Part shown: piece by piece, positions 1-64,000 of the stretch
Numbering within the stretch: the stretch's first letter is position 1
How the letters are laid out: every line of letters starts with the position of its first letter
IMG/VR virus record: IMGVR_UViG_3300024180_000005
Span: 1-64,000 of that record
Direction: 5' to 3' (one strand)
From: a virus
DNA: 64,000 nucleotides
Position numbers and translations under genes: made by a program
Notes under the pieces: model-generated
Databases searched by the model: none
The model's input: the letters and a program-made list of their open reading frames with translations, nothing else
What the model was told of the DNA's origin: nothing

Positions 1-190
1 CTATATTTTTAAAATACTCTTTTCTTGCTTTTGATATTTTCTCAATTCTCTCTAAATAACCATCACTATTTTTCTGTTCTAATTGTGAGCAATTTCTACA
101 AATAACTGAATTTTTAATCGCTCTATTTAGATTTGATTTACTTTTATATGTTAGTTCTTTATTACATTTTGGACAATTTCTAATATACAT
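1..190 (-). CDS. Zinc-finger protein, partial (N-terminal part only)
   Basis: The gene starts at 190 and runs off the left edge, so only about 63 codons are visible. The N-terminus carries two CxxC pairs (CPKC near residue 6 and CRNC near residue 32), followed by a charged, probably helical stretch. Such treble-clef-like modules are common at the front of phage homing endonucleases, but the diagnostic part is missing. The start codon shares its A with the TAA stop of the uvsE gene upstream. A TTTAATATATA element lies exactly 4 nt before the ATG, inside the end of uvsE. Confidence 0.6.
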   Translation of the reverse strand, partial: MYIRNCPKCNKELTYKSKSNLNRAIKNSVICRNCSQLEQKNSDGYLERIEKISKARKEYFKNI

Positions 191-1113
191 TAAGTATATA
201 TTAAAAAGTCTTTTCTATATTTAAGTAGCGCAATATCTTTTTGTTTACACTCCAATTCCGTGTCAAATTCAAGACCATATGTTTGAATTTCTTCATAAAT
301 GTAATCTGCATGTGCCGTATTTTTACCTGATGTATCTTCTAATGTTTTTGGTGAACTCATATGAGTCATAGGTTTTACATCACCCCATGTTGAACAAGCT
401 AATTTTAAAGCCTCTTCTTGTGAAATATCCTTAGGTCCATAATTGTGATGATGAAAATCGTGAGTTATTGGTATTCCAATTTCTTTATGTATCAAATCAT
501 ATAACATTTTTGTAGAATATTGATTTGGACCATCATCATTTTCCACAACTAATCTCTTTCTACAAGATTCACTTAAATTATAGAATTGTTTGCAAAATCT
601 TTCTGCGGCCTCTTCTCTAGTTGGTTTTGTTGTATTTACGTGTATATTTATAGGATAATAATGTGTTTGATCCAGACCCATTAAATCCATTATTTGTGCA
701 TGTTTATCTAATTCATCAATTGCATTTTCAACAACAACTGGATTTTCACTAGCAGGTATACAAAAATGTGTAGGATGAAATGATAATCTCATATCAACAC
801 TTTTGGCATAATCACCAATCTCTTTTAATTTTTTTGAAATCAAATCAAACTTTGGTAGATCCTCTAATTTATAGAAGCCAATACAGGGAAGTATATCACT
901 AGACATTCGATATACGAATATGTCATTTTCTTTATTCCATTTTATTATCTTAAACATATCATCTATATTTAAGAGAGCCAACTCGGTAACATATTGAAGA
1001 CCTTTACTCTCAAAAGTTTTTTTGATCATTCCTCTATTTACGGTAATGAAATCTTTCTTTTTCTTACCGTCATTTATCGAGATGTTTATACAACAATATC
1101 CTACTCTATTCAT
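190..1113 (-). CDS. uvsE: UV damage endonuclease (UvsE/UVDE family)
   Basis: Seen: a 307-residue protein with the family's TIM-barrel signatures: GYCCIN at the N-terminus, RMSSDILP near residue 70, RLSFHPTHF, VENDD near residue 190, HDFHHHNYG near 220, HMSSP near 250, HADYI and ELECKQKD near the C-terminus. The His, Glu and Asp positions match the metal-binding residues of the family. Known: UVDE nicks DNA 5' of UV photoproducts and some abasic lesions. Inferred: repair of phage DNA in the cell. The length is normal for the family. Its stop overlaps the start of the next gene. T4 uses the unrelated enzyme DenV for this job. Confidence 0.9.
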   Translation of the reverse strand: MNRVGYCCINISINDGKKKKDFITVNRGMIKKTFESKGLQYVTELALLNIDDMFKIIKWNKENDIFVYRMSSDILPCIGFYKLEDLPKFDLISKKLKEIGDYAKSVDMRLSFHPTHFCIPASENPVVVENAIDELDKHAQIMDLMGLDQTHYYPINIHVNTTKPTREEAAERFCKQFYNLSESCRKRLVVENDDGPNQYSTKMLYDLIHKEIGIPITHDFHHHNYGPKDISQEEALKLACSTWGDVKPMTHMSSPKTLEDTSGKNTAHADYIYEEIQTYGLEFDTELECKQKDIALLKYRKDFLIYT

Positions 1114-1137
1114 TTTTTTAAATTATTTTTTAAATTA

Positions 1138-1413
1138 TTATTTATACACAAATATGTTTATTGGAGCGTCTTTAATAAAGAAATGTTTATTCTTCTCAAA
1201 CAACCTAAAATACTTTCTAGATTCTAATAATATAGTCAATCTATAAGCAGCGTCGTTCGCTTCTTCCTCGGTCATATCGTACGCCATAGCAGGACCTACC
1301 AAATCACTATAGTGTTTGGCACCAACTTCTTTACAAAGAACGCCAATAAATTGTTCGTTGCTTATATTAGTTATGAATTCTGATCCAGAGTTTGTTTTGA
1401 TAGTCCTGCTCAT
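1138..1413 (-). CDS. Hypothetical protein
   Basis: A 91-residue protein beginning MSRTIKTNSGSEF. An in-frame ATG at 1446 would overlap the gene upstream; the start at 1413 is preferred because it follows the host-type element TATATTTG (1432-1425) and an A-rich leader. The C-terminal half is rich in aromatic and basic residues. No family recognised. It lies between uvsE and another small gene, all on the minus strand. Confidence 0.6.
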   Translation of the reverse strand: MSRTIKTNSGSEFITNISNEQFIGVLCKEVGAKHYSDLVGPAMAYDMTEEEANDAAYRLTILLESRKYFRLFEKNKHFFIKDAPINIFVYK

Positions 1414-1424
1414 ATCTTTTTTTA

Positions 1425-1432
1425 CAAATATA
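1425..1432 (-). promoter_or_regulatory. Host-type -7 promoter element TAnnTTTG
   Basis: TATATTTG on the minus strand, 11 nt before the preferred ATG at 1413. It matches the Bacteroidota primary sigma -7 consensus TAnnTTTG. No well-spaced TTTG -33 box was found. Confidence 0.5.
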
Positions 1433-1438
1433 CTACTT

Positions 1439-1885
1439 TTATTCAAATTTCGGAAACAACTTTAGGAAGTTCTTGTATCTGTTTTTGTGTTTCTTAGAAG
1501 GAACTCTTATTTTTCCCGAATGAGAACCACTTGAACCCCAGTTTATCGTATTAGTTACCGGATTTTGATTGTCTTTTCTTTCCGGTTTTGGCATAGAATC
1601 ATTTTTTCGATAATAACTTCTTCTATATGTAGAAGTCCAGACATTCATTATTTCATCATCATTTAAACCTTTTGAATAATAATATTCAAATACTTCTTTT
1701 CTTTCTTCATGTTCTTTAGACTTCGGATTGACTCCTAAGAATGATTCAAGTTCAATCTTCTTATTCTTTAAAAGTATCTGAAGCTTTGCTTCTCTAAGCA
1801 CATCAATAGGAAGTTTACACTTTGGCCTAAACTGTAGTTTAGTCATAAGATATTTTATTCTTCTTTCTTTTTCTTTTACCTTCAT
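1439..1885 (-). CDS. Hypothetical basic protein
   Basis: A 148-residue protein beginning MKVKEKERRIKYL. It is rich in Lys and Arg, with a middle segment that looks helical (EERKEVFEYYYSKGLNDDEI) and a basic tail (SKKHKNRYKNF). The ORF stays open to 1924, but the ATG at 1885 is chosen because TATATTTG ends exactly 4 nt before it. No family recognised; a nucleic-acid-binding role is only suggested by composition. Confidence 0.6.
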   Translation of the reverse strand: MKVKEKERRIKYLMTKLQFRPKCKLPIDVLREAKLQILLKNKKIELESFLGVNPKSKEHEERKEVFEYYYSKGLNDDEIMNVWTSTYRRSYYRKNDSMPKPERKDNQNPVTNTINWGSSGSHSGKIRVPSKKHKNRYKNFLKLFPKFE

Positions 1886-1889
1886 TTTA

Positions 1890-1897
1890 CAAATATA
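1890..1897 (-). promoter_or_regulatory. Host-type -7 promoter element, 4 nt from ATG
   Basis: TATATTTG on the minus strand, then TAAA, then the ATG at 1885. With this spacing transcription would start at or next to the start codon. Confidence 0.55.
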
Positions 1898-1929
1898 CGA
1901 TTTTTTATATATAAATAAAAACAAAAATT

Positions 1930-2163
1930 ATGGAAGATAGATTTAAAGTAAATAAAAGAAAGGAAAAACTGATGTATTTAGCAGGCTTTTTATTTTCAGG
2001 TATTATAAACATCATATTTTGGTTCTCATTCCCAAGTATTTTAAGTGAATCACTACCCGAAGATTTACCATTTATATATTTAGGTGGATTTGCGGCAGTA
2101 GGAAGCTTTATTGCACTTATAATACATTATATTATGTATTCAAATATAACTAAAGATAAGTAA
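1930..2163 (+). CDS. Small membrane protein with two predicted TM helices
   Basis: A 77-residue protein with a basic cytoplasm-like N-terminus (FKVNKRKEK), a hydrophobic helix at about residues 15-38, a short acidic loop (SESLPEDLP) and a second helix at about residues 46-69. The short C-terminus ends in charged residues. No family recognised. It sits 31 nt before a tagged gene on the same strand. Confidence 0.6.
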   Translation: MEDRFKVNKRKEKLMYLAGFLFSGIINIIFWFSFPSILSESLPEDLPFIYLGGFAAVGSFIALIIHYIMYSNITKDK

Positions 2164-2178
2164 TTTTGTATTTTAAAA

Positions 2179-2190
2179 TTTTAATATATA
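2179..2190 (+). promoter_or_regulatory. Phage-type promoter element TTTTAATATATA
   Basis: The AT element ends 4 nt before the ATG at 2195. It is one of 14 exact TAATATATA-N4-ATG arrangements in the window; see findings. Confidence 0.6.
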
Positions 2191-2194
2191 ATAT

Positions 2195-2746
2195 ATGAAG
2201 ATTAGAAAATTTATAGAGTTCATAACAGAAGAATTGAATGATACTCCAGAGTCTTATATAGAGACTGCATTAAAGCAACTACAAAATAAGATAGGAAAGA
2301 TGTTTGAGGATCAAATAGAAATGGAAGATGAAAGAGAGGGTAATATTTCCATAGAAGATGCGAAGTCAAATTCAAAAGGTAAAAAAATTAGTTTTAAGGA
2401 TTTAGGAGTTCAATTGGAAAGTTCTGAGATATCTAAATATTCAAAATTATATGACTCACTTACTATAAAATTTAGTGATAGTAATTCAACATATAACATG
2501 TTACTTTTAATAGATTTAAAAGATGCGATGCCAAAGGATCCAGATAAAGATTTCTCATATAAAGATATCGAATCTTGTTTCATTAAGTTTAAAAAGTATG
2601 ATTTACAAACATTTGAGGTTATAGGGCAAATGACAAAGAATGTTAAGATTAAAGATATCGATGAAGAATTTTTAGTGGATCTTAAAATTGAACTTGATGA
2701 AGATTTTAGTGATGATGATGAAAAACTTGAAATAGAGACTGAATAA
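2195..2746 (+). CDS. Tagged protein of unknown function (capsid-targeting-like N-terminus)
   Basis: A 183-residue acidic protein. The first 12 residues, MKIRKFIEFITE, resemble the T4 internal-protein targeting peptide MKTYQEFIAE, including an I-x-E that fits T4-type prohead protease sites. The rest has a charged helical region (about 20-60), a mixed alpha/beta-looking core and a very acidic tail (DEDFSDDDEKLEIETE). No enzyme motif seen. Inferred: packaged in the head and possibly ejected. It is followed directly by a strong terminator, so it is probably transcribed alone from the element at 2179-2190. Confidence 0.65.
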   Translation: MKIRKFIEFITEELNDTPESYIETALKQLQNKIGKMFEDQIEMEDEREGNISIEDAKSNSKGKKISFKDLGVQLESSEISKYSKLYDSLTIKFSDSNSTYNMLLLIDLKDAMPKDPDKDFSYKDIESCFIKFKKYDLQTFEVIGQMTKNVKIKDIDEEFLVDLKIELDEDFSDDDEKLEIETE

Positions 2747-2772
2747 AAACGACATAATTGTCGTTTTTTTTT
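2746..2772 (+). terminator. Rho-independent terminator
   Basis: Stem AAAACGAC/GTCGTTTT around a 6-nt loop with a T run, starting at the stop codon of the tagged gene. Confidence 0.8.
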
Positions 2773-2792
2773 GTTAGGAAACTAAATATTAA

Positions 2793-2801
2793 TAATAAAT
2801 A
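2793..2801 (+). promoter_or_regulatory. Phage-type promoter element, variant TAATAAATA
   Basis: Differs from the common core by one base and keeps the 4-nt spacing (GTAT) to the ATG at 2806. This version also contains most of the T4 late box TATAAATA. Confidence 0.45.
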
Positions 2802-2805
2802 GTAT

Positions 2806-3312
2806 ATGAGTGTAAATATAGTAACAAATTTTCAAATAATAAATAAAATAAAAAAATCTAGATATTTTAGAACTAATCTAGGTTTAGTAGCAACTGTTGA
2901 TAAAAATGGTTCTAGAAAGTATAATGATAAAGATTCTTTCTCAATGTTCTATAACTCACTTTATAACACTATAATATATGCACAGGGTAATATAGGTAAT
3001 ATAAAATTCTATACCGACCATTTCATACGTGATGAAGTTATGGCAGTTTATTTTGGAGATAACTTTGAAGAGTTTATATTCGATTGGGATGAAACTATTT
3101 TCAAAGAAAAAGGTATGGATTTTTATCTCGGACATATATTAAAAGAGGTTGAAACTAAATATGAGGAAAAATTATTAAAGGATGATTTAAAGAAAATTGA
3201 AGAAAAACCATTAGGTAATCCTGATTTAATATCACAGAACCCTGGTTCTGTATCATATGCTGACATACAGGCATATTTAGAAAAGAAAAGAAAAGAGAGG
3301 TATTCAGGTTAA
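2806..3312 (+). CDS. Hypothetical phage protein
   Basis: A 168-residue protein beginning MSVNIVTNFQIINK. The N-terminal 110 residues look globular with many aromatic residues; the C-terminal third is charged and helical, ending KKRKERYSG. No motif recognised. It has its own upstream element and overlaps the end of the convergent minus-strand gene by 4 nt. A virion role is possible from its promoter class but not shown. Confidence 0.6.
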   Translation: MSVNIVTNFQIINKIKKSRYFRTNLGLVATVDKNGSRKYNDKDSFSMFYNSLYNTIIYAQGNIGNIKFYTDHFIRDEVMAVYFGDNFEEFIFDWDETIFKEKGMDFYLGHILKEVETKYEEKLLKDDLKKIEEKPLGNPDLISQNPGSVSYADIQAYLEKKRKERYSG

Positions 3313-3551
3313 TTATAGAGTATAGATGCTAAATATAAATAAACTAAGTATTTATCTTCTTTATCTAAATCATCAAAATCGTAACTAAGTTCTATATCCT
3401 CATCTTCTTGAAAGATATTTAGATATATCTTATTATCTTCCTTTACATACTCTATAGAATTAAATGTTGCTATACCAAGATCTAAGTCGATTATTAACTC
3501 AGTCAATCCAATACCCATTATACGGATCATCTTAGTAACCTTTCTTTTCAT
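3309..3551 (-). CDS. Hypothetical acidic protein
   Basis: An 80-residue protein: basic start (MKRKVTKMIRIMG) followed by a strongly acidic body (EDEDIELSYDFDDLDKEDK). The start at 3551 is supported by TTTAATATATA exactly 4 nt upstream. No family recognised. It overlaps the plus-strand gene at 3312 tail to tail. Confidence 0.55.
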   Translation of the reverse strand: MKRKVTKMIRIMGIGLTELIIDLDLGIATFNSIEYVKEDNKIYLNIFQEDEDIELSYDFDDLDKEDKYLVYLYLASILYN

Positions 3552-3555
3552 TATT

Positions 3556-3566
3556 TATATATTAAA
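3556..3566 (-). promoter_or_regulatory. Phage-type promoter element TTTAATATATA
   Basis: On the minus strand, 4 nt (AATA) before the ATG at 3551. Confidence 0.55.
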
Positions 3567-3610
3567 TAAAAGTAGATTTTTTTTTAGGAAGTGTCTTTTT
3601 GAATTGGTTT

Positions 3611-3621
3611 TTTAATATATA
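3611..3621 (+). promoter_or_regulatory. Phage-type promoter element TTTAATATATA
   Basis: Exact element, but 22 nt before the ATG at 3644, so this message would carry a short A/T-rich leader. Confidence 0.5.
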
Positions 3622-3643
3622 CTAAAAAATAAATATTTTATTT

Positions 3644-4945
3644 ATGAATATACTTAAGTATGGTGATTATATCACAGAAAAGATGGCATACTCAATGATT
3701 TTAGAATCTAAGGTTGTACTTTCACAAAAGTTTATAAATCTTCTTACTAGAATGAAGAGTAATAATAAAATTGCCGCATCGATTTTAAGTTTTCAATCTA
3801 AGGATGTTGATGGTATTGCACAAAATTATATAGATTCAACAGATTCTAAAGAAGAATTATCTTTTACTCCGGATAGAAGAGTTCAACAGATGATAGAAGG
3901 TAAACCAGAATATTATAAAGTTACTAATTCAGGAAGATATCTTACACATAGTGATAGAAATAATAAAATATTCGAAAGACTTGGATATGATAAAGAAGGG
4001 AGATCCAATTGGGCACCAGATATGGGAACAATAGTAGAAATATTATCAGAAACACAAAGTAATGCTAGTAATAATACATATTGCATGGTTAAAGAAATAA
4101 ACCACACCGGTACTGAACCAAGAATTGGTGTAATAAACAAGGTAGCTATGCAAATTGATAGTGATGAATTCTTGGAAATATGGAAAACTGCTAGAAATCC
4201 TGTTAAAGTTGGTAGATTCGCTAGAGCATTTTTAACTAAGGCGAAAGTATCATTTACTGATCAAGATATTGAAGAGTTTGTAAATCAATACAAAGCAACT
4301 TATGACTTTGCCGCAGATATATTAAAACAATTTGATATTGTTCAAGGTTCTAAGATCACACACTGGTATTGGCATGAGAACTACCAAAATGGTGGTGGTA
4401 CTTTAAATAATTCTTGTATGTCCGAAGTAGATGAAGAGTGGCTTGATATTTATTCTCAAAATAATAATGTAAGTCTTGTTATTTTATATAATGATAATGG
4501 TGAGGTTAAGGATGGTAAATATGTTTCAAATTTAATAAAAGGTAGAGCCATTCTATGGGATTGTAAAATAGATGGGCAAAGTGCACAATTTATGGATAGA
4601 ATATACACAACACAAGATTCAGATGTAGTTCTTTTCAAACAATTTGCAGAGAAAAATGGTTGGTGGTATAAAACTGATCAATCTATGTCTCCTGAAGAGG
4701 ATATAACAAATGGTAGTTCTGTTAAAAGTGCAAAAATAGTAAGTGAATTGGGAAATTCTGACCTTCCTTATTTACCGTATATGGATACAATGTGTTTCAT
4801 AAATACAAGTAATGGAATAGTTGGTAACTCATTGAAAGTGGTAGATCCGGACAGAGAATTTGTAGATGATTATGAAGATTATGATGGTGCAATTAGAGTT
4901 GCCCGATCAACAGATGGTGAATGGTATACAGCTGACAACTACTAA
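3644..4945 (+). CDS. Tagged SCMS-family protein (paralog of the gene at 55620)
   Basis: A 433-residue protein with a targeting-like N-terminus (MNILKYGDYITEKM, containing ITE). From about residue 180 it shares an ordered series of motifs with the 586-residue protein at 55620: TARNPVKVGR, FTDQDIEEFVNQYK, HWYWHENY, a Gly-rich turn then SCMS, a DIY/SLVILYND strand pair, GRAILWDC, FMDRIYTTQDSDVV, GWWYKTD and LPYMDT. The invariant Cys and paired aromatic residues suggest a folded, perhaps catalytic domain, but I cannot name its activity. Inferred: a packaged internal protein. It probably shares a message with the small tagged gene 18 nt downstream. Confidence 0.7.
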   Translation: MNILKYGDYITEKMAYSMILESKVVLSQKFINLLTRMKSNNKIAASILSFQSKDVDGIAQNYIDSTDSKEELSFTPDRRVQQMIEGKPEYYKVTNSGRYLTHSDRNNKIFERLGYDKEGRSNWAPDMGTIVEILSETQSNASNNTYCMVKEINHTGTEPRIGVINKVAMQIDSDEFLEIWKTARNPVKVGRFARAFLTKAKVSFTDQDIEEFVNQYKATYDFAADILKQFDIVQGSKITHWYWHENYQNGGGTLNNSCMSEVDEEWLDIYSQNNNVSLVILYNDNGEVKDGKYVSNLIKGRAILWDCKIDGQSAQFMDRIYTTQDSDVVLFKQFAEKNGWWYKTDQSMSPEEDITNGSSVKSAKIVSELGNSDLPYLPYMDTMCFINTSNGIVGNSLKVVDPDREFVDDYEDYDGAIRVARSTDGEWYTADNY

Positions 4946-4963
4946 AAAATAATAATAAAAAAT

Positions 4964-5212
4964 ATGAAACATATTAAAAAGTTCAATGAAATAAATGAAA
5001 GTACTGACTTTAAAGGAAATGATTTATTACGTTCTAAATTAGATGAGATTTACGAACTTCTTAAAGAAGAAATAAAATCATCTGAAATTGAAGACTTTTA
5101 TGATGCAGAAGAAATGATTAACAAATATGTCTCAAATCATCTAAGTGAAAAACTTTGGAGTGATAAAGATCTAGAGGATTGGATGAAGAAAAGAGAATTT
5201 GGTGAAGAGTAA
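4964..5212 (+). CDS. Small tagged acidic protein
   Basis: An 82-residue protein beginning MKHIKKFNEINES, a clear member of the window's tag family with the I-N-E step. The remainder is highly charged and helical (DEIYELLKEEIKSSEIEDF). It has no upstream element of its own and lies 18 nt after the 433-residue tagged gene, ahead of a bidirectional terminator, so it is the last gene of that unit. Confidence 0.65.
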   Translation: MKHIKKFNEINESTDFKGNDLLRSKLDEIYELLKEEIKSSEIEDFYDAEEMINKYVSNHLSEKLWSDKDLEDWMKKREFGEE

Positions 5213-5236
5213 AAAATTTACCAACACCTTAATAAA

Positions 5237-5268
5237 AAAAAAGAGACTCATTTGAGTCTCTTTTTTTA
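5237..5268. terminator. Bidirectional terminator
   Basis: Stem GAGACTCA/TGAGTCTC flanked by A and T runs on both sides, placed between convergent genes. Confidence 0.8.
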
Positions 5269-5703
5269 TTTCATTAGATAATTTACAACATTTACCCAAT
5301 TTTCAAATGGTTTTTCTCCAAAATGTATCCATTCACCTTCAAACTCTTCTTGTCCGTATCCTCCCTGGTCGTCTATAAGATAATCTCCTTTAACCAAAGA
5401 TTTGTTTGGTATCAATATAGTCTTCTTAACTACATCTGGTCCCAAATGATCTAAAACCCATTGAACCTTTTCTGTATAGCAGTTCACGTTCTGAAAAGAA
5501 GGACGTGTTAAGATCCATACGTCATACTTAGTTTCAAGCAATCTATATGATTCGACTGCATCTTTTATTTCGTCTAATTTAAGGAAGAATCCCCATTGCG
5601 ATTGTGGATAAGGCTGAAGAGGGTTAAGCTATTTTGCTTTCTTTGATGCACCATAGAAGTCGCACATAACACCATCCATATCCACATATATAGTCTTTTT
5701 CAT
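5266..5703 (-). pseudogene. 5'(3')-deoxyribonucleotidase-like gene interrupted by an in-frame TAG
   Basis: From the ATG at 5703 the frame reads MKKTIYVDMDGVMCDFYG, with the HAD motif DMDGV expected for NT5C-type 5'(3')-deoxyribonucleotidases. Codon 25 is TAG (5631-5629). The same frame then continues with family-like sequence (QWGFF, VWILTRPS, a KGDYLIDD motif) to the stop at 5266. Total length would be about 145 residues. Either the gene is dead, the amber is suppressed, or the base is a sequencing error. TAG ends other genes here (for example 12360-12362), so general TAG recoding is unlikely. A host-type promoter box precedes it by 4 nt. Confidence 0.75.
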
Positions 5704-5707
5704 AATA

Positions 5708-5715
5708 CAAAGATA
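5708..5715 (-). promoter_or_regulatory. Host-type -7 promoter element, 4 nt from ATG
   Basis: TATCTTTG then TATT then the ATG at 5703. It overlaps the 3' end region of the LOG-family gene. Confidence 0.6.
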
Positions 5716-6381
5716 CTAAAAATTTGGTTTGTTCTCTTCTAATTTTGATAAAATATATTCCATTGCTTCTTCTGCAGTATCTACAATCTTGAATAGATTT
5801 AAATCTTCTTTAGATATCATACCATCTTCTAACATAGTTTTTTTTATCCATTTAATCATTCCTTTCCAATATTCTTTCCCAACTAAAACAATGGGAAGAA
5901 TTCTTAGATGTCCTGTCTGCATAAGAGTCAGTGTCTCAAATAATTCGTCAAGAGTTCCAAATCCACCTGGAAAACCAACAAACGCTTGTGAATATTTCAA
6001 AAAGAAAACTTTCCTAGTAAAGAAATACCTACATGTAACTAATTTATCAATAAAACTATTAGCACTTGCTTCAAATGGTAGTTCTATTTGTAATCCTACT
6101 GATTTACCGTCATTACCATATGCACCACTATTGGCGGCCTCCATTATACCTGGTCCACCACCTGTTATTACACCATATCCATTTTTAGCTATCAATTCAG
6201 AAAGCTTAACCGCCTCTTTGTAATATTTATCATCTTTATTAGTCCTAGCAGATCCAAATACTGATATACAAGGTGATAACTCAGACAACTCATCAAACCC
6301 TTTTATAAACTCACTTTGTATTCTCAAAACCTGCCAGGCATCTTCGGCCTTCTGGTTATATTTCCATTTTTGGTCTTTCAT
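5716..6381 (-). CDS. LOG-family Rossmann-fold nucleotide-processing protein
   Basis: A 221-residue protein with the two LOG-family signatures: GGGPGIMEAAN near residue 75 and PGGFGTLDELFE near residue 138. The N-terminal strand ISVFGSAR matches the nucleotide-binding start of the family. Known: characterised members are nucleoside 5'-monophosphate phosphoribohydrolases, including cytokinin-activating LOG and bacterial PpnN. Inferred: nucleotide salvage or signalling during infection. It lies between the Nudix gene and the nucleotidase, all on the minus strand and probably one unit. Confidence 0.85.
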   Translation of the reverse strand: MKDQKWKYNQKAEDAWQVLRIQSEFIKGFDELSELSPCISVFGSARTNKDDKYYKEAVKLSELIAKNGYGVITGGGPGIMEAANSGAYGNDGKSVGLQIELPFEASANSFIDKLVTCRYFFTRKVFFLKYSQAFVGFPGGFGTLDELFETLTLMQTGHLRILPIVLVGKEYWKGMIKWIKKTMLEDGMISKEDLNLFKIVDTAEEAMEYILSKLEENKPNF

Positions 6382-6398
6382 TTATTTTTCATTTATTT

Positions 6399-6791
6399 TT
6401 ATAGTATATTTAAAAATTTCAAATGTTGTTCTAACTTAGTATTATATTCAGAAAATGCTCCTTTTTTCAAATCTTCAAATGTTATCCATTTTACAACACC
6501 AGTTTCTTTGGTTGATATTTCACCTTCATAATCAGTTACTAAATAAACTGCAGCTACAAATTCACCATCTTCTCTTAAAAAGATTGGTATTGTGTTTTTT
6601 ATATCTAGACCGGTTTCTTCTCTTACTTCTCTTATAACACCTTCTTTCATACTTTCACCTACATCTACTTTACCACCCGGAAGTCCAAATGATGTAGAAT
6701 TATCTTTTCGAGATACTCCCAAAAGTTCTGTCTTATCTTCATTAAAGATAAGTGCAACTGCTGCTAGTTTTGCTTGTTTCGTTTCTATCAT
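6399..6791 (-). CDS. Nudix hydrolase
   Basis: A 130-residue protein with a complete Nudix box: GGKVDVGESMKEGV followed by IREVREETGLD (G-x5-E-x7-REVREE-x-GL). The frame is open to 6833, but the ATG at 6791 follows a phage-type element by exactly 4 nt and gives a normal N-terminus (MIETKQAKLAAVALIF). Known: the family hydrolyses nucleoside diphosphates linked to another group. Substrate unknown. The LOG-family gene follows 17 nt downstream. Confidence 0.88.
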   Translation of the reverse strand: MIETKQAKLAAVALIFNEDKTELLGVSRKDNSTSFGLPGGKVDVGESMKEGVIREVREETGLDIKNTIPIFLREDGEFVAAVYLVTDYEGEISTKETGVVKWITFEDLKKGAFSEYNTKLEQHLKFLNIL

Positions 6792-6795
6792 AAAG

Positions 6796-6816
6796 TATAT
6801 ATTACATACAAATATA
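6796..6816 (-). promoter_or_regulatory. Tandem host-type and phage-type promoter elements
   Basis: On the minus strand TATATTTG (6816-6809) is followed by TAATATATA (6804-6796), then CTTT and the ATG at 6791. It is the clearest case of both element classes in front of one gene. Confidence 0.6.
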
Positions 6817-6817
6817 A

Positions 6818-6847
6818 AAAAAAATCCCACCAAAGTGGGATTTTTAA
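6818..6847 (-). terminator. Terminator of dnaK
   Basis: Stem AAATCCCAC/GTGGGATTT, 4-nt loop, long T run on the minus strand directly after the dnaK stop. Confidence 0.85.
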
Positions 6848-6849
6848 AT

Positions 6850-8742
6850 TTATTTTACTTCTTCAAAGTCTGCATCTTCTACTTTATCATCACTGCTTGA
6901 TTCACTAGACTCATTAGTATTATTCTCGGTTGCACTTTCTTGATACAATCTAGTACTAATCTCATTCCAACTCTCATTTAACTTTTGAGATGCCTCATCA
7001 ACCTTAGTAACATCTTTCTCACCATATGCAACTTTTAGTGATTCTAAATCTGTTTTTAAAGTAGATTTGTCTTCTTCGGTCAGCTTTTCTTCAAATTCTT
7101 TCATCTGTTTCTCGGTTTGGAATATTTGACTATCTGCTTGGTTTAATTTCTCAACCTTTTCCTTTTCGAGTCTATCAGATTCCGCGTTTGCCTCAGCATC
7201 TGCTTTCATTTTTTCAATCTCTTCTTTTGTAAGCTGAGATCCGCCTTCGATTCTGATTTTGTTTTCTTTACCAGTTGCTTTATCCTGTGCAGAAACGGAC
7301 AAGATTCCATTTGCATCTATATCTAAAGTTACCTCAATCTGAGGAACTCCTCTAGGTGCAGACATAATACCATCAAGGTTAAACTTACCTAATGAACGAT
7401 TATCTTTTGCCATTGGTCTTTCTCCTTGTAGAACATGTAGCTCTACTGATGGTTGATTATCTGATGCAGTTGAAAAGGTTTCACTCTTTCTTGTTGGAAT
7501 TGTTGTGTTTGCCTCAATCAATTTTGTGAATACACCACCCATCGTTTCAATTCCTAATGATAAAGGAGTTACATCTAATAAAAGAACATCTGTAATTCCA
7601 CCATTTAATACCGCACCTTGAATAGCAGCACCTAAAGCAACAACTTCATCAGGATTTACTGATTTATTAGCTTTCTTACCAATGAACTTCTCGATACCTT
7701 CTTGTACTGCAGGAATTCTTGTAGTACCACCTACTAAAATTACTTCATCAATATCACTCACTTCCAGATCCGCATTTTTTAATGCACTCTTTGCACATGC
7801 AACTGCTCTATCAACCAAAGGTGTTATCATTTGCTCGAATTTGGCTCTTGTCAATTTTTTAACAAAGTGTAATGGTAATCCATCTTGTGCAGTAATATAC
7901 GGTAGGTTTATTTCAGATTCAGATGTTGATGATAATTCAATCTTAGCCTTCTCTGCAGCTTCTTTCAATCTTTGTAATGCCATTGGATCTTTTGCCAAGT
8001 CCATTGAATGTTCAGATTTAAACTCTTCTAACATCCAATTGATTATTTCATTATCAAAATCATCACCACCTAAGTGAGTATCACCGTCAGTAGATTTAAC
8101 TTCAAATACACCATCACCTATCTCCAATACAGAAACATCATGAGTTCCACCACCACAATCAAAAACTAGTATTTTAGAATCTGAGTTTTTCTTATCCAAA
8201 CCATATGCCAATGCTGCAGCAGTTGGTTCATTGATAATTCTTTCCACTTTTAAACCTGCAATCTCACCAGCTTCAATAGTTGCTGTTCTTTCCGCATCTC
8301 CGAAGTAAGCCGGAACTGTAATAACCGCTCTAGTAACTTCATGTCCTAAATAATCTTCGGCAGTTTTTTTCATTTTCTGTAAAATAATTGCAGAAAGTTC
8401 TTGAGGTGTATAATCACGACCATCAATGTTTACAACAGGTACATTTCCTTTTTTAGATTTCTTAACCTCATAAGGAACACGCTTTACTTCATCTGTACAA
8501 ACAGAATAATCCTTTCCAATAAACCTTTTAATAGAGTATATTGTATTTTTTGGATTTGTAACTGCTTGTCTTTTTGCAGGATCACCTATTTTTCTATCAG
8601 TTCCCGAAAATGAAACAATTGATGGTGTTGTTCTTCTCCCTTCAGAATTACTAATTACTACAGGTTCTCCGGCCTCAACAACTGCACAGGCCGAATTTGT
8701 TGTTCCGAGATCAATCCCGATAATTACATTACTTTTACTCAT
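6850..8742 (-). CDS. dnaK: Hsp70 chaperone DnaK
   Basis: A full-length 630-residue Hsp70. Seen: N-terminal phosphate motif [50 protein letters not shown], the linker [15 protein letters not shown], a complete substrate-binding domain and helical lid, and a C-terminus ending [12 protein letters not shown] like cellular DnaK. Known: ATP-driven folding with DnaJ and GrpE. The phage also encodes both partners (14000 and 15870). Inferred: virion protein folding or takeover of host proteostasis. The sequence looks like a recent cellular acquisition. It is transcribed alone or last before a strong terminator. Confidence 0.97.
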
Positions 8743-8809
8743 ATTTATTTATTTTTATTTTTAAAATTATATTCAAATTATGTGCCAAAAAATATTTATG
8801 ACACCGAAA

Positions 8810-8820
8810 TTTAATATATA
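8810..8820 (+). promoter_or_regulatory. Phage-type promoter element TTTAATATATA
   Basis: Exact element about 49 nt before the broken helix-turn-helix gene. The nearest ATG (8822) opens only three codons. Confidence 0.45.
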
Positions 8821-8869
8821 TATGAAAATATAATAGAAAGTTTATGATAGATTTCCTGTAAGGTTAGAT

Positions 8870-9198
8870 ATGTACTATGAAAATGATATCTACACTGCCA
8901 CAACCAAAAAAAATACTGACACGGAACCTGACACAGAACCTGACACAGAACCTGACACAGAAATATCTTTCATCTATTATGTAACTTAACAAATATTGCA
9001 GGTGGTAAGTCAAACAAAACAGAATATACATCAAGTAATAAAAAAACAACATTAGAATATGATAAAAATAAATACATATTATCTCTAATCTCTAAAGGTC
9101 TTAAAAATAAAGAAATTTCAGAATTGGTCGGTATATCCGAAAGAACTTTATATAGGATGAAATCAAATTTAAAAACAAAAAAAGTCTCAGAAATCTGA
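8870..9198 (+). pseudogene. Frameshifted small helix-turn-helix gene
   Basis: The ATG at 8870 opens a 39-codon frame (MYYENDIYTATTKKN, then TEPD repeats) ending at 8989. A second frame, open from 8956 to the TGA at 9198, reads KYILSLISKGLKNKEISELV and GISERTLYRMKSNLK, a LuxR/sigma-region-4-like helix-turn-helix. The second frame has no plausible start, and the frames overlap, so this looks like one gene with a shift between about 8956 and 8989. Inferred: a small DNA-binding regulator, now broken or misread. A terminator follows immediately. Confidence 0.6.
8918..8962 (+). repeat. 12-bp tandem repeat, about 3.7 copies
   Basis: Unit GACACAGAACCT (first copy with one G change), encoding Asp-Thr-Glu-Pro in the broken helix-turn-helix gene. 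Unit length is a multiple of three, so copy changes keep the frame. Confidence 0.85.
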
Positions 9199-9207
9199 GA
9201 CTTTTTT
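9181..9207 (+). terminator. Rho-independent terminator
   Basis: Stem AAAGTCTCAG/CTGAGACTTT with a 4-nt loop and T run, overlapping the end of the helix-turn-helix frame. Confidence 0.8.
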
Positions 9208-9279
9208 AATATTTACTTGATATGTCATACTATTATTATTTATAATACGTTATATTGATTAAAAGTTGTTTTGAAATAG

Positions 9280-9288
9280 TAATATATA
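9280..9288 (+). promoter_or_regulatory. Phage-type promoter element TAATATATA
   Basis: Core followed by CTAT and the ATG at 9293. The usual upstream T run is missing. Confidence 0.5.
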
Positions 9289-9292
9289 CTAT

Positions 9293-9577
9293 ATGTTCGA
9301 ATTTATAACTAAGTCTATTACAACATTTATCAATAAATTGATGAAATCATTTGGTGTACATGATGATGGATTCAGTGCGAGGAAAATGACCGCATTTATT
9401 GTTGTTTTACTTATAGTATATACTCATTACAAATGGTTGAAATCTTGTTACAGTAATAATGACTTCGGTTTATTGCCACAAGTATTGATGATTGATTTTA
9501 CTGCATTACTAACCTTATTGGGTTTAACAACCTGGGAAAAGATTAAAACTATGCAAAGTGATAAAGATAAGAAATAA
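9293..9577 (+). CDS. Small membrane protein, possible holin
   Basis: A 94-residue protein: amphipathic N-terminal helix (MFEFITKSITTFINKLMKSF), a GFSARKM turn, a first hydrophobic helix at about residues 32-50, a short loop and a second at about residues 66-82, then a charged tail (KIKTMQSDKDKK). Size, two TM helices and charged C-terminus fit phage holins, but no signature proves it. It is transcribed from its own phage-type element. Confidence 0.5.
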   Translation: MFEFITKSITTFINKLMKSFGVHDDGFSARKMTAFIVVLLIVYTHYKWLKSCYSNNDFGLLPQVLMIDFTALLTLLGLTTWEKIKTMQSDKDKK

Positions 9578-9721
9578 TTATTTTATAATTATTTCGGTTC
9601 CAATTCCTCGACCAGTTTTTTTATAAAAAGGAACCCATTTATATCCACCATTTTTCGAAAATCTTCTAATTTTAATCTTACCTCTTTTTCTTTTAAAATC
9701 ATTAAAATTTTTTAATTTCAT
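9578..9721 (-). CDS. Small basic protein
   Basis: A 47-residue, Lys/Arg-rich protein beginning MKLKNFNDFKRKRGKIKIRR. The frame extends upstream to 9850, but that part overlaps the zinc-finger-like gene in another frame. The ATG at 9721 overlaps that gene's end by 20 nt, as usual for coupled genes. The first nine residues resemble the tag family, but no [IL]-x-E follows. Function unknown. Confidence 0.45.
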   Translation of the reverse strand: MKLKNFNDFKRKRGKIKIRRFSKNGGYKWVPFYKKTGRGIGTEIIIK

Positions 9722-9923
9722 CTTCCCATTCTTTTTTTGATATAGACATAGTTGATTTATTAAAGTGTTTATGTGCATCATTTTGCTCTTTTGTTCCTCG
9801 ATTGAAGTTCCAAAACTTTGCAACTTCAGAAGAACATTGTAGTATGACAATTAGTCCACCACCATCTGTTCTGTAAAGGTACTCTCCACAGAGAGAGCAC
9901 CTGTACTTTTCAATCTTAGTCAT
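9702..9923 (-). CDS. Small protein with N-terminal CxxC
   Basis: A 73-residue protein beginning MTKIEKYRCSLCGEYLYRTDGG, with a CSLC pair at residues 9-12 suggesting half of a zinc site; no second clear pair is seen apart from a lone Cys. The C-terminus is charged. The start at 9923 is supported by TTAATATATA exactly 4 nt upstream. No family recognised. Confidence 0.55.
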   Translation of the reverse strand: MTKIEKYRCSLCGEYLYRTDGGGLIVILQCSSEVAKFWNFNRGTKEQNDAHKHFNKSTMSISKKEWEDEIKKF

Positions 9924-9927
9924 AAAC

Positions 9928-9937
9928 TATATATTAA
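9928..9937 (-). promoter_or_regulatory. Phage-type promoter element TTAATATATA
   Basis: On the minus strand, followed by GTTT and the ATG at 9923. It overlaps the stop region of the RNA ligase gene. Confidence 0.5.
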
Positions 9938-11145
9938 TCTTCGTTTTCGTCTTCTGGTACATCTATAAAGAAAATAGAGGCATCTCTTTCTTTCAAAAAT
10001 TCTCTGGCGATTTTCAACTTTCTTGTTTGATCGGATACCCAATCTTTTGCTAAGTCATAGACATCAGTGTTTCCTTTTGATAAAGACATAACGTATCCAA
10101 AGTTTCTTTCTTTTCTATATTTCAAGGCGAAAGTCTTTCTCATTAGTTGTAATCTTAAATCTCCAGTCCAGTCTTTACCTACACCACCTTCAATAAACAA
10201 CTCATAAGATTCATTTATATCTTTTACTTTTTCAGAAACAGCGTGTTTTACAACAGCTATTATCTTTTCGATTCTAGCATGTGCCTCTACTTCTTCTTCT
10301 GGTATTTGACCTAAAATATCATCGATTTTTTCATCCAAAACATATCTAACCAAAACATGTTCTCTATATAAGTCATTAGTCAATAAACCATGTCTCTCAC
10401 AATACCAAGATGTTTTAATCTTTATGAAAAGACCGTTCGTAAATTCTATGATCCATCCTTCTTTATCTTCTACTTTATTAGACATTTCAATAATCTCATC
10501 TAATGAATAAGTATAAGATGGTGCAACTTTCAAAGTGCCTATTTCTTTAGAGAATTTAGATAAGTCTAAATATTCACCAGTTTTATTATCTCTTAATCTT
10601 AGTAAAATCAATTCTTCATCTAAGTATCTTAAAACGATTCTATTATTTGGTGCAACATATTCAAATATAGCAACATAATCGTTATCTAAAGACCAGTCTA
10701 CGAATCTTTTCAAATCCGTGTTTGATTTATATAATCTATTCATACCCAATGCTTGATCAGACTCGAAAGACATTTTAGATTTACCTAAAACAGAACCATT
10801 TGGTAATCTTACGAAAGATGCGATGGAACCATCTTCTTTGTTATAGATTGATTTTATTTTTAAATCCTCAACTAAAGAATATTGAGACTCCGCAACTTGG
10901 TTTAAGTTAAAGAATTTGTGTAGTAATAAATATCTTTTGAATAAAGAACCATCCTTGTTAAAAACATACGTCAATCCCCTCATTTCGAATGCCAAGTTGT
11001 CTATGAAGTCAGAATATTGTGCAAGTCTATAGTTGAATATAGATACATTATACCCATCAATCACAAACTTTGATTCATAGAATGTTGAATCTATACCTAA
11101 AGTAAGTGTAGCCGCTTCGTCATATGATAATAAGTATCTTTCCAT
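9934..11145 (-). CDS. rnlA: RNA ligase, T4 Rnl1-type
   Basis: A 403-residue protein. Seen: FEMRGLTYVF before the catalytic motif KEDGS (Lys near residue 102, nucleotidyltransferase motif I), VAIFEYVAPNNRIV (motif III region), EGWIIEF (motif IV) and FIKIKTSWY (motif V). The helical C-terminal domain continues to an acidic tail. Known: T4 Rnl1 (374 residues) repairs tRNA broken by host anticodon nucleases. Inferred: the same role here, possibly with the kinase-like protein at 54282. A host-type promoter box lies 17 nt before the start, which suggests early expression. Confidence 0.88.
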   Translation of the reverse strand: MERYLLSYDEAATLTLGIDSTFYESKFVIDGYNVSIFNYRLAQYSDFIDNLAFEMRGLTYVFNKDGSLFKRYLLLHKFFNLNQVAESQYSLVEDLKIKSIYNKEDGSIASFVRLPNGSVLGKSKMSFESDQALGMNRLYKSNTDLKRFVDWSLDNDYVAIFEYVAPNNRIVLRYLDEELILLRLRDNKTGEYLDLSKFSKEIGTLKVAPSYTYSLDEIIEMSNKVEDKEGWIIEFTNGLFIKIKTSWYCERHGLLTNDLYREHVLVRYVLDEKIDDILGQIPEEEVEAHARIEKIIAVVKHAVSEKVKDINESYELFIEGGVGKDWTGDLRLQLMRKTFALKYRKERNFGYVMSLSKGNTDVYDLAKDWVSDQTRKLKIAREFLKERDASIFFIDVPEDENED

Positions 11146-11162
11146 CTTCGTTGTTTAGAATA

Positions 11163-11170
11163 CAAATATA
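11163..11170 (-). promoter_or_regulatory. Host-type -7 promoter element
   Basis: TATATTTG on the minus strand, 17 nt before the RNA ligase ATG, back to back with a phage-type element for the plus-strand gene at 11196. Confidence 0.55.
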
Positions 11171-11179
11171 AGAAATTTA

Positions 11180-11191
11180 TTTTAATATATA
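11180..11191 (+). promoter_or_regulatory. Phage-type promoter element TTTTAATATATA
   Basis: Followed by ATAT and the ATG at 11196. Confidence 0.6.
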
Positions 11192-11195
11192 ATAT

Positions 11196-11840
11196 ATGAA
11201 GTATATAAAACAGTTTGAAAACTTTCTAATAAATGAGGGTAGGTATGATAAAATAAGTAATGAGATATCATCTAGTATATTTAATCACTGGAAAAATGAT
11301 TTTTTATCAGGTGAAGTGGAATCTACTTTTGAAGATACTTTTGAAAATAAAGATTTGTATATCGACATAGTAGCAGTTATTAACTTTTCAAAGGATTATG
11401 AGAAAGGTTTAACTATTGATGCTGGTGCTGATGAATCAACTAATTATATTGAAGTTTGTTTTGAGGTAAACCCAGATTTACTCCCAAGATTTTGGCAAGA
11501 AATATCTATGAATTTAAAAGATGTTATTAGACATGAAATTGAACATCTTACACATGGAGATGGTGAAAACTTAAACCCATATAAAAAAATGGAAGATGAT
11601 AGATTCATAAGAGATATGATTTCTGCAAAGATTTTACCTAAATCCATGTATTTTAAGTTGGAAAAAGAAATAGATGCTAATCTACAGGGAATGTATTTTA
11701 GAGCAAAAAAAGAACACAAACCACTTTCAGATATAATCAACCAATATTTAGATTTACAAGATATTACAATTGATGAGAAGAATGATATACTAGATCTTTG
11801 GAGAAAGAGGGCAGAGATTCTTAATCTACCTAATTTTTAA
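11196..11840 (+). CDS. Tagged zincin-like metalloprotease candidate
   Basis: A 214-residue protein beginning MKYIKQFENFLINEGRYD, a tag-family N-terminus with an I-N-E step. Near residue 112 it has VIRHEIEHLTHG, a classical HExxH zinc-protease motif (HEIEH) within a helix. A distal Glu (KEIDANLQGMY near residue 157) could be the third ligand. The preceding region is acidic. Inferred: a small metalloprotease carried in the head and acting either in maturation or in the newly infected cell. A nuclease-like gene follows after 12 nt. Confidence 0.65.
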   Translation: MKYIKQFENFLINEGRYDKISNEISSSIFNHWKNDFLSGEVESTFEDTFENKDLYIDIVAVINFSKDYEKGLTIDAGADESTNYIEVCFEVNPDLLPRFWQEISMNLKDVIRHEIEHLTHGDGENLNPYKKMEDDRFIRDMISAKILPKSMYFKLEKEIDANLQGMYFRAKKEHKPLSDIINQYLDLQDITIDEKNDILDLWRKRAEILNLPNF

Positions 11841-11852
11841 GATATATACGAT

Positions 11853-12362
11853 ATGAGTAGAAAATCTTCAATAAATAAAATTAAGAGAGATAACTCTAAA
11901 TCTAAAAGTATAGAGGCCGCTATGTGTATGTATCTATATGAGAAATCACATTCACCAATCACAACCAGATTTACAGGAATGGGTCTTCAAGAGTGTGATG
12001 TAATATCTATATCAAAATCTGATTATATATATGAGTATGAGATTAAGACAAGTAGAGCGGATTTTAAAAAGGATTTTATTAAAGAGAAACACACACATAT
12101 AATAAATGAGAAATATACAAAAACTATTAAAGGTGAGTTAGTTTATTTATTACCAAACTATTTTAGTTTTGTTACACCAAGAGATTTGATAACTGTAGAT
12201 GAAGTTCCTGATTATGCTGGTTTAATCTATATGAATGAGGATTCTTCCTTTGAAGTCATAAAGAAACCAAAGTTATTACATAAGACTAAGGCAAATGAAG
12301 AGTTCATACGAAAGTTGGCACACAACCTAAGCTGCAAGCTTATTTTCAATAAAATAGTTTAG
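11853..12362 (+). CDS. PD-(D/E)xK nuclease-like protein
   Basis: A 169-residue protein. The segment ECDVISISKSDYIYEYEIKTSRADFKKD (residues 48-75) has the D...E-x-K arrangement of PD-(D/E)xK nucleases: Asp after Cys, then EIK on the next strand, followed by the SxxDFxKD pattern seen in MmcB-like and phage nuclease-fold proteins. Inferred: DNA processing. Its TAG stop overlaps the convergent cytidylyltransferase by 4 nt. No tag; probably co-transcribed with the zincin gene. Confidence 0.6.
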   Translation: MSRKSSINKIKRDNSKSKSIEAAMCMYLYEKSHSPITTRFTGMGLQECDVISISKSDYIYEYEIKTSRADFKKDFIKEKHTHIINEKYTKTIKGELVYLLPNYFSFVTPRDLITVDEVPDYAGLIYMNEDSSFEVIKKPKLLHKTKANEEFIRKLAHNLSCKLIFNKIV

Positions 12363-12778
12363 GATTTCTTTTCTTTTTTATATCTATCAATAACTCTCTT
12401 ACGTAACTCTGTTGTAGAGAATGAATGTTTTCTAGTATTATAATACATTTCAATATGATCTAAATCTTTACCAGTAAATTCTTTCTCTTTATATTCTTCA
12501 CCAATAACTCTTAAATTTATTGGATATGTGTATAGAATATCTAATAGGTCTTTTTCGGTAGAATAAACAACAACTTCATCAACATATTTACAAGATTCTA
12601 ATTGTATAAACCTCTCAACAACACTTTGTATTGGTTTATTCTTTTCTGGTCTATCTATAGTTGGATCTGTTTGAAGTCCTACTATAAGATAGTCACATTT
12701 AGATTTTGCTTCTTTTAACATCATTATATGTCCTGCGTGAAATAGATCAAAGCAAGAACAAGTGAATCCTGTCTTCAT
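12359..12778 (-). CDS. Cytidylyltransferase-like nucleotidyltransferase (TagD/RfaE type)
   Basis: A 139-residue protein with the HxGH signature in CFDLFHAGHIMML (residues 9-21) and the second conserved motif SFSTTELRKRV (RTxGISTT-like) near the C-terminus, plus VGLQTDPTID. Known: family members make CDP-glycerol or ADP/CDP-activated sugars and alcohols. Inferred: supplies an activated precursor for surface or virion glycans, perhaps with the glycosyltransferase series at 40.8-47 kb. Its start overlaps the gene upstream by 4 nt, so it is translationally coupled. Confidence 0.82.
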   Translation of the reverse strand: MKTGFTCSCFDLFHAGHIMMLKEAKSKCDYLIVGLQTDPTIDRPEKNKPIQSVVERFIQLESCKYVDEVVVYSTEKDLLDILYTYPINLRVIGEEYKEKEFTGKDLDHIEMYYNTRKHSFSTTELRKRVIDRYKKEKKS

Positions 12779-13014
12779 ATATTCAATAAAAATAGATTTA
12801 ATATTCGATCAGTCTTGTCGAATTGGTTTCCTTTAGAATCGGTTACGCTTATCTCACCACTAACGAAGTTCTCTATCAGAAAGTAATCGTTGATAATATC
12901 ATCACTCTCACACTTTTCGAAAACGACATGTTCTTTTGTCTCCCAGGCATAGGAGATTCCAAGTTCTTTTCGTTTTCTAAAAAGATTCGTGTTTGTGGCT
13001 CTTTCTGAAATCAT
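12775..13014 (-). CDS. Hypothetical protein
   Basis: A 79-residue mixed-charge protein (MISERATNTNLFRKRKE start). No motif recognised. It overlaps both neighbours by 4 nt (ATGA type), forming a tight three-gene unit with the cytidylyltransferase. Confidence 0.55.
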   Translation of the reverse strand: MISERATNTNLFRKRKELGISYAWETKEHVVFEKCESDDIINDYFLIENFVSGEISVTDSKGNQFDKTDRILNLFLLNI

Positions 13015-13220
13015 AATACCTTGATTTCTTTAGGTATCTGATTTTCTGTTATTTCGTATTCCTTTATATTAGTTTTTGTGTTGTTCACAACTACGAATTT
13101 AAAAGTCGTCTTGTTATCATATGTTCTTCTAACATGGTAATACTCGTCTATAGAACCATGCGTATGCACGGTTCCCAAATGCTTTCTATCTTCTGTATAA
13201 TTCAATATTTCCATATTCAT
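13011..13220 (-). CDS. Hypothetical protein
   Basis: A 69-residue protein beginning MNMEILNYTEDRKHLG; beta-rich-looking with TVHTHGS and FKFVVVNN segments. No family recognised. First gene of the coupled trio ending in the cytidylyltransferase. Confidence 0.5.
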   Translation of the reverse strand: MNMEILNYTEDRKHLGTVHTHGSIDEYYHVRRTYDNKTTFKFVVVNNTKTNIKEYEITENQIPKEIKVL

Positions 13221-13247
13221 TATATGGAAAAGTCTAAAAATGTTTTA

Positions 13248-13433
13248 TTATAAAGATGATTTAGCAGACTCATATTGTTTATCCGAAAGAACTTTTATCT
13301 CTCTTCCATTAAACTCTTCTTTAGAAAGATATTTACTCGTCTTTAAAGTTTTTTGTAATGATAATATAAAGGTATTTGTCCCATCATATTTTCTTATTTT
13401 CTTATTAAGTTCTACTTTTTCTTCTATTTTCAT
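13248..13433 (-). CDS. Hypothetical small protein
   Basis: A 61-residue Lys-rich protein (MKIEEKVELNKKIRKYDG). No motif seen. An overlapping plus-strand frame at 13240-13473 lacks plausible composition and was not called. Confidence 0.45.
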   Translation of the reverse strand: MKIEEKVELNKKIRKYDGTNTFILSLQKTLKTSKYLSKEEFNGREIKVLSDKQYESAKSSL

Positions 13434-13507
13434 TTTACTATTTTTTATAAAATTACATATAAACTTTGTATAATCAAAATTATATAAGAAATAAAAAATA
13501 TTATTAT

Positions 13508-13996
13508 ATGATAATAAAGTTAAGAGCAGAAGATATTGTAAAACGTTGTTTATGGGATAATTATGTTTACTACATACTTAGCGGTTCCGATAAAGAGGCA
13601 CAAAGGATTCTTAATGAAAATGAAGAAGTAGAGATTAGTGAGAAAGATGCACTTGTAATTGGATTACTTAAAGTTATTGAAACTGATAATCTTATCCACA
13701 AGTTTAATGGATACATAATGGAAGTATTGACAAATAAATCTTTAAAGGAAAAAGATACATTATTAGTTAGAAAGAAGGCATTGGATGCCGCATTAGATAA
13801 GTTTGTTGATAAATTTCCTGATTATTGGAAACCAGGTGCCAATTATAGACATGGTCTATCAGATTTAGTTGAATATATTGAAAATATGAAATCTTCAATA
13901 GGATTATTAGAGGTTTATAAAATTGTTGATAAAAATATAACTTTTGAGTTTTATAACTCAAATAACGTAAGAAAACTATTAAAATTTAACTATTGA
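13508..13996 (+). CDS. Hypothetical protein upstream of grpE
   Basis: A 162-residue protein beginning MIIKLRAEDIVKRCLWDNY. The frame is open from 13466, but the ATG at 13508 has the usual A/T-rich upstream stretch and avoids an unlikely Tyr-rich start. Largely helical-looking with many charged residues. No family recognised. It is the first gene of a plus-strand series running through grpE to dnaJ. Confidence 0.6.
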   Translation: MIIKLRAEDIVKRCLWDNYVYYILSGSDKEAQRILNENEEVEISEKDALVIGLLKVIETDNLIHKFNGYIMEVLTNKSLKEKDTLLVRKKALDAALDKFVDKFPDYWKPGANYRHGLSDLVEYIENMKSSIGLLEVYKIVDKNITFEFYNSNNVRKLLKFNY

Positions 13997-13999
13997 GAA

Positions 14000-14494
14000 A
14001 TGAAAAAGGATAAAGTTGAAGATATAAAAACAGAAGACAATATAAGTGGTGAAGATTACACGAATTATACGGTAACACAGGATTCTACATTAGAAGAAAA
14101 ACTGAAAGAAGAACAAAATAAATACTTACTTCTTTACTCAGATTTTGAAAACTACAAAAAAAGAACTCATAAAGAAAAAGAAGAACTGAAAAATAATACT
14201 AAAGTAAGTATGATAACTTCAATCTTAGATATGGATAATGATTTGGAACTTGCCATTAAAAATATAAAAGATGATTCTGCACGAGAAGGTGTTGAACTTA
14301 TTGTATCTAAAGTTCATACTTTTTTAAGATCACAAGGTATCGAAACTATACAAACAGAAACTTATGATATAGACTTACATGATGTTGTTTCAGTTTTAGA
14401 TATTGGTGAGACCAAGATTGTTGATGTTATTAGTAAAGGTTATTCATTAAATGGTAAACCATTTAGATATCCTAAAATTGTATTGGGTAGATAA
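14000..14494 (+). CDS. grpE: Nucleotide exchange factor GrpE
   Basis: A 164-residue GrpE. Seen: an acidic N-terminus, a long coiled coil with LLYSDFENYKKRTHKEKEEL (the conserved ENYKKR motif) near residue 55, and a C-terminal beta domain with DLHDVVSVLD and a KGYSLNGKPFRYPKIVLG ending, equivalent to the cellular GY-x-L-x3-RPA-x-V region. Known: GrpE releases ADP from DnaK. It overlaps nothing; the next gene starts 2 nt after its stop. Confidence 0.93.
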   Translation: MKKDKVEDIKTEDNISGEDYTNYTVTQDSTLEEKLKEEQNKYLLLYSDFENYKKRTHKEKEELKNNTKVSMITSILDMDNDLELAIKNIKDDSAREGVELIVSKVHTFLRSQGIETIQTETYDIDLHDVVSVLDIGETKIVDVISKGYSLNGKPFRYPKIVLGR

Positions 14495-14495
14495 A

Positions 14496-14996
14496 ATGTC
14501 AAGTAACATAATAAAAGATTTAAAGAGTAAACCGGAATATAGAAAATTCATTATAGAATCTCTTTGTCAAGGAGAAAGAGATTTAGAAAGTCTATTAGAT
14601 TATGTAATAGATAATAAGTTACATATTTTTGATATTGATGATTTCCAAGGTTCATTTTATTATGAAGATGATGAAACAATAGACTTAGTTCTCCCTACAA
14701 TTAGAAGAGTTTGGGGAAGAGTTTTCATTGATCCACCAGAAATACTTAAAGAAAAGAAGTTGGAATTTTTCCAACTTCTTTTTGATATTGACGACTTTAT
14801 AGATTATTTGTTAGATATAATACCAAAAGTCAAAACTTCTTTAATAGAATTTGATAAATTGGATAGAACCGCAGAAACTTTGGTTCTAATTGTTGATAAC
14901 TATATTTCGAGACTTTTGGAAGAAACTCGCAATAGCGACGATATATTAGCAGATATAAGAGATTTAAAAATAAAGAAAACATTAAGAAGATGGTAA
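14496..14996 (+). CDS. Hypothetical protein
   Basis: A 166-residue acidic protein beginning MSSNIIKDLKSKPEYRKF. The start at 14496 immediately after grpE is chosen over an ATG inside grpE at 14451. Helical and rich in Asp/Leu (IDDFIDYLLDIIP). No motif recognised. It overlaps the next gene by 7 nt. Confidence 0.6.
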   Translation: MSSNIIKDLKSKPEYRKFIIESLCQGERDLESLLDYVIDNKLHIFDIDDFQGSFYYEDDETIDLVLPTIRRVWGRVFIDPPEILKEKKLEFFQLLFDIDDFIDYLLDIIPKVKTSLIEFDKLDRTAETLVLIVDNYISRLLEETRNSDDILADIRDLKIKKTLRRW

Positions 14997-15334
14997 ACTG
15001 GTATATAAATAGTAAATTATCTAAGACTCAACAATATTTAAAGAAAGTAGAAGAGACGGTCGGACCATTTATGGAATATTTTATAGGTAGAATCTCGGAT
15101 ATTGAAGAATATGACATAGAAAAGATAGAAGAACTTTATAAAGAGATATTTGATGAGCTACCAGTTATGAGACTTCGCACAAGTAAAGACTATAACTATT
15201 CTCCATATTCAAAAGAAATGGAGATATGGCTAGAATACAACTCGTACACAGATATAATCTTTGTCGACCCTAAGAAGTCGATAAGAAGAGAGATACAACT
15301 AAACAACCTATTTAAAGATGATGAAAAAATATGA
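14990..15334 (+). CDS. Hypothetical protein
   Basis: A 114-residue protein (MVNWYINSKLSKTQQYLKK) with an acidic middle (DIEEYDIEKIEELYKEIFDE). No family recognised. It overlaps both neighbours within the grpE-dnaJ unit. Confidence 0.55.
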   Translation: MVNWYINSKLSKTQQYLKKVEETVGPFMEYFIGRISDIEEYDIEKIEELYKEIFDELPVMRLRTSKDYNYSPYSKEMEIWLEYNSYTDIIFVDPKKSIRREIQLNNLFKDDEKI

Positions 15335-15608
15335 TGATTTTAAAAAAGATAAAGATGCACTTTATCTAACGAAAGAGGAGATAGCCACAGTCAAATGGAC
15401 TAAATATGTGATTGTCGTACCTACAGAGGAAGACAGAAACGAACTTATGGAAGCATTCGAACATATCCACTACTCTGACATAGATACAGACAACATAGCG
15501 GTCAACCAGCTCGCACACGAGTATCTGGATGATGATAGAGAACCAGGAACATACAACAACATAGTAGTAGATCCAGTCGCTTATGAAAAAATGAGAGTAA
15601 AGAGGTGA
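15318..15608 (+). CDS. Hypothetical protein
   Basis: A 96-residue protein beginning MMKKYDDFKKDKDALYLTKEE. Contains a strand-like YVIVVPTEEDRNEL segment and an acidic C-terminal half. It ends in TGA overlapping a GTG that begins the next, interrupted frame. GC is slightly higher than in neighbours. Function unknown. Confidence 0.55.
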   Translation: MMKKYDDFKKDKDALYLTKEEIATVKWTKYVIVVPTEEDRNELMEAFEHIHYSDIDTDNIAVNQLAHEYLDDDREPGTYNNIVVDPVAYEKMRVKR

Positions 15609-15847
15609 AGACAGTTATTTTTAAAATACCAGTTGGTAGAATGCCAACATCTAAAAAGAAATGGTGGCAGATTTGGAGAAAGAAAGGTGATTCTGCAGAC
15701 GAAGCTATTGCTCGAGCAATTTAAAAATATTCCGAAGATCTAAATTGGAAACGTATAGATAGAAGGTGGAAGATAAACAAAATATATAGTCTTGGGATAG
15801 AAAATACTTTTCCTTATAAAAAAGATTATTGGCTCCCTAATAAATAG
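15605..15847 (+). pseudogene. Small basic gene interrupted by an in-frame TAA
   Basis: A GTG at 15605 overlaps the stop of the previous gene. The frame reads VKTVIFKIPVGRMPTSKKKW and continues, with TAA at codon 40 (15722-15724), then resumes in the same frame with coding-like sequence (YSEDLNWKRIDRRWKINKIY) to TAG at 15847. Total about 80 codons. Either a nonsense mutation or a misread base. No family recognised. Confidence 0.5.
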
Positions 15848-15869
15848 TAAAAAAATATAACAAAAAACA

Positions 15870-16925
15870 ATGAGTGATTATTATAGCATTTTAGGCGTCG
15901 ATAGAAACGCCAGCGAAGAACAAATCAAGAAAGCTTATAGAAAGAAAGCGATGGAATTCCATCCTGATAAAAATCCAGGCAACCCTACAGCTGAAACAAA
16001 ATTCAAAGAAGCGGCTGAAGCATATGATGTACTTTCAGATGCTGGTAAAAAGTCTAACTATGACAATTATGGTTCTACTAACGGAAATCCTTTCGGAGGT
16101 GGTGGTAATCCATTCGGTGGTCACGGATTTGATATGGAAGATATCTTCTCTCAATTTGGAGATATTTTTGGAAATAGAGGTGGTAGACAACAAAAAAGAC
16201 AAAAAAAGGGATCTGATTTGAGAATTAAGGTGGTTCTTAATATAGATGAGATACTAAAAGGTTGTACTAAAAAATTAAAATATAAAAGACAAGTAAAATG
16301 TGATCCTTGTAATGGTCAAGGTGGTACTGATATACGAGAGTGTTTAACTTGTAATGGTCGTGGACACAGAATCGTTGTTCAGAATACACCATTTGGTCAA
16401 ATGAGAACCGAAACAACTTGTCCAGATTGTAATGGTAGTGGTAAACAAATTAAAAATAAGTGTAATCATTGTCATGGTGAAGGAACTCAATTAAAAGAAC
16501 AAGTTGTTGATGTTGAAATACCTGTTGGTGTTTCAACGGGTATGCAACTTACTATGCAACAATTTGGTAACTATATCAGAGATGGTATTGCAGGTGATTT
16601 ACAGATAATAGTTGAAGAGGCACAGGATTTTTCATACAAAAGAGAGAATAATAATATCATAGTTGAGAAAACCATTTCTGTTATTGATGCAATATGTGGA
16701 TCACACATTAAAGTTTCAACACCAAATGGTGAAATGTCAGTTTATATAGAACCAGGAACAACACATGGTAAGACTCTAAGAATAGGTGGTAAAGGAATTC
16801 CTGATATACATTATGGATTAGGCGACTTATTTATCAGAATAAATATTAAAATACCAAAAAATATTGATTTAGACGAGAAACATCTTTTAGAGAAACTAAA
16901 AGATTCTAAAAACTTCCAAGTCTAA
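15870..16925 (+). CDS. dnaJ: Hsp40 co-chaperone DnaJ
   Basis: A 351-residue type I DnaJ. Seen: J domain residues 1-68 with the HPD motif (EFHPDKNPG), a Gly/Phe-rich region ([16 protein letters not shown]), four zinc-finger repeats ([32 protein letters not shown]) and a C-terminal substrate-binding domain with [13 protein letters not shown]. Shorter than E. coli DnaJ (376), mainly at the C-terminus. Known: delivers clients to DnaK and stimulates its ATPase. Closes the group that starts with grpE. Confidence 0.95.
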
Positions 16926-16961
16926 AAATGATATTTTTATATATAAATAAAAAATAATTTT

Positions 16962-17396
16962 ATGTTAAGTTTAAATAAAATATCAATATCATGTTCAGAT
17001 TCTAAAGTATTAGATGAAATATTTAATATTTTAAATACAAAGTCTGTTGATTATGATATGAATAATTATCATCTATATTCTAAAAGCAATGTTAATTTTC
17101 TAGAATTATTTTTTGATGGTACAAAACCTTATGATGAATTTGGATTTGAATGGGCATATATAGAATCTTGTGTTAAATCTGAATCTATTTTACTAAATAT
17201 TTACTCGAATAATGGAAATCTTTCGATTTGGGTGGCGGAATTACTCAAGAAATATAAAATGTATAAACCAATAGAATTTGAAATAGACATTTCAATAGAA
17301 ATAACAAAGTCTGTTAAGTTTAAAAACTATGATATTAAAAAATATTGGATTGAAAGTGAATTACCAAAAGTAATTCAAAATAAAAAGGGTCTCTAA
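16962..17396 (+). CDS. Hypothetical protein
   Basis: A 144-residue protein beginning MLSLNKISISCSDSKVL. The beta/alpha pattern with FDGTKPYDEFGFEWAYIESC looks like a small globular domain; no motif recognised. A variant AT element (TTATATATAAATA near 16937) lies about 12 nt upstream. A strong terminator overlaps its end. Confidence 0.6.
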   Translation: MLSLNKISISCSDSKVLDEIFNILNTKSVDYDMNNYHLYSKSNVNFLELFFDGTKPYDEFGFEWAYIESCVKSESILLNIYSNNGNLSIWVAELLKKYKMYKPIEFEIDISIEITKSVKFKNYDIKKYWIESELPKVIQNKKGL

Positions 17397-17413
17397 TTAG
17401 AGACCCTTTTTTT
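17382..17413. terminator. Terminator between convergent genes
   Basis: Stem AAAAGGGTCTC/GAGACCCTTTT with a TAATTA loop; A and T runs on both sides make it usable in both directions. Confidence 0.85.
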
Positions 17414-17588
17414 AATATATTATTTTTTTATGTTTAGGTTTTCTATTATAATCCTTTACAGATTTATGTACCTTATGTTTAGAAACCCAGCCTGTTGAGT
17501 TTTCTAACTCTATCTCTCGAGATGTCTTTTTATAAACATTTAGTATTTCCTTTTGTGTTATTTTCCCTATTTTTATTATACCCTTCAT
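17412..17588 (-). CDS. Small basic phage protein with HKVHKSxKDYNRK motif
   Basis: A 58-residue basic protein from the ATG at 17588: MKGIIKIGKITQKEILNVYK, then TSREIELENS and SKHKVHKSVKDYNRKPKHKK near the end. A short VHKSKKxYxRK tail is found in many small phage proteins of unknown function. A host-type TATATTTG lies about 21 nt upstream. Confidence 0.6.
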   Translation of the reverse strand: MKGIIKIGKITQKEILNVYKKTSREIELENSTGWVSKHKVHKSVKDYNRKPKHKKIIY

Positions 17589-17609
17589 AGTTTCTATTCA
17601 TTAGAAATA

Positions 17610-17617
17610 CAAATATA
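17610..17617 (-). promoter_or_regulatory. Host-type -7 promoter element
   Basis: TATATTTG on the minus strand about 21 nt before the ATG at 17588. Confidence 0.5.
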
Positions 17618-17642
17618 ATAAAAATTACTTTATTTAAAAAAT

Positions 17643-20600
17643 CTATTCATATAAAATTGATATACTTCTAGTATAAGAATTTGATGGATATGTTTTTAAA
17701 ATTGATCCAGATCCATAATAATTTCCACCATTTGGATAATTAGTATTATTACTATAATATGTTCCACTTGATGTAGTTACAAAGGCTCTGAAAAATATAA
17801 TATTTGGCACATAATTAGTTTGTCCCAATGTACCACTTATAGGCCCTGATATGTTACCGGTATTGACTTCAAATGTAGTAGGTCCTATTGATGTAGAATA
17901 TGTAAAATAATTAGATATTGTTGGTGTGGTTGATGATGTTGCCCAACAAACTCCAGTATTTATTATTGTTTCTTCAGTATTTATTATATTTGAAAAAGTA
18001 ATTGATATAATACCCGGGAAAAATTCACTAACATTTTGTACAATAGGATCTATATCAATACTTATTGTTGTATTGAATGTCCAATTTTCATCAGACCAAG
18101 GATTAGGACCTTGCCAGATAGGTGTGTAACCAGTTTCCCACCCATTTTGCCAAGTGTTTATTATATCATAAACTCTTACGTGTCTAAATGCTCTAACTGA
18201 TGCAGTAGAACTCTTTGAAACATCATCTTTTATCAAACCAGTTGAACTTAAACTTTTAAATTCATATGCATATGCAGTGTTTGTTCCAGATTCTGTAGAT
18301 GACCAATATAATGGTTTAAGTAAATCACTACCTAAAACACTATCAATTACTTGTGATGCATTAAATGCGCTATTTAACTCAGTTATTGAGGGTAGATACC
18401 AATTCGTAAACCCACCTCCAGTATAGTCATCACATAATTTTGCAGCAGATGTTGTATGACCTGGTTGTGACATTATAGTATTACTATTAGATATACCATT
18501 GTGTTCAGAGGTGGCATTTGAAGCACTTGCAGAAACGTTACTAAAAACAGAAGAACTACTTATGTCTTCTAAAGACATAACTAAATAGTTAAATACGTTT
18601 GTTGGGTATTTCCACATAGCAACTATTATACCACCACCATAAAGTTCACCTATATACCTATAATTAGTTGGTTTTGTTAGGAAATAACTTTTATCAACCC
18701 ATGTACAGAGTCCATTTTCATCTGACCTAAGTATCTTATTATTACCTTTACCTTCAATATCCAAAACAAGATTTTGTGATATTGAGAATGTTGGATTACC
18801 ATTAAACTCATGTGAGAAAAATTTATTAGAGTCATTATATTCATCCTCATAAGAATGTTTAAAAGTATCATAGTTATTTTTAACCTCTTCATATGATAAA
18901 GTTTTATAGTAAACTCTAACTTGTGCAACATCACCATTAAAGGGGTACCATTGTGTTGGGTATGTATATTGAAATCCTAAAGGCCTATCAGTACCCTGTC
19001 CATCTCCAATTGCGAAGTTAAAGTCATTACCACCAAATTTACTTTGTGTACCTGTATTATAAGATTCTACACTTTTTATACCATTTATGTAAACTTTAGA
19101 AAGTGTATTATTTGATATGGTTTCGGTTGTAAAAACAACATGATACCATTTATTTAATTCTAAACCAGATGTTGATCTCAAATATGTTTGTTTGTTATTT
19201 ATATAATTTGAAAATAAAATTTTATCATTTTGGAATCCAAAATATGGTAGAACCTGACCCATAAACATATTTACCGATCCTGTTAGATTAGTATTAGGTG
19301 AGGAAACAGTGCCTGTACATCTAATCCAAGCTTCCCAACTCATATTTTCAGAAAGTATAATAGGATCATATTCTATTTTTGTGTTAAATCCATTAAATGT
19401 GAAGTACTTTCCTGGATATGGAGTTTGACTACTAGAATAAGTAGGTGATACATAACCGCTAGTAGTAACTATATTACCATCCGTGTGATTGCCACTGAGT
19501 TCTATTATTGTATTACCCGAACCACTATATGAACTATTTGAATCAAAATTCATTTTTAAATTGTTTTGCATAACACTTGGTAAAATCTCATATCTCTTCT
19601 TCTCAATGTTATAATTCTTCATTATTTCGTCTTTTGTAAGTGACCTATTGTAGATTCTAAATATAGAAACATCCATATTCATAAAATATTTATCAACAGA
19701 TTTCCAACCACCTATTCTACCAAAACCACCATTAAAATTTGTATTACCTAAACTTTGTGTACCAATAACTTGAGATAAAACTTGTTCATTCCCGTTTATA
19801 TAAATTTTATTATTACTATATGATTCACCACTAACCATTTCGAAAACATAATGTGCCCATCTATCGATAATATTTAAATTCTGAACGGTTGTATTCGATA
19901 TACCATATAAATCAGCAGCACCCGTATTAAAACCTAATCCACCACCAGATGTATAAACATCATAAATATTCCAACCAAAAATCATACTACCACTATATGG
20001 TGTTCCGTTTGGACCCAATTTTAACCAGGCCTCAACGGTAATTTTTGTTGAATTTCCAATTGGTGCCTTAAAATCAACATAAGAACCTATATTACTAAAA
20101 CTGGCAGAAGAAAATCTTAGAAATCCACTATCATCCGTAAAATAAACTGGCCCAGTTGCTTGATAACCACCATCTGTACCAGAAACAATTACTTCATCTA
20201 TTGATGGTCCTGTATATACCGATGATGATGTATATGATGCATTAGGTGCTGTTATTTTTATAGAAACAGTTTTTCCGTGATAAGAGTATAATGGTATTTT
20301 TATATCACTTGTACTCAAACCGGTTCCTGTAACTTCTTTTAATAAAGTATATGGTGTTGAATATCCCTCTTTCTGAATTGAAATATAAACATTAATATTT
20401 GCACCTGAGGAATTTAAAATAGAAGAAACATCAGATGTTTGAAACTGAATACTACTATCTTTATATTCAACTAAAAAGTATTTAGAAATAAAACTAGAAG
20501 TACCACCATTATTATACATAATAGGAGTTGTAGTTACTGAGTTTGTAATATTAGTTAAATACCACTCATCATATATAAAGTTTCCTAATGCATCACGATA

Positions 20601-21866
20601 ACTATTTCCAGAGTATGTTGTACCAGGTCCATTTATATTACTAATAGTAGGTAGTATATCGATTGTTGTACCCTCTGAAGATGTAGGTGGGTAAGATGAT
20701 AAATTAAATGAATATGATGATGTCATTCCTGAACTAACCAAATCTACCCATCTACTAGATGTTCCTAATAATTTATAAGTAGAATCTGAAAAAGACTTAT
20801 CATTGGTTACATCTAAATTTAAACACAAACCATCACCGACATATTTTGATTCTTTTCTTACTGCCCTTATTCTAGGTGGATTACTACCAAAATATGCATC
20901 TTCTTTTTTAGAAATCTTAAACCATCCATTGTCATTTGTATAACAAAATTCGGAAGAATATTCAGTTGATGACCAATATCCACTATAAGAAATTGTATCT
21001 ATACTCTCTGAATTTAGAATTTTATTTACAACACCTGATTGATTGTAAATAGTGTTCAATTCATAATATGATGGTAGATACCAATCATCATATCCACCTG
21101 CTCTATAATCCGCACAAACTTGTGCGGCACTACCTGTTACTCCGTACTTACTAGACTCTTCCATAATTGATATAGTATTCAACCTACCATTATATAAACT
21201 TTGTGCATTTTCTCCAATTAGAATTGTACTCATAGTTGAGGTAATAAAAGGATCAAAGGAAGTTCCGTCATAAATCCATTGTGAGTAAATAGATCCATTT
21301 TCATCAAAATAACCATCAGTACTTTTTAAATCCTCTAAAGATACTATCAAAACTTTTTCATCATCACCTTCTAACCAAACATCAATTACTATACCACCAC
21401 CATAAAATTCACCTATATAATGACCAAAATTAAATAATGATTTTATTGGTTTCCAATTAACTATACCCGAAGAATCTGATGTAAGAACTCTTTCTATTCC
21501 TTCATTTGCATCTTTGATAAAAAGTGGATTTACTATTGTAACTCCATCGTCTGATAATTCATAACCACTATCCGAAACTCTAAATTGAACTGGTGTACTA
21601 TATACATTTGAACCTAAACCATTATCATATGCATAGGCAACCGCATAGTAAGTATTGTTAGGTATATTTTCAAAAGTTGCAGAGAATGTACCAACTTCAT
21701 TATAAGATATGGATCTAATAGTTCCACTTGTTACGGTAGAAAGATCCGTACTATATATAATACCACTATCAAGTATAATTTCACCAGAATTGACTGAAAC
21801 ACTATAAGAAAAGTCAATTTTATTTTTTAATCTTCCTGTGGCTGATATTACATTTACAATTACCAT
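17643..21866 (-). CDS. Large tail adhesin: Fn3-like, two DUF1566-type and two LamG-like domains
   Basis: A 1407-residue modular protein without signal peptide. Order: Fn3-like start (about 1-105); first DUF1566/Fib_succ_major-type domain (about 125-345; WYLPSYYELNTI, YWSSTEYSS, RIRAVRKE); a Ser/Thr-rich beta region; LamG-like domain (about 590-765; ITVEAWLKLGP, HYVFEM, IYINGNEQ); second LamG-like domain (about 800-1010; MSWEAWIRC, WYHVVFTTE, VYINGIK); second DUF1566-type domain (about 1055-1230; NWYLPSITELNSAFN, YWSSTESG, VRAFRHVRV); and a Bacteroidota-style Fn3-like tail (GVCWATSSTTPT). Inferred: tail fiber or spike that binds host glycans. It follows the 497-residue adhesin gene by 15 nt on the same strand. 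Confidence 0.82.
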   Translation of the reverse strand: MVIVNVISATGRLKNKIDFSYSVSVNSGEIILDSGIIYSTDLSTVTSGTIRSISYNEVGTFSATFENIPNNTYYAVAYAYDNGLGSNVYSTPVQFRVSDSGYELSDDGVTIVNPLFIKDANEGIERVLTSDSSGIVNWKPIKSLFNFGHYIGEFYGGGIVIDVWLEGDDEKVLIVSLEDLKSTDGYFDENGSIYSQWIYDGTSFDPFITSTMSTILIGENAQSLYNGRLNTISIMEESSKYGVTGSAAQVCADYRAGGYDDWYLPSYYELNTIYNQSGVVNKILNSESIDTISYSGYWSSTEYSSEFCYTNDNGWFKISKKEDAYFGSNPPRIRAVRKESKYVGDGLCLNLDVTNDKSFSDSTYKLLGTSSRWVDLVSSGMTSSYSFNLSSYPPTSSEGTTIDILPTISNINGPGTTYSGNSYRDALGNFIYDEWYLTNITNSVTTTPIMYNNGGTSSFISKYFLVEYKDSSIQFQTSDVSSILNSSGANINVYISIQKEGYSTPYTLLKEVTGTGLSTSDIKIPLYSYHGKTVSIKITAPNASYTSSSVYTGPSIDEVIVSGTDGGYQATGPVYFTDDSGFLRFSSASFSNIGSYVDFKAPIGNSTKITVEAWLKLGPNGTPYSGSMIFGWNIYDVYTSGGGLGFNTGAADLYGISNTTVQNLNIIDRWAHYVFEMVSGESYSNNKIYINGNEQVLSQVIGTQSLGNTNFNGGFGRIGGWKSVDKYFMNMDVSIFRIYNRSLTKDEIMKNYNIEKKRYEILPSVMQNNLKMNFDSNSSYSGSGNTIIELSGNHTDGNIVTTSGYVSPTYSSSQTPYPGKYFTFNGFNTKIEYDPIILSENMSWEAWIRCTGTVSSPNTNLTGSVNMFMGQVLPYFGFQNDKILFSNYINNKQTYLRSTSGLELNKWYHVVFTTETISNNTLSKVYINGIKSVESYNTGTQSKFGGNDFNFAIGDGQGTDRPLGFQYTYPTQWYPFNGDVAQVRVYYKTLSYEEVKNNYDTFKHSYEDEYNDSNKFFSHEFNGNPTFSISQNLVLDIEGKGNNKILRSDENGLCTWVDKSYFLTKPTNYRYIGELYGGGIIVAMWKYPTNVFNYLVMSLEDISSSSVFSNVSASASNATSEHNGISNSNTIMSQPGHTTSAAKLCDDYTGGGFTNWYLPSITELNSAFNASQVIDSVLGSDLLKPLYWSSTESGTNTAYAYEFKSLSSTGLIKDDVSKSSTASVRAFRHVRVYDIINTWQNGWETGYTPIWQGPNPWSDENWTFNTTISIDIDPIVQNVSEFFPGIISITFSNIINTEETIINTGVCWATSSTTPTISNYFTYSTSIGPTTFEVNTGNISGPISGTLGQTNYVPNIIFFRAFVTTSSGTYYSNNTNYPNGGNYYGSGSILKTYPSNSYTRSISILYE

Positions 21867-21881
21867 TTTATTTATTTTATT

Positions 21882-23375
21882 TTAATCAATAGAGAAAAGA
21901 TATCCAAAATTACCCAGAACATTATATTTGAACTTGGCAACTCTCTTACCAGTTCCTGGACCGGATGAATATATAACATCTATTTTTGTACCATAAGAAT
22001 TTAAAGACATACTTGCACCAGCAGTTGGATTTATCCATTGATATTGATTTGATGGATTTTTTATAGGTGTACCACCTTTATATAAATCAACATTCAAAAT
22101 TACCAAAGGTGTTGAATCAAGTCTTGTTTGATCACCCATTACGAAATTGGGTACCCAAGATCCAACATACCAATGTGCCTTTGCTTCTATTTCTATTTCA
22201 GATTGACCAGGATAATAATATTTAAAGGCATTTAAATTTATTAAAACGGTTTCATATCCAAATCCAGTATTATCATCAGCATGCCATAATATCGAATAAG
22301 TAGAACTTTGTGGATGTGTTGGGAAATCGGGCGTCCAACCACTACCAACATAGTAGGCACCATATCCAGATTCAGATGCAGGCTCATCAGGGTAAACCAT
22401 TGTAGTCCTAGTATCCAAATCAACCTCACCCGAAAATTGATAAGTCATAATTATATAATCTGCATCAAAATTAAATGATATTTGAGAGTCATCTGCAATT
22501 CTAAAAGGTCTAACCTTTGCAAAATTGGATTTAAATATAGCGGCTATATCTAAATTTCGAATAGAACTTGTACCGGCTAAAACACCCCATGAAGTTGATG
22601 CGCTATTCTCCGTAGAAGACCAATAATAATCAGAATCATTTGATGAAACTAATCCCGTGTCTGTGTAACTACCACCAGGACCAGTATCGGTTGTTTCATT
22701 TTTCGTGTATTTAGTTTTACCAAAGGTTAAAAGATTTATATTACTTGGTAATACTGAATCTGTTGTGTATGTATATTCAGGAAATGTAGGTAGTACCGTA
22801 ATATTAACAACATCTAATTTAGGTTCATTTTTATCATATGAGAAACTATCTAAAACTTTATTGAAAATAGAAGCATTGTTTATTAAATAATTAAGTTCAT
22901 ATATAGATGGTAGAAACCAATCATCCCATACTCCTGTTCCTAAGTCCGGATTAGAATAGTCTAAACATAATTGTGCTGCCGATGTTGTGGATTGTGTGCT
23001 TATTAGTAAACTATTACTCGCACCAAATGAATTATAACTAGCAGATGCTGATAAATTCTGTATATCAGACCATTCAAAGCCATAAATAAATGAGGTTACT
23101 CCACTTGAAACAACAGTAGTTGATATATTTTCAGTAGCCGCGATAAGACATCTTTCTAAACCATTTTCAGTCCATACTCCAACTACAACACCACCACCAA
23201 AAAACTCACCAATATAATGATTATTTGGCTTATCGGAAACATAATCAGTTATTGTTTTCCAATTTGAATAACCATTCCCATCTGATATAAGTACTTTATC
23301 AGATGATTGTCCACCATCCTGAATAATTAGATTTTTATTTATAGTAAAGTTTGTTCTATTAATTGAATGTCCCAT
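21882..23375 (-). CDS. Tail adhesin with one DUF1566-type domain
   Basis: A 497-residue protein. N-terminal fiber-like linker (SDGNGYSNWKTITDYV) leads into HYIGEFFGGGVVVGVWTE, the same entry sequence used twice in the 1407-residue protein downstream. The DUF1566-type domain has DDWFLPSIYELNYLINN and YYWSSTENSAST (about residues 50-295); the remainder is beta-rich. Inferred: tail fiber component co-expressed with the larger adhesin. A one-mismatch phage-type element (GAATATATA) lies 4 nt before the ATG. Confidence 0.78.
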   Translation of the reverse strand: MGHSINRTNFTINKNLIIQDGGQSSDKVLISDGNGYSNWKTITDYVSDKPNNHYIGEFFGGGVVVGVWTENGLERCLIAATENISTTVVSSGVTSFIYGFEWSDIQNLSASASYNSFGASNSLLISTQSTTSAAQLCLDYSNPDLGTGVWDDWFLPSIYELNYLINNASIFNKVLDSFSYDKNEPKLDVVNITVLPTFPEYTYTTDSVLPSNINLLTFGKTKYTKNETTDTGPGGSYTDTGLVSSNDSDYYWSSTENSASTSWGVLAGTSSIRNLDIAAIFKSNFAKVRPFRIADDSQISFNFDADYIIMTYQFSGEVDLDTRTTMVYPDEPASESGYGAYYVGSGWTPDFPTHPQSSTYSILWHADDNTGFGYETVLINLNAFKYYYPGQSEIEIEAKAHWYVGSWVPNFVMGDQTRLDSTPLVILNVDLYKGGTPIKNPSNQYQWINPTAGASMSLNSYGTKIDVIYSSGPGTGKRVAKFKYNVLGNFGYLFSID

Positions 23376-23379
23376 TATC

Positions 23380-23391
23380 TATATATTCAAA
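23380..23391 (-). promoter_or_regulatory. Phage-type promoter element, variant TTTGAATATATA
   Basis: One mismatch to the core, 4-nt spacing (GATA) to the ATG at 23375. Confidence 0.45.
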
Positions 23392-23398
23392 AACCAAA

Positions 23399-23518
23399 TC
23401 AAAAAATAAATATTTTATATTCCCATTTTTTTGAACCACAGTCAAAAACTCTATTAATATAACCATCTTTAACCAACTTGTCTTTTCTATAATTAAATCT
23501 ATGTACTCTAAAACCAAT
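23399..23518 (-). pseudogene. C-terminal remnant of a homing endonuclease
   Basis: The minus-strand frame between stops reads GFRVHRFNYRKDKLVKDGY and INRVFDCGSKKWEYKIFIF. This matches the end of the two complete endonucleases in the window (SKLIKMGYDKN..YKIFDCGQIKFEIIL at 26499 and SRLRKLGYN..KIYGCGQLKFELLL at 34587). No start codon and a stop just upstream, so only about 40 codons are left of a lost gene. Confidence 0.65.
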
Positions 23519-23565
23519 TTAGATAAAATAGAGCTGGAGACTATGTTTATTTTATGTATTGTAGA

Positions 23566-23578
23566 TTTAATATATATA
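23566..23578 (+). promoter_or_regulatory. Phage-type promoter element TTTAATATATATA
   Basis: Lies 17 nt before the preferred ATG at 23596 and inside the longer, rejected reading frame from 23554. Confidence 0.5.
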
Positions 23579-23595
23579 AGAAACTAATATTTAAT

Positions 23596-24378
23596 ATGAG
23601 TGATGAATACATACCATATCAAGGAGGTCTTACAATTGAAGAGTTTATTGATAGTGTCAATACTGAACTAACAATAGGTTGTTCTTTACCAAAGACATTA
23701 CCAGATGCTATGATTAGGCAAATTGTCGAAAAAAGAGCAATGCCTTGGTTTTATAGAACTTATCAATATGCAGTTCAAAAAATGTATTTCTTGGTTAAGA
23801 AAGATGCATTCACTAGTGAAGAGTTTACAAAATATAATTATGTTAGTGTTCCTTGTGAAATACAATCAGTTACATATTTATATGAAGTAAGAGGAACTAG
23901 TCTTTTCCAATTAGGTATAAATAGTCCTAACTTATCTGTAAACTTAGGGGTTACAAATCAACCATATTTATCGTCATATGTAACAACAATTGGTGAGTTA
24001 GGTACTTATAAAACATTATTAGATAATATGTCTGATATGATGAACCAATTAAATAAATATACTCTTAAATATCAATTTAACCAGTTAAATCATAGATTAC
24101 ATATTTTAACAAATGTTGAATATGATGTGATTATGGAAGCATATGCTAATATACCACCGGAAAACCTTTACAACGATGATTTGTTTTTCAAATATTGTGT
24201 AGGATATGCAAAACAAGCATTAGGGAATATGGTGGGAAGATATGATTTTTCTCTTCCCGGTGGTGTTAAGATACAAGCAGCAGACTTGGTTTCTCAAGGG
24301 AAAGAAGAGGTTAAAGAAGTTGAAGAGGAAGTGAAAGGTCAAAGTAATTCAAGTTTCTTTTTCATGGTTAAGAAATAA
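23596..24378 (+). CDS. Virion protein, possibly neck/connector
   Basis: A 260-residue protein from MSDEYIPYQGGLTIEEF. An ATG at 23554 is rejected because a promoter element lies between the two starts. Seen: PDAMIRQIVEKRAMPWFY, a long middle domain, KYCVGYAKQALGNMVGRYDF, then LPGGVKIQAADLVSQGKEEV and a charged helix. The LPGGV-x-I followed by a helical tail ending in aromatic residues recurs in T4-type virion structural proteins; I infer a head-tail connector or neck role with low certainty. Confidence 0.6.
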   Translation: MSDEYIPYQGGLTIEEFIDSVNTELTIGCSLPKTLPDAMIRQIVEKRAMPWFYRTYQYAVQKMYFLVKKDAFTSEEFTKYNYVSVPCEIQSVTYLYEVRGTSLFQLGINSPNLSVNLGVTNQPYLSSYVTTIGELGTYKTLLDNMSDMMNQLNKYTLKYQFNQLNHRLHILTNVEYDVIMEAYANIPPENLYNDDLFFKYCVGYAKQALGNMVGRYDFSLPGGVKIQAADLVSQGKEEVKEVEEEVKGQSNSSFFFMVKK

Positions 24379-24428
24379 CCAATTGATTATCAATAAGTTA
24401 TTTTCAATATTAGGAAATAGTTATGAAA

Positions 24429-24439
24429 TTTAATATATA
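24429..24439 (+). promoter_or_regulatory. Phage-type promoter element TTTAATATATA
   Basis: Followed by AAAA and the ATG at 24444. Confidence 0.6.
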
Positions 24440-24443
24440 AAAA

Positions 24444-25223
24444 ATGATACTTAGATACGAACAACTTAATGAAAATAAGATGTGGTACAAAACAATACCA
24501 CAGATATTAGAATGGATAGATTCAAAATCTGACCTTTATTGGATTTGGATAGACACAGAAACAACTGGCATAGGAGGTCCGAAAAAAGAACAACTTACAC
24601 AAGTTTCCGCAATAGTTACTAACTACAACTTCAATAATAATTCATTCAATGAGGTTGATACTTTTGATAGAAAGATCAAACTAACATCGGATATAAAATC
24701 TAGATATGATATACCTGGTGATAATAGTAGAAGAATTTTAAGTTTTAATCACTATGGATCTGGCGGTTACAAATATGAAGAAGAAAGTGAAGTCGTTTAT
24801 GATTTCTTCAAATGGATAGAAGATTATTCACCTTGTTTAGGTATTGCACAAAATGCGAGTTTTGATATGAATATGTTAGCAGGTAGATCCGATAATAAAA
24901 TAAAATTTGAAGTATTCGATACTAAGATGTTGATTCAATTATATTATTTACCACTTTTACAAAAACTGGGAGAAACTGACTCTAAATATTCAGAAATTGT
25001 AAGTTCTATAGGAACTTCAACAAGAGATAATGGATTGATTTCTTCTTCTATGGCGAAGATTGGTCCGGCACTTGGTCTAAGTATGGATAACTATCATGAT
25101 GCGATTACAGATTGTAGAATCACTATTGAGATGTATAGAAAGATTGTTGATTTTTTAAAAGAGAATAAACATATCGATATAAGCAAATATCAAAACGATA
25201 GAATCAGAACAATAAGAAAATGA
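24444..25223 (+). CDS. Tagged DEDD-type 3'-5' exonuclease
   Basis: A 259-residue DnaQ-fold exonuclease: Exo I WIDTETTGIGG (about residues 37-45), Exo II IAQNASFDMNML (about 138), Exo III YHDAITDCRITIEMY (about 216-230), giving the D-E, D and H..D residues of the DEDDh type. The front, MILRYEQLNENKMW, is a short tag-family version with L-N-E. Known: such enzymes remove 3' nucleotides from DNA or RNA. Inferred: if the tag directs packaging, the exonuclease would be delivered with the genome. Its stop overlaps the ATG of a 20-codon tag-like ORF. Confidence 0.82.
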   Translation: MILRYEQLNENKMWYKTIPQILEWIDSKSDLYWIWIDTETTGIGGPKKEQLTQVSAIVTNYNFNNNSFNEVDTFDRKIKLTSDIKSRYDIPGDNSRRILSFNHYGSGGYKYEEESEVVYDFFKWIEDYSPCLGIAQNASFDMNMLAGRSDNKIKFEVFDTKMLIQLYYLPLLQKLGETDSKYSEIVSSIGTSTRDNGLISSSMAKIGPALGLSMDNYHDAITDCRITIEMYRKIVDFLKENKHIDISKYQNDRIRTIRK

Positions 25224-25282
25224 AATACCTAAGATATAATGATGCTAGAGAAACTTTGATAGACAAGAAGTACAAAACTTAA
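25220..25282 (+). CDS. Orphan tag-like 20-residue ORF
   Basis: ATGA overlap with the exonuclease gene. It encodes MKYLRYNDARETLIDKKYKT, which begins exactly like the tagged proteins but stops after 20 codons, 7 nt before a terminator hairpin begins. Either a real small peptide or the stub of a deleted tagged gene. Confidence 0.4.
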   Translation: MKYLRYNDARETLIDKKYKT

Positions 25283-25289
25283 TATCATA

Positions 25290-25323
25290 AATAAAGCCGG
25301 TCGAGTGACCGGCTTTATTTTTT
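25290..25323. terminator. Strong bidirectional terminator
   Basis: 13-bp stem AATAAAGCCGGTC/GACCGGCTTTATT with GAGT loop, between convergent genes. Confidence 0.9.
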
Positions 25324-25388
25324 CGTTTATACTAATCAGAAACCATCTTCAAGAGTCAGTAAATATCTCTTTTCTTTACGTTCATAGT

Positions 25389-25703
25389 TTAGTAAAAAAT
25401 ATATTTTTCATCTTCTTTGATACAATAGATTGAGATTGGGTAGATTCTCAACTCATCATTACTTTCATCCACTATAAACCTCATAGAACCATCTATGATA
25501 TCTGTGTTTACAATTTTAATTGTTGCGTGATGTAATCCTTTCAGAACTGAATAGGTGATGTCGTCTAATTCTTCAGTAAGAACCATATAGTTATCCTTTC
25601 CTTGTATCTTACCGGATAATCCATCGATAAAGTAAGCCTTTTCTATAATCTCTCTAAGTGAATCTGTTGCAGAACACTCTACTTTAATTTCATGTTTTAC
25701 CAT
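25389..25703 (-). CDS. Hypothetical protein
   Basis: A 104-residue protein beginning MVKHEIKVECSATDSLRE, a small alpha/beta-looking domain with repeated short strands (HATIKIVNTDII, MRFIVDES). No family recognised. Upstream region 25704-25767 is AT-only spacer. Confidence 0.55.
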   Translation of the reverse strand: MVKHEIKVECSATDSLREIIEKAYFIDGLSGKIQGKDNYMVLTEELDDITYSVLKGLHHATIKIVNTDIIDGSMRFIVDESNDELRIYPISIYCIKEDEKYIFY

Positions 25704-25767
25704 TTCTTTTTATTTAGTTATTAAAAAATTTTATTTGAAATATTTATATTGATAAAATATATAAAGT

Positions 25768-25977
25768 TTAATTATGATAAACAATATTTATAGACGTTAT
25801 ATCTTCAATAGTAAAATTTACTATCTCTTTGAATAGTTCAAAACCTGTAAGACTCTCATAGTCATTTTGATTTTTGTTTATCTTTTTTATGATTGGGATA
25901 AGAGAATTTATCTGTTTGTGTGTAACCTCAATCTTTTCGCGACTATCTTCTGTATCTATTACTAAAAAACCTCTCAT
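25768..25977 (-). CDS. Hypothetical protein
   Basis: A 69-residue protein (MRGFLVIDTEDSREKIEVTH) with strand-helix-strand appearance. No motif. Part of a minus-strand set of small genes between terminators. Confidence 0.5.
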   Translation of the reverse strand: MRGFLVIDTEDSREKIEVTHKQINSLIPIIKKINKNQNDYESLTGFELFKEIVNFTIEDITSINIVYHN

Positions 25978-26013
25978 ATAAGTTCTTATTTTTTCTTATA
26001 TATAAGTTTTTTC

Positions 26014-26377
26014 TTACACCAATATATTTTTTATTTCTTCAGAACCATCAGGATTCGCTGAATGTATTACGTATTCTGGAAATTTAGTTTTTCTTTCATT
26101 ACAATAACTTAACAGAAACTTAACACAATCTAATCCAGTATAAACTCTTCCTTCATCGATATCAAACCATTCTTCAATAGGCAAACTTTCTTTAAGTTCT
26201 GCGACATCTGCCAAGTCATAATCGAATGCAACTAAATCAGGAACACCATTTTCTTCTATCCATTTTATGAACTGACCATAAGAACGTACAATGGAATATA
26301 CGAAAATCCGTTATTTGCCACATATATGTAGCACAATCTCTGGGAATTCGCCAATCGTCTAAAAATAACCTTTTCAT
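26014..26377 (-). pseudogene. Cyclic-phosphate processing receiver-domain gene, frameshifted
   Basis: From the ATG at 26377 the frame reads MKRLFLDDWRIPRDCATYMW, the typical start of this receiver-like family. After about 30 codons the family sequence continues in another frame: SIVRSYGQFIKWIEENGV, PDLVAFDYDLAD, TGLDCVKFLLSYCNERK, YVIHSANPDGSEEI. The switch lies between about 26285 and 26310. The paralog at 58397 is intact. A host-type box lies 4 nt before the ATG. Dead gene or sequencing error. Confidence 0.7.
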
Positions 26378-26381
26378 ATTA

Positions 26382-26389
26382 CAAACATA
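26382..26389 (-). promoter_or_regulatory. Host-type -7 promoter element, 4 nt from ATG
   Basis: TATGTTTG then TAAT then the ATG at 26377. Confidence 0.6.
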
Positions 26390-26398
26390 CGGACAAAT

Positions 26399-26409
26399 TT
26401 TAATATATA
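26399..26409 (+). promoter_or_regulatory. Phage-type promoter element TTTAATATATA without a following gene
   Basis: Exact element; the base where a start codon would normally sit (26414) begins AUAAUCCGAC instead. It points into the candidate small RNA. Confidence 0.5.
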
Positions 26410-26413
26410 TAGT

Positions 26414-26500
26414 ATAATCCGACTTAGGACCGGATATAGATTACGCCCCACGGGTACTATATGAAAACCACTGAATTCGCTCCTCGGTGGTTTTCTTTTT
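26414..26500 (+). ncRNA. Candidate structured small RNA
   Basis: About 87 nt between a phage-type element and a hairpin with T run. The region is visibly richer in G and C than its surroundings. Possible stems: ATCCG/CGGAT around ACTTAGGAC (26417-26435); GCCC/GGGT around CAC (about 26444-26454); and the terminator GAAAACCAC/GTGGTTTTC (26463-26495). A 13-codon ORF (MKTTEFAPRWFSF) starts at 26461 but is made of the terminator. No known RNA family recognised. Confidence 0.5.
26463..26500. terminator. Terminator of the candidate small RNA and of the endonuclease gene
   Basis: 9-bp stem GAAAACCAC/GTGGTTTTC with a 15-nt loop, T run on the plus strand; it lies just past the stop of the minus-strand endonuclease too. 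Confidence 0.7.
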
Positions 26501-28235
26501 AGAGAATAATTTCAAATTTAATCTGACCACAATCAAATATTTTATAGGCACCAAAATTATCCTCCATTATCTTTGATTCTGAAAGGTTTTTATCATATCC
26601 CATTTTTATCAATTTTGATTTTTTCCATTTTTGTTTATTTGATCTTTTTTTATCAATTAAGTATGAGTAGTTTGGATAACTAGTACTTTTAACATAAAAT
26701 CCCAATTTATAATATAAATCACCTATTGACCAAGAAACATCAGAGAAGGATATAATCCTTTTTACATCATAATTTTTAATGAAATATTTCATTAGTCTGG
26801 ATGCACCACCTATAACATTAATATTTTTTTTATTACAAAACCTTGATAAGTTCCACTCATCACTCAACATGCTTTTCCTACCCTCGAAATGATCAAATGT
26901 CATTAAACTAACCAACTCATCATCGTAATATAAACCAATTTTCTTAGAGGCTGATGTATAACCTTGTATATGATTCTCATCTAGAAATTCTCTATACTCA
27001 CTTATATCTATAACCTCTTTTATAATACATTTTCTGGCATATATTTTATTTTTAGTTAGACCTAACCAATTTGTGATTTGTGATTTTATAATATCCTTTT
27101 TAAGATTCCAATCATCTTCCCAAATATGAATTATTCTAATTTCTCTTTCTTTAAAGTATTTGGTTTTATCAAGGTGGTAGTTTTTATCTTTAAATAATTC
27201 AGAGTGCCAATAAAGACCATTAAATTCAAATCCTATTTTCAAATCAGGTAAATAAATATCTATTTCCAAACCATCCCTATAACTCTGAATTATTTCACCA
27301 TCATATATACCTTTTATATAATCTAAAATTTCAATTTCTTTAAATGATGATGTTTTATTGACCGGATAACAAATTGTACATTGTTTATTATCTAGTTTAA
27401 GTCTTGAGTGATATAAATGTGAATTTGTTTCATAATAATGATCATTTTCTACACACTTAATTAGGTGTTTACCCTTACCTAAGTATTTAAAATAGTTTTT
27501 ATCACTATTTAAATTTGTTTTTATACTAGATGATCTATATTTTTCAAAAATGAGTTCTCTATATTTTTCAGATTTAGTGAAATTATCAACACCATATTTT
27601 TCTAAATTGGTTTTCTTTATTCTTTTGATAAAATCTTCGGTTTTAGTATAACTATCAAAACCGTATTTTTTATTTGAAGTTTCTTTTATTTTATTTTTAA
27701 TAATTTCTGATTTGAATGGATTATCGACTCCGTAATTTTCAAATGTTGTTTTCACCTTTTTCTTTTTAACACTTTCAATCTTTGATATATTATCAACACC
27801 ATATTTTTCAATACATGTTTCTTTGTATTTTAAATTTATTGATTCATAATCTAAATTTTCTTTTGATTTTGATATCTTATCTTTAACAGTATCTAGAATT
27901 GACGTATTTTCAACACCATATTTTTCTAAATTATTTTTCTTATAATTATATAATTTTTTATCTTTTAAAATAGGATCATTATTTGAACAAGATTTTGAAC
28001 AATATTCTCTATAACCTCTTTTATATGATAAAAATTTAACATCACCATCACAGACTTTACAAGTAGGTTTATTATTTTTAATTAAATATACTTTCTCTGA
28101 AATTGAATCACCTGGACATTTATCTAAAAAAGAATATAAATTATTTAAGTTTTTAGATACCCATTGCTCTTTAACCGAATTTAATTCTATTTTAGATAAA
28201 TATATTTCATATTCTTTTTTAACTATTTCATTCAT
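26499..28235 (-). CDS. Homing endonuclease with KYG repeats and Vsr-like nuclease domain
   Basis: A 578-residue protein. Start MNEIVKKEYEIY at 28235 is preferred over 28253 because TTATATATA lies 4 nt upstream. Seen: zinc-binding pairs CKVC and CSKSC (about 55-85); repeated LEKYGVxN or variant modules (about 100-235) spaced by charged helices, probably DNA-binding; and a C-terminal nuclease domain with EIDIYLPDLKIGFEFNGLYW, HSE, IRIIHIWEDDW and a final FDCGQIKFE. Known: KYG repeats and EDxHD/Vsr-type nuclease domains occur in phage homing endonucleases. Its C-terminal half is nearly the same as that of the gene at 34587. Confidence 0.85.
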   Translation of the reverse strand: MNEIVKKEYEIYLSKIELNSVKEQWVSKNLNNLYSFLDKCPGDSISEKVYLIKNNKPTCKVCDGDVKFLSYKRGYREYCSKSCSNNDPILKDKKLYNYKKNNLEKYGVENTSILDTVKDKISKSKENLDYESINLKYKETCIEKYGVDNISKIESVKKKKVKTTFENYGVDNPFKSEIIKNKIKETSNKKYGFDSYTKTEDFIKRIKKTNLEKYGVDNFTKSEKYRELIFEKYRSSSIKTNLNSDKNYFKYLGKGKHLIKCVENDHYYETNSHLYHSRLKLDNKQCTICYPVNKTSSFKEIEILDYIKGIYDGEIIQSYRDGLEIDIYLPDLKIGFEFNGLYWHSELFKDKNYHLDKTKYFKEREIRIIHIWEDDWNLKKDIIKSQITNWLGLTKNKIYARKCIIKEVIDISEYREFLDENHIQGYTSASKKIGLYYDDELVSLMTFDHFEGRKSMLSDEWNLSRFCNKKNINVIGGASRLMKYFIKNYDVKRIISFSDVSWSIGDLYYKLGFYVKSTSYPNYSYLIDKKRSNKQKWKKSKLIKMGYDKNLSESKIMEDNFGAYKIFDCGQIKFEIIL

Positions 28236-28239
28236 ATTG

Positions 28240-28248
28240 TATATATAA
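28240..28248 (-). promoter_or_regulatory. Phage-type promoter element, variant TTATATATA
   Basis: One mismatch to the core, with CAAT as the 4-nt spacer to the ATG at 28235. Confidence 0.4.
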
Positions 28249-28356
28249 GCCATAACATCTCTCCTATAAAAGAAAGCCAGTATTGTTTAATATAATTTAA
28301 CATTAAAATAATAAACAAATAAGTTAAAAAAATATATATAACTTAAATAAAAATTT

Positions 28357-29322
28357 ATGGAAAATACAGAGAACATATTAAAAGAAAACCCGGGAAGATT
28401 CGTTCTATTCCCTATTGAACACAATGACATCTGGGAAATGTATAAAACTGCGGAACATTCATTTTGGACTGCAGAAGAGATTGATTTAGCACAGGACTTA
28501 ACAGACTGGGATAATAAACTTAATGATGATGAAAGACACTACATTAAAAATGTATTGGCATTTTTTGCAGCATCGGATGGAATCGTAAATGAGAATTTGG
28601 CAGAAAATTTTGTTAAAGAGGTTCAATATGCAGAAGCGAAAAGTTTTTATGGTTTCCAAATTGCAATGGAGAATGTTCATTCTGAGACTTACTCTCTTTT
28701 AATTGATACCTATATTAAAGATGAAAAAGAAAAGGATCATTTATTCAATGCAATCGATACTGTTCCTTCTGTTAAGAAGAAAGCTGATTGGGCACTTAAA
28801 TGGATTGAATCAGAATCATTTGCAGAGCGTTTAATCGCTTTCGCAGCGGTAGAAGGTATCTTCTTCTCAGGATCATTCTGTTCTATCTTCTGGTTGAAGA
28901 AAAGAGGTTTGATGCCAGGATTAGCTTTCTCAAATGAGTTGATTTCAAGAGATGAAGGTTTACATTGTGAGTTTGCTTGTTTATTACATAACAAACACAT
29001 AGTAAATAAAGTTTCTCAAGAAAGAATTACTCAGATCATTACGGAAGCGGTTGAGATTGAAAAAGAGTTCGTAACAGATTCTTTACCGGTATCACTTATT
29101 GGTATGAATGCAAAGTTGATGCAACAATACATTGAGTTCGTTGCCGACTATTGGTTAAGTGAGTTAGGTTGTCAAAAGGTTTATAACACCGAAAATCCAT
29201 TCGATTTTATGGATATGCTTTCTTTACAAAATAAGAGCAATTTTTTTGAAAAAAGAGTTTCTGAATACCAAAAAACATCAGATAAGAATATCGACTTTGA
29301 TAATATGGATGATGACTTTTAA
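28357..29322 (+). CDS. nrdB: Ribonucleotide reductase class I beta subunit
   Basis: A 321-residue ferritin-like subunit. Seen: [15 protein letters not shown] (first Glu/Asp ligand), [33 protein letters not shown] (E..H ligand pair), [28 protein letters not shown] (second ExxH) and the C-terminal tail ending [11 protein letters not shown], which would dock to NrdA. Known: generates the tyrosyl radical used to make dNTPs. No alpha subunit is in the window, so it is presumably elsewhere or supplied by the host. Shorter than T4 NrdB (388). A homing endonuclease lies just upstream on the other strand. Confidence 0.95.
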
Positions 29323-29344
29323 AAACTTACCGTTTAAGTCAATT

Positions 29345-29370
29345 AAAACCTACTTTTAGTAGGTTTTTTT
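29345..29370 (+). terminator. Terminator after nrdB
   Basis: Stem AAAACCTAC/GTAGGTTTT, short loop, T run. Confidence 0.85.
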
Positions 29371-29391
29371 ATATAAAAAAAAATATAAAAT

Positions 29392-30237
29392 ATGAATGTT
29401 CTTTCATTATTCGATGGTATGTCTTGTGGACATATTGCATTAGACAAACTTGGAATCGAAGTTGATCAATACTTTGCATCTGAAATAGAAGATGCATCTA
29501 TTAAAGTAACTATGAAAAATTATCCAAATACTATACAACTTGGTGATGTTACTAAAGTAGAGGGTAAAGATTTACCAAAAATTGATTTATTGATTGGTGG
29601 AAGTCCTTGTCAATCATTTTCAAATGCAGGAAATGGTTCAGGATTTGATGGTAAGAGTGGATTATTTTATGAATGGGTAAGACTTTTAAAAGAAACTAAT
29701 CCTAAATACTTTATGTTGGAAAATGTAAAGATGAAAAAAGAATGGCAAGATGTTATTACTGATATTTTAGGTGTAAAACCAATTCTTATCAATAGTAATA
29801 TTTTTTCCGCTCAGAATCGTCAGAGACTTTATTGGACTAATATTCCAATGGATCCTTTACCCGATGATAAAGAGATTTATATCGAAGACATATTAGAGAC
29901 CAACTTTGATTCAAAGTATTGGTTACCTGAAAAGAATGCAGGATTGTTGAGTAAAAAAGTCGATATAACTGGTGCTCCCAATATTTGTTGTATAGATGTC
30001 TATAACAAGAGATATAAAAAAGATAGAAAAAGCCCTACTCTCACACACCCTTGTCATAACTCTCTAAGACTTTTACAAGATGGTAAATTCAGAAAGCTTA
30101 CACCGATTGAATGTGAAAGACTTCAGAATGTACCGGATGGTTATACAGAAGGTGTTGCAGATACACATCGATATGCAATGCTTGGAAACGGCTGGACCGT
30201 GGATGTCATAGCACATATATTTAAAAACCTCGACTAA
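29392..30237 (+). CDS. DNA cytosine-5 methyltransferase
   Basis: A 281-residue C5-MTase. Seen in order: LSLFDGMSCGHIAL (motif I), GGSPCQSFSNAG (motif IV with catalytic Cys), FMLENVKM (motif VI), SAQNRQRLYW (motif VIII), a short variable recognition region, RKLTPIECERLQNVPDGY (motif IX) and AMLGNGWTVDVI (motif X). Lacks a cognate restriction enzyme nearby, so it is an orphan phage methylase, probably masking host restriction sites. The SCGHIALDKLG-type motif I resembles the DNMT3-like subgroup. The terminator overlaps its stop codon. Confidence 0.93.
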   Translation: MNVLSLFDGMSCGHIALDKLGIEVDQYFASEIEDASIKVTMKNYPNTIQLGDVTKVEGKDLPKIDLLIGGSPCQSFSNAGNGSGFDGKSGLFYEWVRLLKETNPKYFMLENVKMKKEWQDVITDILGVKPILINSNIFSAQNRQRLYWTNIPMDPLPDDKEIYIEDILETNFDSKYWLPEKNAGLLSKKVDITGAPNICCIDVYNKRYKKDRKSPTLTHPCHNSLRLLQDGKFRKLTPIECERLQNVPDGYTEGVADTHRYAMLGNGWTVDVIAHIFKNLD

Positions 30238-30248
30238 ACGAGGTTTTT
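30223..30248 (+). terminator. Terminator overlapping the methyltransferase stop
   Basis: Stem AAAAACCTCG/CGAGGTTTTT with T run; the TAA stop lies in its loop. Confidence 0.85.
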
Positions 30249-30262
30249 TTGTTTTTGAAAAA

Positions 30263-30271
30263 TAATATATA
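30263..30271 (+). promoter_or_regulatory. Phage-type promoter element TAATATATA
   Basis: Followed by ACTT and the ATG at 30276; heads the four-gene tagged unit 30276-32344. Confidence 0.6.
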
Positions 30272-30275
30272 ACTT

Positions 30276-30566
30276 ATGAAGATATTAAGATTTGAAGATT
30301 TTGAAATGACGAATGAGGCATTACCAAGACAACAATCAGTAAATCAGTTAAAAAAAGTTATGAAGATGTCTGCTAAAACAGATATCGGAAATCGTATCTC
30401 TGATATGAACAAGCAAGGTGCTAATATACAATATATTCAAAACCCTATTGATTCGGGTATTGAGTCATATGAAGATTATGAAAAGCATAATAAAAAATTC
30501 GTTTCTTCTTGGAATTTAAAAGGTATGTTGAGTCCATTTAAAGTAAAGAAAGTTAAAGATATATAA
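30276..30566 (+). CDS. Small tagged protein
   Basis: A 96-residue basic protein beginning MKILRFEDFEMTNEALP, a tag-family N-terminus (T-N-E step). The remainder is Lys-rich with IGNRISDMNKQGANIQYIQN and a basic end (SPFKVKKVKDI). No enzyme motif. First gene of an operon of four consecutive tagged genes. Confidence 0.62.
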   Translation: MKILRFEDFEMTNEALPRQQSVNQLKKVMKMSAKTDIGNRISDMNKQGANIQYIQNPIDSGIESYEDYEKHNKKFVSSWNLKGMLSPFKVKKVKDI

Positions 30567-30580
30567 AAATAAAACGAGAT

Positions 30581-30901
30581 ATGAAATACTTAAAAAGGTT
30601 TAATGAGGCGATAAATGAAGAATATTTTTCACTGACTGATAAATATAATGAGTTGCCTGATGATATGATATTTCCAAGAACCGAAGGACATGATGAGTGG
30701 TTGAAGAATACACCAACCCATATCAAATTACTTTCGATGCTTTGTGGGTTATTAGATGCTGATTTAGTAGAAAGATTTCAACTCGATAATACTTTTTTTG
30801 TGGCTTTGAAAAATGAGTATGAGTATACTGGATTTGAATTAACAAAAGATGAGGTTATAGAATCTTGTCATAAACTTAAAAAGGAAGGATTTTTAAAATA
30901 A
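30581..30901 (+). CDS. Small tagged protein
   Basis: A 106-residue acidic protein beginning MKYLKRFNEAINEEYFS with an I-N-E step. Body helical with two cysteine-free hydrophobic helices (HIKLLSMLCGLLDADLV region contains one Cys). No motif recognised. It lies 14 nt after the previous tagged gene and 3 nt before the next. Confidence 0.62.
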   Translation: MKYLKRFNEAINEEYFSLTDKYNELPDDMIFPRTEGHDEWLKNTPTHIKLLSMLCGLLDADLVERFQLDNTFFVALKNEYEYTGFELTKDEVIESCHKLKKEGFLK

Positions 30902-30904
30902 GAT

Positions 30905-31432
30905 ATGAAGAACATAAAGACATATGAAGGATTTTTTGACTTCTTTAAAAAGAAGAAGTCTGAAGACGACCAGATTGGAGAAGACTATCTAAAAAGACTT
31001 AAGAATTTAAAATCCTTTTTAGAAAAAGGAGGTGTATCTCCATATGAGATTGTTTCTAAACACGACATTGATGAGGATAGTAAATATCTTAGATATACTT
31101 TAACATTTGACGACGGTGCCATAAGAATTTGTAAGGTAGAGGCCGATAAAAAATATAGACAAGGATGGAATCTACAAACACAGAAAGAATTCATCGAACG
31201 AGGGTGTGTAAAGAAGAACAATCATGTTCTTTATTTACTTGATATCAAAAGAGTAGAAGAATGTCTTTTAGCAGACTGGACTATATTGGAAGATATTTTC
31301 GAAATGGCAGAATGGTGCTTCAACAAAAACCAGAAAAACATTAGAATAAACAAGATAAAAGGTGATATGAACCCATCAGCGGATCTATTAGATGATGATA
31401 TTTGGGGTGATACTCCTTTAGACAGAAGGTAA
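30905..31432 (+). CDS. Tagged protein of unknown function
   Basis: A 175-residue protein beginning MKNIKTYEGFFDFFKKKKSE. It keeps the MKxIKxYE front but lacks an [IL]-x-E within the first 20 residues. The middle has LRYTLTFDDGAIRICKVEAD and a helical segment around WTILEDIFEMAEWC. No family recognised. Member of the tagged operon, 3 nt from both neighbours. Confidence 0.6.
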   Translation: MKNIKTYEGFFDFFKKKKSEDDQIGEDYLKRLKNLKSFLEKGGVSPYEIVSKHDIDEDSKYLRYTLTFDDGAIRICKVEADKKYRQGWNLQTQKEFIERGCVKKNNHVLYLLDIKRVEECLLADWTILEDIFEMAEWCFNKNQKNIRINKIKGDMNPSADLLDDDIWGDTPLDRR

Positions 31433-31435
31433 ACT

Positions 31436-32344
31436 ATGAAATACTTAAAACTATACGAACAATTTAGACTTATCTTGGAAAAATTAGATAGTCAAGGAAA
31501 AAAATTATTTTTACTATGTGGACCAAGTGCTACTGGTAAAACTTATTTAGCTGGTCAAATCGGAATTGAACACTGGACGAAATCAACAGATTTTAAAGGT
31601 AATTGTCTAATTACAACTGATGGTGAAGATGGTGAACAAGAAAAAATTACTGAGTTATTGGAAGCAAAAGGTTGTCCTAAGTTAGCAGAGATATCAAAAT
31701 CTGATATAAACAATATTGGTGGAGTTTTTATGATTGCTTATGTAGGTGATGGTGTAGATAAAAAATGGTTTGACCAGTGGAAGAATGAAGCTGATGAAGA
31801 AGAAAAGAGTATTCTAAATCCATTATTTGAGATTCTTACTAAAGAAAATACTTTTTGTCCACAAACGATTACACAACAAGATAGTAGAGTTTTAAAACTA
31901 GCACTAATTTCTTATTTATGGGGACCTGGTACAATTTTATTTGATGATGTTAGACCAACAATCACTAAGTTTTATGATGACATAACAGAGTATATTATTT
32001 ATACACCGATTACTACTTATTTAAGTGATAATCTAGTGAAGAGAACTTCTGGTGAACCTGATATGAATATAAAAGGTAAGATTGAAAAGTTTTTTGAATG
32101 GTTTCAATTATCAGAAACTCCTGATACTTCATTTCCTGATGATAAAAAATACACATTGGACGAGATTGAAGAATCTATGGAAACAATAAAAACAAAAATA
32201 ACTATTGAAGATTTTATCACTATTTCTAAAATAACTGATAAAATGAAAGAAGATGGTTTCTACTTTAAAAAGGGTGGAATTCAAGGAGATAAAGATAAAA
32301 GTCCTGTGTTTAATTCAAGAGGTGGTGATAGTTTATCACTATAA
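31436..32344 (+). CDS. Tagged P-loop NTPase
   Basis: A 302-residue protein: tag MKYLKLYEQFRLILEKLDS (I-L-E), then directly a P-loop LFLLCGPSATGKTYLAG (Walker A, about residues 24-40) and, near residue 165, GPGTILFDDVRPT (Walker B-like with DD). A helical C-terminal region follows. The Walker A starts only a few residues after the tag, suggesting the tag was added to an existing kinase-like or ATPase domain. Substrate unknown. Last gene of the 30276 operon. Confidence 0.68.
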   Translation: MKYLKLYEQFRLILEKLDSQGKKLFLLCGPSATGKTYLAGQIGIEHWTKSTDFKGNCLITTDGEDGEQEKITELLEAKGCPKLAEISKSDINNIGGVFMIAYVGDGVDKKWFDQWKNEADEEEKSILNPLFEILTKENTFCPQTITQQDSRVLKLALISYLWGPGTILFDDVRPTITKFYDDITEYIIYTPITTYLSDNLVKRTSGEPDMNIKGKIEKFFEWFQLSETPDTSFPDDKKYTLDEIEESMETIKTKITIEDFITISKITDKMKEDGFYFKKGGIQGDKDKSPVFNSRGGDSLSL

Positions 32345-32346
32345 AA

Positions 32347-32358
32347 TTTTAATATATA
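32347..32358 (+). promoter_or_regulatory. Phage-type promoter element TTTTAATATATA
   Basis: Followed by AACT and the ATG at 32363. Confidence 0.6.
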
Positions 32359-32362
32359 AACT

Positions 32363-32650
32363 ATGAGATATTTAAAAACATTTGAAAACTACAATGATAA
32401 GACTTTGGCAAGGGAGATTGCAGAAGACTTACTACCAAGATTACAAAAAATCAGAGATGAAAAAGGAATCTTTACTGCAAGTATGTTTGATAACTACATG
32501 GAAGAAAGAAAAGGTGATCTTAAGTTAACTGATGAAGTTATGGCAGAACTTGTTGATTTGGGATTCCAATTCGATTATGATGATTCGGAAGATGAAGACT
32601 TTGACGATGATTTAGATGCAGATTCAATATTTAATTATAACTTAAATTGA
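32363..32650 (+). CDS. Small tagged acidic protein
   Basis: A 95-residue protein beginning MRYLKTFENYNDKTLAREIAE (tag front, with an I-A-E at residues 19-21 as in T4 IAE). The C-terminus is extremely acidic (DYDDSEDEDFDDDLDAD). No enzyme motif. Own promoter element although the tagged operon lies directly upstream. Confidence 0.62.
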   Translation: MRYLKTFENYNDKTLAREIAEDLLPRLQKIRDEKGIFTASMFDNYMEERKGDLKLTDEVMAELVDLGFQFDYDDSEDEDFDDDLDADSIFNYNLN

Positions 32651-32703
32651 ATATTAAAAAAATAAATAAATAATATGAAATTACCTATATTATTAAACCA
32701 TAA

Positions 32704-32733
32704 ATGAAATACTTAAAAAAAGACTCATTTTGA
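32704..32733 (+). other. Orphan tag stub ahead of a terminator
   Basis: The 9-codon ORF MKYLKKDSF starts like the tagged proteins and its stop lies inside the terminator hairpin. It overlaps (ATGA) the end of another 10-codon ORF starting at 32674 (MKLPILLNHK). Read as remains of a deleted tagged gene, or chance. Confidence 0.35.
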
Positions 32734-32743
32734 GTCTTTTTTT
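32715..32743 (+). terminator. Rho-independent terminator
   Basis: Stem AAAAAGACTCA/TGAGTCTTTTT with a 3-nt loop and T run. Confidence 0.85.
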
Positions 32744-32765
32744 TATATAAATTTTTGAACTCATA

Positions 32766-32903
32766 TTATTGTATAATTAGTTTCATAATTGAGTTATCTT
32801 CTATCCATGCACATTTAACCATATTACCACCCATTTCTTCGTACATCATATCTTCCGGAAGTTCATTGAACTCTTTTTCTGTAAAGTTTTTAACTTTTTC
32901 CAT
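32766..32903 (-). CDS. Small acidic hypothetical protein
   Basis: A 45-residue ORF from the ATG at 32903: MEKVKNFTEKEFNELPEDMM, then YEEMGGNMVKCAWIEDNSI. Codon use looks like the neighbours. No family. It fills part of the 32.65-33.2 kb stretch together with the next small gene. Confidence 0.45.
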   Translation of the reverse strand: MEKVKNFTEKEFNELPEDMMYEEMGGNMVKCAWIEDNSIMKLIIQ

Positions 32904-32919
32904 TATTTATCGATTTTTA

Positions 32920-33090
32920 TTATTTTAATACCATATACTTAACACCATCAACAATCTTAGTAATATACTTACCAGTTTCTTTTTTCTCTACTTTCTTAGT
33001 AGCTCTTTTAGTAGCAGTTTTACCTTTAACACTTTTATCTGTTTCACCATATTTTTGTTTGATAAACTCTTTCATTGAAATTCTTTCCAT
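32920..33090 (-). CDS. Small Lys-rich hypothetical protein
   Basis: A 56-residue ORF from the ATG at 33090: MERISMKEFIKQKYGETDKS, then a basic stretch KGKTATKRATKKVEKKETG and a strand-like end YITKIVDGVKYMVLK. Composition suggests nucleic-acid binding. A host-type TATCTTTG lies about 26 nt upstream. Confidence 0.5.
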   Translation of the reverse strand: MERISMKEFIKQKYGETDKSVKGKTATKRATKKVEKKETGKYITKIVDGVKYMVLK

Positions 33091-33116
33091 AATTATCTTA
33101 TTTTTTTAGTGTTTAA

Positions 33117-33124
33117 CAAAGATA
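33117..33124 (-). promoter_or_regulatory. Host-type -7 promoter element
   Basis: TATCTTTG on the minus strand upstream of the two small genes ending at 32766. Confidence 0.5.
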
Positions 33125-33195
33125 AATAATTTATTCAAATACAAAACATATTTTAAAACCTATTATATAAAACTCATAAATAAAAAATAAATAAA

Positions 33196-33423
33196 ATGGA
33201 AAAACACGATTTACATCACGAGTTTCCTCAACACGAGGAAAGAATTCATGAATTAAAGATTTCTAATAATCATTTCAAGAAGTTATTTGGCGAGTATCAC
33301 CAAATAAATAAAGATATACATAGACTTGAAGTTAGTGAAAACTTTACTGATGATGAACTAACAAAGATTAAACAAAAAAGACTTCATTTAAAAGATGAAT
33401 TATTTAGTATTATAAACTCTTAA
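33196..33423 (+). CDS. YdcH-like (DUF465) small protein
   Basis: A 75-residue helical protein beginning MEKHDLHHEFPQHEERIHEL, with FKKLFGEYHQINKDIHRLE and a final KQKRLHLKDELFSII. The EFPxHxxxIHxLKxxNxHFxxLFxEYHxxNxxIHRxE pattern is that of the YdcH/DUF465 family, whose role is unknown. It precedes the single-stranded DNA-binding protein gene by about 100 nt. Confidence 0.75.
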   Translation: MEKHDLHHEFPQHEERIHELKISNNHFKKLFGEYHQINKDIHRLEVSENFTDDELTKIKQKRLHLKDELFSIINS

Positions 33424-33527
33424 ATATAAGAAAAATTATTTAAATAACCTAAACTTTTATACAAAAATTTAATATAAATAATAACTAGACAAGGTGTTTA
33501 GTAAATAAAACAAATAAAAAGCAAATT

Positions 33528-34490
33528 ATGGCAAATGAAATGGATGACTTATTCAATGGAGGATTGGATAGTAAAATGGACTTCTTAAACGAAGCAAAAT
33601 CGAGTAACAACAATGACGGAATCTACAGAGTAGATCTTAAATTGACAAAAGATGAGAAAAAGGGATGGAGATCTGTAGTAAGATTTTTACCTAACTTAAC
33701 ACAAGAGGGTAAGATAGGGCAATCTGCGATCGAGAAGATCTCGCATTACGTAGATATTAAATCTGCAAGAGAGTTAAGTGGATGGTTTGATTCTGCGAAA
33801 AACTTTAATGAGAAATGTCCTTTAACTGATTTATACTACCAGATGCAGAATTCTAAAAATGCAGTTTTGATGGAGAAATCAAAACAGTTAAAGTATTCTA
33901 AAAAATACTACTCTTATGTTTTAGTATTAGAAGATGAACAACAACCAGAATTAGTTGGTAAGATTATGGTTTTCCAGTACGGTAAAACTATTAAAGATAA
34001 AATCATGGCTGAGAAAAACGGAGAAATATCTGGAGTTCCTTGTAATGTTTTTGACTTATCAGCTGGAAAGGATTTCGTTCTTGTTGTTAAGAAAATTCAA
34101 ACTGGTGATGAAACATACCCTGATTACAAAATGAGTATGTTTAAAGGAGAAACAACATCTTTACCTATTTACAAAAATGGTATTTTCAAAAATGCACCTT
34201 TAGAAGATGGTAAAATCGCACCGAATGCACAAGCGGTTGTTAAAAATTTCTTATTAGAAAGAAGTGTTGACTTGGAAGATTTCTCACCAAAAAGATTGAC
34301 TGAGGAGCAACAAGTTAAAATTACTGAGATTTCAAACTTTTTAACTGGTAAAGCAAGTTCTTCATTTAGTGGATCTAAAGAGTCTAAACCATCATCAGAA
34401 GATTTTTCTTTTGAGGAAAACTTTTCTGAGAAAGCAACTGCAACATCTACAACCTCTACAGAAGAGGATGATTTCTTTGCAGACCTTTAA
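33528..34490 (+). CDS. Single-stranded DNA-binding protein, T4 gene 32 type
   Basis: A 320-residue protein. The core matches gp32: DEKKGWRSVVRFLPN, ISHYVDIK, NFNEKCPLTDLYY, YYSYVLVLEDEQQPELVGKI, VFQYGKTIKDKIM, PCNVFDLSAGKDFVLVVKK. The tail is Ser/Thr-rich and then acidic (TEEDDFFADL), as in gp32, where it contacts replication partners. Of the T4 zinc ligands only one His and one Cys are evident (HYV and EKCPL), so the zinc site seems lost. The N-terminus differs from the T4 LAST-containing arm. A variant element (TTTAATATAAATA at about 33469) lies 45 nt or more upstream. Confidence 0.88.
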   Translation: MANEMDDLFNGGLDSKMDFLNEAKSSNNNDGIYRVDLKLTKDEKKGWRSVVRFLPNLTQEGKIGQSAIEKISHYVDIKSARELSGWFDSAKNFNEKCPLTDLYYQMQNSKNAVLMEKSKQLKYSKKYYSYVLVLEDEQQPELVGKIMVFQYGKTIKDKIMAEKNGEISGVPCNVFDLSAGKDFVLVVKKIQTGDETYPDYKMSMFKGETTSLPIYKNGIFKNAPLEDGKIAPNAQAVVKNFLLERSVDLEDFSPKRLTEEQQVKITEISNFLTGKASSSFSGSKESKPSSEDFSFEENFSEKATATSTTSTEEDDFFADL

Positions 34491-34510
34491 TTTTCATTTG
34501 AAACACAAAA

Positions 34511-34538
34511 AAAAACTCTAATTTTCATTAGAGTTTTT
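34511..34538 (+). terminator. Rho-independent terminator
   Basis: Stem AAAAACTCTAAT/ATTAGAGTTTTT with a 4-nt loop and T run after the single-stranded DNA-binding protein gene. Confidence 0.85.
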
Positions 34539-34570
34539 TTTTGTTTCAAATATATAACAGGGTATACCAC

Positions 34571-34582
34571 TTTTAATATATA
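34571..34582 (+). promoter_or_regulatory. Phage-type promoter element TTTTAATATATA
   Basis: Followed by AAAT and the ATG at 34587. Confidence 0.6.
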
Positions 34583-34586
34583 AAAT

Positions 34587-36548
34587 ATGATAATTAGTAA
34601 ACTAGTATTAGTTAAAAGTTCCAAATATTATAAAAACTTGGGATATGATATAGATGATAAGTATATAAAAGTTGATATATTACATTTACCAAAAGGATCA
34701 CATGTTATGATTTTATCAAAGTGTGATTATTGTAATAATGAGAAAGAAGTTTCATATAAAAACTATAATAGGAATATATCAATAAATGGTAAATTTTCGT
34801 GTTCTATAAAATGTGGAGTTTTAAAATCAAAGGAAACAAATTTAGAAAAATATGGTGTTGAATCAACGAATCAATTAGATTCAAAGAAATATAAATCTAA
34901 AAAGAGTCTGTTAAAAAAATATGGTGTTGATCATGTTTCAAAATTAGAATCTAGTAAAAAATCCAAAAGTATTAAAATGTTATCTAAATCTAATGAAATA
35001 TCCAATAATATTAAAAAATATTGGGAAAGCTTAGAAAGAGATGATATTGAAAGAATAAATAATAAGAGGGAATTAAGTAATATAAAGAAATATGGTTTTA
35101 AAAATGTTTCACAAGTTGAATTATTTAAAGAAAAGGTTAAGAAGACTAACTTAGAGAAATATGGTGGTTATACATATCAATCTAATATTTTGATGAGTAA
35201 GGTAATTGATACAAACTTGGAGAAATATGGTGTAACACATTCATCTAGTAATACTAAAATTAAAGAAAAGGTTAAGAAGACTAACTTAGAGAAATATGGC
35301 TTTGAATGTGTCAGTAAATCACCTATAATTAAAAAGAAGATAATTGATACAAATTTAGAGAAGTATGGCGTTGAAAACATTATGTTTTTACCAAACATTG
35401 TTAAGAATTTGAATGATAAGTTTTATAAAAAATACAAAGTAAATAGTTATTTTAAAACAGATGAATTTAAAAATAGTATAAAGTATAATCCGGTTGCAAA
35501 TGAGATTTTCAGAAAAAATCTTATAATTAACAATCATGAAAATTATATAAGTTATATTTCTAATAATATCTCTGAATTTAAATGTGATTGTGGTAATTCT
35601 CATACTTTTCAAATAAGTAGTGTTAATTTCCATAATAGAAATAATTCAAATCTACCTTTATGTACAATATGTTTCCCAATTGGTGAAAACTCATCTCTTA
35701 AAGAAATTGAATTAAGAAATTATATAAATTCAATTTATGAGGGTAAAATAATAAGTTCGTATAGAGATGGTTTAGAAATAGATATTTATTTACCTGATTT
35801 GAAAATAGGTTTTGAATTCAATGGTCTATATTGGCATTCCGAAGAGTATAAAGATAGAAACTATCACATAGATAAAACAAATTATTTTAAAAATAGAGGT
35901 ATAAGAATAATACACATCTGGGAAGATGATTGGGACAACAAAAAAGAAATAATTAAAAGTCAAATTATAAATTGGATTGGATCATCAACTAATAAAATAT
36001 ATGCAAGAAAGTGTGAGATTAGAGAAGTTGGTCAGTTAGATTATAAACTTTTTTTAGATAATAATCATATACAAGGTTTCATAAGATCAAAAATAAGAAT
36101 TGGTTTATATTATAAAGATGAATTGGTTAGTTTGATGACATTTGATAATTTAGAAGGTAGAAGAGTAATGCAAGAAGGTGGGTGGAATTTATCTAGGTTC
36201 TGTAATAAATTAAATATAAATGTAATCGGAGGGGCTTCTAAGTTATTAAAACATTTCATAAAATATTATAAACCAAATAGGATAATTAGTTATGCAGACT
36301 TAAGTTGGAGTAATGGGAAGCTTTATTATAAATTAGGATTTGAATTATCTAATATATCAAAGCCTGATTATAAGTATATAAACGAGAGTGTTCGTATAAA
36401 CAAACAAAAATTTACAAAAAGTAGGTTAAGAAAACTAGGATATAATACTTCCAGAACAGAAGATGAAATAACTAAGGAATTGGGTTTATCAAAAATATAT
36501 GGTTGTGGTCAATTAAAATTTGAACTTTTACTAGATAAATTACTATAA
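34587..36548 (+). CDS. Homing endonuclease with KYG repeats and Vsr-like nuclease domain
   Basis: A 653-residue protein. Seen: N-terminal CDYC and CSIKC metal-binding pairs; at least seven LEKYGV-type repeats (about residues 80-270) separated by charged helices; a CDCG/CTIC pair near 335-370; and a C-terminal nuclease domain (GLEIDIYLPDLKIGFEFNGL, YWHSE, IRIIHIWEDDWD, YGCGQLKFELLL). The nuclease half is nearly identical to that of the gene at 26499, while the repeat parts differ, as expected for enzymes with different DNA targets. It sits as a free-standing unit after the single-stranded DNA-binding protein gene. Confidence 0.87.
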   Translation: MIISKLVLVKSSKYYKNLGYDIDDKYIKVDILHLPKGSHVMILSKCDYCNNEKEVSYKNYNRNISINGKFSCSIKCGVLKSKETNLEKYGVESTNQLDSKKYKSKKSLLKKYGVDHVSKLESSKKSKSIKMLSKSNEISNNIKKYWESLERDDIERINNKRELSNIKKYGFKNVSQVELFKEKVKKTNLEKYGGYTYQSNILMSKVIDTNLEKYGVTHSSSNTKIKEKVKKTNLEKYGFECVSKSPIIKKKIIDTNLEKYGVENIMFLPNIVKNLNDKFYKKYKVNSYFKTDEFKNSIKYNPVANEIFRKNLIINNHENYISYISNNISEFKCDCGNSHTFQISSVNFHNRNNSNLPLCTICFPIGENSSLKEIELRNYINSIYEGKIISSYRDGLEIDIYLPDLKIGFEFNGLYWHSEEYKDRNYHIDKTNYFKNRGIRIIHIWEDDWDNKKEIIKSQIINWIGSSTNKIYARKCEIREVGQLDYKLFLDNNHIQGFIRSKIRIGLYYKDELVSLMTFDNLEGRRVMQEGGWNLSRFCNKLNINVIGGASKLLKHFIKYYKPNRIISYADLSWSNGKLYYKLGFELSNISKPDYKYINESVRINKQKFTKSRLRKLGYNTSRTEDEITKELGLSKIYGCGQLKFELLLDKLL

Positions 36549-36558
36549 TAAATAAATG

Positions 36559-36626
36559 CAGTGTTAGCATAAGTAATGCGCTATACTACCAGTATAGAGA
36601 TTCTGTTCAAATCAGAACACTTGCTC
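36559..36626 (+). tRNA. Divergent tRNA-like gene, anticodon ACC (Gly)
   Basis: Cloverleaf parts: perfect anticodon stem CTATA/TATAG around loop CTACCAG with U33 and anticodon ACC (36589-36591); T arm TTCTG/CAGAA around TTCAAAT; D arm GCAT/ATGC with only a 5-nt loop lacking the usual GG; acceptor strands GCAGTG and CACTTGC pair with one bulged T. No encoded CCA. An A at the wobble position is unusual for glycine tRNA. Real but divergent, or decayed. Confidence 0.55.
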
Positions 36627-36644
36627 TAAAAAATAAAAATCATT

Positions 36645-37604
36645 ATGAGTCTAAATAATAAGACATTTAAAGACAACAAAACCGGTGAAATTATAAAAGT
36701 AATTGATTCGTTTGAAAATATAGCAATTCTAGAAAATAAAACTAAAATTGATAAAAGGAGACTTATGGATCCAAATCATTTTACAGAACAAATAGATCCT
36801 TCTTCATTTTTCAATACACAAAATGCATATGATGATTTATTTGAGAAAATAAAAACCATTCCAACGGATAGATTACCTGATGATAATGGTGAGATTAAAC
36901 CAGTAGTAAATATCGATAGTAGGTATACACCACCTGTAGAAGATGATAGTGCGGTGATATATGGTACTATTGATGATGAGAAGGAAGAGTTGGCTAGAAA
37001 ATATGGAGTTAATAATGTTAATACTGAATCTACTTCTCGACAAAATGAAGTTTTTGCTAAAATACTTGGGGATAGTGAAGAATTAAATGAGTTACCTTTT
37101 GTAGATTCAAAATCTTTTACCAATGAGGAACCACATGTTCAAAGTGTTGATGTTGATAGTAATAACGAAAAGGTATATTTACAACCCAAAGAAGATCCCA
37201 TTTACACAATGTTTAGAGGTGTTAAAAGATCAGTAAACTTCAACCTTGATTTGAAATTGGAAAATAAAATACCAAGATTAGATTTCATAGAAATGATGGA
37301 AGACTCATACGAAAAAAGTATTATTGACTTTTTGGCCGAGGAATTTATGAATGAATTATTAAAAGACCCAAAGGTTTTAAAAGAAAGTATAAAGGCGAAA
37401 ATAAGTGAAATGGTTTATAAGAAAAAAACTACAAGAAAGTCAGTTGCTAAAAAGCCAGTTGCTAAAAAATCAGTTGCTAAAAAGCCAGTTGCTAAAAAAT
37501 CAGTTACCAAACCAATTTCGAGTAAAAGAAATCTTAAAAGAGACTTAACAGACTCGACAAAAGATATAAATATAGTAAAAAAAGAGACTGAGCAAAATGA
37601 TTGA
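36645..37604 (+). CDS. Protein with basic repeated tail
   Basis: A 319-residue protein. The N-terminus (FKDNKTGEIIKVIDSFENIA) looks like a small beta domain, the middle is acidic and probably disordered, residues about 210-265 are helical (DFIEMMEDSYEKSIIDFLAE), and the C-terminus carries a KKPVAKKSVA repeat resembling histone-H1-like basic tails. Inferred: binds nucleic acid or acts as an assembly factor; it is followed by a coiled-coil protein (8-nt overlap) and virion proteins. No family recognised. Confidence 0.6.
   Translation: MSLNNKTFKDNKTGEIIKVIDSFENIAILENKTKIDKRRLMDPNHFTEQIDPSSFFNTQNAYDDLFEKIKTIPTDRLPDDNGEIKPVVNIDSRYTPPVEDDSAVIYGTIDDEKEELARKYGVNNVNTESTSRQNEVFAKILGDSEELNELPFVDSKSFTNEEPHVQSVDVDSNNEKVYLQPKEDPIYTMFRGVKRSVNFNLDLKLENKIPRLDFIEMMEDSYEKSIIDFLAEEFMNELLKDPKVLKESIKAKISEMVYKKKTTRKSVAKKPVAKKSVAKKPVAKKSVTKPISSKRNLKRDLTDSTKDINIVKKETEQND
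37441..37500 (+). repeat. 30-bp tandem repeat, two copies
   Basis: Two exact copies of a 30-bp unit beginning CAGTTGCTAAAAAGCCAGTT, itself made of two related 15-bp halves, encoding VAKKPVAKKS. Followed by a partial copy. Confidence 0.85.
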
Positions 37605-37998
37605 TGAGAGATTTTTAACAGCTGCAATAAATATTAGAAGAACCTATTTAAAACTAACTTCTAATTTAGATTTATATAAAAATAAGGCAGAAGTAACTTT
37701 ATTAAAGTTAGAGAAGGCATACGATGATCTTGAGAAATTAAATATAAGGATAAAAGAAGGTAAAAAAAATGGGTCGGATGATGAAGTTAAAGACGACTTG
37801 TTAAAAATATTCTCAGAAATTGAGGATGAGGGTAATAGAATCGAGAAATTTTTAGAACCTTTAAATAAAGAAATTGAAAAGTTGGCAATTGAAGAACAGC
37901 AGTTATATAGCAATATTTGTAAGGCTCATTCAAATTTATCTGAAGATGATATAGTAGATATTGTCAGAAAAAGATTGACAAAAGAAAACCTCTTGTAG
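37597..37998 (+). CDS. Coiled-coil protein
   Basis: A 133-residue, highly charged helical protein (MIDERFLTAAINIRRTYLKL; heptad-like KVTLLKLEKAYDDLEKLNIR region, LNKEIEKLAIEEQQLYSNI). It starts inside the end of the previous gene (8-nt overlap), implying coupling. No family. Terminator overlaps its stop. Confidence 0.6.
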   Translation: MIDERFLTAAINIRRTYLKLTSNLDLYKNKAEVTLLKLEKAYDDLEKLNIRIKEGKKNGSDDEVKDDLLKIFSEIEDEGNRIEKFLEPLNKEIEKLAIEEQQLYSNICKAHSNLSEDDIVDIVRKRLTKENLL

Positions 37999-38020
37999 TA
38001 GCGAGAGGTTTTCTTTTTTT
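37984..38020 (+). terminator. Rho-independent terminator
   Basis: Stem GAAAACCTC/GAGGTTTTC with a 12-nt loop that includes the stop codon; T run follows. Confidence 0.75.
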
Positions 38021-38049
38021 ATATATAATAAAAAGATTTCAACTCTCAA

Positions 38050-39987
38050 ATGGCTAAAATTTCAAAATATGTTAAGTTAGATAGAGATATATTATTAGAA
38101 TATATCTATAATGATGGTAACATGATTAGTGACCAGTATAAAATACTGGTTGACTCAAGAGATAACAGAAGATCGTATATAGCAGGAGACTTAAGTGGTA
38201 CAGGTAATACAAATATTAAAGGTCAAGAGAATCAACTTTTTAAGTTAGATTCTGTTTCTGGAAAATATGGTATCGTAAACCCAGATTATTACTCATATCT
38301 TCAGTATAAAGAATTTTCTTCTAGTATTCCTGTTAGACATGATACTATTAAAGTTCATATACCAATAAATTGGACTTTTGGTGAACACTTAGGTTTCTAT
38401 ATCAGAGTTTATACTTTAGATGAGACCAATACAAACCCATTTGAGATTTCCAATTTCTATTTTGATATGACAAATGTTTCTCAGCAATATTTGTTAAACT
38501 ATTCTACACCACCTTTATTATTTCAAGAAAAACTTTGGGGAAAAACTATAGAAATAGAGGTTCCGGCTATAAATGAAATCGCAACTCAAAAAGTTGATGG
38601 TAGTCCAAAAGAAGATAGTATAAATTACAACCTTACAAATGGTATCGGTTTGAGTATAACTGCACCAATTTTTATCGACTTTTTCTTCATTGATGGTATA
38701 CAAAAAGTTAATGGTATATCAACATACATACTTGCAGGAAAAGTAACAACTACAATCCCACAAACTCCAGAATTTGAAAGATTAGGTCTTGTTGTAAAAC
38801 ACTCGACGGAAGGGGACTTTTTTGAAATTCACGGAACCTATAATGATAATATTGCAGAATTCAAAAAGTTCATAGATGATTCATTTACTATGGGACATAG
38901 ATACTATGTACAATATAACATAACAACATATGAACAAAATATTCGTGGGAAAACAACAACTGTAACTGTTCATGATGGTTTTAATGAAACAATAGAATAT
39001 AGACCAATTATAAAATTTTCTACTACAACCGCAATAATAGATGTTGAGATGAGACTTATCGATTCTGTTGATGATTCGTATATTCTAAGGAGAGCATCAT
39101 ATGGTATGTTACAAGATGAAGTTTCTAAATATAGTACAAATATGTTAAAAATAAATTTAACAAATGCCACAAAGCCTAAAATCTATAATGTTAAAAATGC
39201 AATTGATGCATCTTTACTAGGTGTTACTAACGCAATGGGTAGGACTACAACACCAAGAGGTAGAACAAATAATATGGCATCAAGTGGTGCAGGATTCAAT
39301 GTTGGTATAGCAGTAAATAAAGGTGACTTAGGAAGTGGAAATAGTTTTGGTGCAGGTGTTGGTAATAATGGTGGTGTATTTGGTGGTAATTCTAATACTA
39401 CACAAGTACAAACAATAAAGGTTCCTTATCCAGTCCTTGTAGATAAATTTAACATAATAGGTAAATCAGAAAATTCTGTTTTTAATAATAATACCTTCTA
39501 TGGAAATGCAAAAATGCAAATAAAGATATACCCATTTGATAATATAATTAAATTTATAATTGCATCGGGTGATCCATTGAAGCCAGACTATTTAGATATG
39601 ACAGGTTTAGGTGAGATAAAACTTGTTTTTAAAAATGATAACACAACACAGGAGTTTCCATTGATGATAGAATCAAGTGATATAAATCTTAAATTAGGAC
39701 AAATTGTGTTTAAATTACCACAAAGTAAAGTTTTAAGTGTTAAAAAGATATATGAATCAGGTGTAAATATATTTTATATAACATCATTTAATCAGGGAAA
39801 TACTTCTGTAGTTTATACTGGATTATATCAAATATTTGATAATCTTAAAAATGTTTCAGATCTTAATAAAGATTCTGTGGTAGTTGGTAATTCGGCTATA
39901 AATCAAGATCCTAAATTACCTAGAGAAACCGCAGTGGTTACTAGAAAATTAATAACAAGTGAAACGGCACCTACTAAAAAGGGTTAG
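38050..39987 (+). CDS. Virion structural protein
   Basis: A 645-residue beta-rich protein without signal peptide. N-terminus MAKISKYVKLDRDILLEYIY; several strand-rich domains; a Gly/Asn-rich linker at about residues 415-460 (GAGFNVGIAVNKGDLGSG); C-terminal IgG-like segment and a Lys/Thr tail. No named family, but size, composition and place before the tail-tube-like gene argue for a baseplate or tail component. Ends in TAG, which shows TAG is used as a stop. Confidence 0.65.
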   Translation: MAKISKYVKLDRDILLEYIYNDGNMISDQYKILVDSRDNRRSYIAGDLSGTGNTNIKGQENQLFKLDSVSGKYGIVNPDYYSYLQYKEFSSSIPVRHDTIKVHIPINWTFGEHLGFYIRVYTLDETNTNPFEISNFYFDMTNVSQQYLLNYSTPPLLFQEKLWGKTIEIEVPAINEIATQKVDGSPKEDSINYNLTNGIGLSITAPIFIDFFFIDGIQKVNGISTYILAGKVTTTIPQTPEFERLGLVVKHSTEGDFFEIHGTYNDNIAEFKKFIDDSFTMGHRYYVQYNITTYEQNIRGKTTTVTVHDGFNETIEYRPIIKFSTTTAIIDVEMRLIDSVDDSYILRRASYGMLQDEVSKYSTNMLKINLTNATKPKIYNVKNAIDASLLGVTNAMGRTTTPRGRTNNMASSGAGFNVGIAVNKGDLGSGNSFGAGVGNNGGVFGGNSNTTQVQTIKVPYPVLVDKFNIIGKSENSVFNNNTFYGNAKMQIKIYPFDNIIKFIIASGDPLKPDYLDMTGLGEIKLVFKNDNTTQEFPLMIESSDINLKLGQIVFKLPQSKVLSVKKIYESGVNIFYITSFNQGNTSVVYTGLYQIFDNLKNVSDLNKDSVVVGNSAINQDPKLPRETAVVTRKLITSETAPTKKG

Positions 39988-39999
39988 AGGAATCTAAAA

Positions 40000-40012
40000 T
40001 TAAATATATATA
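40000..40012 (+). promoter_or_regulatory. Phage-type promoter element, variant TTAAATATATATA
   Basis: Lies about 28 nt before the probable start of the tail-tube-like gene, supporting translation of the region upstream of 40236. Confidence 0.4.
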
Positions 40013-40040
40013 GAAATTACAATTTAATTGTAAATAAAAA

Positions 40041-40655
40041 ATAGTCCCATTAGTTATTCGTCTTTCCAGTCAGTCCTCCCAATTTGTCTTTAATTTACCG
40101 CAAGATTTCTTAAAGCCAGAAACTATAGATACATATCAACCCGTCTTAGAGAAGAATTGGGTACAATATGAGAATGTTATAGATTATCTTAATTCTACTA
40201 TTAAGTCTGTTAATTTTCCAGGAATATCATTTGATATGCCAAAGCAAATATTAATGAGAGGTAAAGAAAGACAATTTAAACCTGCACAAAATGTTCAAGA
40301 TATAACAACAACTCATGAGTTGACTGTTACATTTAGATCAGTAGATGCCGATTTAAATTATTGGCTTATGTTTGATGTATTGACTAAACATTACCTTGAT
40401 GTTGAAAACGCATTCTTAAATCCATTTACTATAACTTGTGTAGATATACATAGGGACGCATTATATGTGATAAGATTTTATGAGATTATATTAAAATCTT
40501 TGTCGGATAATACCTTTAATTATTCACAACAAAAAGTTGTTGCTAAAGACTTTACAATGACCTTCCACTTTAATTTCTATGATATAGAGTTTATCTTGGA
40601 TAAGAGTAAGGTTCTGGAACTTGGTGCATTACCTCAGATTATTCAACGTCTTTAA
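40041..40655 (+). CDS. Tail-tube-like virion protein with non-standard start
   Basis: The first in-frame ATG is at 40236, but the frame is open from 40038 with coding-like sequence (IVPLVIRLSSQSSQFVFNLP, QDFLKPETIDTY, EKNWVQYENVIDYLNSTI). No ATG, GTG or TTG occurs in that part; ATA at 40041 is where a start would be expected. The full protein would be about 204 residues. TTTHELTVTFRSVDADLNYW and the beta-rich C-terminus resemble tail-tube-type proteins, a weak match. Either a rare start codon, a mutated start, or a sequence error. Confidence 0.55.
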   Translation: MVPLVIRLSSQSSQFVFNLPQDFLKPETIDTYQPVLEKNWVQYENVIDYLNSTIKSVNFPGISFDMPKQILMRGKERQFKPAQNVQDITTTHELTVTFRSVDADLNYWLMFDVLTKHYLDVENAFLNPFTITCVDIHRDALYVIRFYEIILKSLSDNTFNYSQQKVVAKDFTMTFHFNFYDIEFILDKSKVLELGALPQIIQRL

Positions 40656-40812
40656 TCTTATTATAAAGTTTATCAATAGAGTTCTTTCTTTTCCAAGATT
40701 TTGAAGAAGCCATATTCTGAATATTTTTTATTATATCAGCATCTATGTTCTTTGCGAGTTCTTCAGAAAGAATCTTCAGAAGTTCATCTTCTACGTTTAT
40801 GTTATCTTTCAT
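40639..40812 (-). CDS. Small helical protein
   Basis: A 57-residue ORF from the ATG at 40812: MKDNINVEDELLKILSEELA, then MASSKSWKRKNSIDKLYNKI and KDVE. It overlaps (ATGA) the end of the acetyltransferase gene upstream and the convergent tail gene by 17 nt. The first nine residues do not match the tag. Function unknown; last gene of the glycan series. Confidence 0.55.
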   Translation of the reverse strand: MKDNINVEDELLKILSEELAKNIDADIIKNIQNMASSKSWKRKNSIDKLYNKIKDVE

Positions 40813-41333
40813 ATTAAATTAAATCTACTAAATAAATCATCAAAATTAGATGAACATAAAAGAGGTGATATTTCATTAATTATTTGTTCATCCATATACC
40901 ACCACTTTAGTTTTAATAAATTACTTATTATTTCATCACCAAAACGATATTTAATAACTTTTGCCGGATTACCACCAACTATTGAATATGAGGGAACATC
41001 TTTAACAACATGTGAATTATTTGCTATAACTGAACCATCACCAATTTTAACACCACTCATTATAGTTGTGTTGGTTCCTATCCAAACATCATTACCTATT
41101 ATAACATCACCATTAGTTTTAGGATGGCCTTGTCCATTAAATCTATCAAATGTTCCTAACTCAACATGACCAAAAGGATATGTAGTTACCCAATCAGTTC
41201 TATGGTTACCACCTAAAAATACTTTTATATTACCACCAATAGAACAAAATGATCCAATATGTAATTGAGAACCTTCTCCCCAAGAAAATAAATTAATGTT
41301 ATTATGTCCATATGTATATCTACCAACTTTCAT
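40809..41333 (-). CDS. Hexapeptide-repeat acetyltransferase (CatB/XAT type)
   Basis: A 174-residue left-handed beta-helix protein. Seen: YGHNNINLFSWGEGSQLHIG, SFCSIGGNIKVFLGGNHRTD (catalytic His in GNHRTDW), NGDVIIGNDVWIGTNTTIMS, GVKIGDGSVIANNSHVVKDV, SIVGGNPAKVIKYRF. Known: this XAT family O-acetylates sugars or chloramphenicol. Inferred: decorates the glycan made by the neighbouring glycosyltransferases. Length is slightly short for CatB (about 210). Confidence 0.85.
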   Translation of the reverse strand: MKVGRYTYGHNNINLFSWGEGSQLHIGSFCSIGGNIKVFLGGNHRTDWVTTYPFGHVELGTFDRFNGQGHPKTNGDVIIGNDVWIGTNTTIMSGVKIGDGSVIANNSHVVKDVPSYSIVGGNPAKVIKYRFGDEIISNLLKLKWWYMDEQIINEISPLLCSSNFDDLFSRFNLI

Positions 41334-41427
41334 TATTTTATTTTTGAGTACTTTGGATTCAGACTATTTAATAGATTAGTTATTGCAACTATTAATAATT
41401 AGTGGTATAATTGTGACTACTCAAATT

Positions 41428-42009
41428 TTATTTTCTTTTTAATACAGTTAAACCGTTATTATTTTCATATTTTTCATATATTAACCATTTACTACCATTT
41501 TCTGTTTCTAAGAAATCTAAAACCGCATTCCATAATCCGTTTTTATTTGTAGATTTATTCTTAATATCATCACTCGCATGTTCATATATTTCTTCATCAA
41601 CTAAACCAAATGATGTTGTATCATGTAAAATTATATATTTTGATGACTTATTTGAGTGCAAATTCAATTCTTGTATTAATTGGTTATAGGTATGTAAAGT
41701 ATCAATAAATAATAAATCTGTTTTTTCTATTTCAATATTCAAAACATCAGATTCTATAAAAGTATAATCAATGCCATATTTATTTGCAATTTCAACCACA
41801 TCATTTATTTTTTGGTTTTTTACAATATCATAGCTAATCATTTTTTTTGGATTGGACATCAACAAAGGCCAAGTTGATGAAACCCATCTAACTCCCATCT
41901 CAGTTATATGATCACATTCTTTACCATATTTTAATAAAGTAGGTAAATGTTCATTGATATCAGATGAAATATTACACTGTTCTTTATAAATTAATTCTAT
42001 TTCTTTCAT
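41428..42009 (-). CDS. Class I SAM methyltransferase-like protein
   Basis: A 193-residue protein. CDHITEMGVRWVSSTW matches motif I of Methyltransf_24/cephalosporin-hydroxylase-type Rossmann proteins (E-x-G), followed by ISYDIV, LLFIDTLHTYNQLIQEL and YIILHDTTSFG. The FIDTLHTY...LHD pattern resembles the metal-dependent subgroup. Inferred: sugar or small-molecule methylation inside the glycan series. A 94-nt AT-rich gap separates it from the acetyltransferase gene. Confidence 0.65.
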   Translation of the reverse strand: MKEIELIYKEQCNISSDINEHLPTLLKYGKECDHITEMGVRWVSSTWPLLMSNPKKMISYDIVKNQKINDVVEIANKYGIDYTFIESDVLNIEIEKTDLLFIDTLHTYNQLIQELNLHSNKSSKYIILHDTTSFGLVDEEIYEHASDDIKNKSTNKNGLWNAVLDFLETENGSKWLIYEKYENNNGLTVLKRK

Positions 42010-42087
42010 TTTAATATTATATTTTTTATTTATTGGTTGTGTTTACTCAATATTTACTATCTTTATAAGATAGTTTAATGGTAAAGT

Positions 42088-42852
42088 TTACGATAATAAT
42101 TTAAAGTTTTTATACTTTTCCATTATTTTATTATATAGATTCTCATCTAAACTTATATTTTTTAAATCTGACCATTTTTCTATTATTAAAATAGGGTATT
42201 CTTTATAGTAAGAAATATTTATACTATTCGTGACGACTGGAATCGATTTAAAGTATATAGACTCCCAAGTCTTATGACAATCTATACCATTACCATTTGG
42301 TGATATAACAAAATAACTTTTAGATATCTCACGTAAGTAGGACTCAAAATCAACTCTTTCTGAATTTTTAATTGGATATATACTATTTAAACATGTTGTT
42401 CTTTCATTCATATTAGTATTAATATCTATATTACAATATACGTTATTTACTTTTTTATTATTTTCTATCATTACCTTTTTTATAATATCGGTATTACCGT
42501 GTGGCCACCTAATATTCGCAATTCCAATTGGAATAGAAAATAATTTATAATGTAAAAAGTTAATATTCTGACCATACCATTTTAGTAAATAATCATTATT
42601 CATTATTGATAAATAACTATCATTTATAGAAAGATCACTATTATGTGTATATAATATAAATTTATTTTTAATATTTGGAAGAATAATTGATTTAAAATCA
42701 TTTAACATATCTGTTTTAACAAATATCTTCATCCCATCAAATTGATTAACTTTATTAATATCAAATTGATAAAACTCATCGTATATAAAATCACATTTCT
42801 TTCTATATCCCATCCCAGTTATAAAAGGAAGTGAATCTTTTGTTAAATCCAT
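42088..42852 (-). CDS. Exostosin-like glycosyltransferase
   Basis: A 254-residue protein. The C-terminal signature SYFVISPNGNGIDCHKTWES, IYFKSIPVVTNS is typical of exostosin/GT47-like enzymes (acceptor of nucleotide sugar, GT-B fold), preceded by SIPIGIANIRWPHG. Shorter than cellular exostosins. It overlaps the next gene upstream by 10 nt. Sugar and acceptor unknown. Confidence 0.72.
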   Translation of the reverse strand: MDLTKDSLPFITGMGYRKKCDFIYDEFYQFDINKVNQFDGMKIFVKTDMLNDFKSIILPNIKNKFILYTHNSDLSINDSYLSIMNNDYLLKWYGQNINFLHYKLFSIPIGIANIRWPHGNTDIIKKVMIENNKKVNNVYCNIDINTNMNERTTCLNSIYPIKNSERVDFESYLREISKSYFVISPNGNGIDCHKTWESIYFKSIPVVTNSINISYYKEYPILIIEKWSDLKNISLDENLYNKIMEKYKNFKLLS

Positions 42853-43562
42853 AGGTTATTAATCATTTTATCTATTTCCAATTTATATTGTGAATATGGT
42901 CTAAGTGAGTGACAATCTATATAATATCCCTTTTTTAAGGTATCAATATCATAAACCCAATTAGATCTATCAATCCTATTCATAGCCATACCATATTTCC
43001 AACCTCTCTCAGTTAGATATATTTTATCTCTATAATTAAACTCATTAACACATTTACCGAAATAAAGTTCATCAGTATCCCATCCCTGTTCAAACTTTGA
43101 CAACCTATCACAATATTCACCAAATTCACATTTTAAATCCAAAACATCGTTAAATATCTGACCTTTGCCAACATTATAGCATAACGGATATCTAGTTGTG
43201 TTATAAGCATCTGAACTTAATATAGCCAAACTATCATCATTTAGTTCATTAACTATATTATTAAAATAATAATGACTGAGAGGTAGCATATCTATATCGG
43301 ATGTTATACAAACATCATCTAGGTAATATTTTGTTATATACATTCTAACAATTTGTGACTGAAAGGCTGTTGAATAACCATCAACTGATTTTACTTCATG
43401 TATTATATGGTCGTCATTATCGGTAACTAAATCCTTATCAGATATTAAAACTAATATAGGTTTTATTTTAATTAATTTAATCCAAAGATCCCTAACAATT
43501 GGCCAGAAATCCAAATACATAGGATTACTATCAGAAGCTACTATCGCGTAATCAATTTTCAT
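42843..43562 (-). CDS. Putative GT-A glycosyltransferase
   Basis: A 239-residue protein (MKIDYAIVASDSNPMYLDFW) with a DxD-type motif in VCITSDIDMLPLSHYYF near residue 90 and an acceptor-side FEQGWDTDELYFGK segment. Typical of nucleotide-sugar-dependent GT-A folds. Tightly packed with neighbours on the minus strand. Confidence 0.7.
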   Translation of the reverse strand: MKIDYAIVASDSNPMYLDFWPIVRDLWIKLIKIKPILVLISDKDLVTDNDDHIIHEVKSVDGYSTAFQSQIVRMYITKYYLDDVCITSDIDMLPLSHYYFNNIVNELNDDSLAILSSDAYNTTRYPLCYNVGKGQIFNDVLDLKCEFGEYCDRLSKFEQGWDTDELYFGKCVNEFNYRDKIYLTERGWKYGMAMNRIDRSNWVYDIDTLKKGYYIDCHSLRPYSQYKLEIDKMINNLWI

Positions 43563-43571
43563 TTATATGTA

Positions 43572-44234
43572 TTAAGTTTTTAATTTTTTTAATTTATTTT
43601 CTAATTCATTCATTATTCTAACATCACCAGTTCTATCACCAATAGTTTTACATCTAAAATGAAAATAATCAAAAATATTATCCGGGACCGGAGTATTTTT
43701 TATATCCAACCTTTTAGAAAAAGTTGGATAAATTCCAATATCTCTTAATAAACAAGCAAGTGCTACATCATCTATAAACTGATGATTCCATTTATTTCTA
43801 TTTTCTACTACTTTTTCAACTAAATCTTTGGATATAAAATATCCACAACCACTAGCGAAATTTATATCACCATGATTACCTATAATACCGTTATAAAACT
43901 CATTAAAAGGTTTATCATCTAAATAGTCAACTAACTTCTCAATATTAACATAACTGCTACTATTGGTCCTAAAGATATAATCAAAATTATTACCTTTTAA
44001 TAAAATCTCAAAAGCTCTAATAGTTTTATACCCTATATTATTATAACCTTCCGGATAGTTTGTTATTATTTTATCTTCATAAATGTACTCATCTTGCCCA
44101 CCATGGTAAAAAAATACTTTTACATTATCTAGATTATGATTTGCCCAAGTTTTTTTTATACAATTCTCCAACATAACATAAGGTTCTTGATAATGACTCA
44201 ATACCAATATTATTACATTTTTTCTATTTGACAT
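43572..44234 (-). CDS. Putative glycosyltransferase, GT31-like
   Basis: A 220-residue protein. KNVIILVLSHYQEPYVMLEN at the start; YIFRTNSSSYVNIEKL replaces the usual DxD; ASGCGYFISKDLVEKV and FIDDVALACLLRDIGI (D-D-V) are like galactosyltransferase/GT31 and fringe-type enzymes. The missing classical DxD makes the catalytic call less sure. Nine nt before the next gene. Confidence 0.65.
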   Translation of the reverse strand: MSNRKNVIILVLSHYQEPYVMLENCIKKTWANHNLDNVKVFFYHGGQDEYIYEDKIITNYPEGYNNIGYKTIRAFEILLKGNNFDYIFRTNSSSYVNIEKLVDYLDDKPFNEFYNGIIGNHGDINFASGCGYFISKDLVEKVVENRNKWNHQFIDDVALACLLRDIGIYPTFSKRLDIKNTPVPDNIFDYFHFRCKTIGDRTGDVRIMNELENKLKKLKT

Positions 44235-44238
44235 TATC

Positions 44239-44913
44239 CTAAAAATTTTTTATTATTTTCCAAAAATCAGGATGTCTCTCATTATTTGAATCAAAAACAT
44301 CACCAACAAATTCATAATCTACTCTTTTAGATGGGAATAATCTAGTCTCTCCACCAAAATTCAAACCAAATTCTGAATGCTCCATCGCCGTATTGGTGAT
44401 AAGTGAATAAACACATTTTCCTAAAAAGTCTTGATCAATTCCCTTTCTCTGAAACTGATTCCAACCTTCAATTAATTTAATTATTTCAATTTTTCTCATT
44501 AATCCATTTCGTGAACCCCACATACCACCCAAAATAGGAACCGTATGATAAGGGTGATCTCTCATTATGTGAAAATCTTTATCTGATTCTAGCCACTCAT
44601 TTACGGCATTTACTTCTCTCTCAGATATTCTAGAGTCACAATCTCTGGATAAAAATATATCAACATCTAAATCCTCAGATGCCCAGAATCGCCAAAACAT
44701 ACCGTGGAATGAGTCCTTTGAATCCACTAATATAACCTCAACATTATCACCTTTAATTGTTTCTATTAATTCTGTTTTTGAATTTTTATCAATATAAAAT
44801 CTACAAATCCAACCGGGATAATAAATTTTAGACAATTCTATATTTTTTAGTGCACCAACCCAATACATTGGGTCATCACCCCAAAGACTATAAGCTATTA
44901 TATTTTTAGACAT
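44239..44913 (-). CDS. Putative glycosyltransferase with SRDCDSR motif
   Basis: A 224-residue protein. KIYYPGWICRFYIDKNSK, FWRFWASEDLDVDIFLSRDC, DSRISEREVNAVNEWLES, HIMRDHPYHTVPILGGMWG are the hallmarks of a phage and bacterial glycosyltransferase group in which DCDSR acts as the DxD motif. Overlaps the next upstream gene by 8 nt. Confidence 0.72.
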   Translation of the reverse strand: MSKNIIAYSLWGDDPMYWVGALKNIELSKIYYPGWICRFYIDKNSKTELIETIKGDNVEVILVDSKDSFHGMFWRFWASEDLDVDIFLSRDCDSRISEREVNAVNEWLESDKDFHIMRDHPYHTVPILGGMWGSRNGLMRKIEIIKLIEGWNQFQRKGIDQDFLGKCVYSLITNTAMEHSEFGLNFGGETRLFPSKRVDYEFVGDVFDSNNERHPDFWKIIKNF

Positions 44914-45646
44914 TTAATAAATTTATTTTTTCTATAACACGATCAAACCTAGATTTATTAGGTATTTTATGAATAGGAGAAACTATGCTATCAACAAATC
45001 TTTCTCTTTGATGCCACATATGTATTATAGTATTATTTAGTAGATTTGTTGTCTGAAATTCCTCACCAAAAACAGGTTCTAAATATTTAAATTTTATTCC
45101 ATTGTCTTTCAAAACCCACATAAAATCATAATAAGGCTCTGTTTCTGGCTTCCAAATCATACCCAAAGGTTTACCAGAAGATCCAAATTCCATATTATAC
45201 TCATAGTGTGAATGATTTCTTTTCTCATATGGATAATCCTCTATCCATTCCTTTTTAAATTGTGGAATTTTTTTCCTATTATGCCAAGTGTCTATACATT
45301 TTCTATTCATTATCATAAAAAATGAATTAAGCGCCATGTGATTACCACTCCTATACTCAAAATGACCATCTGGAGGTCCGGCAATATCAATATTATTATC
45401 TTCCATTTCTTTAATAAGATTTATTATCTCATCATTAGATGTTATAAAACAATCTTCGTCTATATGTACATACCAATCTGATTCAAAATCTTTTGAAAAG
45501 TTCAACCAATCATACCAAACCATAAACCATCCCTTTCTACCATCGAATTTAATATGATTAGAATCTGGGAAATTTTTTCTTATACATTCATCTTGTGTTT
45601 TTTGTATATCTGAAAATGTACTTGTTGTAAAAAATGTTATTTTCAT
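44906..45646 (-). CDS. Putative glycosyltransferase
   Basis: A 246-residue protein beginning MKITFFTTSTFSDIQKTQDE. SDWYVHIDEDCFITSNDEII holds a DxD-like DED at the nucleotide-sugar site; IAGPPDGHFEYRSGNHMALN and IHMWHQRERF suggest a GT-A fold with a metal-ligand His. Overlaps neighbours by 4-8 nt. Confidence 0.68.
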   Translation of the reverse strand: MKITFFTTSTFSDIQKTQDECIRKNFPDSNHIKFDGRKGWFMVWYDWLNFSKDFESDWYVHIDEDCFITSNDEIINLIKEMEDNNIDIAGPPDGHFEYRSGNHMALNSFFMIMNRKCIDTWHNRKKIPQFKKEWIEDYPYEKRNHSHYEYNMEFGSSGKPLGMIWKPETEPYYDFMWVLKDNGIKFKYLEPVFGEEFQTTNLLNNTIIHMWHQRERFVDSIVSPIHKIPNKSRFDRVIEKINLLNV

Positions 45647-46374
45647 ATTTTAATATTTATTTTTGTTGTTTCGATGAATTTTTTTATCTGTGTACAAAAT
45701 AATCCATCCTTCCCTCTTAAATAATCATCTGGATTAGAAGTTATAGAATCATCTATTCTCCAAACACCACCTAATTTAATCATATCAGAATAAAAGAAAC
45801 TTGCAAATTCGGTCCAACTGATATAATCATAGTTTGTCTTATGTGTACGGTGGTTTATAATCTCATTTTCTATATGATATATTTTAATCCCTAAACGATT
45901 AGCAACCATAGGTAACCAAAAATCCCACCATGGCATTCCAATTACATAGTTTTTATTGTAAAAAAGTTCAATATTTTTTTTATCAAAAATAAACAAATCA
46001 TATCCATCGGGAAATGGGTAAGAAGGGACATCACCCAATTCCCATCTCGTTGCTATAACTAAGGAATCATCAAAGAATTTATTTAGTTTTATTTTTTTAT
46101 TAAGTATAATATCAGAGTTAACTATAGCACATTTATCAGTATTAGTCAATTTTATAGCATCTAATATAGCATCTAATCTTACCAAAGTTTTTTTATCAAC
46201 CTGAAATGTTTTTCTGGTCTTAACTATGTTAACATCAGGATATAAATCTTTTATAATTTCTATCTCTTCTTCCGTATTTACGGTATAAACATCATATTCC
46301 TTACACCAAGAATCGATTGCCTCTTTTTGTGCATCAAAATTACCATATGGGTTTATTGTTGTAAATACTTTCAT
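45643..46374 (-). CDS. Putative glycosyltransferase
   Basis: A 243-residue protein (MKVFTTINPYGNFDAQKEAI). CAIVNSDIILNKKI is a DxD-type motif (NSDI) and VIGMPWWDFWLPMVANRLG a typical acceptor-side segment of family-2-like transferases acting on surface glycans. One nt overlap with the gene upstream. Confidence 0.68.
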   Translation of the reverse strand: MKVFTTINPYGNFDAQKEAIDSWCKEYDVYTVNTEEEIEIIKDLYPDVNIVKTRKTFQVDKKTLVRLDAILDAIKLTNTDKCAIVNSDIILNKKIKLNKFFDDSLVIATRWELGDVPSYPFPDGYDLFIFDKKNIELFYNKNYVIGMPWWDFWLPMVANRLGIKIYHIENEIINHRTHKTNYDYISWTEFASFFYSDMIKLGGVWRIDDSITSNPDDYLRGKDGLFCTQIKKFIETTKINIKI

Positions 46375-47078
46375 TAATTAACTTCCAATCTTTTTTCAAC
46401 AGACATAGATTGTCTATTCTTCCAAGTAATATCATCTTCACCCCATTTAGCATTATAAGCTTGGTCTGCTTGGTCTGCTTCTCTTTTACCGGCAGCGTAA
46501 TGTAAATGTTCAAACATCGTCTCATCGTTCAACCTATCGTCGTAAAGTAGGTTTAAATCTTTTAAATTATTATATAACTCACAGTCGCTAAACATGTGGT
46601 TGTATGCGGGATGGTATATAACTCCATTCATTTTTCTTAAACAACCATAAGTCATTATAGGAATAGTAATGGCAGGATGTAACATATTAGATGAGTCTGG
46701 TAATTGATAGCCATCTCTAACCATCAATCCAACATCTCCTTTCCCTTCTAACTTATTAGTTAAGTACGTGTCCCATCCTTGTGGTGCCATAAAGTCATCG
46801 CTTGCAAAGATAACAATATCACTATCTTCACATTTACCCATCTTAATACCTAAGTTAGAAGATAATTGATAGGATGGATAACAAACACCAATCTTATTTG
46901 TATTTAATGTAATTAAAAAGTTATTTTTTAAATAATCTTTTAATTCTGTAGCCTGTTGTTCCCAATTAACCGCAACGTAGGTTTGTATATTTGATGGATT
47001 ATCTGCTCGTTTAATCCATTCAGTGTGCATTTCTTTAAATTGTTGAGGGCGAATTGTTGCCCATAAAATGTGTATCAT
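46374..47078 (-). CDS. Putative family-2-like glycosyltransferase
   Basis: A 234-residue protein beginning MIHILWATIRPQQFKEMHTE. The DIVIFASDDFMAPQGWDTYL segment carries the DxD region of GT-A enzymes; DDRLNDETMFEHLHYAAGKR follows near the C-terminus with a 9-bp DNA repeat (ADQADQA). First gene of the compact minus-strand glycan series; no recognised promoter box was found within 40 nt upstream. Confidence 0.7.
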   Translation of the reverse strand: MIHILWATIRPQQFKEMHTEWIKRADNPSNIQTYVAVNWEQQATELKDYLKNNFLITLNTNKIGVCYPSYQLSSNLGIKMGKCEDSDIVIFASDDFMAPQGWDTYLTNKLEGKGDVGLMVRDGYQLPDSSNMLHPAITIPIMTYGCLRKMNGVIYHPAYNHMFSDCELYNNLKDLNLLYDDRLNDETMFEHLHYAAGKREADQADQAYNAKWGEDDITWKNRQSMSVEKRLEVN

Positions 47079-47150
47079 AAAATTTATTTTATTTTTCTGG
47101 AATTTTAATAGAATAAAGAGTTTGAATTTAATTACTTATTTATATAAAAA

Positions 47151-47184
47151 AAGAAAGAGAGAGTTTTAAACTCTCTCTTTTTTA
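47151..47184 (-). terminator. Terminator of the ClpC-like gene
   Basis: Near-perfect palindrome GAGAGAGTTT/AAACTCTCTC flanked by A and T runs, starting at the gene's stop codon. Confidence 0.85.
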
Positions 47185-49302
47185 TTATTCATCTTTTTTC
47201 TTTCTTGGCTTCCTAGTGGCCTTTTCTATAATAACAAATGATTCATCATCTTCTTTGTTATAATCTAGTAAGAATTTTGTCCCTTCTTTTGGATTATTCT
47301 CAATGATATAATCTGTTACAATATCATCAACCCATCTTTGAATTGCCCTCTTTAAAGGTCTAGCACCATATTTAGGATCATACCCTACTTCAACTAAGTG
47401 ATCTTTCAAAGTTTCAGTTATTTCAGTTGGGTAACCAATATCTGCAGCCCTTTTAACAGTTTTAACTAACTCTAAGTCTACAATTTTAAGAATCTCTTCT
47501 TTACCTAAATCTCTGAAGTAGATAATTTCATCAATTCTGTTGATAAACTCTGGTGCGAATTTGTTTTTCAACTCTTTCTCTAGGATACCTTTGATTTCTT
47601 CATCTCTTACATTTTCTTTATTCTTTGTAGAGAATCCAACTCCTGTACCGAAATCTTTAACTAATCGAGTACCTACATTTGAAGTCATTAAGATAATACA
47701 GTTTTTAAAACTTACTTTTCTTCCGTGTGAATCGGTAACTTGACCATCATCTAACATCTGTAAGAATAGGTTAAATACTTCTGGATGTGCTTTCTCAATC
47801 TCATCAAAAAGAATAACTGAATAAGGCTTTCTTCTAATTCTATCAAGAACATTGGTATCTTCATAGCCAACATATCCTGGTGCAGAACCTTGTATTTTAG
47901 ATAAAGAGATTTTATCCATATATTCTGACATATCTAATCGAATCAAAGAATCTTCAGAATCAAATAAATATTTTGCAATTTGTTTAGCTAACTCGGTTTT
48001 ACCAACTCCCGAATTACCAATAAGCATTCCAGAAAAAACCGGCTTGTTAGCATCTTTCATACCAACTCTACCTCTTTGAATTGCTCTTACAACTTTCTTA
48101 ACGGCATCATCTTGACCAATAACCTTTCCACAAATCTCAGAACCCATCTTAGCAAGTCTTGTATTTTCTTTCTCACCAACTTTTTGTAAAGGAATACCAG
48201 TCATCATAGAGACTACTTGTGCAACATTATCCTCGGTAACTATTTGTTTATTTCTAGAAGATTCTTCTTCCCAGTCTTTTCTTGCCTTTTCTAAACTCTC
48301 ATTTAATTGACGTTCAACATCTCTTAATTTAGCAGCATCTTCATATTTCTGTGATCGAATAACTTCATTTTTCTTCTCTTTTATATCGGCTATTTTATTC
48401 TCAATATCTGTAATTTCTTTAGGAACTACAATATTTGAAATATGTACTCTTGATCCGGCCTCATCTAGTGCATCAATTGCCTTATCTGGTAAAAATCTAT
48501 CGGTAATATATCGATCTGTTAAATCAACACAAGCCTTAATTGCTTCTGTTGTATATTCAACATTATGGTGAGACTCATATTTATCTTTAATATTATTTAA
48601 GATTTCCATACTTTCTTCAGAAGAAGCAGCCTCAATTGTAACTTTTTGGAATCTTCTTTCTAAAGCACCATCTTTCTCAATATGTTTTCTATACTCATCA
48701 AGTGTAGTTGCACCAATGATTTGTATCTCACCTCTTGCCAATGCTGGTTTAAACATATTAGATGCATCCATTGATCCAGAAGCACCACCGGCACCAATCA
48801 TTGTATGAATTTCGTCGATAAATAAAATAACATCCGTATTTTTCTCCATCTCTGTCATAAGAGCTTTAATTCTTTCTTCAAATTGTCCTCTATATTTAGT
48901 ACCAGCAACCATTGACGCCAAGTCTAGCATAACAACTCTTTTATTGAAGAGAATTCTACTTACTTTTCTTTGAATAATTCTTAAAGCTAATCCTTCTGCT
49001 ATAGAAGATTTACCTACACCTGGTTCACCAATTAAAATTGGATTATTCTTTTTTCTTCTTGCTAAAATTTGAGAAACTCTTTCGATTTCTTTCTCTCTTC
49101 CAACAATTGCATCAAGTTTACCATCTTCTGCCATTTTAGTCAAATCTCGACTATATGTATCTAGAACCGGAGTTTTAGACTTTGCGTCAGTTTTTTTACC
49201 TGAACTATAAGAACTATCATCATCATCATCATCAAATGTCGCCTTCATATTTGGCAATCCTTTAAGGTATTCATCCCCTTTTGATTTTTTATTATTTCCC
49301 AT
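47185..49302 (-). CDS. clpC: ClpC-like AAA+ unfoldase without N-domain
   Basis: A 705-residue double-AAA+ protein. Residues 1-60 are a Lys/Asp-rich leader instead of the Clp N-domain. D1: GEPGVGKSS (92-100), VILFIDEIHTMIG, GATTLDEYRKH. A short middle region KYEDAAKLRDVERQLNE is ClpC/UVR-like, not the long ClpB coil. D2: GNSGVGKTELAKQIA, VILFDEIEKAHPEVFN, TSNVGTRLVKDFGTGVGFST, INRIDEIIYF, YDPKYGARPLKRAIQ. The VGF after TSNVG sits where ClpA/ClpC carry the ClpP-docking loop; ClpB lacks it. Inferred: a phage unfoldase able to dock on host ClpP, with altered substrate choice because the N-domain is absent. Confidence 0.9.
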   Translation of the reverse strand: MGNNKKSKGDEYLKGLPNMKATFDDDDDDSSYSSGKKTDAKSKTPVLDTYSRDLTKMAEDGKLDAIVGREKEIERVSQILARRKKNNPILIGEPGVGKSSIAEGLALRIIQRKVSRILFNKRVVMLDLASMVAGTKYRGQFEERIKALMTEMEKNTDVILFIDEIHTMIGAGGASGSMDASNMFKPALARGEIQIIGATTLDEYRKHIEKDGALERRFQKVTIEAASSEESMEILNNIKDKYESHHNVEYTTEAIKACVDLTDRYITDRFLPDKAIDALDEAGSRVHISNIVVPKEITDIENKIADIKEKKNEVIRSQKYEDAAKLRDVERQLNESLEKARKDWEEESSRNKQIVTEDNVAQVVSMMTGIPLQKVGEKENTRLAKMGSEICGKVIGQDDAVKKVVRAIQRGRVGMKDANKPVFSGMLIGNSGVGKTELAKQIAKYLFDSEDSLIRLDMSEYMDKISLSKIQGSAPGYVGYEDTNVLDRIRRKPYSVILFDEIEKAHPEVFNLFLQMLDDGQVTDSHGRKVSFKNCIILMTSNVGTRLVKDFGTGVGFSTKNKENVRDEEIKGILEKELKNKFAPEFINRIDEIIYFRDLGKEEILKIVDLELVKTVKRAADIGYPTEITETLKDHLVEVGYDPKYGARPLKRAIQRWVDDIVTDYIIENNPKEGTKFLLDYNKEDDESFVIIEKATRKPRKKKDE

Positions 49303-49332
49303 ATTTTTAGTTTAAAGTTATTTTTATTATAG

Positions 49333-49680
49333 TTACTTTTTTATAAAAGTTGTTTTATTATTATTTAATATCTCATCGATTAAATTATCTCTTATATCAG
49401 ATTTACTATGTATATATATATTTTCACATCTGATACTTATAGACATATTTCGATTAAATTCTATATCGATTGTCTTTATATATGAATGACTTGATTTAAA
49501 TTTCATTGTATATATTTCAAATATTTTTCCTCGATCATATAAACTTATAAATTCATCATAATATTCTGGATGATTCTTAATATCAAATTTTAGATACATA
49601 ATTGCACAATTCTCAAATGAGAGTTGTGTTTCACATTCCAAAACATAGAAATTTTTATCACCAATCTTTATACAATTCAT
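49333..49680 (-). CDS. Hypothetical protein
   Basis: A 115-residue protein (MNCIKIGDKNFYVLECETQL), beta-rich-looking with ISIRCENIYIHS. No motif recognised. Its start overlaps the stop of the gene upstream by 4 nt. Confidence 0.55.
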   Translation of the reverse strand: MNCIKIGDKNFYVLECETQLSFENCAIMYLKFDIKNHPEYYDEFISLYDRGKIFEIYTMKFKSSHSYIKTIDIEFNRNMSISIRCENIYIHSKSDIRDNLIDEILNNNKTTFIKK

Positions 49681-50237
49681 GCTAATTTTACCTTATTTGG
49701 ATTTAAAAAATCTCTTAGAAATACATTCTTCTCACCACCAACAAATTTTACCCATTCGGAGTAGATCATCTTTTCTTTGCCAGTTGAATGTAAAAAGTAT
49801 CCGTCTTTTCTCATTTTTTCTATCTTACTACTATTCATCATACTATCTTGAAGATATGAAAAGTGGTTTTCCATAACCCAATCTCCAAAATCTAAATAAA
49901 CTTTTCTATTAAATACTCTTTCATCTATAATAAAAGTAATTGCAGTCATTTGATCACCCAAATCTGGTTCGTTGAACGAGGAACATATAACACCATTTTC
50001 TAATAGAGTATTGTATGTTTGATTAAGTGTTCCTAATCTCTCAGTATTATTATTAGTAGTACCACCATTAAGTAGAATTACAGTTTTCCAATATTTGGCC
50101 CAATCTAAATAATCATTTGAGTTAAAATTTACCAGACTATATTCAGTTAAAGCATGGGAGAATTGTATTCCCATTTGTATACCAGTTAGTTGGTAGTTGA
50201 CAAATCCATACATTCTCAATTCTAATTTATTTTCCAT
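49677..50237 (-). CDS. PTH2-fold-like phage protein
   Basis: A 186-residue protein. LTGIQMGIQFSHALTEY near the start, followed by WKTVILLNGGTTNN, a helix, and NEPDLGDQMTAITFIIDERV. This order (G-I-Q-x-x-H-A helix, then a strand with the small-residue turn, then DL..TAI) is reminiscent of peptidyl-tRNA hydrolase 2, but the family Lys and Asp residues are not all clear. Treated as a fold-level suggestion. Probably co-transcribed with the next small gene. Confidence 0.5.
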   Translation of the reverse strand: MENKLELRMYGFVNYQLTGIQMGIQFSHALTEYSLVNFNSNDYLDWAKYWKTVILLNGGTTNNNTERLGTLNQTYNTLLENGVICSSFNEPDLGDQMTAITFIIDERVFNRKVYLDFGDWVMENHFSYLQDSMMNSSKIEKMRKDGYFLHSTGKEKMIYSEWVKFVGGEKNVFLRDFLNPNKVKLA

Positions 50238-50266
50238 ATAATCTTATATATATGAAGAATAGAAAG

Positions 50267-50277
50267 TTTAATATATA
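50267..50277 (+). promoter_or_regulatory. Phage-type promoter element TTTAATATATA
   Basis: Exact element, 24 nt before the ATG at 50302. Confidence 0.5.
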
Positions 50278-50301
50278 CAGAAAGGAAAACAATAAAATAC
50301 A

Positions 50302-51235
50302 ATGGATATAATAGTTAGATTAAAAAACCATAATACTAAACTATCAATTTCTAATTTAGAATTATATAAAAATGATAGTTCTAAACTAAATTTTAGATGT
50401 GAGTGTGGTTATGAATGGTCTGCAGTATACAGAGATATATTGAGATCAAAAAGAAATAATGGTTGTGTAAAATGTCAAAAAAGAAGTAAATCTGAAAGAG
50501 TATATACTTTATCAAATGATGTTTATTTAAAAAGAGTTAATGAATATTGGGGGGGATAAGATTGAAGTTTTGGAAGAGTATAAAAAGGGAGAAGATAAAA
50601 TTAAAATTTTATGTAAAGTTTGTGATAATGTATGGAATCCAACTGCTAGATCATTATTGAGAGGAAACGGATGTCCAAAATGTGGACATGAGAAAACAAA
50701 ATTATCTCGTATTAAAAGTAATGAAAAATATTTAGAAGAGTTGAAATATGTTCATGATGATAGAATAACTTTAATCGATAAATATATTAATAGTAATACA
50801 AAAGTTAATTTCAAGTGTTGTTTGTGTGATAATACATGGTTAGCCAATCCTAACATGATATTAAGAGGAAGAGGTTGTCCAAAGTGTAAATTTTCCAAAG
50901 GTGAGTTATTAATTTCAAAATTATTAAAAGATATAGATATAGAATTTAAGGAACAATTTATTATAAAAGGATTAAAAACTAACAAAGGTGGTACACCTAG
51001 ATTTGATTTCGCAATTTTTGAAAACAATGTTTTAACAAAAATTATTGAATATGATGGAATTTTACATTTTGAACCTGTTAATAAATTTGGAGGATTAAAA
51101 AGACTAAAAGAACAAAAAGAAGTTGATGATTTTAAAAATAAATATTGTATCAAAAATAATATTAAAATGATAAGGATACCATATTATGACATTTCAAAAA
51201 TAGACATTGAATATCTAAAAAATAAAATTATTTGA
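50302..51235 (+). pseudogene. Zinc-ribbon homing-type endonuclease split by a G7 frameshift
   Basis: Frame one (50302-50559) ends VNEYWGG at a run of seven G; frame two continues from 50540 to 51235. With six G the protein reads VNEYWGDKIEVLEEYKKGED without a break, about 310 residues. Domains: three zinc-ribbon modules (FRCECGYEW..CVKC, ILCKVCDNVW..CPKC, FKCCLCDNTW..CPKC), then a PD-(D/E)xK-like nuclease (KGELLISKLL, PRFDFAIF, IIEYDGILHF). Known: this architecture occurs in phage free-standing endonucleases. The G run could be a sequencing error, a mutation or a slip site. Confidence 0.75.
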
Positions 51236-51707
51236 TACGACTAGAAAGACTTCTATTACTAAATTGCTTCAAACCGCTAACTTCTAATAGACTTTTCTTC
51301 TCTATAAATTCGGGTATTATAAGATCATAATCTTCAGTAGGTATCTCTACCTCTGCAACTATCATATGACATTTATTCGAAAAAATATCTACTTCCCATT
51401 TCAAATCAGAGTCTAAATATATTCTTCTTTCTTTAGTTATATATCTACCGTTAGATTTCTTACACTCTTTAACAAATGAGTCGAATTCGTATTTTGATAA
51501 GTCTATTTCTTCTTCAATATTCGATATATCAGAAACTCTTGTCTTTACCGTATGAACCCATTTGATACCAGATATGTTAGACTCCATTGATCTAGCTCGT
51601 TCCCAAATACCATCTACTTTAAGATACCATTGTTTGATTTTTATAACCTCATCTGGTTTTAAATCCGGAACTCCTTTTAATAAAAACTTTCTTTCAATCT
51701 CTATCAT
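51228..51707 (-). CDS. CYTH-domain protein
   Basis: A 159-residue protein with the N-terminal ExExK motif in MIEIERKFLLKG, followed by beta strands rich in charged residues (KWVHTVKTRVSD, YITKERRIYLD, KWEVDIFSNKCHMIVAEVE). Known: CYTH proteins are tunnel enzymes hydrolysing triphosphates or making cAMP. Inferred: polyphosphate or nucleotide-triphosphate processing. Its 5' end overlaps the MgtC-like gene by 14 nt, so the two are expressed together. Confidence 0.82.
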   Translation of the reverse strand: MIEIERKFLLKGVPDLKPDEVIKIKQWYLKVDGIWERARSMESNISGIKWVHTVKTRVSDISNIEEEIDLSKYEFDSFVKECKKSNGRYITKERRIYLDSDLKWEVDIFSNKCHMIVAEVEIPTEDYDLIIPEFIEKKSLLEVSGLKQFSNRSLSSRIK

Positions 51708-52152
51708 CTTCGCTAATATGTTTTTTTACCCAATCTTCTAACTTTTCAAAGTAATATGAAATTGATATCAAACCAATAGTAAGAACTATTGGTGTTAAAA
51801 TAAGTCCCATTCCACATAATATACCTATTGCAGATATAGTCCAAATAAGGGTTGCGGTAGTCAATCCGGTTATTTTATCTTTATTTTGTATAATTGCACC
51901 TGCACCCAAGAAACCAATTCCAGTTACTATAGTAGATAACATTCTTGTTGGATCAGCCAAATTATAATACTCTGCTGCAAGGAAAGATGTTATTGTAAAA
52001 ATGGATGAACCAACACATATAAGTATATTTGTTCTTATTCCTGCTACCTTATTTCGTTTCTCTCTTTCGAGTCCTACTAATGCACCACATATAGTGGCAA
52101 CACCAACTTTTGGTAATACACTCAATAGTGTAATTATTTCATTTATAAACAT
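51694..52152 (-). CDS. MgtC/SapB-family membrane protein
   Basis: A 152-residue protein with four hydrophobic segments. Family signatures: GALVGLEREKRNKVAGIRTN and STIVTGIGFLGAGAI. Only the membrane domain is present; the soluble ACT-like C-terminal domain of long MgtC is replaced by a short charged tail. Known: MgtC aids survival in macrophages and can act on the F1Fo ATPase or membrane potential. Inferred: membrane-energy or Mg-related modulation of the host during infection. Confidence 0.85.
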   Translation of the reverse strand: MFINEIITLLSVLPKVGVATICGALVGLEREKRNKVAGIRTNILICVGSSIFTITSFLAAEYYNLADPTRMLSTIVTGIGFLGAGAIIQNKDKITGLTTATLIWTISAIGILCGMGLILTPIVLTIGLISISYYFEKLEDWVKKHISEDDRD

Positions 52153-52213
52153 AATACTATTTATAAAAAATTATGTTTTGTGTTTTAAAAATAGTAAAAT
52201 TTAATATTACACA

Positions 52214-52224
52214 TTTAATATATA
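52214..52224 (+). promoter_or_regulatory. Phage-type promoter element TTTAATATATA
   Basis: Followed by TGAT and the ATG at 52229. Confidence 0.6.
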
Positions 52225-52228
52225 TGAT

Positions 52229-52663
52229 ATGAAATATTTAAGATTTTTTGAAGCAAAGGACGATTTGGAAAAAGACCATATACTAACTTCTTTAAAAGCA
52301 TATATGAAAGAGGTTGACAAAAACTGGAACTATATAACTCCACTAGATCTCAAAAAAGATTTGGACAAAGATCCGAATAAATACTTTCTACTTGATATAA
52401 GAAAACCAGAAGATTTCAATACTGGTCACATTAAAGGTTCAAAGAATATCTTTTGGAAAGAATTGCTTGAAAATTTAGACAAACTTCCTAAAGATAAAAA
52501 AATAGTTTTAATATGTTATGTTGGACATACATCAAGTCAAATGTTGATTTCTCTTCGCATGTTAGGATATGATGTTATATCATTGAAATTTGGAATGGGA
52601 GTTTCCCCAGTAGAAGGAGTGCCTGTTTCGGGGTGGCTTGATTATGGATTTCCTGTAAAATAA
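52229..52663 (+). CDS. Tagged rhodanese-like protein
   Basis: A 144-residue protein: tag-like front MKYLRFFEAKDDLEKDH, then a single rhodanese domain (about 40-140): YITPLDLKKDLDKD, YFLLDIRKPEDFNTGHIKGS and the active-site loop IVLICYVGHTSSQMLISLRM with Cys. Known: rhodaneses move sulfane sulfur; related folds are phosphatases. Inferred: a packaged enzyme acting on host thiols or simply redox/sulfur handling. Own phage-type element; no close downstream partner on the same strand. Confidence 0.82.
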   Translation: MKYLRFFEAKDDLEKDHILTSLKAYMKEVDKNWNYITPLDLKKDLDKDPNKYFLLDIRKPEDFNTGHIKGSKNIFWKELLENLDKLPKDKKIVLICYVGHTSSQMLISLRMLGYDVISLKFGMGVSPVEGVPVSGWLDYGFPVK

Positions 52664-52702
52664 AAAATCAGACTATTCATCCGATTCTTTCAGTTTCTTA
52701 TC

Positions 52703-53023
52703 TCATTTTCTTGTTTCTCCTACGAAAACTATATTATGGTCTCTTACCAGTCTTTCTAAATGAAGATTGTCTTTTTTATATAGATAGAACTTCCCTTCTT
52801 TGTATGTCTCAACGAATAAATATTCTTCACCGTGTAGCTCGACTCCGTATAACCTATCTTCTTTACCAATACCAATCTCTGTATGGTCATTTCGTTTAAG
52901 CCAAGTAAGTATTCCGTTGCCTTCTTCATTTGTCATTATATCGATATATTTAAAAATATACATATCTTCTAATTCGTCTAATATCCATTTTTTTGAATCA
53001 ACTTCAAAATATACTTTTTTCAT
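52703..53023 (-). CDS. Hypothetical protein
   Basis: A 106-residue acidic, strand-rich protein (MKKVYFEVDSKKWILDELED). No motif. Overlaps the next gene upstream by 4 nt in a three-gene minus-strand unit. Confidence 0.55.
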   Translation of the reverse strand: MKKVYFEVDSKKWILDELEDMYIFKYIDIMTNEEGNGILTWLKRNDHTEIGIGKEDRLYGVELHGEEYLFVETYKEGKFYLYKKDNLHLERLVRDHNIVFVGETRK

Positions 53024-53244
53024 ATTCCTAATTCATTTATTTTAAAATCTCTTGTTTCATCCAGATCCAATGTTCTTAGATGTCTTTCATGTACAACTAT
53101 GTCGTATTCTTCATCATCTAAAGAAAAGAAAACTCTTATATAGTTTTTGTTTTCAAAAGTAGCTTTATAGATACAACCAGATTTTAGAGGTTCATAGCAA
53201 AATTCTCTGATTTCGTTATCATCCGATATTAATTTTACATACAT
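53020..53244 (-). CDS. Hypothetical protein
   Basis: A 74-residue protein beginning MYVKLISDDNEIREFCYE. The ATG at 53244 is used because it follows the stop of the gene upstream by one base; the frame is open to 53268. Beta-rich appearance, no motif. Confidence 0.5.
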   Translation of the reverse strand: MYVKLISDDNEIREFCYEPLKSGCIYKATFENKNYIRVFFSLDDEEYDIVVHERHLRTLDLDETRDFKINELGI

Positions 53245-53245
53245 A

Positions 53246-53617
53246 TTACATTCCAATTTTTTTCTCAACTATAGTCTCAAGTAATCTTTCCATCTCAGAA
53301 GACATTTCTACTTCAACATCATCAATAAGGAATCTGTTGATAGAAACAACTGCTTCGTCTAAACAAAAATCAGATGCAGGTGGAGTCCAATAGTCGCCAG
53401 GACATTCGTCAAAATATCCACATAAATTAAGTGAGTATTCTATAACAACACAAACATCTTCGTTTCCAACTGGATTAAAAGAGATCCACTCTTCATCTAA
53501 AGAAACAGAACCTTCATTTTCCAATATCAAATCAGGGAATTTATCACATTTTTTAAAATCACCATCAGAGAATGTTAAGTTGTTGAAATCAATTGTGTAT
53601 GTTTGCTCTAGATTCAT
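53246..53617 (-). CDS. Hypothetical acidic protein
   Basis: A 123-residue protein (MNLEQTYTIDFNNLTFSDGD) with a Cys-containing loop CGYFDECPGDYWTPPASDFC that could hold a metal, and a helical acidic end. No family recognised. First of a three-gene unit driven by the host-type box at 53640. Confidence 0.55.
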   Translation of the reverse strand: MNLEQTYTIDFNNLTFSDGDFKKCDKFPDLILENEGSVSLDEEWISFNPVGNEDVCVVIEYSLNLCGYFDECPGDYWTPPASDFCLDEAVVSINRFLIDDVEVEMSSEMERLLETIVEKKIGM

Positions 53618-53639
53618 ATCTTTTTCGTTTTTGTTTCTA

Positions 53640-53647
53640 CAAATATA
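53640..53647 (-). promoter_or_regulatory. Host-type -7 promoter element
   Basis: TATATTTG on the minus strand, 22 nt before the ATG at 53617, next to the terminator of the upstream gene. Confidence 0.5.
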
Positions 53648-53652
53648 AACAC

Positions 53653-53682
53653 TAAAAGCCGAATAGACAACTATTCGGCATA
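53653..53682 (-). terminator. Terminator
   Basis: 9-bp stem GCCGAATAG/CTATTCGGC, 4-nt loop, short T run on the minus strand after the gene at 53687. Confidence 0.8.
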
Positions 53683-53686
53683 AAAA

Positions 53687-54178
53687 TTATAAACTTTTAC
53701 TTTCTTTTCTAAGGAATGTTAGGTAATCAAACTTCTTAAACTTATTATTGACTTTATCTTTATATCTCTCTGATAAGTAAACTTCATTATTTAATCCTAG
53801 TTGTTCTACCCATTTAATGAAAAATTCATTTGCTTCATTAAAGTCAGTTGTTCTTAAACTGGCTTCATTATAAGGTTCTATCCCATTTATAACATTCCTA
53901 TTAATGTGTTTAGTAACAGTTACTTGATAGTATTTAGTTGTACCATTTGCATCCAATTCCTCTTGTGTAAAGTTTTTTTTCACATTATGAGTACCACGAT
54001 ATCCAGCCTCATTAAATGATTCTGAGAACGAGATATGTATTTTATCTCTTCTAAGCTTATTGAATTTACTAGCTAATGCTATCTCACTTCTATGTCTAAA
54101 GATTTCAAATAGTGATTGTATAACCCATCCACCTTTAATTTTCTTAGCTCTTTCTATTACTGTTCCATCATTTGTCAT
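53687..54178 (-). CDS. Hypothetical protein
   Basis: A 163-residue protein from MTNDGTVIERAKKIKGGWVI. A TTG start at 54205 is possible but the ATG at 54178 is preferred. Contains HNVKKNFTQEELDANG and FFIKWVEQLGL segments; no family recognised. A host-type box lies about 24 nt upstream. Confidence 0.55.
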   Translation of the reverse strand: MTNDGTVIERAKKIKGGWVIQSLFEIFRHRSEIALASKFNKLRRDKIHISFSESFNEAGYRGTHNVKKNFTQEELDANGTTKYYQVTVTKHINRNVINGIEPYNEASLRTTDFNEANEFFIKWVEQLGLNNEVYLSERYKDKVNNKFKKFDYLTFLRKESKSL

Positions 54179-54202
54179 CCGTAGTGTATTTTTATATTCT
54201 AA

Positions 54203-54210
54203 CAAATATA
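54203..54210 (-). promoter_or_regulatory. Host-type -7 promoter element
   Basis: TATATTTG on the minus strand, 24 nt before the ATG at 54178. Confidence 0.5.
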
Positions 54211-54281
54211 ATCATTTTATAAAATTCTCTAAAGAAACGACTTATAAAACCAAATAATTTAATTTTTTTCATACTATCTGG

Positions 54282-54764
54282 TTAAGTTAAAAATATGATT
54301 GAATCGTATTTTTCTTCCTCAGAAGGTGTTTGATATGAATCTATCATAGATTTTATAACAAATGGTGGTATCCATTTATTTTCATTGATATTCCTAATCT
54401 CATTTCTTTTATTATATTCTTCCTCGGATAATATTGGAAATACAACTGCAATACGTGAAAAGTTTTTATCAAAGTTATTCAAAGTTGATAGTCTTCTTTT
54501 AATAACCATATTAGTCATGTCTATAATAACATTCTCTTTTAAAGAATTTGCTTGTTTTAATCGTAATGATAGTACTCGATCGACTTCTTTGTGATCGACC
54601 TCTTTAAATGCTAAATTATAGTCTCTAGATCCAAAAACTTCCATTACTATCTCGTCACGAGATATAACTTTAGTATCTGAGTAATTTTGTTTTATGTATG
54701 TTGATTTGCCCGAAAGTGTAGGTCCAATCATGATCATAACAAATGGTTCTTTAATATTTTTCAT
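54282..54764 (-). CDS. Polynucleotide-kinase-like P-loop kinase
   Basis: A 160-residue protein: Walker A MIMIGPTLSGKSTYIKQ (about 10-26), then VISRDEIVMEVFG, a helical lid, VIIDMTNMVIKRRLSTLNNF and FPILSEEEYNKRN. This matches the 5'-kinase domain of T4 polynucleotide kinase and AAA_33-type kinases; there is no phosphatase domain (T4 Pnk has 301 residues). Inferred: 5' phosphorylation in RNA or DNA repair together with the Rnl1-type ligase. A host-type box lies 4 nt before its ATG, indicating early expression. Confidence 0.75.
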   Translation of the reverse strand: MKNIKEPFVMIMIGPTLSGKSTYIKQNYSDTKVISRDEIVMEVFGSRDYNLAFKEVDHKEVDRVLSLRLKQANSLKENVIIDMTNMVIKRRLSTLNNFDKNFSRIAVVFPILSEEEYNKRNEIRNINENKWIPPFVIKSMIDSYQTPSEEEKYDSIIFLT

Positions 54765-54768
54765 AAAT

Positions 54769-54776
54769 CAAAGATA
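54769..54776 (-). promoter_or_regulatory. Host-type -7 promoter element, 4 nt from ATG
   Basis: TATCTTTG then ATTT then the ATG at 54764; 24 nt from the phage-type element serving the opposite strand. Confidence 0.55.
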
Positions 54777-54800
54777 AGTAATCTTTTTCGAATGAACAAA

Positions 54801-54811
54801 TTTAATATATA
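54801..54811 (+). promoter_or_regulatory. Phage-type promoter element TTTAATATATA
   Basis: Followed by AAAT and the ATG at 54816. Confidence 0.6.
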
Positions 54812-54815
54812 AAAT

Positions 54816-55613
54816 ATGAGTGGAATAGTAAGTAAACAAATTTTAAATAAAAACATTTTATTTTATTTCGATGCTGCAAATAAAAAATCATACGATGGTT
54901 TTAGTAATTTAGGATATAGTCTTGTTTTAGGGACAACCGCATCTTTATTAACCGGAGTTACCTGGAGTTCAAGTAATGTAGGAGTTATGAATTTCAATGG
55001 TACTTATTCAATCGGTTTAACAACATATGCGGTAGATTCATGGATTAGTTGTGGTGATAGAATACCTGTTATTGCACCAAGTTTCCCGATAACATTAGAA
55101 GCATGGATAAAACCAAGAAAACTTAATGGTGGGACAGGTCCTGTTACTCAAGGAATTTTTGCATTAGATTCTATGGAACAGTTTCCCGGAAATTATTATG
55201 GTGTTGAAATTGTAATAACTCCAAATGATGGTTCTGATACTATGAATTTAGGTGCTGGATATTATAATGGTAGTGGGTATGGTGTTGGTTCAAGAAGATC
55301 CGGGACTACTAGTATTAGACCTGTTATATGTGGTGTTTGGAATCATGTTGTTGCGGTGATTGCGGGTTTAAATGATATAAGATTATATGTAAATGGTGTT
55401 AGTGTTTCAAGTACACTTTCTGGTTCAGGCACGAGCTTAGTATGGAGTGGTGGTTTAGGTAAAACTGTTATAGGTAAAACTGCTGGCTACTATAAATATA
55501 TTTTTGATGGTGACATTGCGATGGTTAGAGCATATAATGAATCATTAAGTATTGATGATGTTAAAAGTCAATATAATCTACATACCATAAGATTTGGATT
55601 AAAATCAATATAA
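54816..55613 (+). CDS. LamG-like fiber protein
   Basis: A 265-residue protein with a single concanavalin/LamG-like domain: ILFYFDAANKKSYDG, FPITLEAWIKPRKLNG, CGVWNHVVAVIAGLNDIRLY, VNGVSVSST, FDGDIAMVRAYNESL. The same kind of domain occurs twice in the 1407-residue adhesin. Inferred: host-recognition fiber or a virion surface lectin. It lies 6 nt before the large tagged gene and shares its promoter. Confidence 0.78.
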   Translation: MSGIVSKQILNKNILFYFDAANKKSYDGFSNLGYSLVLGTTASLLTGVTWSSSNVGVMNFNGTYSIGLTTYAVDSWISCGDRIPVIAPSFPITLEAWIKPRKLNGGTGPVTQGIFALDSMEQFPGNYYGVEIVITPNDGSDTMNLGAGYYNGSGYGVGSRRSGTTSIRPVICGVWNHVVAVIAGLNDIRLYVNGVSVSSTLSGSGTSLVWSGGLGKTVIGKTAGYYKYIFDGDIAMVRAYNESLSIDDVKSQYNLHTIRFGLKSI

Positions 55614-55619
55614 ATAAAG

Positions 55620-57380
55620 ATGATTGAAAAATATAATGAGTTTATTTTAGAAAGGATGATTAAAGAGTCTACTCTTTATGTATCTCCTGATATACTTAAA
55701 AGGTTACAAAGTATTAATAGTGAAATATCAAATGATTTATTAAACCAGTTAGGACAAAATGTAAAACCAGATGTGACTTTCTTAGATGGAAGTGATAAGG
55801 ATGGTGAACTCACTTTCATCACTATGAGGAATGCCGTTAAAAAACTTTCAAACCTTTATAATGGAAATGATAGTCTTGTTAAAAATATTGAGAATCCGGT
55901 TGGTGTAAATGCCACAAAGTATGCAATGGATGTTTCTAAAATGTTGATGAGTGATGATCCTGGATTCTGGACTCAATCAAGAAACCCTATAAAAATAGGA
56001 AAACTTATAAGAAAAATATTCCCTGGTAAATATTCAGATGTCGATATTGAAAAGTTTGTAAATGAATTTAAGAGTTCTAGTGAAAAGGATGCTGAAAAAT
56101 TTATATTAGTAGAAGGAGAAGATATTGATAAATATTATTGGTACGAAAGTTATCGAGAGGAAAAAGGTGATTTAGGAAGATCTTGTATGTCTAGAAAGAA
56201 GAACTTATTCGATATCTATGTTAAAAATCCAGATGTTTGTAAACTTTTAGTTCTTTTAGAGAATGATAAAGTAATAGGAAGATCACTTATTTGGAAAATA
56301 TTTAGTAATAATAAATCTAATGATATTGAGTATTTTATGGATAGACAATATACTATTGAACAATCAGATGTTGTTAAATTTCAAAAATATGCAAGTAATA
56401 AGGGTTGGGCTTACAAAACATATAATAACCACTATAGCTTTTCAAAAATAACATTCAATGGTGAAGAGTTTTATTGTGATATTATCGTTAAAGTGGATCC
56501 CGAAGATTATGAATATTATCCTTATATGGATACTTTCAGAAGATACAATTTTATAACTGGTGAACTTTTCAATGATGACGATATATCTAATAATGGTGGT
56601 CAATATCTATTAGATGATACTGAGGGTGATTTTACTGAAATAGAAGATGGTAAATGGTCTGAATTTCTTCAGCGTATGGTTAATAGTGAAAATGCGGTTT
56701 GGTCGGAACCATACGGTGATTATTTAGATGAGACTAGTTCGGTTTATATAGCAAGTGGAGATTTTGAAGGTTGGTATTATGAGGAGGATGATGATATCAT
56801 ATACTCGGATTGGGAAGAACGTTATATTCATATAGACGATTGTTTTTATTCTAATGATATGGATGAATATATTTTAAGTGAAAATGCAGTAGAAGGTGTT
56901 TATAAGATATTAGATGATCTTACTTTTGAAGTAAGTTTCTATCATGAACGTGATGATGAATTGATGACTGTGGATAAGGAATTAGACTGGTATAAAGTTC
57001 TTTGTGAAAAAAATAGTAATTGGACTAATGTTGATTTTATAAAAAATGACTTAATGAAAAATAACTATAAAAGTTTTCCTAAAAAATTCCTAGTTCATGT
57101 TTATAAAGCTGAGGAAGAAGAAGTGTATCTAACCGTAAGGGATGCTAAGATATTAGGTTTTAAATTTGATAAAGAAGATAAAAAAGAAATATGTGACTTT
57201 GAATATCATAAAAAATTAGAAGATGCTAAACTATTAAGTATTTTGATTGATAAACTTGTAAATGATCTTATTCCAAATACAGAAAATATTGCAGATGAAG
57301 GAGAAGATGATATGAAGAAAATGTATCAAGATCGTATTGATAGAGTTTGGAATAGAATGCCAAATAGTTATGAGGGATAA
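55620..57380 (+). CDS. Large tagged SCMS-family protein (paralog of the gene at 3644)
   Basis: A 586-residue protein. The front, MIEKYNEFILERMIKES, is the closest match in the window to the T4 targeting peptide (Y-x-E-F-I-x-E). Residues about 120-300 align by eye with the 433-residue paralog (SRNPIKIGKLIRK, SDVDIEKFVNEFK, KYYWYESY, GRSCMSRKKNLFDIYVKN, GRSLIWK, FMDRQYTIEQSDVVKF, GWAYKTY, YPYMDTF). A further acidic region with repeated DYxDE/WEERYIHIDDC pieces follows. Activity unknown. Inferred: packaged internal protein. Confidence 0.72.
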   Translation: MIEKYNEFILERMIKESTLYVSPDILKRLQSINSEISNDLLNQLGQNVKPDVTFLDGSDKDGELTFITMRNAVKKLSNLYNGNDSLVKNIENPVGVNATKYAMDVSKMLMSDDPGFWTQSRNPIKIGKLIRKIFPGKYSDVDIEKFVNEFKSSSEKDAEKFILVEGEDIDKYYWYESYREEKGDLGRSCMSRKKNLFDIYVKNPDVCKLLVLLENDKVIGRSLIWKIFSNNKSNDIEYFMDRQYTIEQSDVVKFQKYASNKGWAYKTYNNHYSFSKITFNGEEFYCDIIVKVDPEDYEYYPYMDTFRRYNFITGELFNDDDISNNGGQYLLDDTEGDFTEIEDGKWSEFLQRMVNSENAVWSEPYGDYLDETSSVYIASGDFEGWYYEEDDDIIYSDWEERYIHIDDCFYSNDMDEYILSENAVEGVYKILDDLTFEVSFYHERDDELMTVDKELDWYKVLCEKNSNWTNVDFIKNDLMKNNYKSFPKKFLVHVYKAEEEEVYLTVRDAKILGFKFDKEDKKEICDFEYHKKLEDAKLLSILIDKLVNDLIPNTENIADEGEDDMKKMYQDRIDRVWNRMPNSYEG

Positions 57381-57432
57381 AATGTAAAGGTGATTATTAT
57401 TTGATTGATAATACTCTCACCTTTGCATTTTT
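57379..57432. terminator. Bidirectional terminator
   Basis: Interrupted stem AAAATG-T-AAAGGTG / CACCTTT-G-CATTTT around a long loop between convergent genes. Confidence 0.7.
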
Positions 57433-58110
57433 TGTACTGAATATTCTATGATAACCATCGATAATTTTCCATTTATCACCTGACTTCTTTACAACTCCTC
57501 TAATACCACTATAGATTTTATCAGAATAAAAATTCAATTCCTTCTTAGATACTTTATCTAAATGACCTTTCGATCCAAATATTATGTCTGTCTTATCTAT
57601 TGTAATAGATTCATAGTTTGCATCAACAATCTCTGGTAGAACTTTACCATACTCTAAATTCAAAAGATATTCTACCTTCTCTTTTAAAGTAGAAAGAGAG
57701 AATACTAAAAAAAGTTCTGACTCGATTTTATCTGCGATATTTTCTTTAATTTTAACATCACCTATTTCATCACCATAATAACCACCTTCAATTTCGATAT
57801 CCCAGTTTTGGTTTTCCCATATTTTATATGATCTTAGTATTCTATCAATCGTATAAATATCTATGTCTTTACCTACTCCATAAAGTACTTCGTTGATTGC
57901 GTTATTTCTGTCTGCTACTTTACCTTGCTCAAAGAAATCGTCATATATTTTTTTAACAATAAAAGATACGTCTACTGATTCAATACACACATCATAAATA
58001 CTACCACATCTACATATACCTTCATCATCACATCCATAATTTTCACAATCATAGCTGTTACTATAGTCTACATAAACGCCGTTGTATTGAAATGTTATAT
58101 CTTTGAGCAT
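57397..58110 (-). CDS. Hypothetical protein with Cys-rich N-terminus
   Basis: A 237-residue acidic protein. N-terminus YDCENYGCDDEGICRCGSIYDVC could bind metal. The C-terminus ISGIRGVVKKSG, KWKIIDGYHRIFST recalls the ParB-like GDGxHR signature, but the rest of that domain is not evident. No confident family. Overlaps the next upstream gene by 16 nt. Confidence 0.5.
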   Translation of the reverse strand: MLKDITFQYNGVYVDYSNSYDCENYGCDDEGICRCGSIYDVCIESVDVSFIVKKIYDDFFEQGKVADRNNAINEVLYGVGKDIDIYTIDRILRSYKIWENQNWDIEIEGGYYGDEIGDVKIKENIADKIESELFLVFSLSTLKEKVEYLLNLEYGKVLPEIVDANYESITIDKTDIIFGSKGHLDKVSKKELNFYSDKIYSGIRGVVKKSGDKWKIIDGYHRIFSTKNAKVRVLSIK

Positions 58111-58400
58111 CTTCTTCTTAATTTATATTTTTTACCTTCTATAAGTTTAAAACCATAGAATTTACCATCCTTCATTTTGAAGTATATACTTTTTAAGGCA
58201 TCTGCCGGTAAATCATGCCAACCAGAATGTACCAACTCTTCTTCACAAAATGGATACCAAGCATTTAATCTATTTACTTTTCTACCATCTATTAAATTGA
58301 TTGGCTCATCAAAGTATAAGAAACGTGAATCCCCTAAAGTTTCGTTTTTCTTATAAATAGTCTTTATTCTACCTACTAAATGTGCTTTTATAAAATTCAT
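58095..58400 (-). CDS. Hypothetical protein
   Basis: A 101-residue protein beginning MNFIKAHLVGRIKTIYKKNE with LNAWYPFCEEELVHSGWHDL and a basic end. No family recognised. Overlaps both neighbours, so part of a coupled unit with the receiver-like gene. Confidence 0.55.
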   Translation of the reverse strand: MNFIKAHLVGRIKTIYKKNETLGDSRFLYFDEPINLIDGRKVNRLNAWYPFCEEELVHSGWHDLPADALKSIYFKMKDGKFYGFKLIEGKKYKLRRRCSKI

Positions 58401-58816
58401 ACATTTTCCCCCTCTACAAATCCTTTGTGATAATATCTGAAATCATCATATTTAATACCTTCTACTTTATCTAAGTAATTAGTTATTGCACCAATTATAT
58501 TTTGACGACCATTAGTATTGTCTGAATGAACGTACCAACTTTTAGGAAATGGTTTATCATTATCTAAGCAATATCCGATTACATAATCAACTGCATTCTT
58601 TCCGGTCATTTCTTTTCCTTCTTTATCAAAACAAGCCAAATCGTGGTCGAAAGAGATTAAGTCAATGTCGTCGAATTTAGTGTTTATAACGTCTGTAAAG
58701 TCGTCATATGTTCTAACAATAGTCCAGTCTGAATCTTTAGAATAAGCGGCTCCTAACCCTTTAGAAGAGTTGTGTGCCATACCTGTGGATCTGATATCAT
58801 CTAAAAATAATTTCAT
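58397..58816 (-). CDS. Cyclic-phosphate processing receiver-domain protein
   Basis: A 139-residue receiver-like protein: MKLFLDDIRSTG, WTIVRTYDDFTDVIN, IDLISFDHDLACFDKEG, MTGKNAVDYVIGYCLDNDK, WYVHSDNTNGRQNIIGAI. This is the intact counterpart of the frameshifted gene at 26014. Known: the family (cREC) is predicted from genome context to act in RNA processing involving cyclic phosphates. Inferred link with the RNA ligase and kinase here. Confidence 0.78.
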   Translation of the reverse strand: MKLFLDDIRSTGMAHNSSKGLGAAYSKDSDWTIVRTYDDFTDVINTKFDDIDLISFDHDLACFDKEGKEMTGKNAVDYVIGYCLDNDKPFPKSWYVHSDNTNGRQNIIGAITNYLDKVEGIKYDDFRYYHKGFVEGENV

Positions 58817-58817
58817 C

Positions 58818-58988
58818 TTAGTCTAAATAAATGTTTAATTTTTCTGTAAAGTAGTAATCTAAAAATACACCCTGGTGTATCAACTGTTCATATTCATAAA
58901 GATTTGTACAAGTTGACAATCTATCGATAATAAAGTTTGCGTAGATTTGTCCAAAATATTTTGCTATTGATTTTAATTTAGTTTTCAT
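58818..58988 (-). CDS. Small hypothetical protein
   Basis: A 56-residue protein from MKTKLKSIAKYFGQIYANFI. The ATG at 58988 is preferred to a TTG at 59048. Basic N-terminus and amphipathic helix. A variant box TATCTTTA lies about 25 nt upstream. Confidence 0.5.
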   Translation of the reverse strand: MKTKLKSIAKYFGQIYANFIIDRLSTCTNLYEYEQLIHQGVFLDYYFTEKLNIYLD

Positions 58989-59073
58989 ATTATTGTTTTT
59001 TTTTATAAAGATACGAATTTTATATGACTTGAACAAGTTATTATTCAAAAAACATGTAACATCATGATATACT

Positions 59074-59706
59074 TTATAACTTTAATATTTTGTTTTGTTC
59101 CTTACCCAATATTTCGAATCTCTTCCAGTATCCAGAGCTTATAGACTCTTTGTCTAGTCCTGTATAATATACGGTACCACCAATATCTACTTTAATTATC
59201 TTTGGCACATCAAAGTTTTTGACGTTTTTGTATTTTTCACAAAGTTTTAAATCCGATAATTGTTCGATATAATTGAAAACATGACGATCAAATGAAGATT
59301 TCATTCTTTCCAATCTTCTAAGTTCTTCACCAAGCTCGAATTTTCTTTTGTTATTTAAGATAAAGTCTATCTTTTCTTCTCTACACTTTACAATATCCTT
59401 TGAAAAAGTAACTCTATCTGTTGAGTAGGACCATCCAAAATTGTCGTCTTTTCTTATAGAGTATTTACAAGTGATTCCATCTCTATCAAAGAAGACATGA
59501 ATTTCACCGCTTTCCATTGGTTCAACTTCATTTATTATCTTATTCATAAATTCAGAAAATTCTTGTCTTCTTTTAAGTGATCTTTCTTCAACACGAAGAT
59601 ATAGGTCATGTATATCTTTTAAAGTCCATTCTTTTGGATCTCTGTTGAATTTTAATTTAAACTCATATTCTTTCAAGAAATTTACTCCAAGATTTTTATT
59701 ATACAT
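59074..59706 (-). CDS. Hypothetical protein
   Basis: A 210-residue protein (MYNKNLGVNFLKEYEFKLKF) with a helical first half, a beta hairpin VFFDRDGITCKYSIRKD, a long helix of basic and acidic residues (GEELRRLERMKSSFDRH) and a C-terminal strand region. No motif recognised. Member of a minus-strand unit 59074-60206. Confidence 0.55.
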   Translation of the reverse strand: MYNKNLGVNFLKEYEFKLKFNRDPKEWTLKDIHDLYLRVEERSLKRRQEFSEFMNKIINEVEPMESGEIHVFFDRDGITCKYSIRKDDNFGWSYSTDRVTFSKDIVKCREEKIDFILNNKRKFELGEELRRLERMKSSFDRHVFNYIEQLSDLKLCEKYKNVKNFDVPKIIKVDIGGTVYYTGLDKESISSGYWKRFEILGKEQNKILKL

Positions 59707-59709
59707 ATT

Positions 59710-59952
59710 TTATTTTTTTAAAGTCTCATCAATTCTTATATCTCTTTCAATCACTTCTTTATTTTGTTTGTACCAAATTCTAAAGTCACATCCATAATAT
59801 ATGAGCTCTTTTATAGTTCTACCATCTTCTTCGTATTCAGCACTACATGTTTGACCAATCATGAATCTATTAAAACTTTCTTTCCAGATATCCGGAATTT
59901 CAGATTCTCTAATATCTCTACATTCTTCGTATATTTCTTTTAAATTTTTCAT
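59710..59952 (-). CDS. Hypothetical protein
   Basis: An 80-residue protein (MKNLKEIYEECRDIRESEIP). The first residues resemble the tag front (MKNLKEIYE) but lack the aromatic-Glu step and the gene is on the minus strand in an early-type unit, so it is not counted as tagged. No family recognised. Confidence 0.5.
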   Translation of the reverse strand: MKNLKEIYEECRDIRESEIPDIWKESFNRFMIGQTCSAEYEEDGRTIKELIYYGCDFRIWYKQNKEVIERDIRIDETLKK

Positions 59953-60206
59953 ATCGTTTCTTCTTCAGATTTTAAATTTTGTGCAACAGATAATGTCCCG
60001 GATAAAACCTGTACCATGTCTTTGTTGTATCTATTATCTTTTATAGAGATTTCAATGTCCTCTATAATCTTTTCGATTGTTTGTCCTTTTTCTTTAAGCA
60101 TCTCTTTTTGTCCACTACAAGGAACCATACAGAATTTTGTTCTTGGCATACCATTCTCTATTTCGTAGAGGCATTGACATTTTGGTTTATTAAGAGTTTT
60201 GTCCAT
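59949..60206 (-). CDS. Hypothetical protein with Cys motif
   Basis: An 85-residue protein: MDKTLNKPKCQCLYEIENGM with CQC and a second pair region FCMVPCSGQ, possibly a small metal site, then a charged helix. Overlaps the next gene by 4 nt. A host-type box lies 17 nt upstream. Confidence 0.5.
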   Translation of the reverse strand: MDKTLNKPKCQCLYEIENGMPRTKFCMVPCSGQKEMLKEKGQTIEKIIEDIEISIKDNRYNKDMVQVLSGTLSVAQNLKSEEETI

Positions 60207-60223
60207 TTTATTTTTTTAGAGTA

Positions 60224-60231
60224 CAAATATA
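60224..60231 (-). promoter_or_regulatory. Host-type -7 promoter element
   Basis: TATATTTG on the minus strand, 17 nt before the ATG at 60206. Confidence 0.5.
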
Positions 60232-60247
60232 CGAATATATAACAAAC

Positions 60248-60273
60248 AATAAAAGAGCTTCGGCTCTTTTATT
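60248..60273 (-). terminator. Terminator with UUCG loop
   Basis: 11-bp stem AATAAAAGAGC/GCTCTTTTATT closed by the stable TTCG loop, after the peptidase gene. Confidence 0.85.
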
Positions 60274-60282
60274 TAGAATATT

Positions 60283-61485
60283 TTAGTGCCAAATATCATC
60301 ACTATAATCGTAACTATCAAAATCATTTTTCAAACCCATATAGTCACCTAAATCATCACCTTCTGAATAATCTAACTCTGGTAAGAATTCTAACAAATCA
60401 TTTCTATCACATTCTGTTTTGTGTTCACCTGTTTCATAGTATGCAGTAAGACTTAGTCCATCCCAATCAATACTTTTAAACACAATATCTAATGATAAAA
60501 GTAAGTCTTCGATAAGAACTTTTTCGTGTTCGATTCTTTCTTCACATAAATCTACTTTTACTACTTTTTTAGAATATTTTTTAATCTCTATACTAGAGAC
60601 ATATCCATATTTATTATCATAGAACCAAACTTGTTCAGTTTTTTCTTTTGCTTTACCCCAACTAGGTTTAGTTTTAGTGTAAGAGAAATCATCCTCATCA
60701 TCATAATATCTTGAATAAGATCCATAAGACGAGCTATAATAAGATTTATATTCAGTTGTACCTGGTTCACGCTCTACTGGTAATGCATTCCAATCTACTT
60801 TTAGACAAGCTTCTGCAAGCTTTTCTAAGTGTTTTATATCCTGTCTTTCAGAGAATGTATGTTCGCTATAATAACCAACAGAGATGTTTGTACATTCTGC
60901 ATAGATATCAACAAATTGAACAGAGTCTGTTAAGACACCAGTATCATCATTTTCATATTTGAAGGTTGGTTCTACATCATTTAATGCTTTTGATAATGCA
61001 GTACCGAAAGTATCTGAACAACATCTTGCACTACTTTGAAAAGTAATGATTGAATTAGTTCCTCTACGGTCAAATGAAATAACTTTATTTATACCTTCAA
61101 TCTTTTTAATTTTTTGTGCTTCCGCAACTTTTCTAGAACCAATACAACCAACTTCTTCACCTAAGAAGAAGTAGTAAAGTCCAGGTATGTTATTCTCAAT
61201 CATATTTAACATCACAGTAACACCTGCTTTATCATCTGCACCTAAAATAGATTTACCATCTGTTTTGATTATATCACCTTCAAATACGTGAGTTATATCA
61301 GTAAGTGCAGAAGTTGCGGTATCTAAGTGTGCAGTGAACATAACATCAGATTTACCAATTTTGATGAATAAATTTCCAAATTCATCAGTTTTTAAACCAT
61401 CCACTAAAAGTGTAAATAATTCAGTTTCTGTTCCGTGTGGATATGTTCTTGTTGTTAGCTCTAAAAATTTATCTCTAATATTCAT
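60283..61485 (-). CDS. M20/M28-type zinc peptidase
   Basis: A 400-residue protein from MNIRDKFLELTTRTYPHGTE (a GTG at 61533 is rejected). Seen: VMFTAHLDTATSALTDI (first metal His-x-Asp), SILGADDKAGVTVML (bridging Asp), YYFFLGEEVGCIGSRK (catalytic EE), VISFDRRGTNSII (metal Asp) and SVGYYSEHTFSE (late His). Known: M20/M28 co-catalytic metallopeptidases trim peptides. The C-terminal 150 residues are phage-specific, with a YSSSYGSYSRYYDDED linker. Inferred: peptide breakdown or amino-acid recycling. Host-type box 20 nt upstream. Confidence 0.82.
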   Translation of the reverse strand: MNIRDKFLELTTRTYPHGTETELFTLLVDGLKTDEFGNLFIKIGKSDVMFTAHLDTATSALTDITHVFEGDIIKTDGKSILGADDKAGVTVMLNMIENNIPGLYYFFLGEEVGCIGSRKVAEAQKIKKIEGINKVISFDRRGTNSIITFQSSARCCSDTFGTALSKALNDVEPTFKYENDDTGVLTDSVQFVDIYAECTNISVGYYSEHTFSERQDIKHLEKLAEACLKVDWNALPVEREPGTTEYKSYYSSSYGSYSRYYDDEDDFSYTKTKPSWGKAKEKTEQVWFYDNKYGYVSSIEIKKYSKKVVKVDLCEERIEHEKVLIEDLLLSLDIVFKSIDWDGLSLTAYYETGEHKTECDRNDLLEFLPELDYSEGDDLGDYMGLKNDFDSYDYSDDIWH

Positions 61486-61505
61486 AATATATCTTGTTTG
61501 TTTTA

Positions 61506-61513
61506 CAAATATA
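61506..61513 (-). promoter_or_regulatory. Host-type -7 promoter element
   Basis: TATATTTG on the minus strand, 20 nt before the ATG at 61485, back to back with the plus-strand element at 61567. Confidence 0.55.
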
Positions 61514-61566
61514 AGGATAAAATAGTTATTCACAAAATTTAGAAAGATTTTAAATAGATTTTATTT

Positions 61567-61577
61567 TTTAATATATA
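61567..61577 (+). promoter_or_regulatory. Phage-type promoter element TTTAATATATA
   Basis: Preceded by extra T residues and followed by ACTT and the ATG at 61582. Confidence 0.6.
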
Positions 61578-61581
61578 ACTT

Positions 61582-63825
61582 ATGAAAAAAAACTCTGATC
61601 TTTTAAATGGTACTATACAAATTTTTGATAAATTTGATATCACTGCAAGTAATGGTGATACTACAGAAACACCTACTTTCACAACAATTGGAAGTGAATA
61701 CATATTAAGTTTTACAAGTTTAGAAAAAGTTTTAAATTTTAAAACTTTTCGGTATGATACATTAGGAATGACTAGTAATAGATACTTAGAAAATTCTTAT
61801 AGAATTTCGAGGGATGGTAATAGTTGGACAGAATGGATGCCATTAAATAGAAATATTGACAACTTTCCTTTGATAGACCCTAATGATTTACTCTTCTTAG
61901 ATGTTAAATGGGTTAGATCAGGAAGTTCTGAGATTGGAACAATAAGAATTTTAGAATATTTTTTAGAAGGAGAACTTGATAGAAATGTAGTTGATGATGG
62001 TAGTGTAATTCAATTAAAACCAGGTAAAGAAGTAATAATGAAGGCACCTTATATATATAAGGTTTTTTCGGTAAGTGATATAGAAGTTATTTCTGGATAT
62101 GATTTAAGTAATGTGGTAATAAAATTTAGATATTCACAAGATAGTGAAAGAACATGGTCTAATTGGGAATTATTTACAAAAGAAAATATAATAACTACTA
62201 GGATAAATCCGATTAGATTTTTTCAGATAGAATATAGTATAGTAAATAATGGTACAACAAATGTTTCTATACAAGATGTTAATATAATTGGAGATATTCA
62301 AAATGTTAGTAATGATTATTTTAAAACAAATCTTATGGGTATAAGAGAGTGTTGTAAATCAAACTTAACAGGATATACTGATGAAAATGGAAATTGGGTA
62401 GAAGGAACTGGGGCTAATATAGGCTCACTTGGTAATTCATTATCTGGTGATTCTTGCACTACTGATAGTTCTTTACCAGTAATGTCTAGTGATGAAAAGG
62501 CAAACCTTTATAATCCATATCAACAAAATACTGCAATGGATCTTTTGAATAAGTTAAGTACTGATGCACAACAAGTTTTTGGACACGAAACTATATACTT
62601 TTGTACAGATCCTGATAAAAAAGGACAGGATCACACTATGCATGAGTATCAATTATTTAATGTTGTTTGTGAAGGTAATATAAAAGTATCTGTTGATGGT
62701 AATAATTTCCCGGATAGTCAAATAGTTATGAATCAATTTGATTTAAATTTATTTGAACAAATGGAAGTTCATATAACTAAAAAGGCATTTAAAGAAATAT
62801 TTGGACCTCAAAGAAGACCTTCAAAAGAAGACTTCTTATATTTCTGTAACCTTAATAGAATGTATCAAGTTGATCATGCACAACAATTTAGAAACTTTAA
62901 TAATTCTGCGGTTTATTATAAATTACATTTGAAAAAATACAGTCAAAAGGCAAATGTACAGGCTGGTACTCCGGATATTGCAGATACTTTAAAACAACTT
63001 ACTAATAATAGTACACTTGATTCTCTTATGGGTATCGAAAAAACTCAAGATAAAGCAGCAGTTGCAAATAAGGATCAATTAAAAACATTAAGTAAGGACC
63101 CAATAAGACTTGATTATAAGGTACAAATTGATAAAGAATTGATTGAAAACTCTAGTACAATAATATCAAAATCAAATTATGACATGGCATCAGTTGATTA
63201 TAGAACTACTGGTGTTAGTTATAAAAATTTAGATGCACAATTAAGAGTTTCCGATAATATAGGATATTATGTTTGGTTTAACATACATAATTATATACAA
63301 GGTGAGTTATATAACTTATTTAACTACTATGATGATGCTAATTCATTGGGTTGGAGAGCTGATATAATAGATGATGATATAGTATTTATGGCAAATGATA
63401 CTGAATATAAATTTCATTTAAAAGGAAATCCAACTAATGATGTTATTGCATTAGATGAAGATGTTTGGTATTGTTATGTGCTTAATGTTGACCAACGAAG
63501 TAGAGAATTATCACAGTGGATTTATAAAAGAGATATTTATGATGAATCTGCAGGTGGTTCTGCAATAAGTACCATTTTACAAAATGTTTATAAAGATACA
63601 CAAACTATTACACCTTTTGAATATCTTATTGAGGGTAATTATTGTAGTATATTAGGATCTGATATGAAAATAACAAATATTAGATTATTCTTAGATATTA
63701 TACCAGAAAGTTATCATAATAAAATATTGAATCAATATATAATAGGTGATGATTCTAAACATATGGTTTTCGCAGATAATGCGACCACTAGAATTTATCT
63801 ACCGAATTTTCCATATAACGAATAA
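61582..63825 (+). CDS. Large virion structural protein
   Basis: A 747-residue, beta-rich protein (MKKNSDLLNGTIQIFDKFDI). Early repeats of NSWTEWMPLN and RTWSNWELFT look like two related Ig- or discoidin-like modules (about 60-220). A Cys-containing loop (CCKSNLTGYTDENGNW), a DPDKKGQDHTMHEYQLFNV segment and a C-terminal lectin-like domain (about 540-745; GYYVWFNIHNYIQGELYNLF) follow. No named family; baseplate or tail-fiber-associated role inferred from size and composition. Confidence 0.65.
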   Translation: MKKNSDLLNGTIQIFDKFDITASNGDTTETPTFTTIGSEYILSFTSLEKVLNFKTFRYDTLGMTSNRYLENSYRISRDGNSWTEWMPLNRNIDNFPLIDPNDLLFLDVKWVRSGSSEIGTIRILEYFLEGELDRNVVDDGSVIQLKPGKEVIMKAPYIYKVFSVSDIEVISGYDLSNVVIKFRYSQDSERTWSNWELFTKENIITTRINPIRFFQIEYSIVNNGTTNVSIQDVNIIGDIQNVSNDYFKTNLMGIRECCKSNLTGYTDENGNWVEGTGANIGSLGNSLSGDSCTTDSSLPVMSSDEKANLYNPYQQNTAMDLLNKLSTDAQQVFGHETIYFCTDPDKKGQDHTMHEYQLFNVVCEGNIKVSVDGNNFPDSQIVMNQFDLNLFEQMEVHITKKAFKEIFGPQRRPSKEDFLYFCNLNRMYQVDHAQQFRNFNNSAVYYKLHLKKYSQKANVQAGTPDIADTLKQLTNNSTLDSLMGIEKTQDKAAVANKDQLKTLSKDPIRLDYKVQIDKELIENSSTIISKSNYDMASVDYRTTGVSYKNLDAQLRVSDNIGYYVWFNIHNYIQGELYNLFNYYDDANSLGWRADIIDDDIVFMANDTEYKFHLKGNPTNDVIALDEDVWYCYVLNVDQRSRELSQWIYKRDIYDESAGGSAISTILQNVYKDTQTITPFEYLIEGNYCSILGSDMKITNIRLFLDIIPESYHNKILNQYIIGDDSKHMVFADNATTRIYLPNFPYNE

Positions 63826-63856
63826 AAAAAAGAGATATTTTAATTATCTCTTTTTT
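63826..63856. terminator. Bidirectional terminator
   Basis: Stem AAAAAGAGATA/TATCTCTTTTT between convergent genes; it overlaps the end of the minus-strand gene. Confidence 0.75.
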
Positions 63857-64000
63857 GAGTTCTAATTCTCCAAGCTTCTAAGTCTCTTTCCATGAATTTT
63901 CTAATTCTTTTGGAAATATTTATTGAATTTTCATCACAGAATTTTCTATATTCTTCTAGAAGTTTATCCGGTAATCTTAGTGAGAACATTTTATCTTTTG
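63840..64000 (-). CDS. Ribbon-helix-helix protein, partial
   Basis: The gene enters from the right edge and stops at 63840; about 52 codons are visible. MFSLRLPDKLLEEYRKFCDE and NSINISKRIRKFMERDLEAW form the strand-helix-helix of a CopG/Arc-type DNA-binding domain. Possible small regulator; the upstream part lies outside the window. Confidence 0.65.
   Translation of the reverse strand, partial: KDKMFSLRLPDKLLEEYRKFCDENSINISKRIRKFMERDLEAWRIRTQKRDN

Follow-up and report, generated by a model that had tools for sequence, protein, structure and literature searches.

The stretch of DNA analysed here, called the window in the following (64,000 nt), is part of a viral record of 80 kb from an uncultured source; its nrdB is 77.5% identical to that of LR756502, a 642-kb phage genome. 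Between a broken gene and a homing endonuclease gene it carries a short intergenic element with a promoter-like box, the stems P1, P2 and P3 and two modules (A and B) that are complementary to 23S rRNA. The features are as follows, in coordinates of the window:

26014–26377, minus strand: gene starting MKRLFLDDWR (phrog_1479), frameshifted
26390–26418, plus strand: alternative sigma-70-like promoter CGGACA-17-TATAAT, from a consensus scan only
26399–26409, plus strand: promoter-like box TTTAATATATA, exact match; P1 starts about 7 nt later
26417–26435, plus strand: P1 stem ATCCG/CGGAT, arms 26417–26421/26431–26435, loop ACTTAGGAC; paired changes among members
26423–26432, plus strand: first block of module A, CTTAGGACCG, complement of 23S rRNA about 1921–1930
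26434–26462, plus strand: P2 stem ATATAG/CTATAT (26434–26439/26457–26462) around GCCC/GGGT, from the fold and letter-changed stems in relatives
26435–26449, plus strand: second block of module A, TATAGATTACGCCCC, complement with small gaps of 23S rRNA helix 69
26445–26448/26452–26455, plus strand: inner stem GCCC/GGGT
26463–26500, plus strand: P3, intrinsic terminator GAAAACCACTGA / TCGGTGGTTTTC with loop ATTCGCTCC, then TTTTT; covariation
26475–26483, plus strand: module B, the terminator loop, family core TCGCTA(C), complement of 23S rRNA 1932–1938
26499–28253, minus strand: homing endonuclease (phrog_3339; DUF7487), between the RNA and nrdB; absent at this place in the relatives L009 and L016
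28357–29322, plus strand: nrdB, ribonucleotide reductase small chain (Pfam PF00268, E 1.7e-116)

The element and its surroundings

The position between a broken gene and a homing endonuclease agrees with the original prediction, as the MKRLFLDDWR gene shows an identical frameshift in L001/L006 and an intact open reading frame of 132–133 aa in L007 and L008, and the phrog_3339 gene lies on the other side. All genes from 25389 to 26377 and also the endonuclease gene are located on the minus strand, and therefore a promoter and a terminator on the plus strand would serve the RNA alone. As the element directly precedes nrdB in L009 and L016, the endonuclease has been inserted between the two in the window. 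A second endonuclease gene (34588–36548, plus strand), which over 600 nt shares about 74% identity with the first one, ends 9 nt before tRNA-Gly (36558–36624, plus strand); both endonuclease genes end beside an RNA gene. The idea of a degenerate tRNA, which came from this second endonuclease, was rejected as it had no support from ARAGORN or Rfam; besides tRNA-Gly, ARAGORN detected no tRNA or tmRNA in the window.

With one mismatch tolerated, the box TTTAATATATA has 36 matches in the window compared with 21.3 ± 5.3 expected. At most sites with an exact copy an ATG follows 1–4 nt downstream (sites near an ATG are found for example at 2180, 11181, 24429, 32348, 34572, 52214, 54801 and 61567), so that the box looks like that of near-leaderless phage genes and, if it is a promoter, would lead to leaderless or near-leaderless mRNAs. 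At 26399, as had been predicted, no ATG is placed in this way and the RNA follows instead. An identical or near-identical box is also present with similar spacing upstream of the element in L003, L007, L008, L009, L015, L016, L064 and L113. Matches to the sigma-70-like consensus are not more frequent than in shuffles.

The sequence following the box is indeed GC-rich (46.7% at 26420–26479 compared with about 17–42% in adjacent 60-nt windows). Both stems that had been proposed from the letters, ATCCG/CGGAT and GCCC/GGGT, could be located (26417–26435 and 26445–26455), as could the final terminator, which is a hairpin of 12 bp (26463–26474/26484–26495) with TTTTT directly after it. The fold energy has a z-score of −3.45 and none of 200 dinucleotide shuffles was equally stable, the terminator contributing largely to this stability. 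A 13-codon open reading frame within the terminator (ATG at 26461) was rejected, as the relatives have no ATG there.

A family of RNAs in large phages

Relatives were gathered by searching the adjacent exonuclease protein, and not the element, against viral contigs, and in most exonuclease relatives whose contig spans that place the element follows the same 104-aa gene. Using a search pattern of two invariant blocks, TTAGGACCNG ... AATTCGCTNCT, we obtained at least 119 stretches of uncultured viral contigs. The same pattern gave 11 matches in genomes of bacteria and archaea (257 Gb), most of them within genes and only one of them (L146, a contig of a Bacteroidetes MAG) with the full terminator stem. 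With a slightly looser pattern the element was found in all of the 44 records tested, which are up to 642 kb long, as a single copy in 43 of them and as two copies in one, and the reversed pattern gave zero matches in these 44 records. The two copies in the latter record (L075) are located at 6740 and 7525 (minus strand), about 780 nt apart, and the first one follows a 542-aa gene equal in size to the nrdA gene preceding the element in L022. A closely similar second pattern had no match in Lak-B1, pT24, NCTC12673, Larrie and LR756500, which are relatives by nrdB or endonuclease. LR756504 has no match to this second pattern either, yet a variant copy was found there with the first one, and therefore absence of a pattern does not prove true absence of the element. 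Viral records are mostly fragments, in which presence and absence are not cleanly scorable.

No family of Rfam 15 matched the window, where also at a relaxed E-value no hit was above the gathering threshold of any family, and only tRNAs were found in 11 relatives. ARAGORN and Rfam hence give no tRNA or riboswitch-type match on the element, as had been stated from the sequence. A BLAST search with four different forms of the element gave no usable match to an isolate phage, and no earlier description of the RNA was found in the literature (open PMC text). There is hardly any doubt that the element, whose sequence forms include that of the window and the TTAGGACCCGTTATAGTTA form, represents a real RNA family of big phages, which is so far without a name.

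In 77 distinct terminator stems (P3) all four Watson–Crick types occur at pairs 1–8, and in the 46 stems with a T-run pairs 5–7 are Watson–Crick without exception. The inner wobbles of the terminator stems are G-U in 16 cases and A-C in none, which together with the compensatory stems argues for selection on an RNA read from the plus strand. RNAalifold with 23 members showed two-sided changes in 8 of 11 terminator pairs; with the mixed MAFFT alignment it recovered the terminator stem alone, and P1 and P2 were assessed by direct reading plus a simple script. P1 is found as ATCCG/CGGAT, ACCGG/CCGGT, AACGG/CCGTT, TACGG/CCGTA and AACCG/CGGTT among the members, and letter-changed P2 stems in relatives are for example TTAG/CTAA and TATAG/CTATA. 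Most relatives of the window's group possess an extra small hairpin within P1, again in several variants (GGAC/GTCC, GGGC/GCCC, GAGAC/GTCTC, GGAAC/GTTCC and more). The original prediction had named lacking conservation of the stems in related phages as evidence against it; the stems are conserved, and compensatory changes, which it had proposed to look for, are present in P1 and P3, pointing to selection for RNA structure on the strand that is read. Amid these changing stems, the unpaired blocks are nearly invariant, namely (C)TTAGGACC-G-(T)ATAGTTA and the TTCGCTAC of the terminator loop. With the box conserved in close relatives of the window, a conserved body and terminator, a single copy and an intergenic position, comparison supports the predicted stand-alone small RNA, which would be about 87 nt long (26414–26500) and have its own phage promoter and terminator.

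Complementarity to 23S rRNA

Near position 1921 the 23S rRNA of E. coli has the reverse complement GGAATTTCGCTACCTTAGGACCGTTATAGTTACGGCC, and the element blocks (C)TTAGGACC-G-(T)ATAGTTA and AATTCGCTAC are both complementary to one 27-nt stretch of this rRNA, E. coli 1911–1937 in helices 69–71. When the 8-mers found in 108 members were placed on the 16S, 23S and 5S rRNAs, one strong contiguous antisense peak resulted at exactly this conserved target, common to up to 107 of the 108. The order of the blocks is permuted relative to 23S rRNA, with the H69 part coming first and the part for 1932–1938 lying in the terminator loop, and modules A and B together span about 1903–1938. In the window about 24 bp are possible with 23S rRNA about 1903–1930, and module B reads TTCGCTCC, in which C replaces A and creates one mismatch to 23S rRNA, likewise in several relatives. 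We also calculated net pairing energies including self-structure for 35 non-redundant members and 291 windows of 23S and 16S rRNA. The H69–H71 site ranked first for 23 of the 35 members and within the top five for 32, and with module B and its stem alone the site was in the top five for 14 members and not singled out.

The rRNA match was noticed only after the pattern had been built from alignments of the phages; the member set was nevertheless selected by this pattern. In the 18 nt beyond the first block, which were not selected, the longest run shared with the following part of the antisense strand is 5.7 compared with 3.7 in shuffles, and T(A)TAGTTA(C) is enriched in other members. Members found with TTAGGACCNGTTATAGTT alone still have TCGCTA in the terminator hairpin, matches to TTAGGACCNGTTATAGTT without TCGCTA look like chance and are located inside genes, and in one group with TATCGCTACCTAG the 23S match is extended on the opposite side. 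Scans for single-letter departures gave 24, 6 and 5 stretches, mostly chance matches, compared with at least 119 for the pattern. A true block substitution is present in three structured members (L217, L245 and L248), where a change from C to T keeps a G-U pair with the rRNA, a support that is weakened as C to T is the commonest mutation anyway; L240 and L241 have an A where the longer form has its extra base. Two shuffled words come to lie within 30 nt of each other on rRNA in about one of 10,000 cases. As these individually modest tests combine with the third block, a coincidental match to 23S rRNA is unlikely, and the function of the RNA is probably pairing with rRNA. The 50-nt target is identical in E. 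coli and a flavobacterial genome, and because the natural target hardly varies, co-variation between RNA and target gives no test.

Several points count against the antisense reading, namely the module order that is permuted compared with a simple antisense RNA, the loop mismatch in the window along with the lacking specificity of module B alone, the folding of part of the target in mature ribosomes and a sense match of 9 nt to the sarcin-ricin region (23S 2662–2670), which is the only strong sense match. A sarcin-ricin mimic was rejected, as this match is lost in TTAGGACCCG forms and leaves module B unexplained. An rRNA decoy on the opposite strand was ruled out by the direction of the terminator and the wobble pattern. 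The original prediction of a regulatory or decoy RNA is therefore retained in its first part, with which an antisense RNA fits, and not for an rRNA decoy, as the loops on the transcribed strand are the complement of 23S rRNA and not a copy of it. A dispersed terminator repeat was ruled out by the single copy per genome.

Long forms of the element (L021, L031, L032, L081, L137 and similar T4-like loci) have an extra hairpin with the loop GGCTNCT, which is GGCTGCT in 23 of the 31 distinct long-form loops and resembles the antisense strand of the 530 loop in 16S rRNA; these forms also share the conserved tail AAGTGAGC. Complementarity to the 16S 530 loop (GGCTGCT) and to 16S 1497–1504 (CTTGTTAC) may serve as a lead; both candidates occur in 20–28 related members only and their letters are variable.

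A possible antisense RNA against the ribosome and its alternatives

On balance we lean towards a stand-alone phage RNA that would act in trans by base-pairing with H69–H71 of the host's 23S rRNA. Module A (TTAGGACCG plus TATAGTTAC) would supply a toehold loop and then the complement of H69, and module B (TTCGCTAC, the terminator loop) the complement of the bases beside it in 23S rRNA. The TTAGGA loop could initiate pairing with UCCUAA of 23S rRNA, P1 would then open and the second block would pair on through H69, and the terminator loop could pair with the neighbouring GUAGCGA. In the mature 50S subunit H69 is exposed at the subunit interface and 1926–1938 are folded. This folding and the flexibility of H69 and H71 in precursors would make an immature or recycling 50S subunit the likeliest target. 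Pre-50S particles in which H68 is undocked have a flexible H69 and H71, and flexibility of H68 blocks 30S joining (PMC11260487). The RNA might capture 50S precursors or free or recycling 50S subunits with undocked H68–H71, with the outcome that 50S maturation or 30S joining would be blocked. An inhibitory effect on ribosomes is possible, at slightly less than even chances. The same holds for the proposal as a whole, a tentative one, according to which a family of natural antisense RNAs encoded by phages and directed against H69–H71 would inhibit ribosome assembly or subunit joining for the host takeover by large phages.

A different reading is that of a conserved 3'-end element, in which the loops would be bound by a protein of phage or host or would make transcript ends more stable, the 23S match being incidental. 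Many members are indeed located 6–40 nt downstream of a same-strand stop codon, most end in a terminator hairpin, and the conserved hairpin loop GGCTNCT of the T4-like forms is not accounted for by 23S rRNA. We regard this as rather unlikely, since there is a single copy per genome and not many, the element of the window's group has its own promoter box and no plus-strand gene preceding it, and three conserved blocks match within the same 27 nt of rRNA, against the rate given above for two shuffled words. The complementarity would be the same if an RNA on H69–H70 protected ribosomes from a host anti-phage nuclease cutting there, and nucleases cutting H69 do exist (Ribocin is reported to cleave eukaryotic ribosomes at H69; PMC13189344). 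Such a shield appears improbable, as a duplex covering H69 should by itself impair translation and no such nuclease system was seen near the element.

For a cis-acting leader of nrdB (attenuator or riboswitch) speaks the position of element and terminator directly before nrdB in L009, L016, L064 and others, as well as that of the element directly after nrdA in L022 and L074; from these lineages, its ancestral position was perhaps between nrdA and nrdB. This explanation is very improbable, as the position upstream of one kind of gene is not constant: in many lineages the element adjoins unrelated genes (ferritin-like, radical SAM, unknown proteins), and a convergent endonuclease gene comes next to it in the window, L010 and L113. 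These endonuclease genes, an HNH-type gene adjoining the element in L003 and the 27-nt target itself, which is the known I-CeuI site of 23S genes, would fit with a DNA site for a homing endonuclease that the phage carries as relic or lure. We find this barely conceivable, as the parts are split, permuted and 20–50 nt apart, the stems covary, the wobbles fit one strand only and most members have no endonuclease alongside.

Compared with known systems, the antisense RNA proposed here would be most similar to trans-acting base-pairing sRNAs of bacteria and phages, which are also short, structured, stand-alone or derived from 3'-UTRs and have an intrinsic terminator and conserved unpaired seeds; it differs from them in being complementary to 23S rRNA and not to an mRNA and in using the terminator loop as a pairing region. 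The same 23S region is targeted by a synthetic PNA directed against helix 69, which is reported to inhibit growth of E. coli (Kulik et al. 2017, cited in PMC7038079), but this oligomer is man-made and short, whereas the phage RNA is a natural structured gene with two separated pairing blocks. H/ACA and C/D guide RNAs of archaea and eukaryotes also possess short blocks complementary to conserved rRNA including functional centres, but in the phage RNA the block order is permuted and the phages, whose hosts we infer, are thought to infect bacteria; H/ACA or C/D boxes were not recognised in the phage RNA by eye and the Rfam scan had no match as well. Huge phages are known for translation takeover genes (bS21, IF1/IF3, tRNAs, tmRNA; PMC7162821 and PMC9723584), which agree in the kind of phage and the presumed aim, and text searches of these two papers gave no mention of a comparable RNA. 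In the literature (open PMC text) we found no natural RNA from bacteria or phages that is directed against the functional core of 23S rRNA.

Such an RNA may serve the phage by halting host translation, by releasing ribosomal resources or by shielding H69–H70 from a host nuclease. E. coli has an identical target, so that the idea is directly testable in laboratory strains. The novelty would lie in the kind of target, the molecule itself being a small base-pairing RNA. If true, this would be a new RNA-based control of host ribosomes, exerted by a single-copy RNA that numerous lineages of large uncultured phages have retained.
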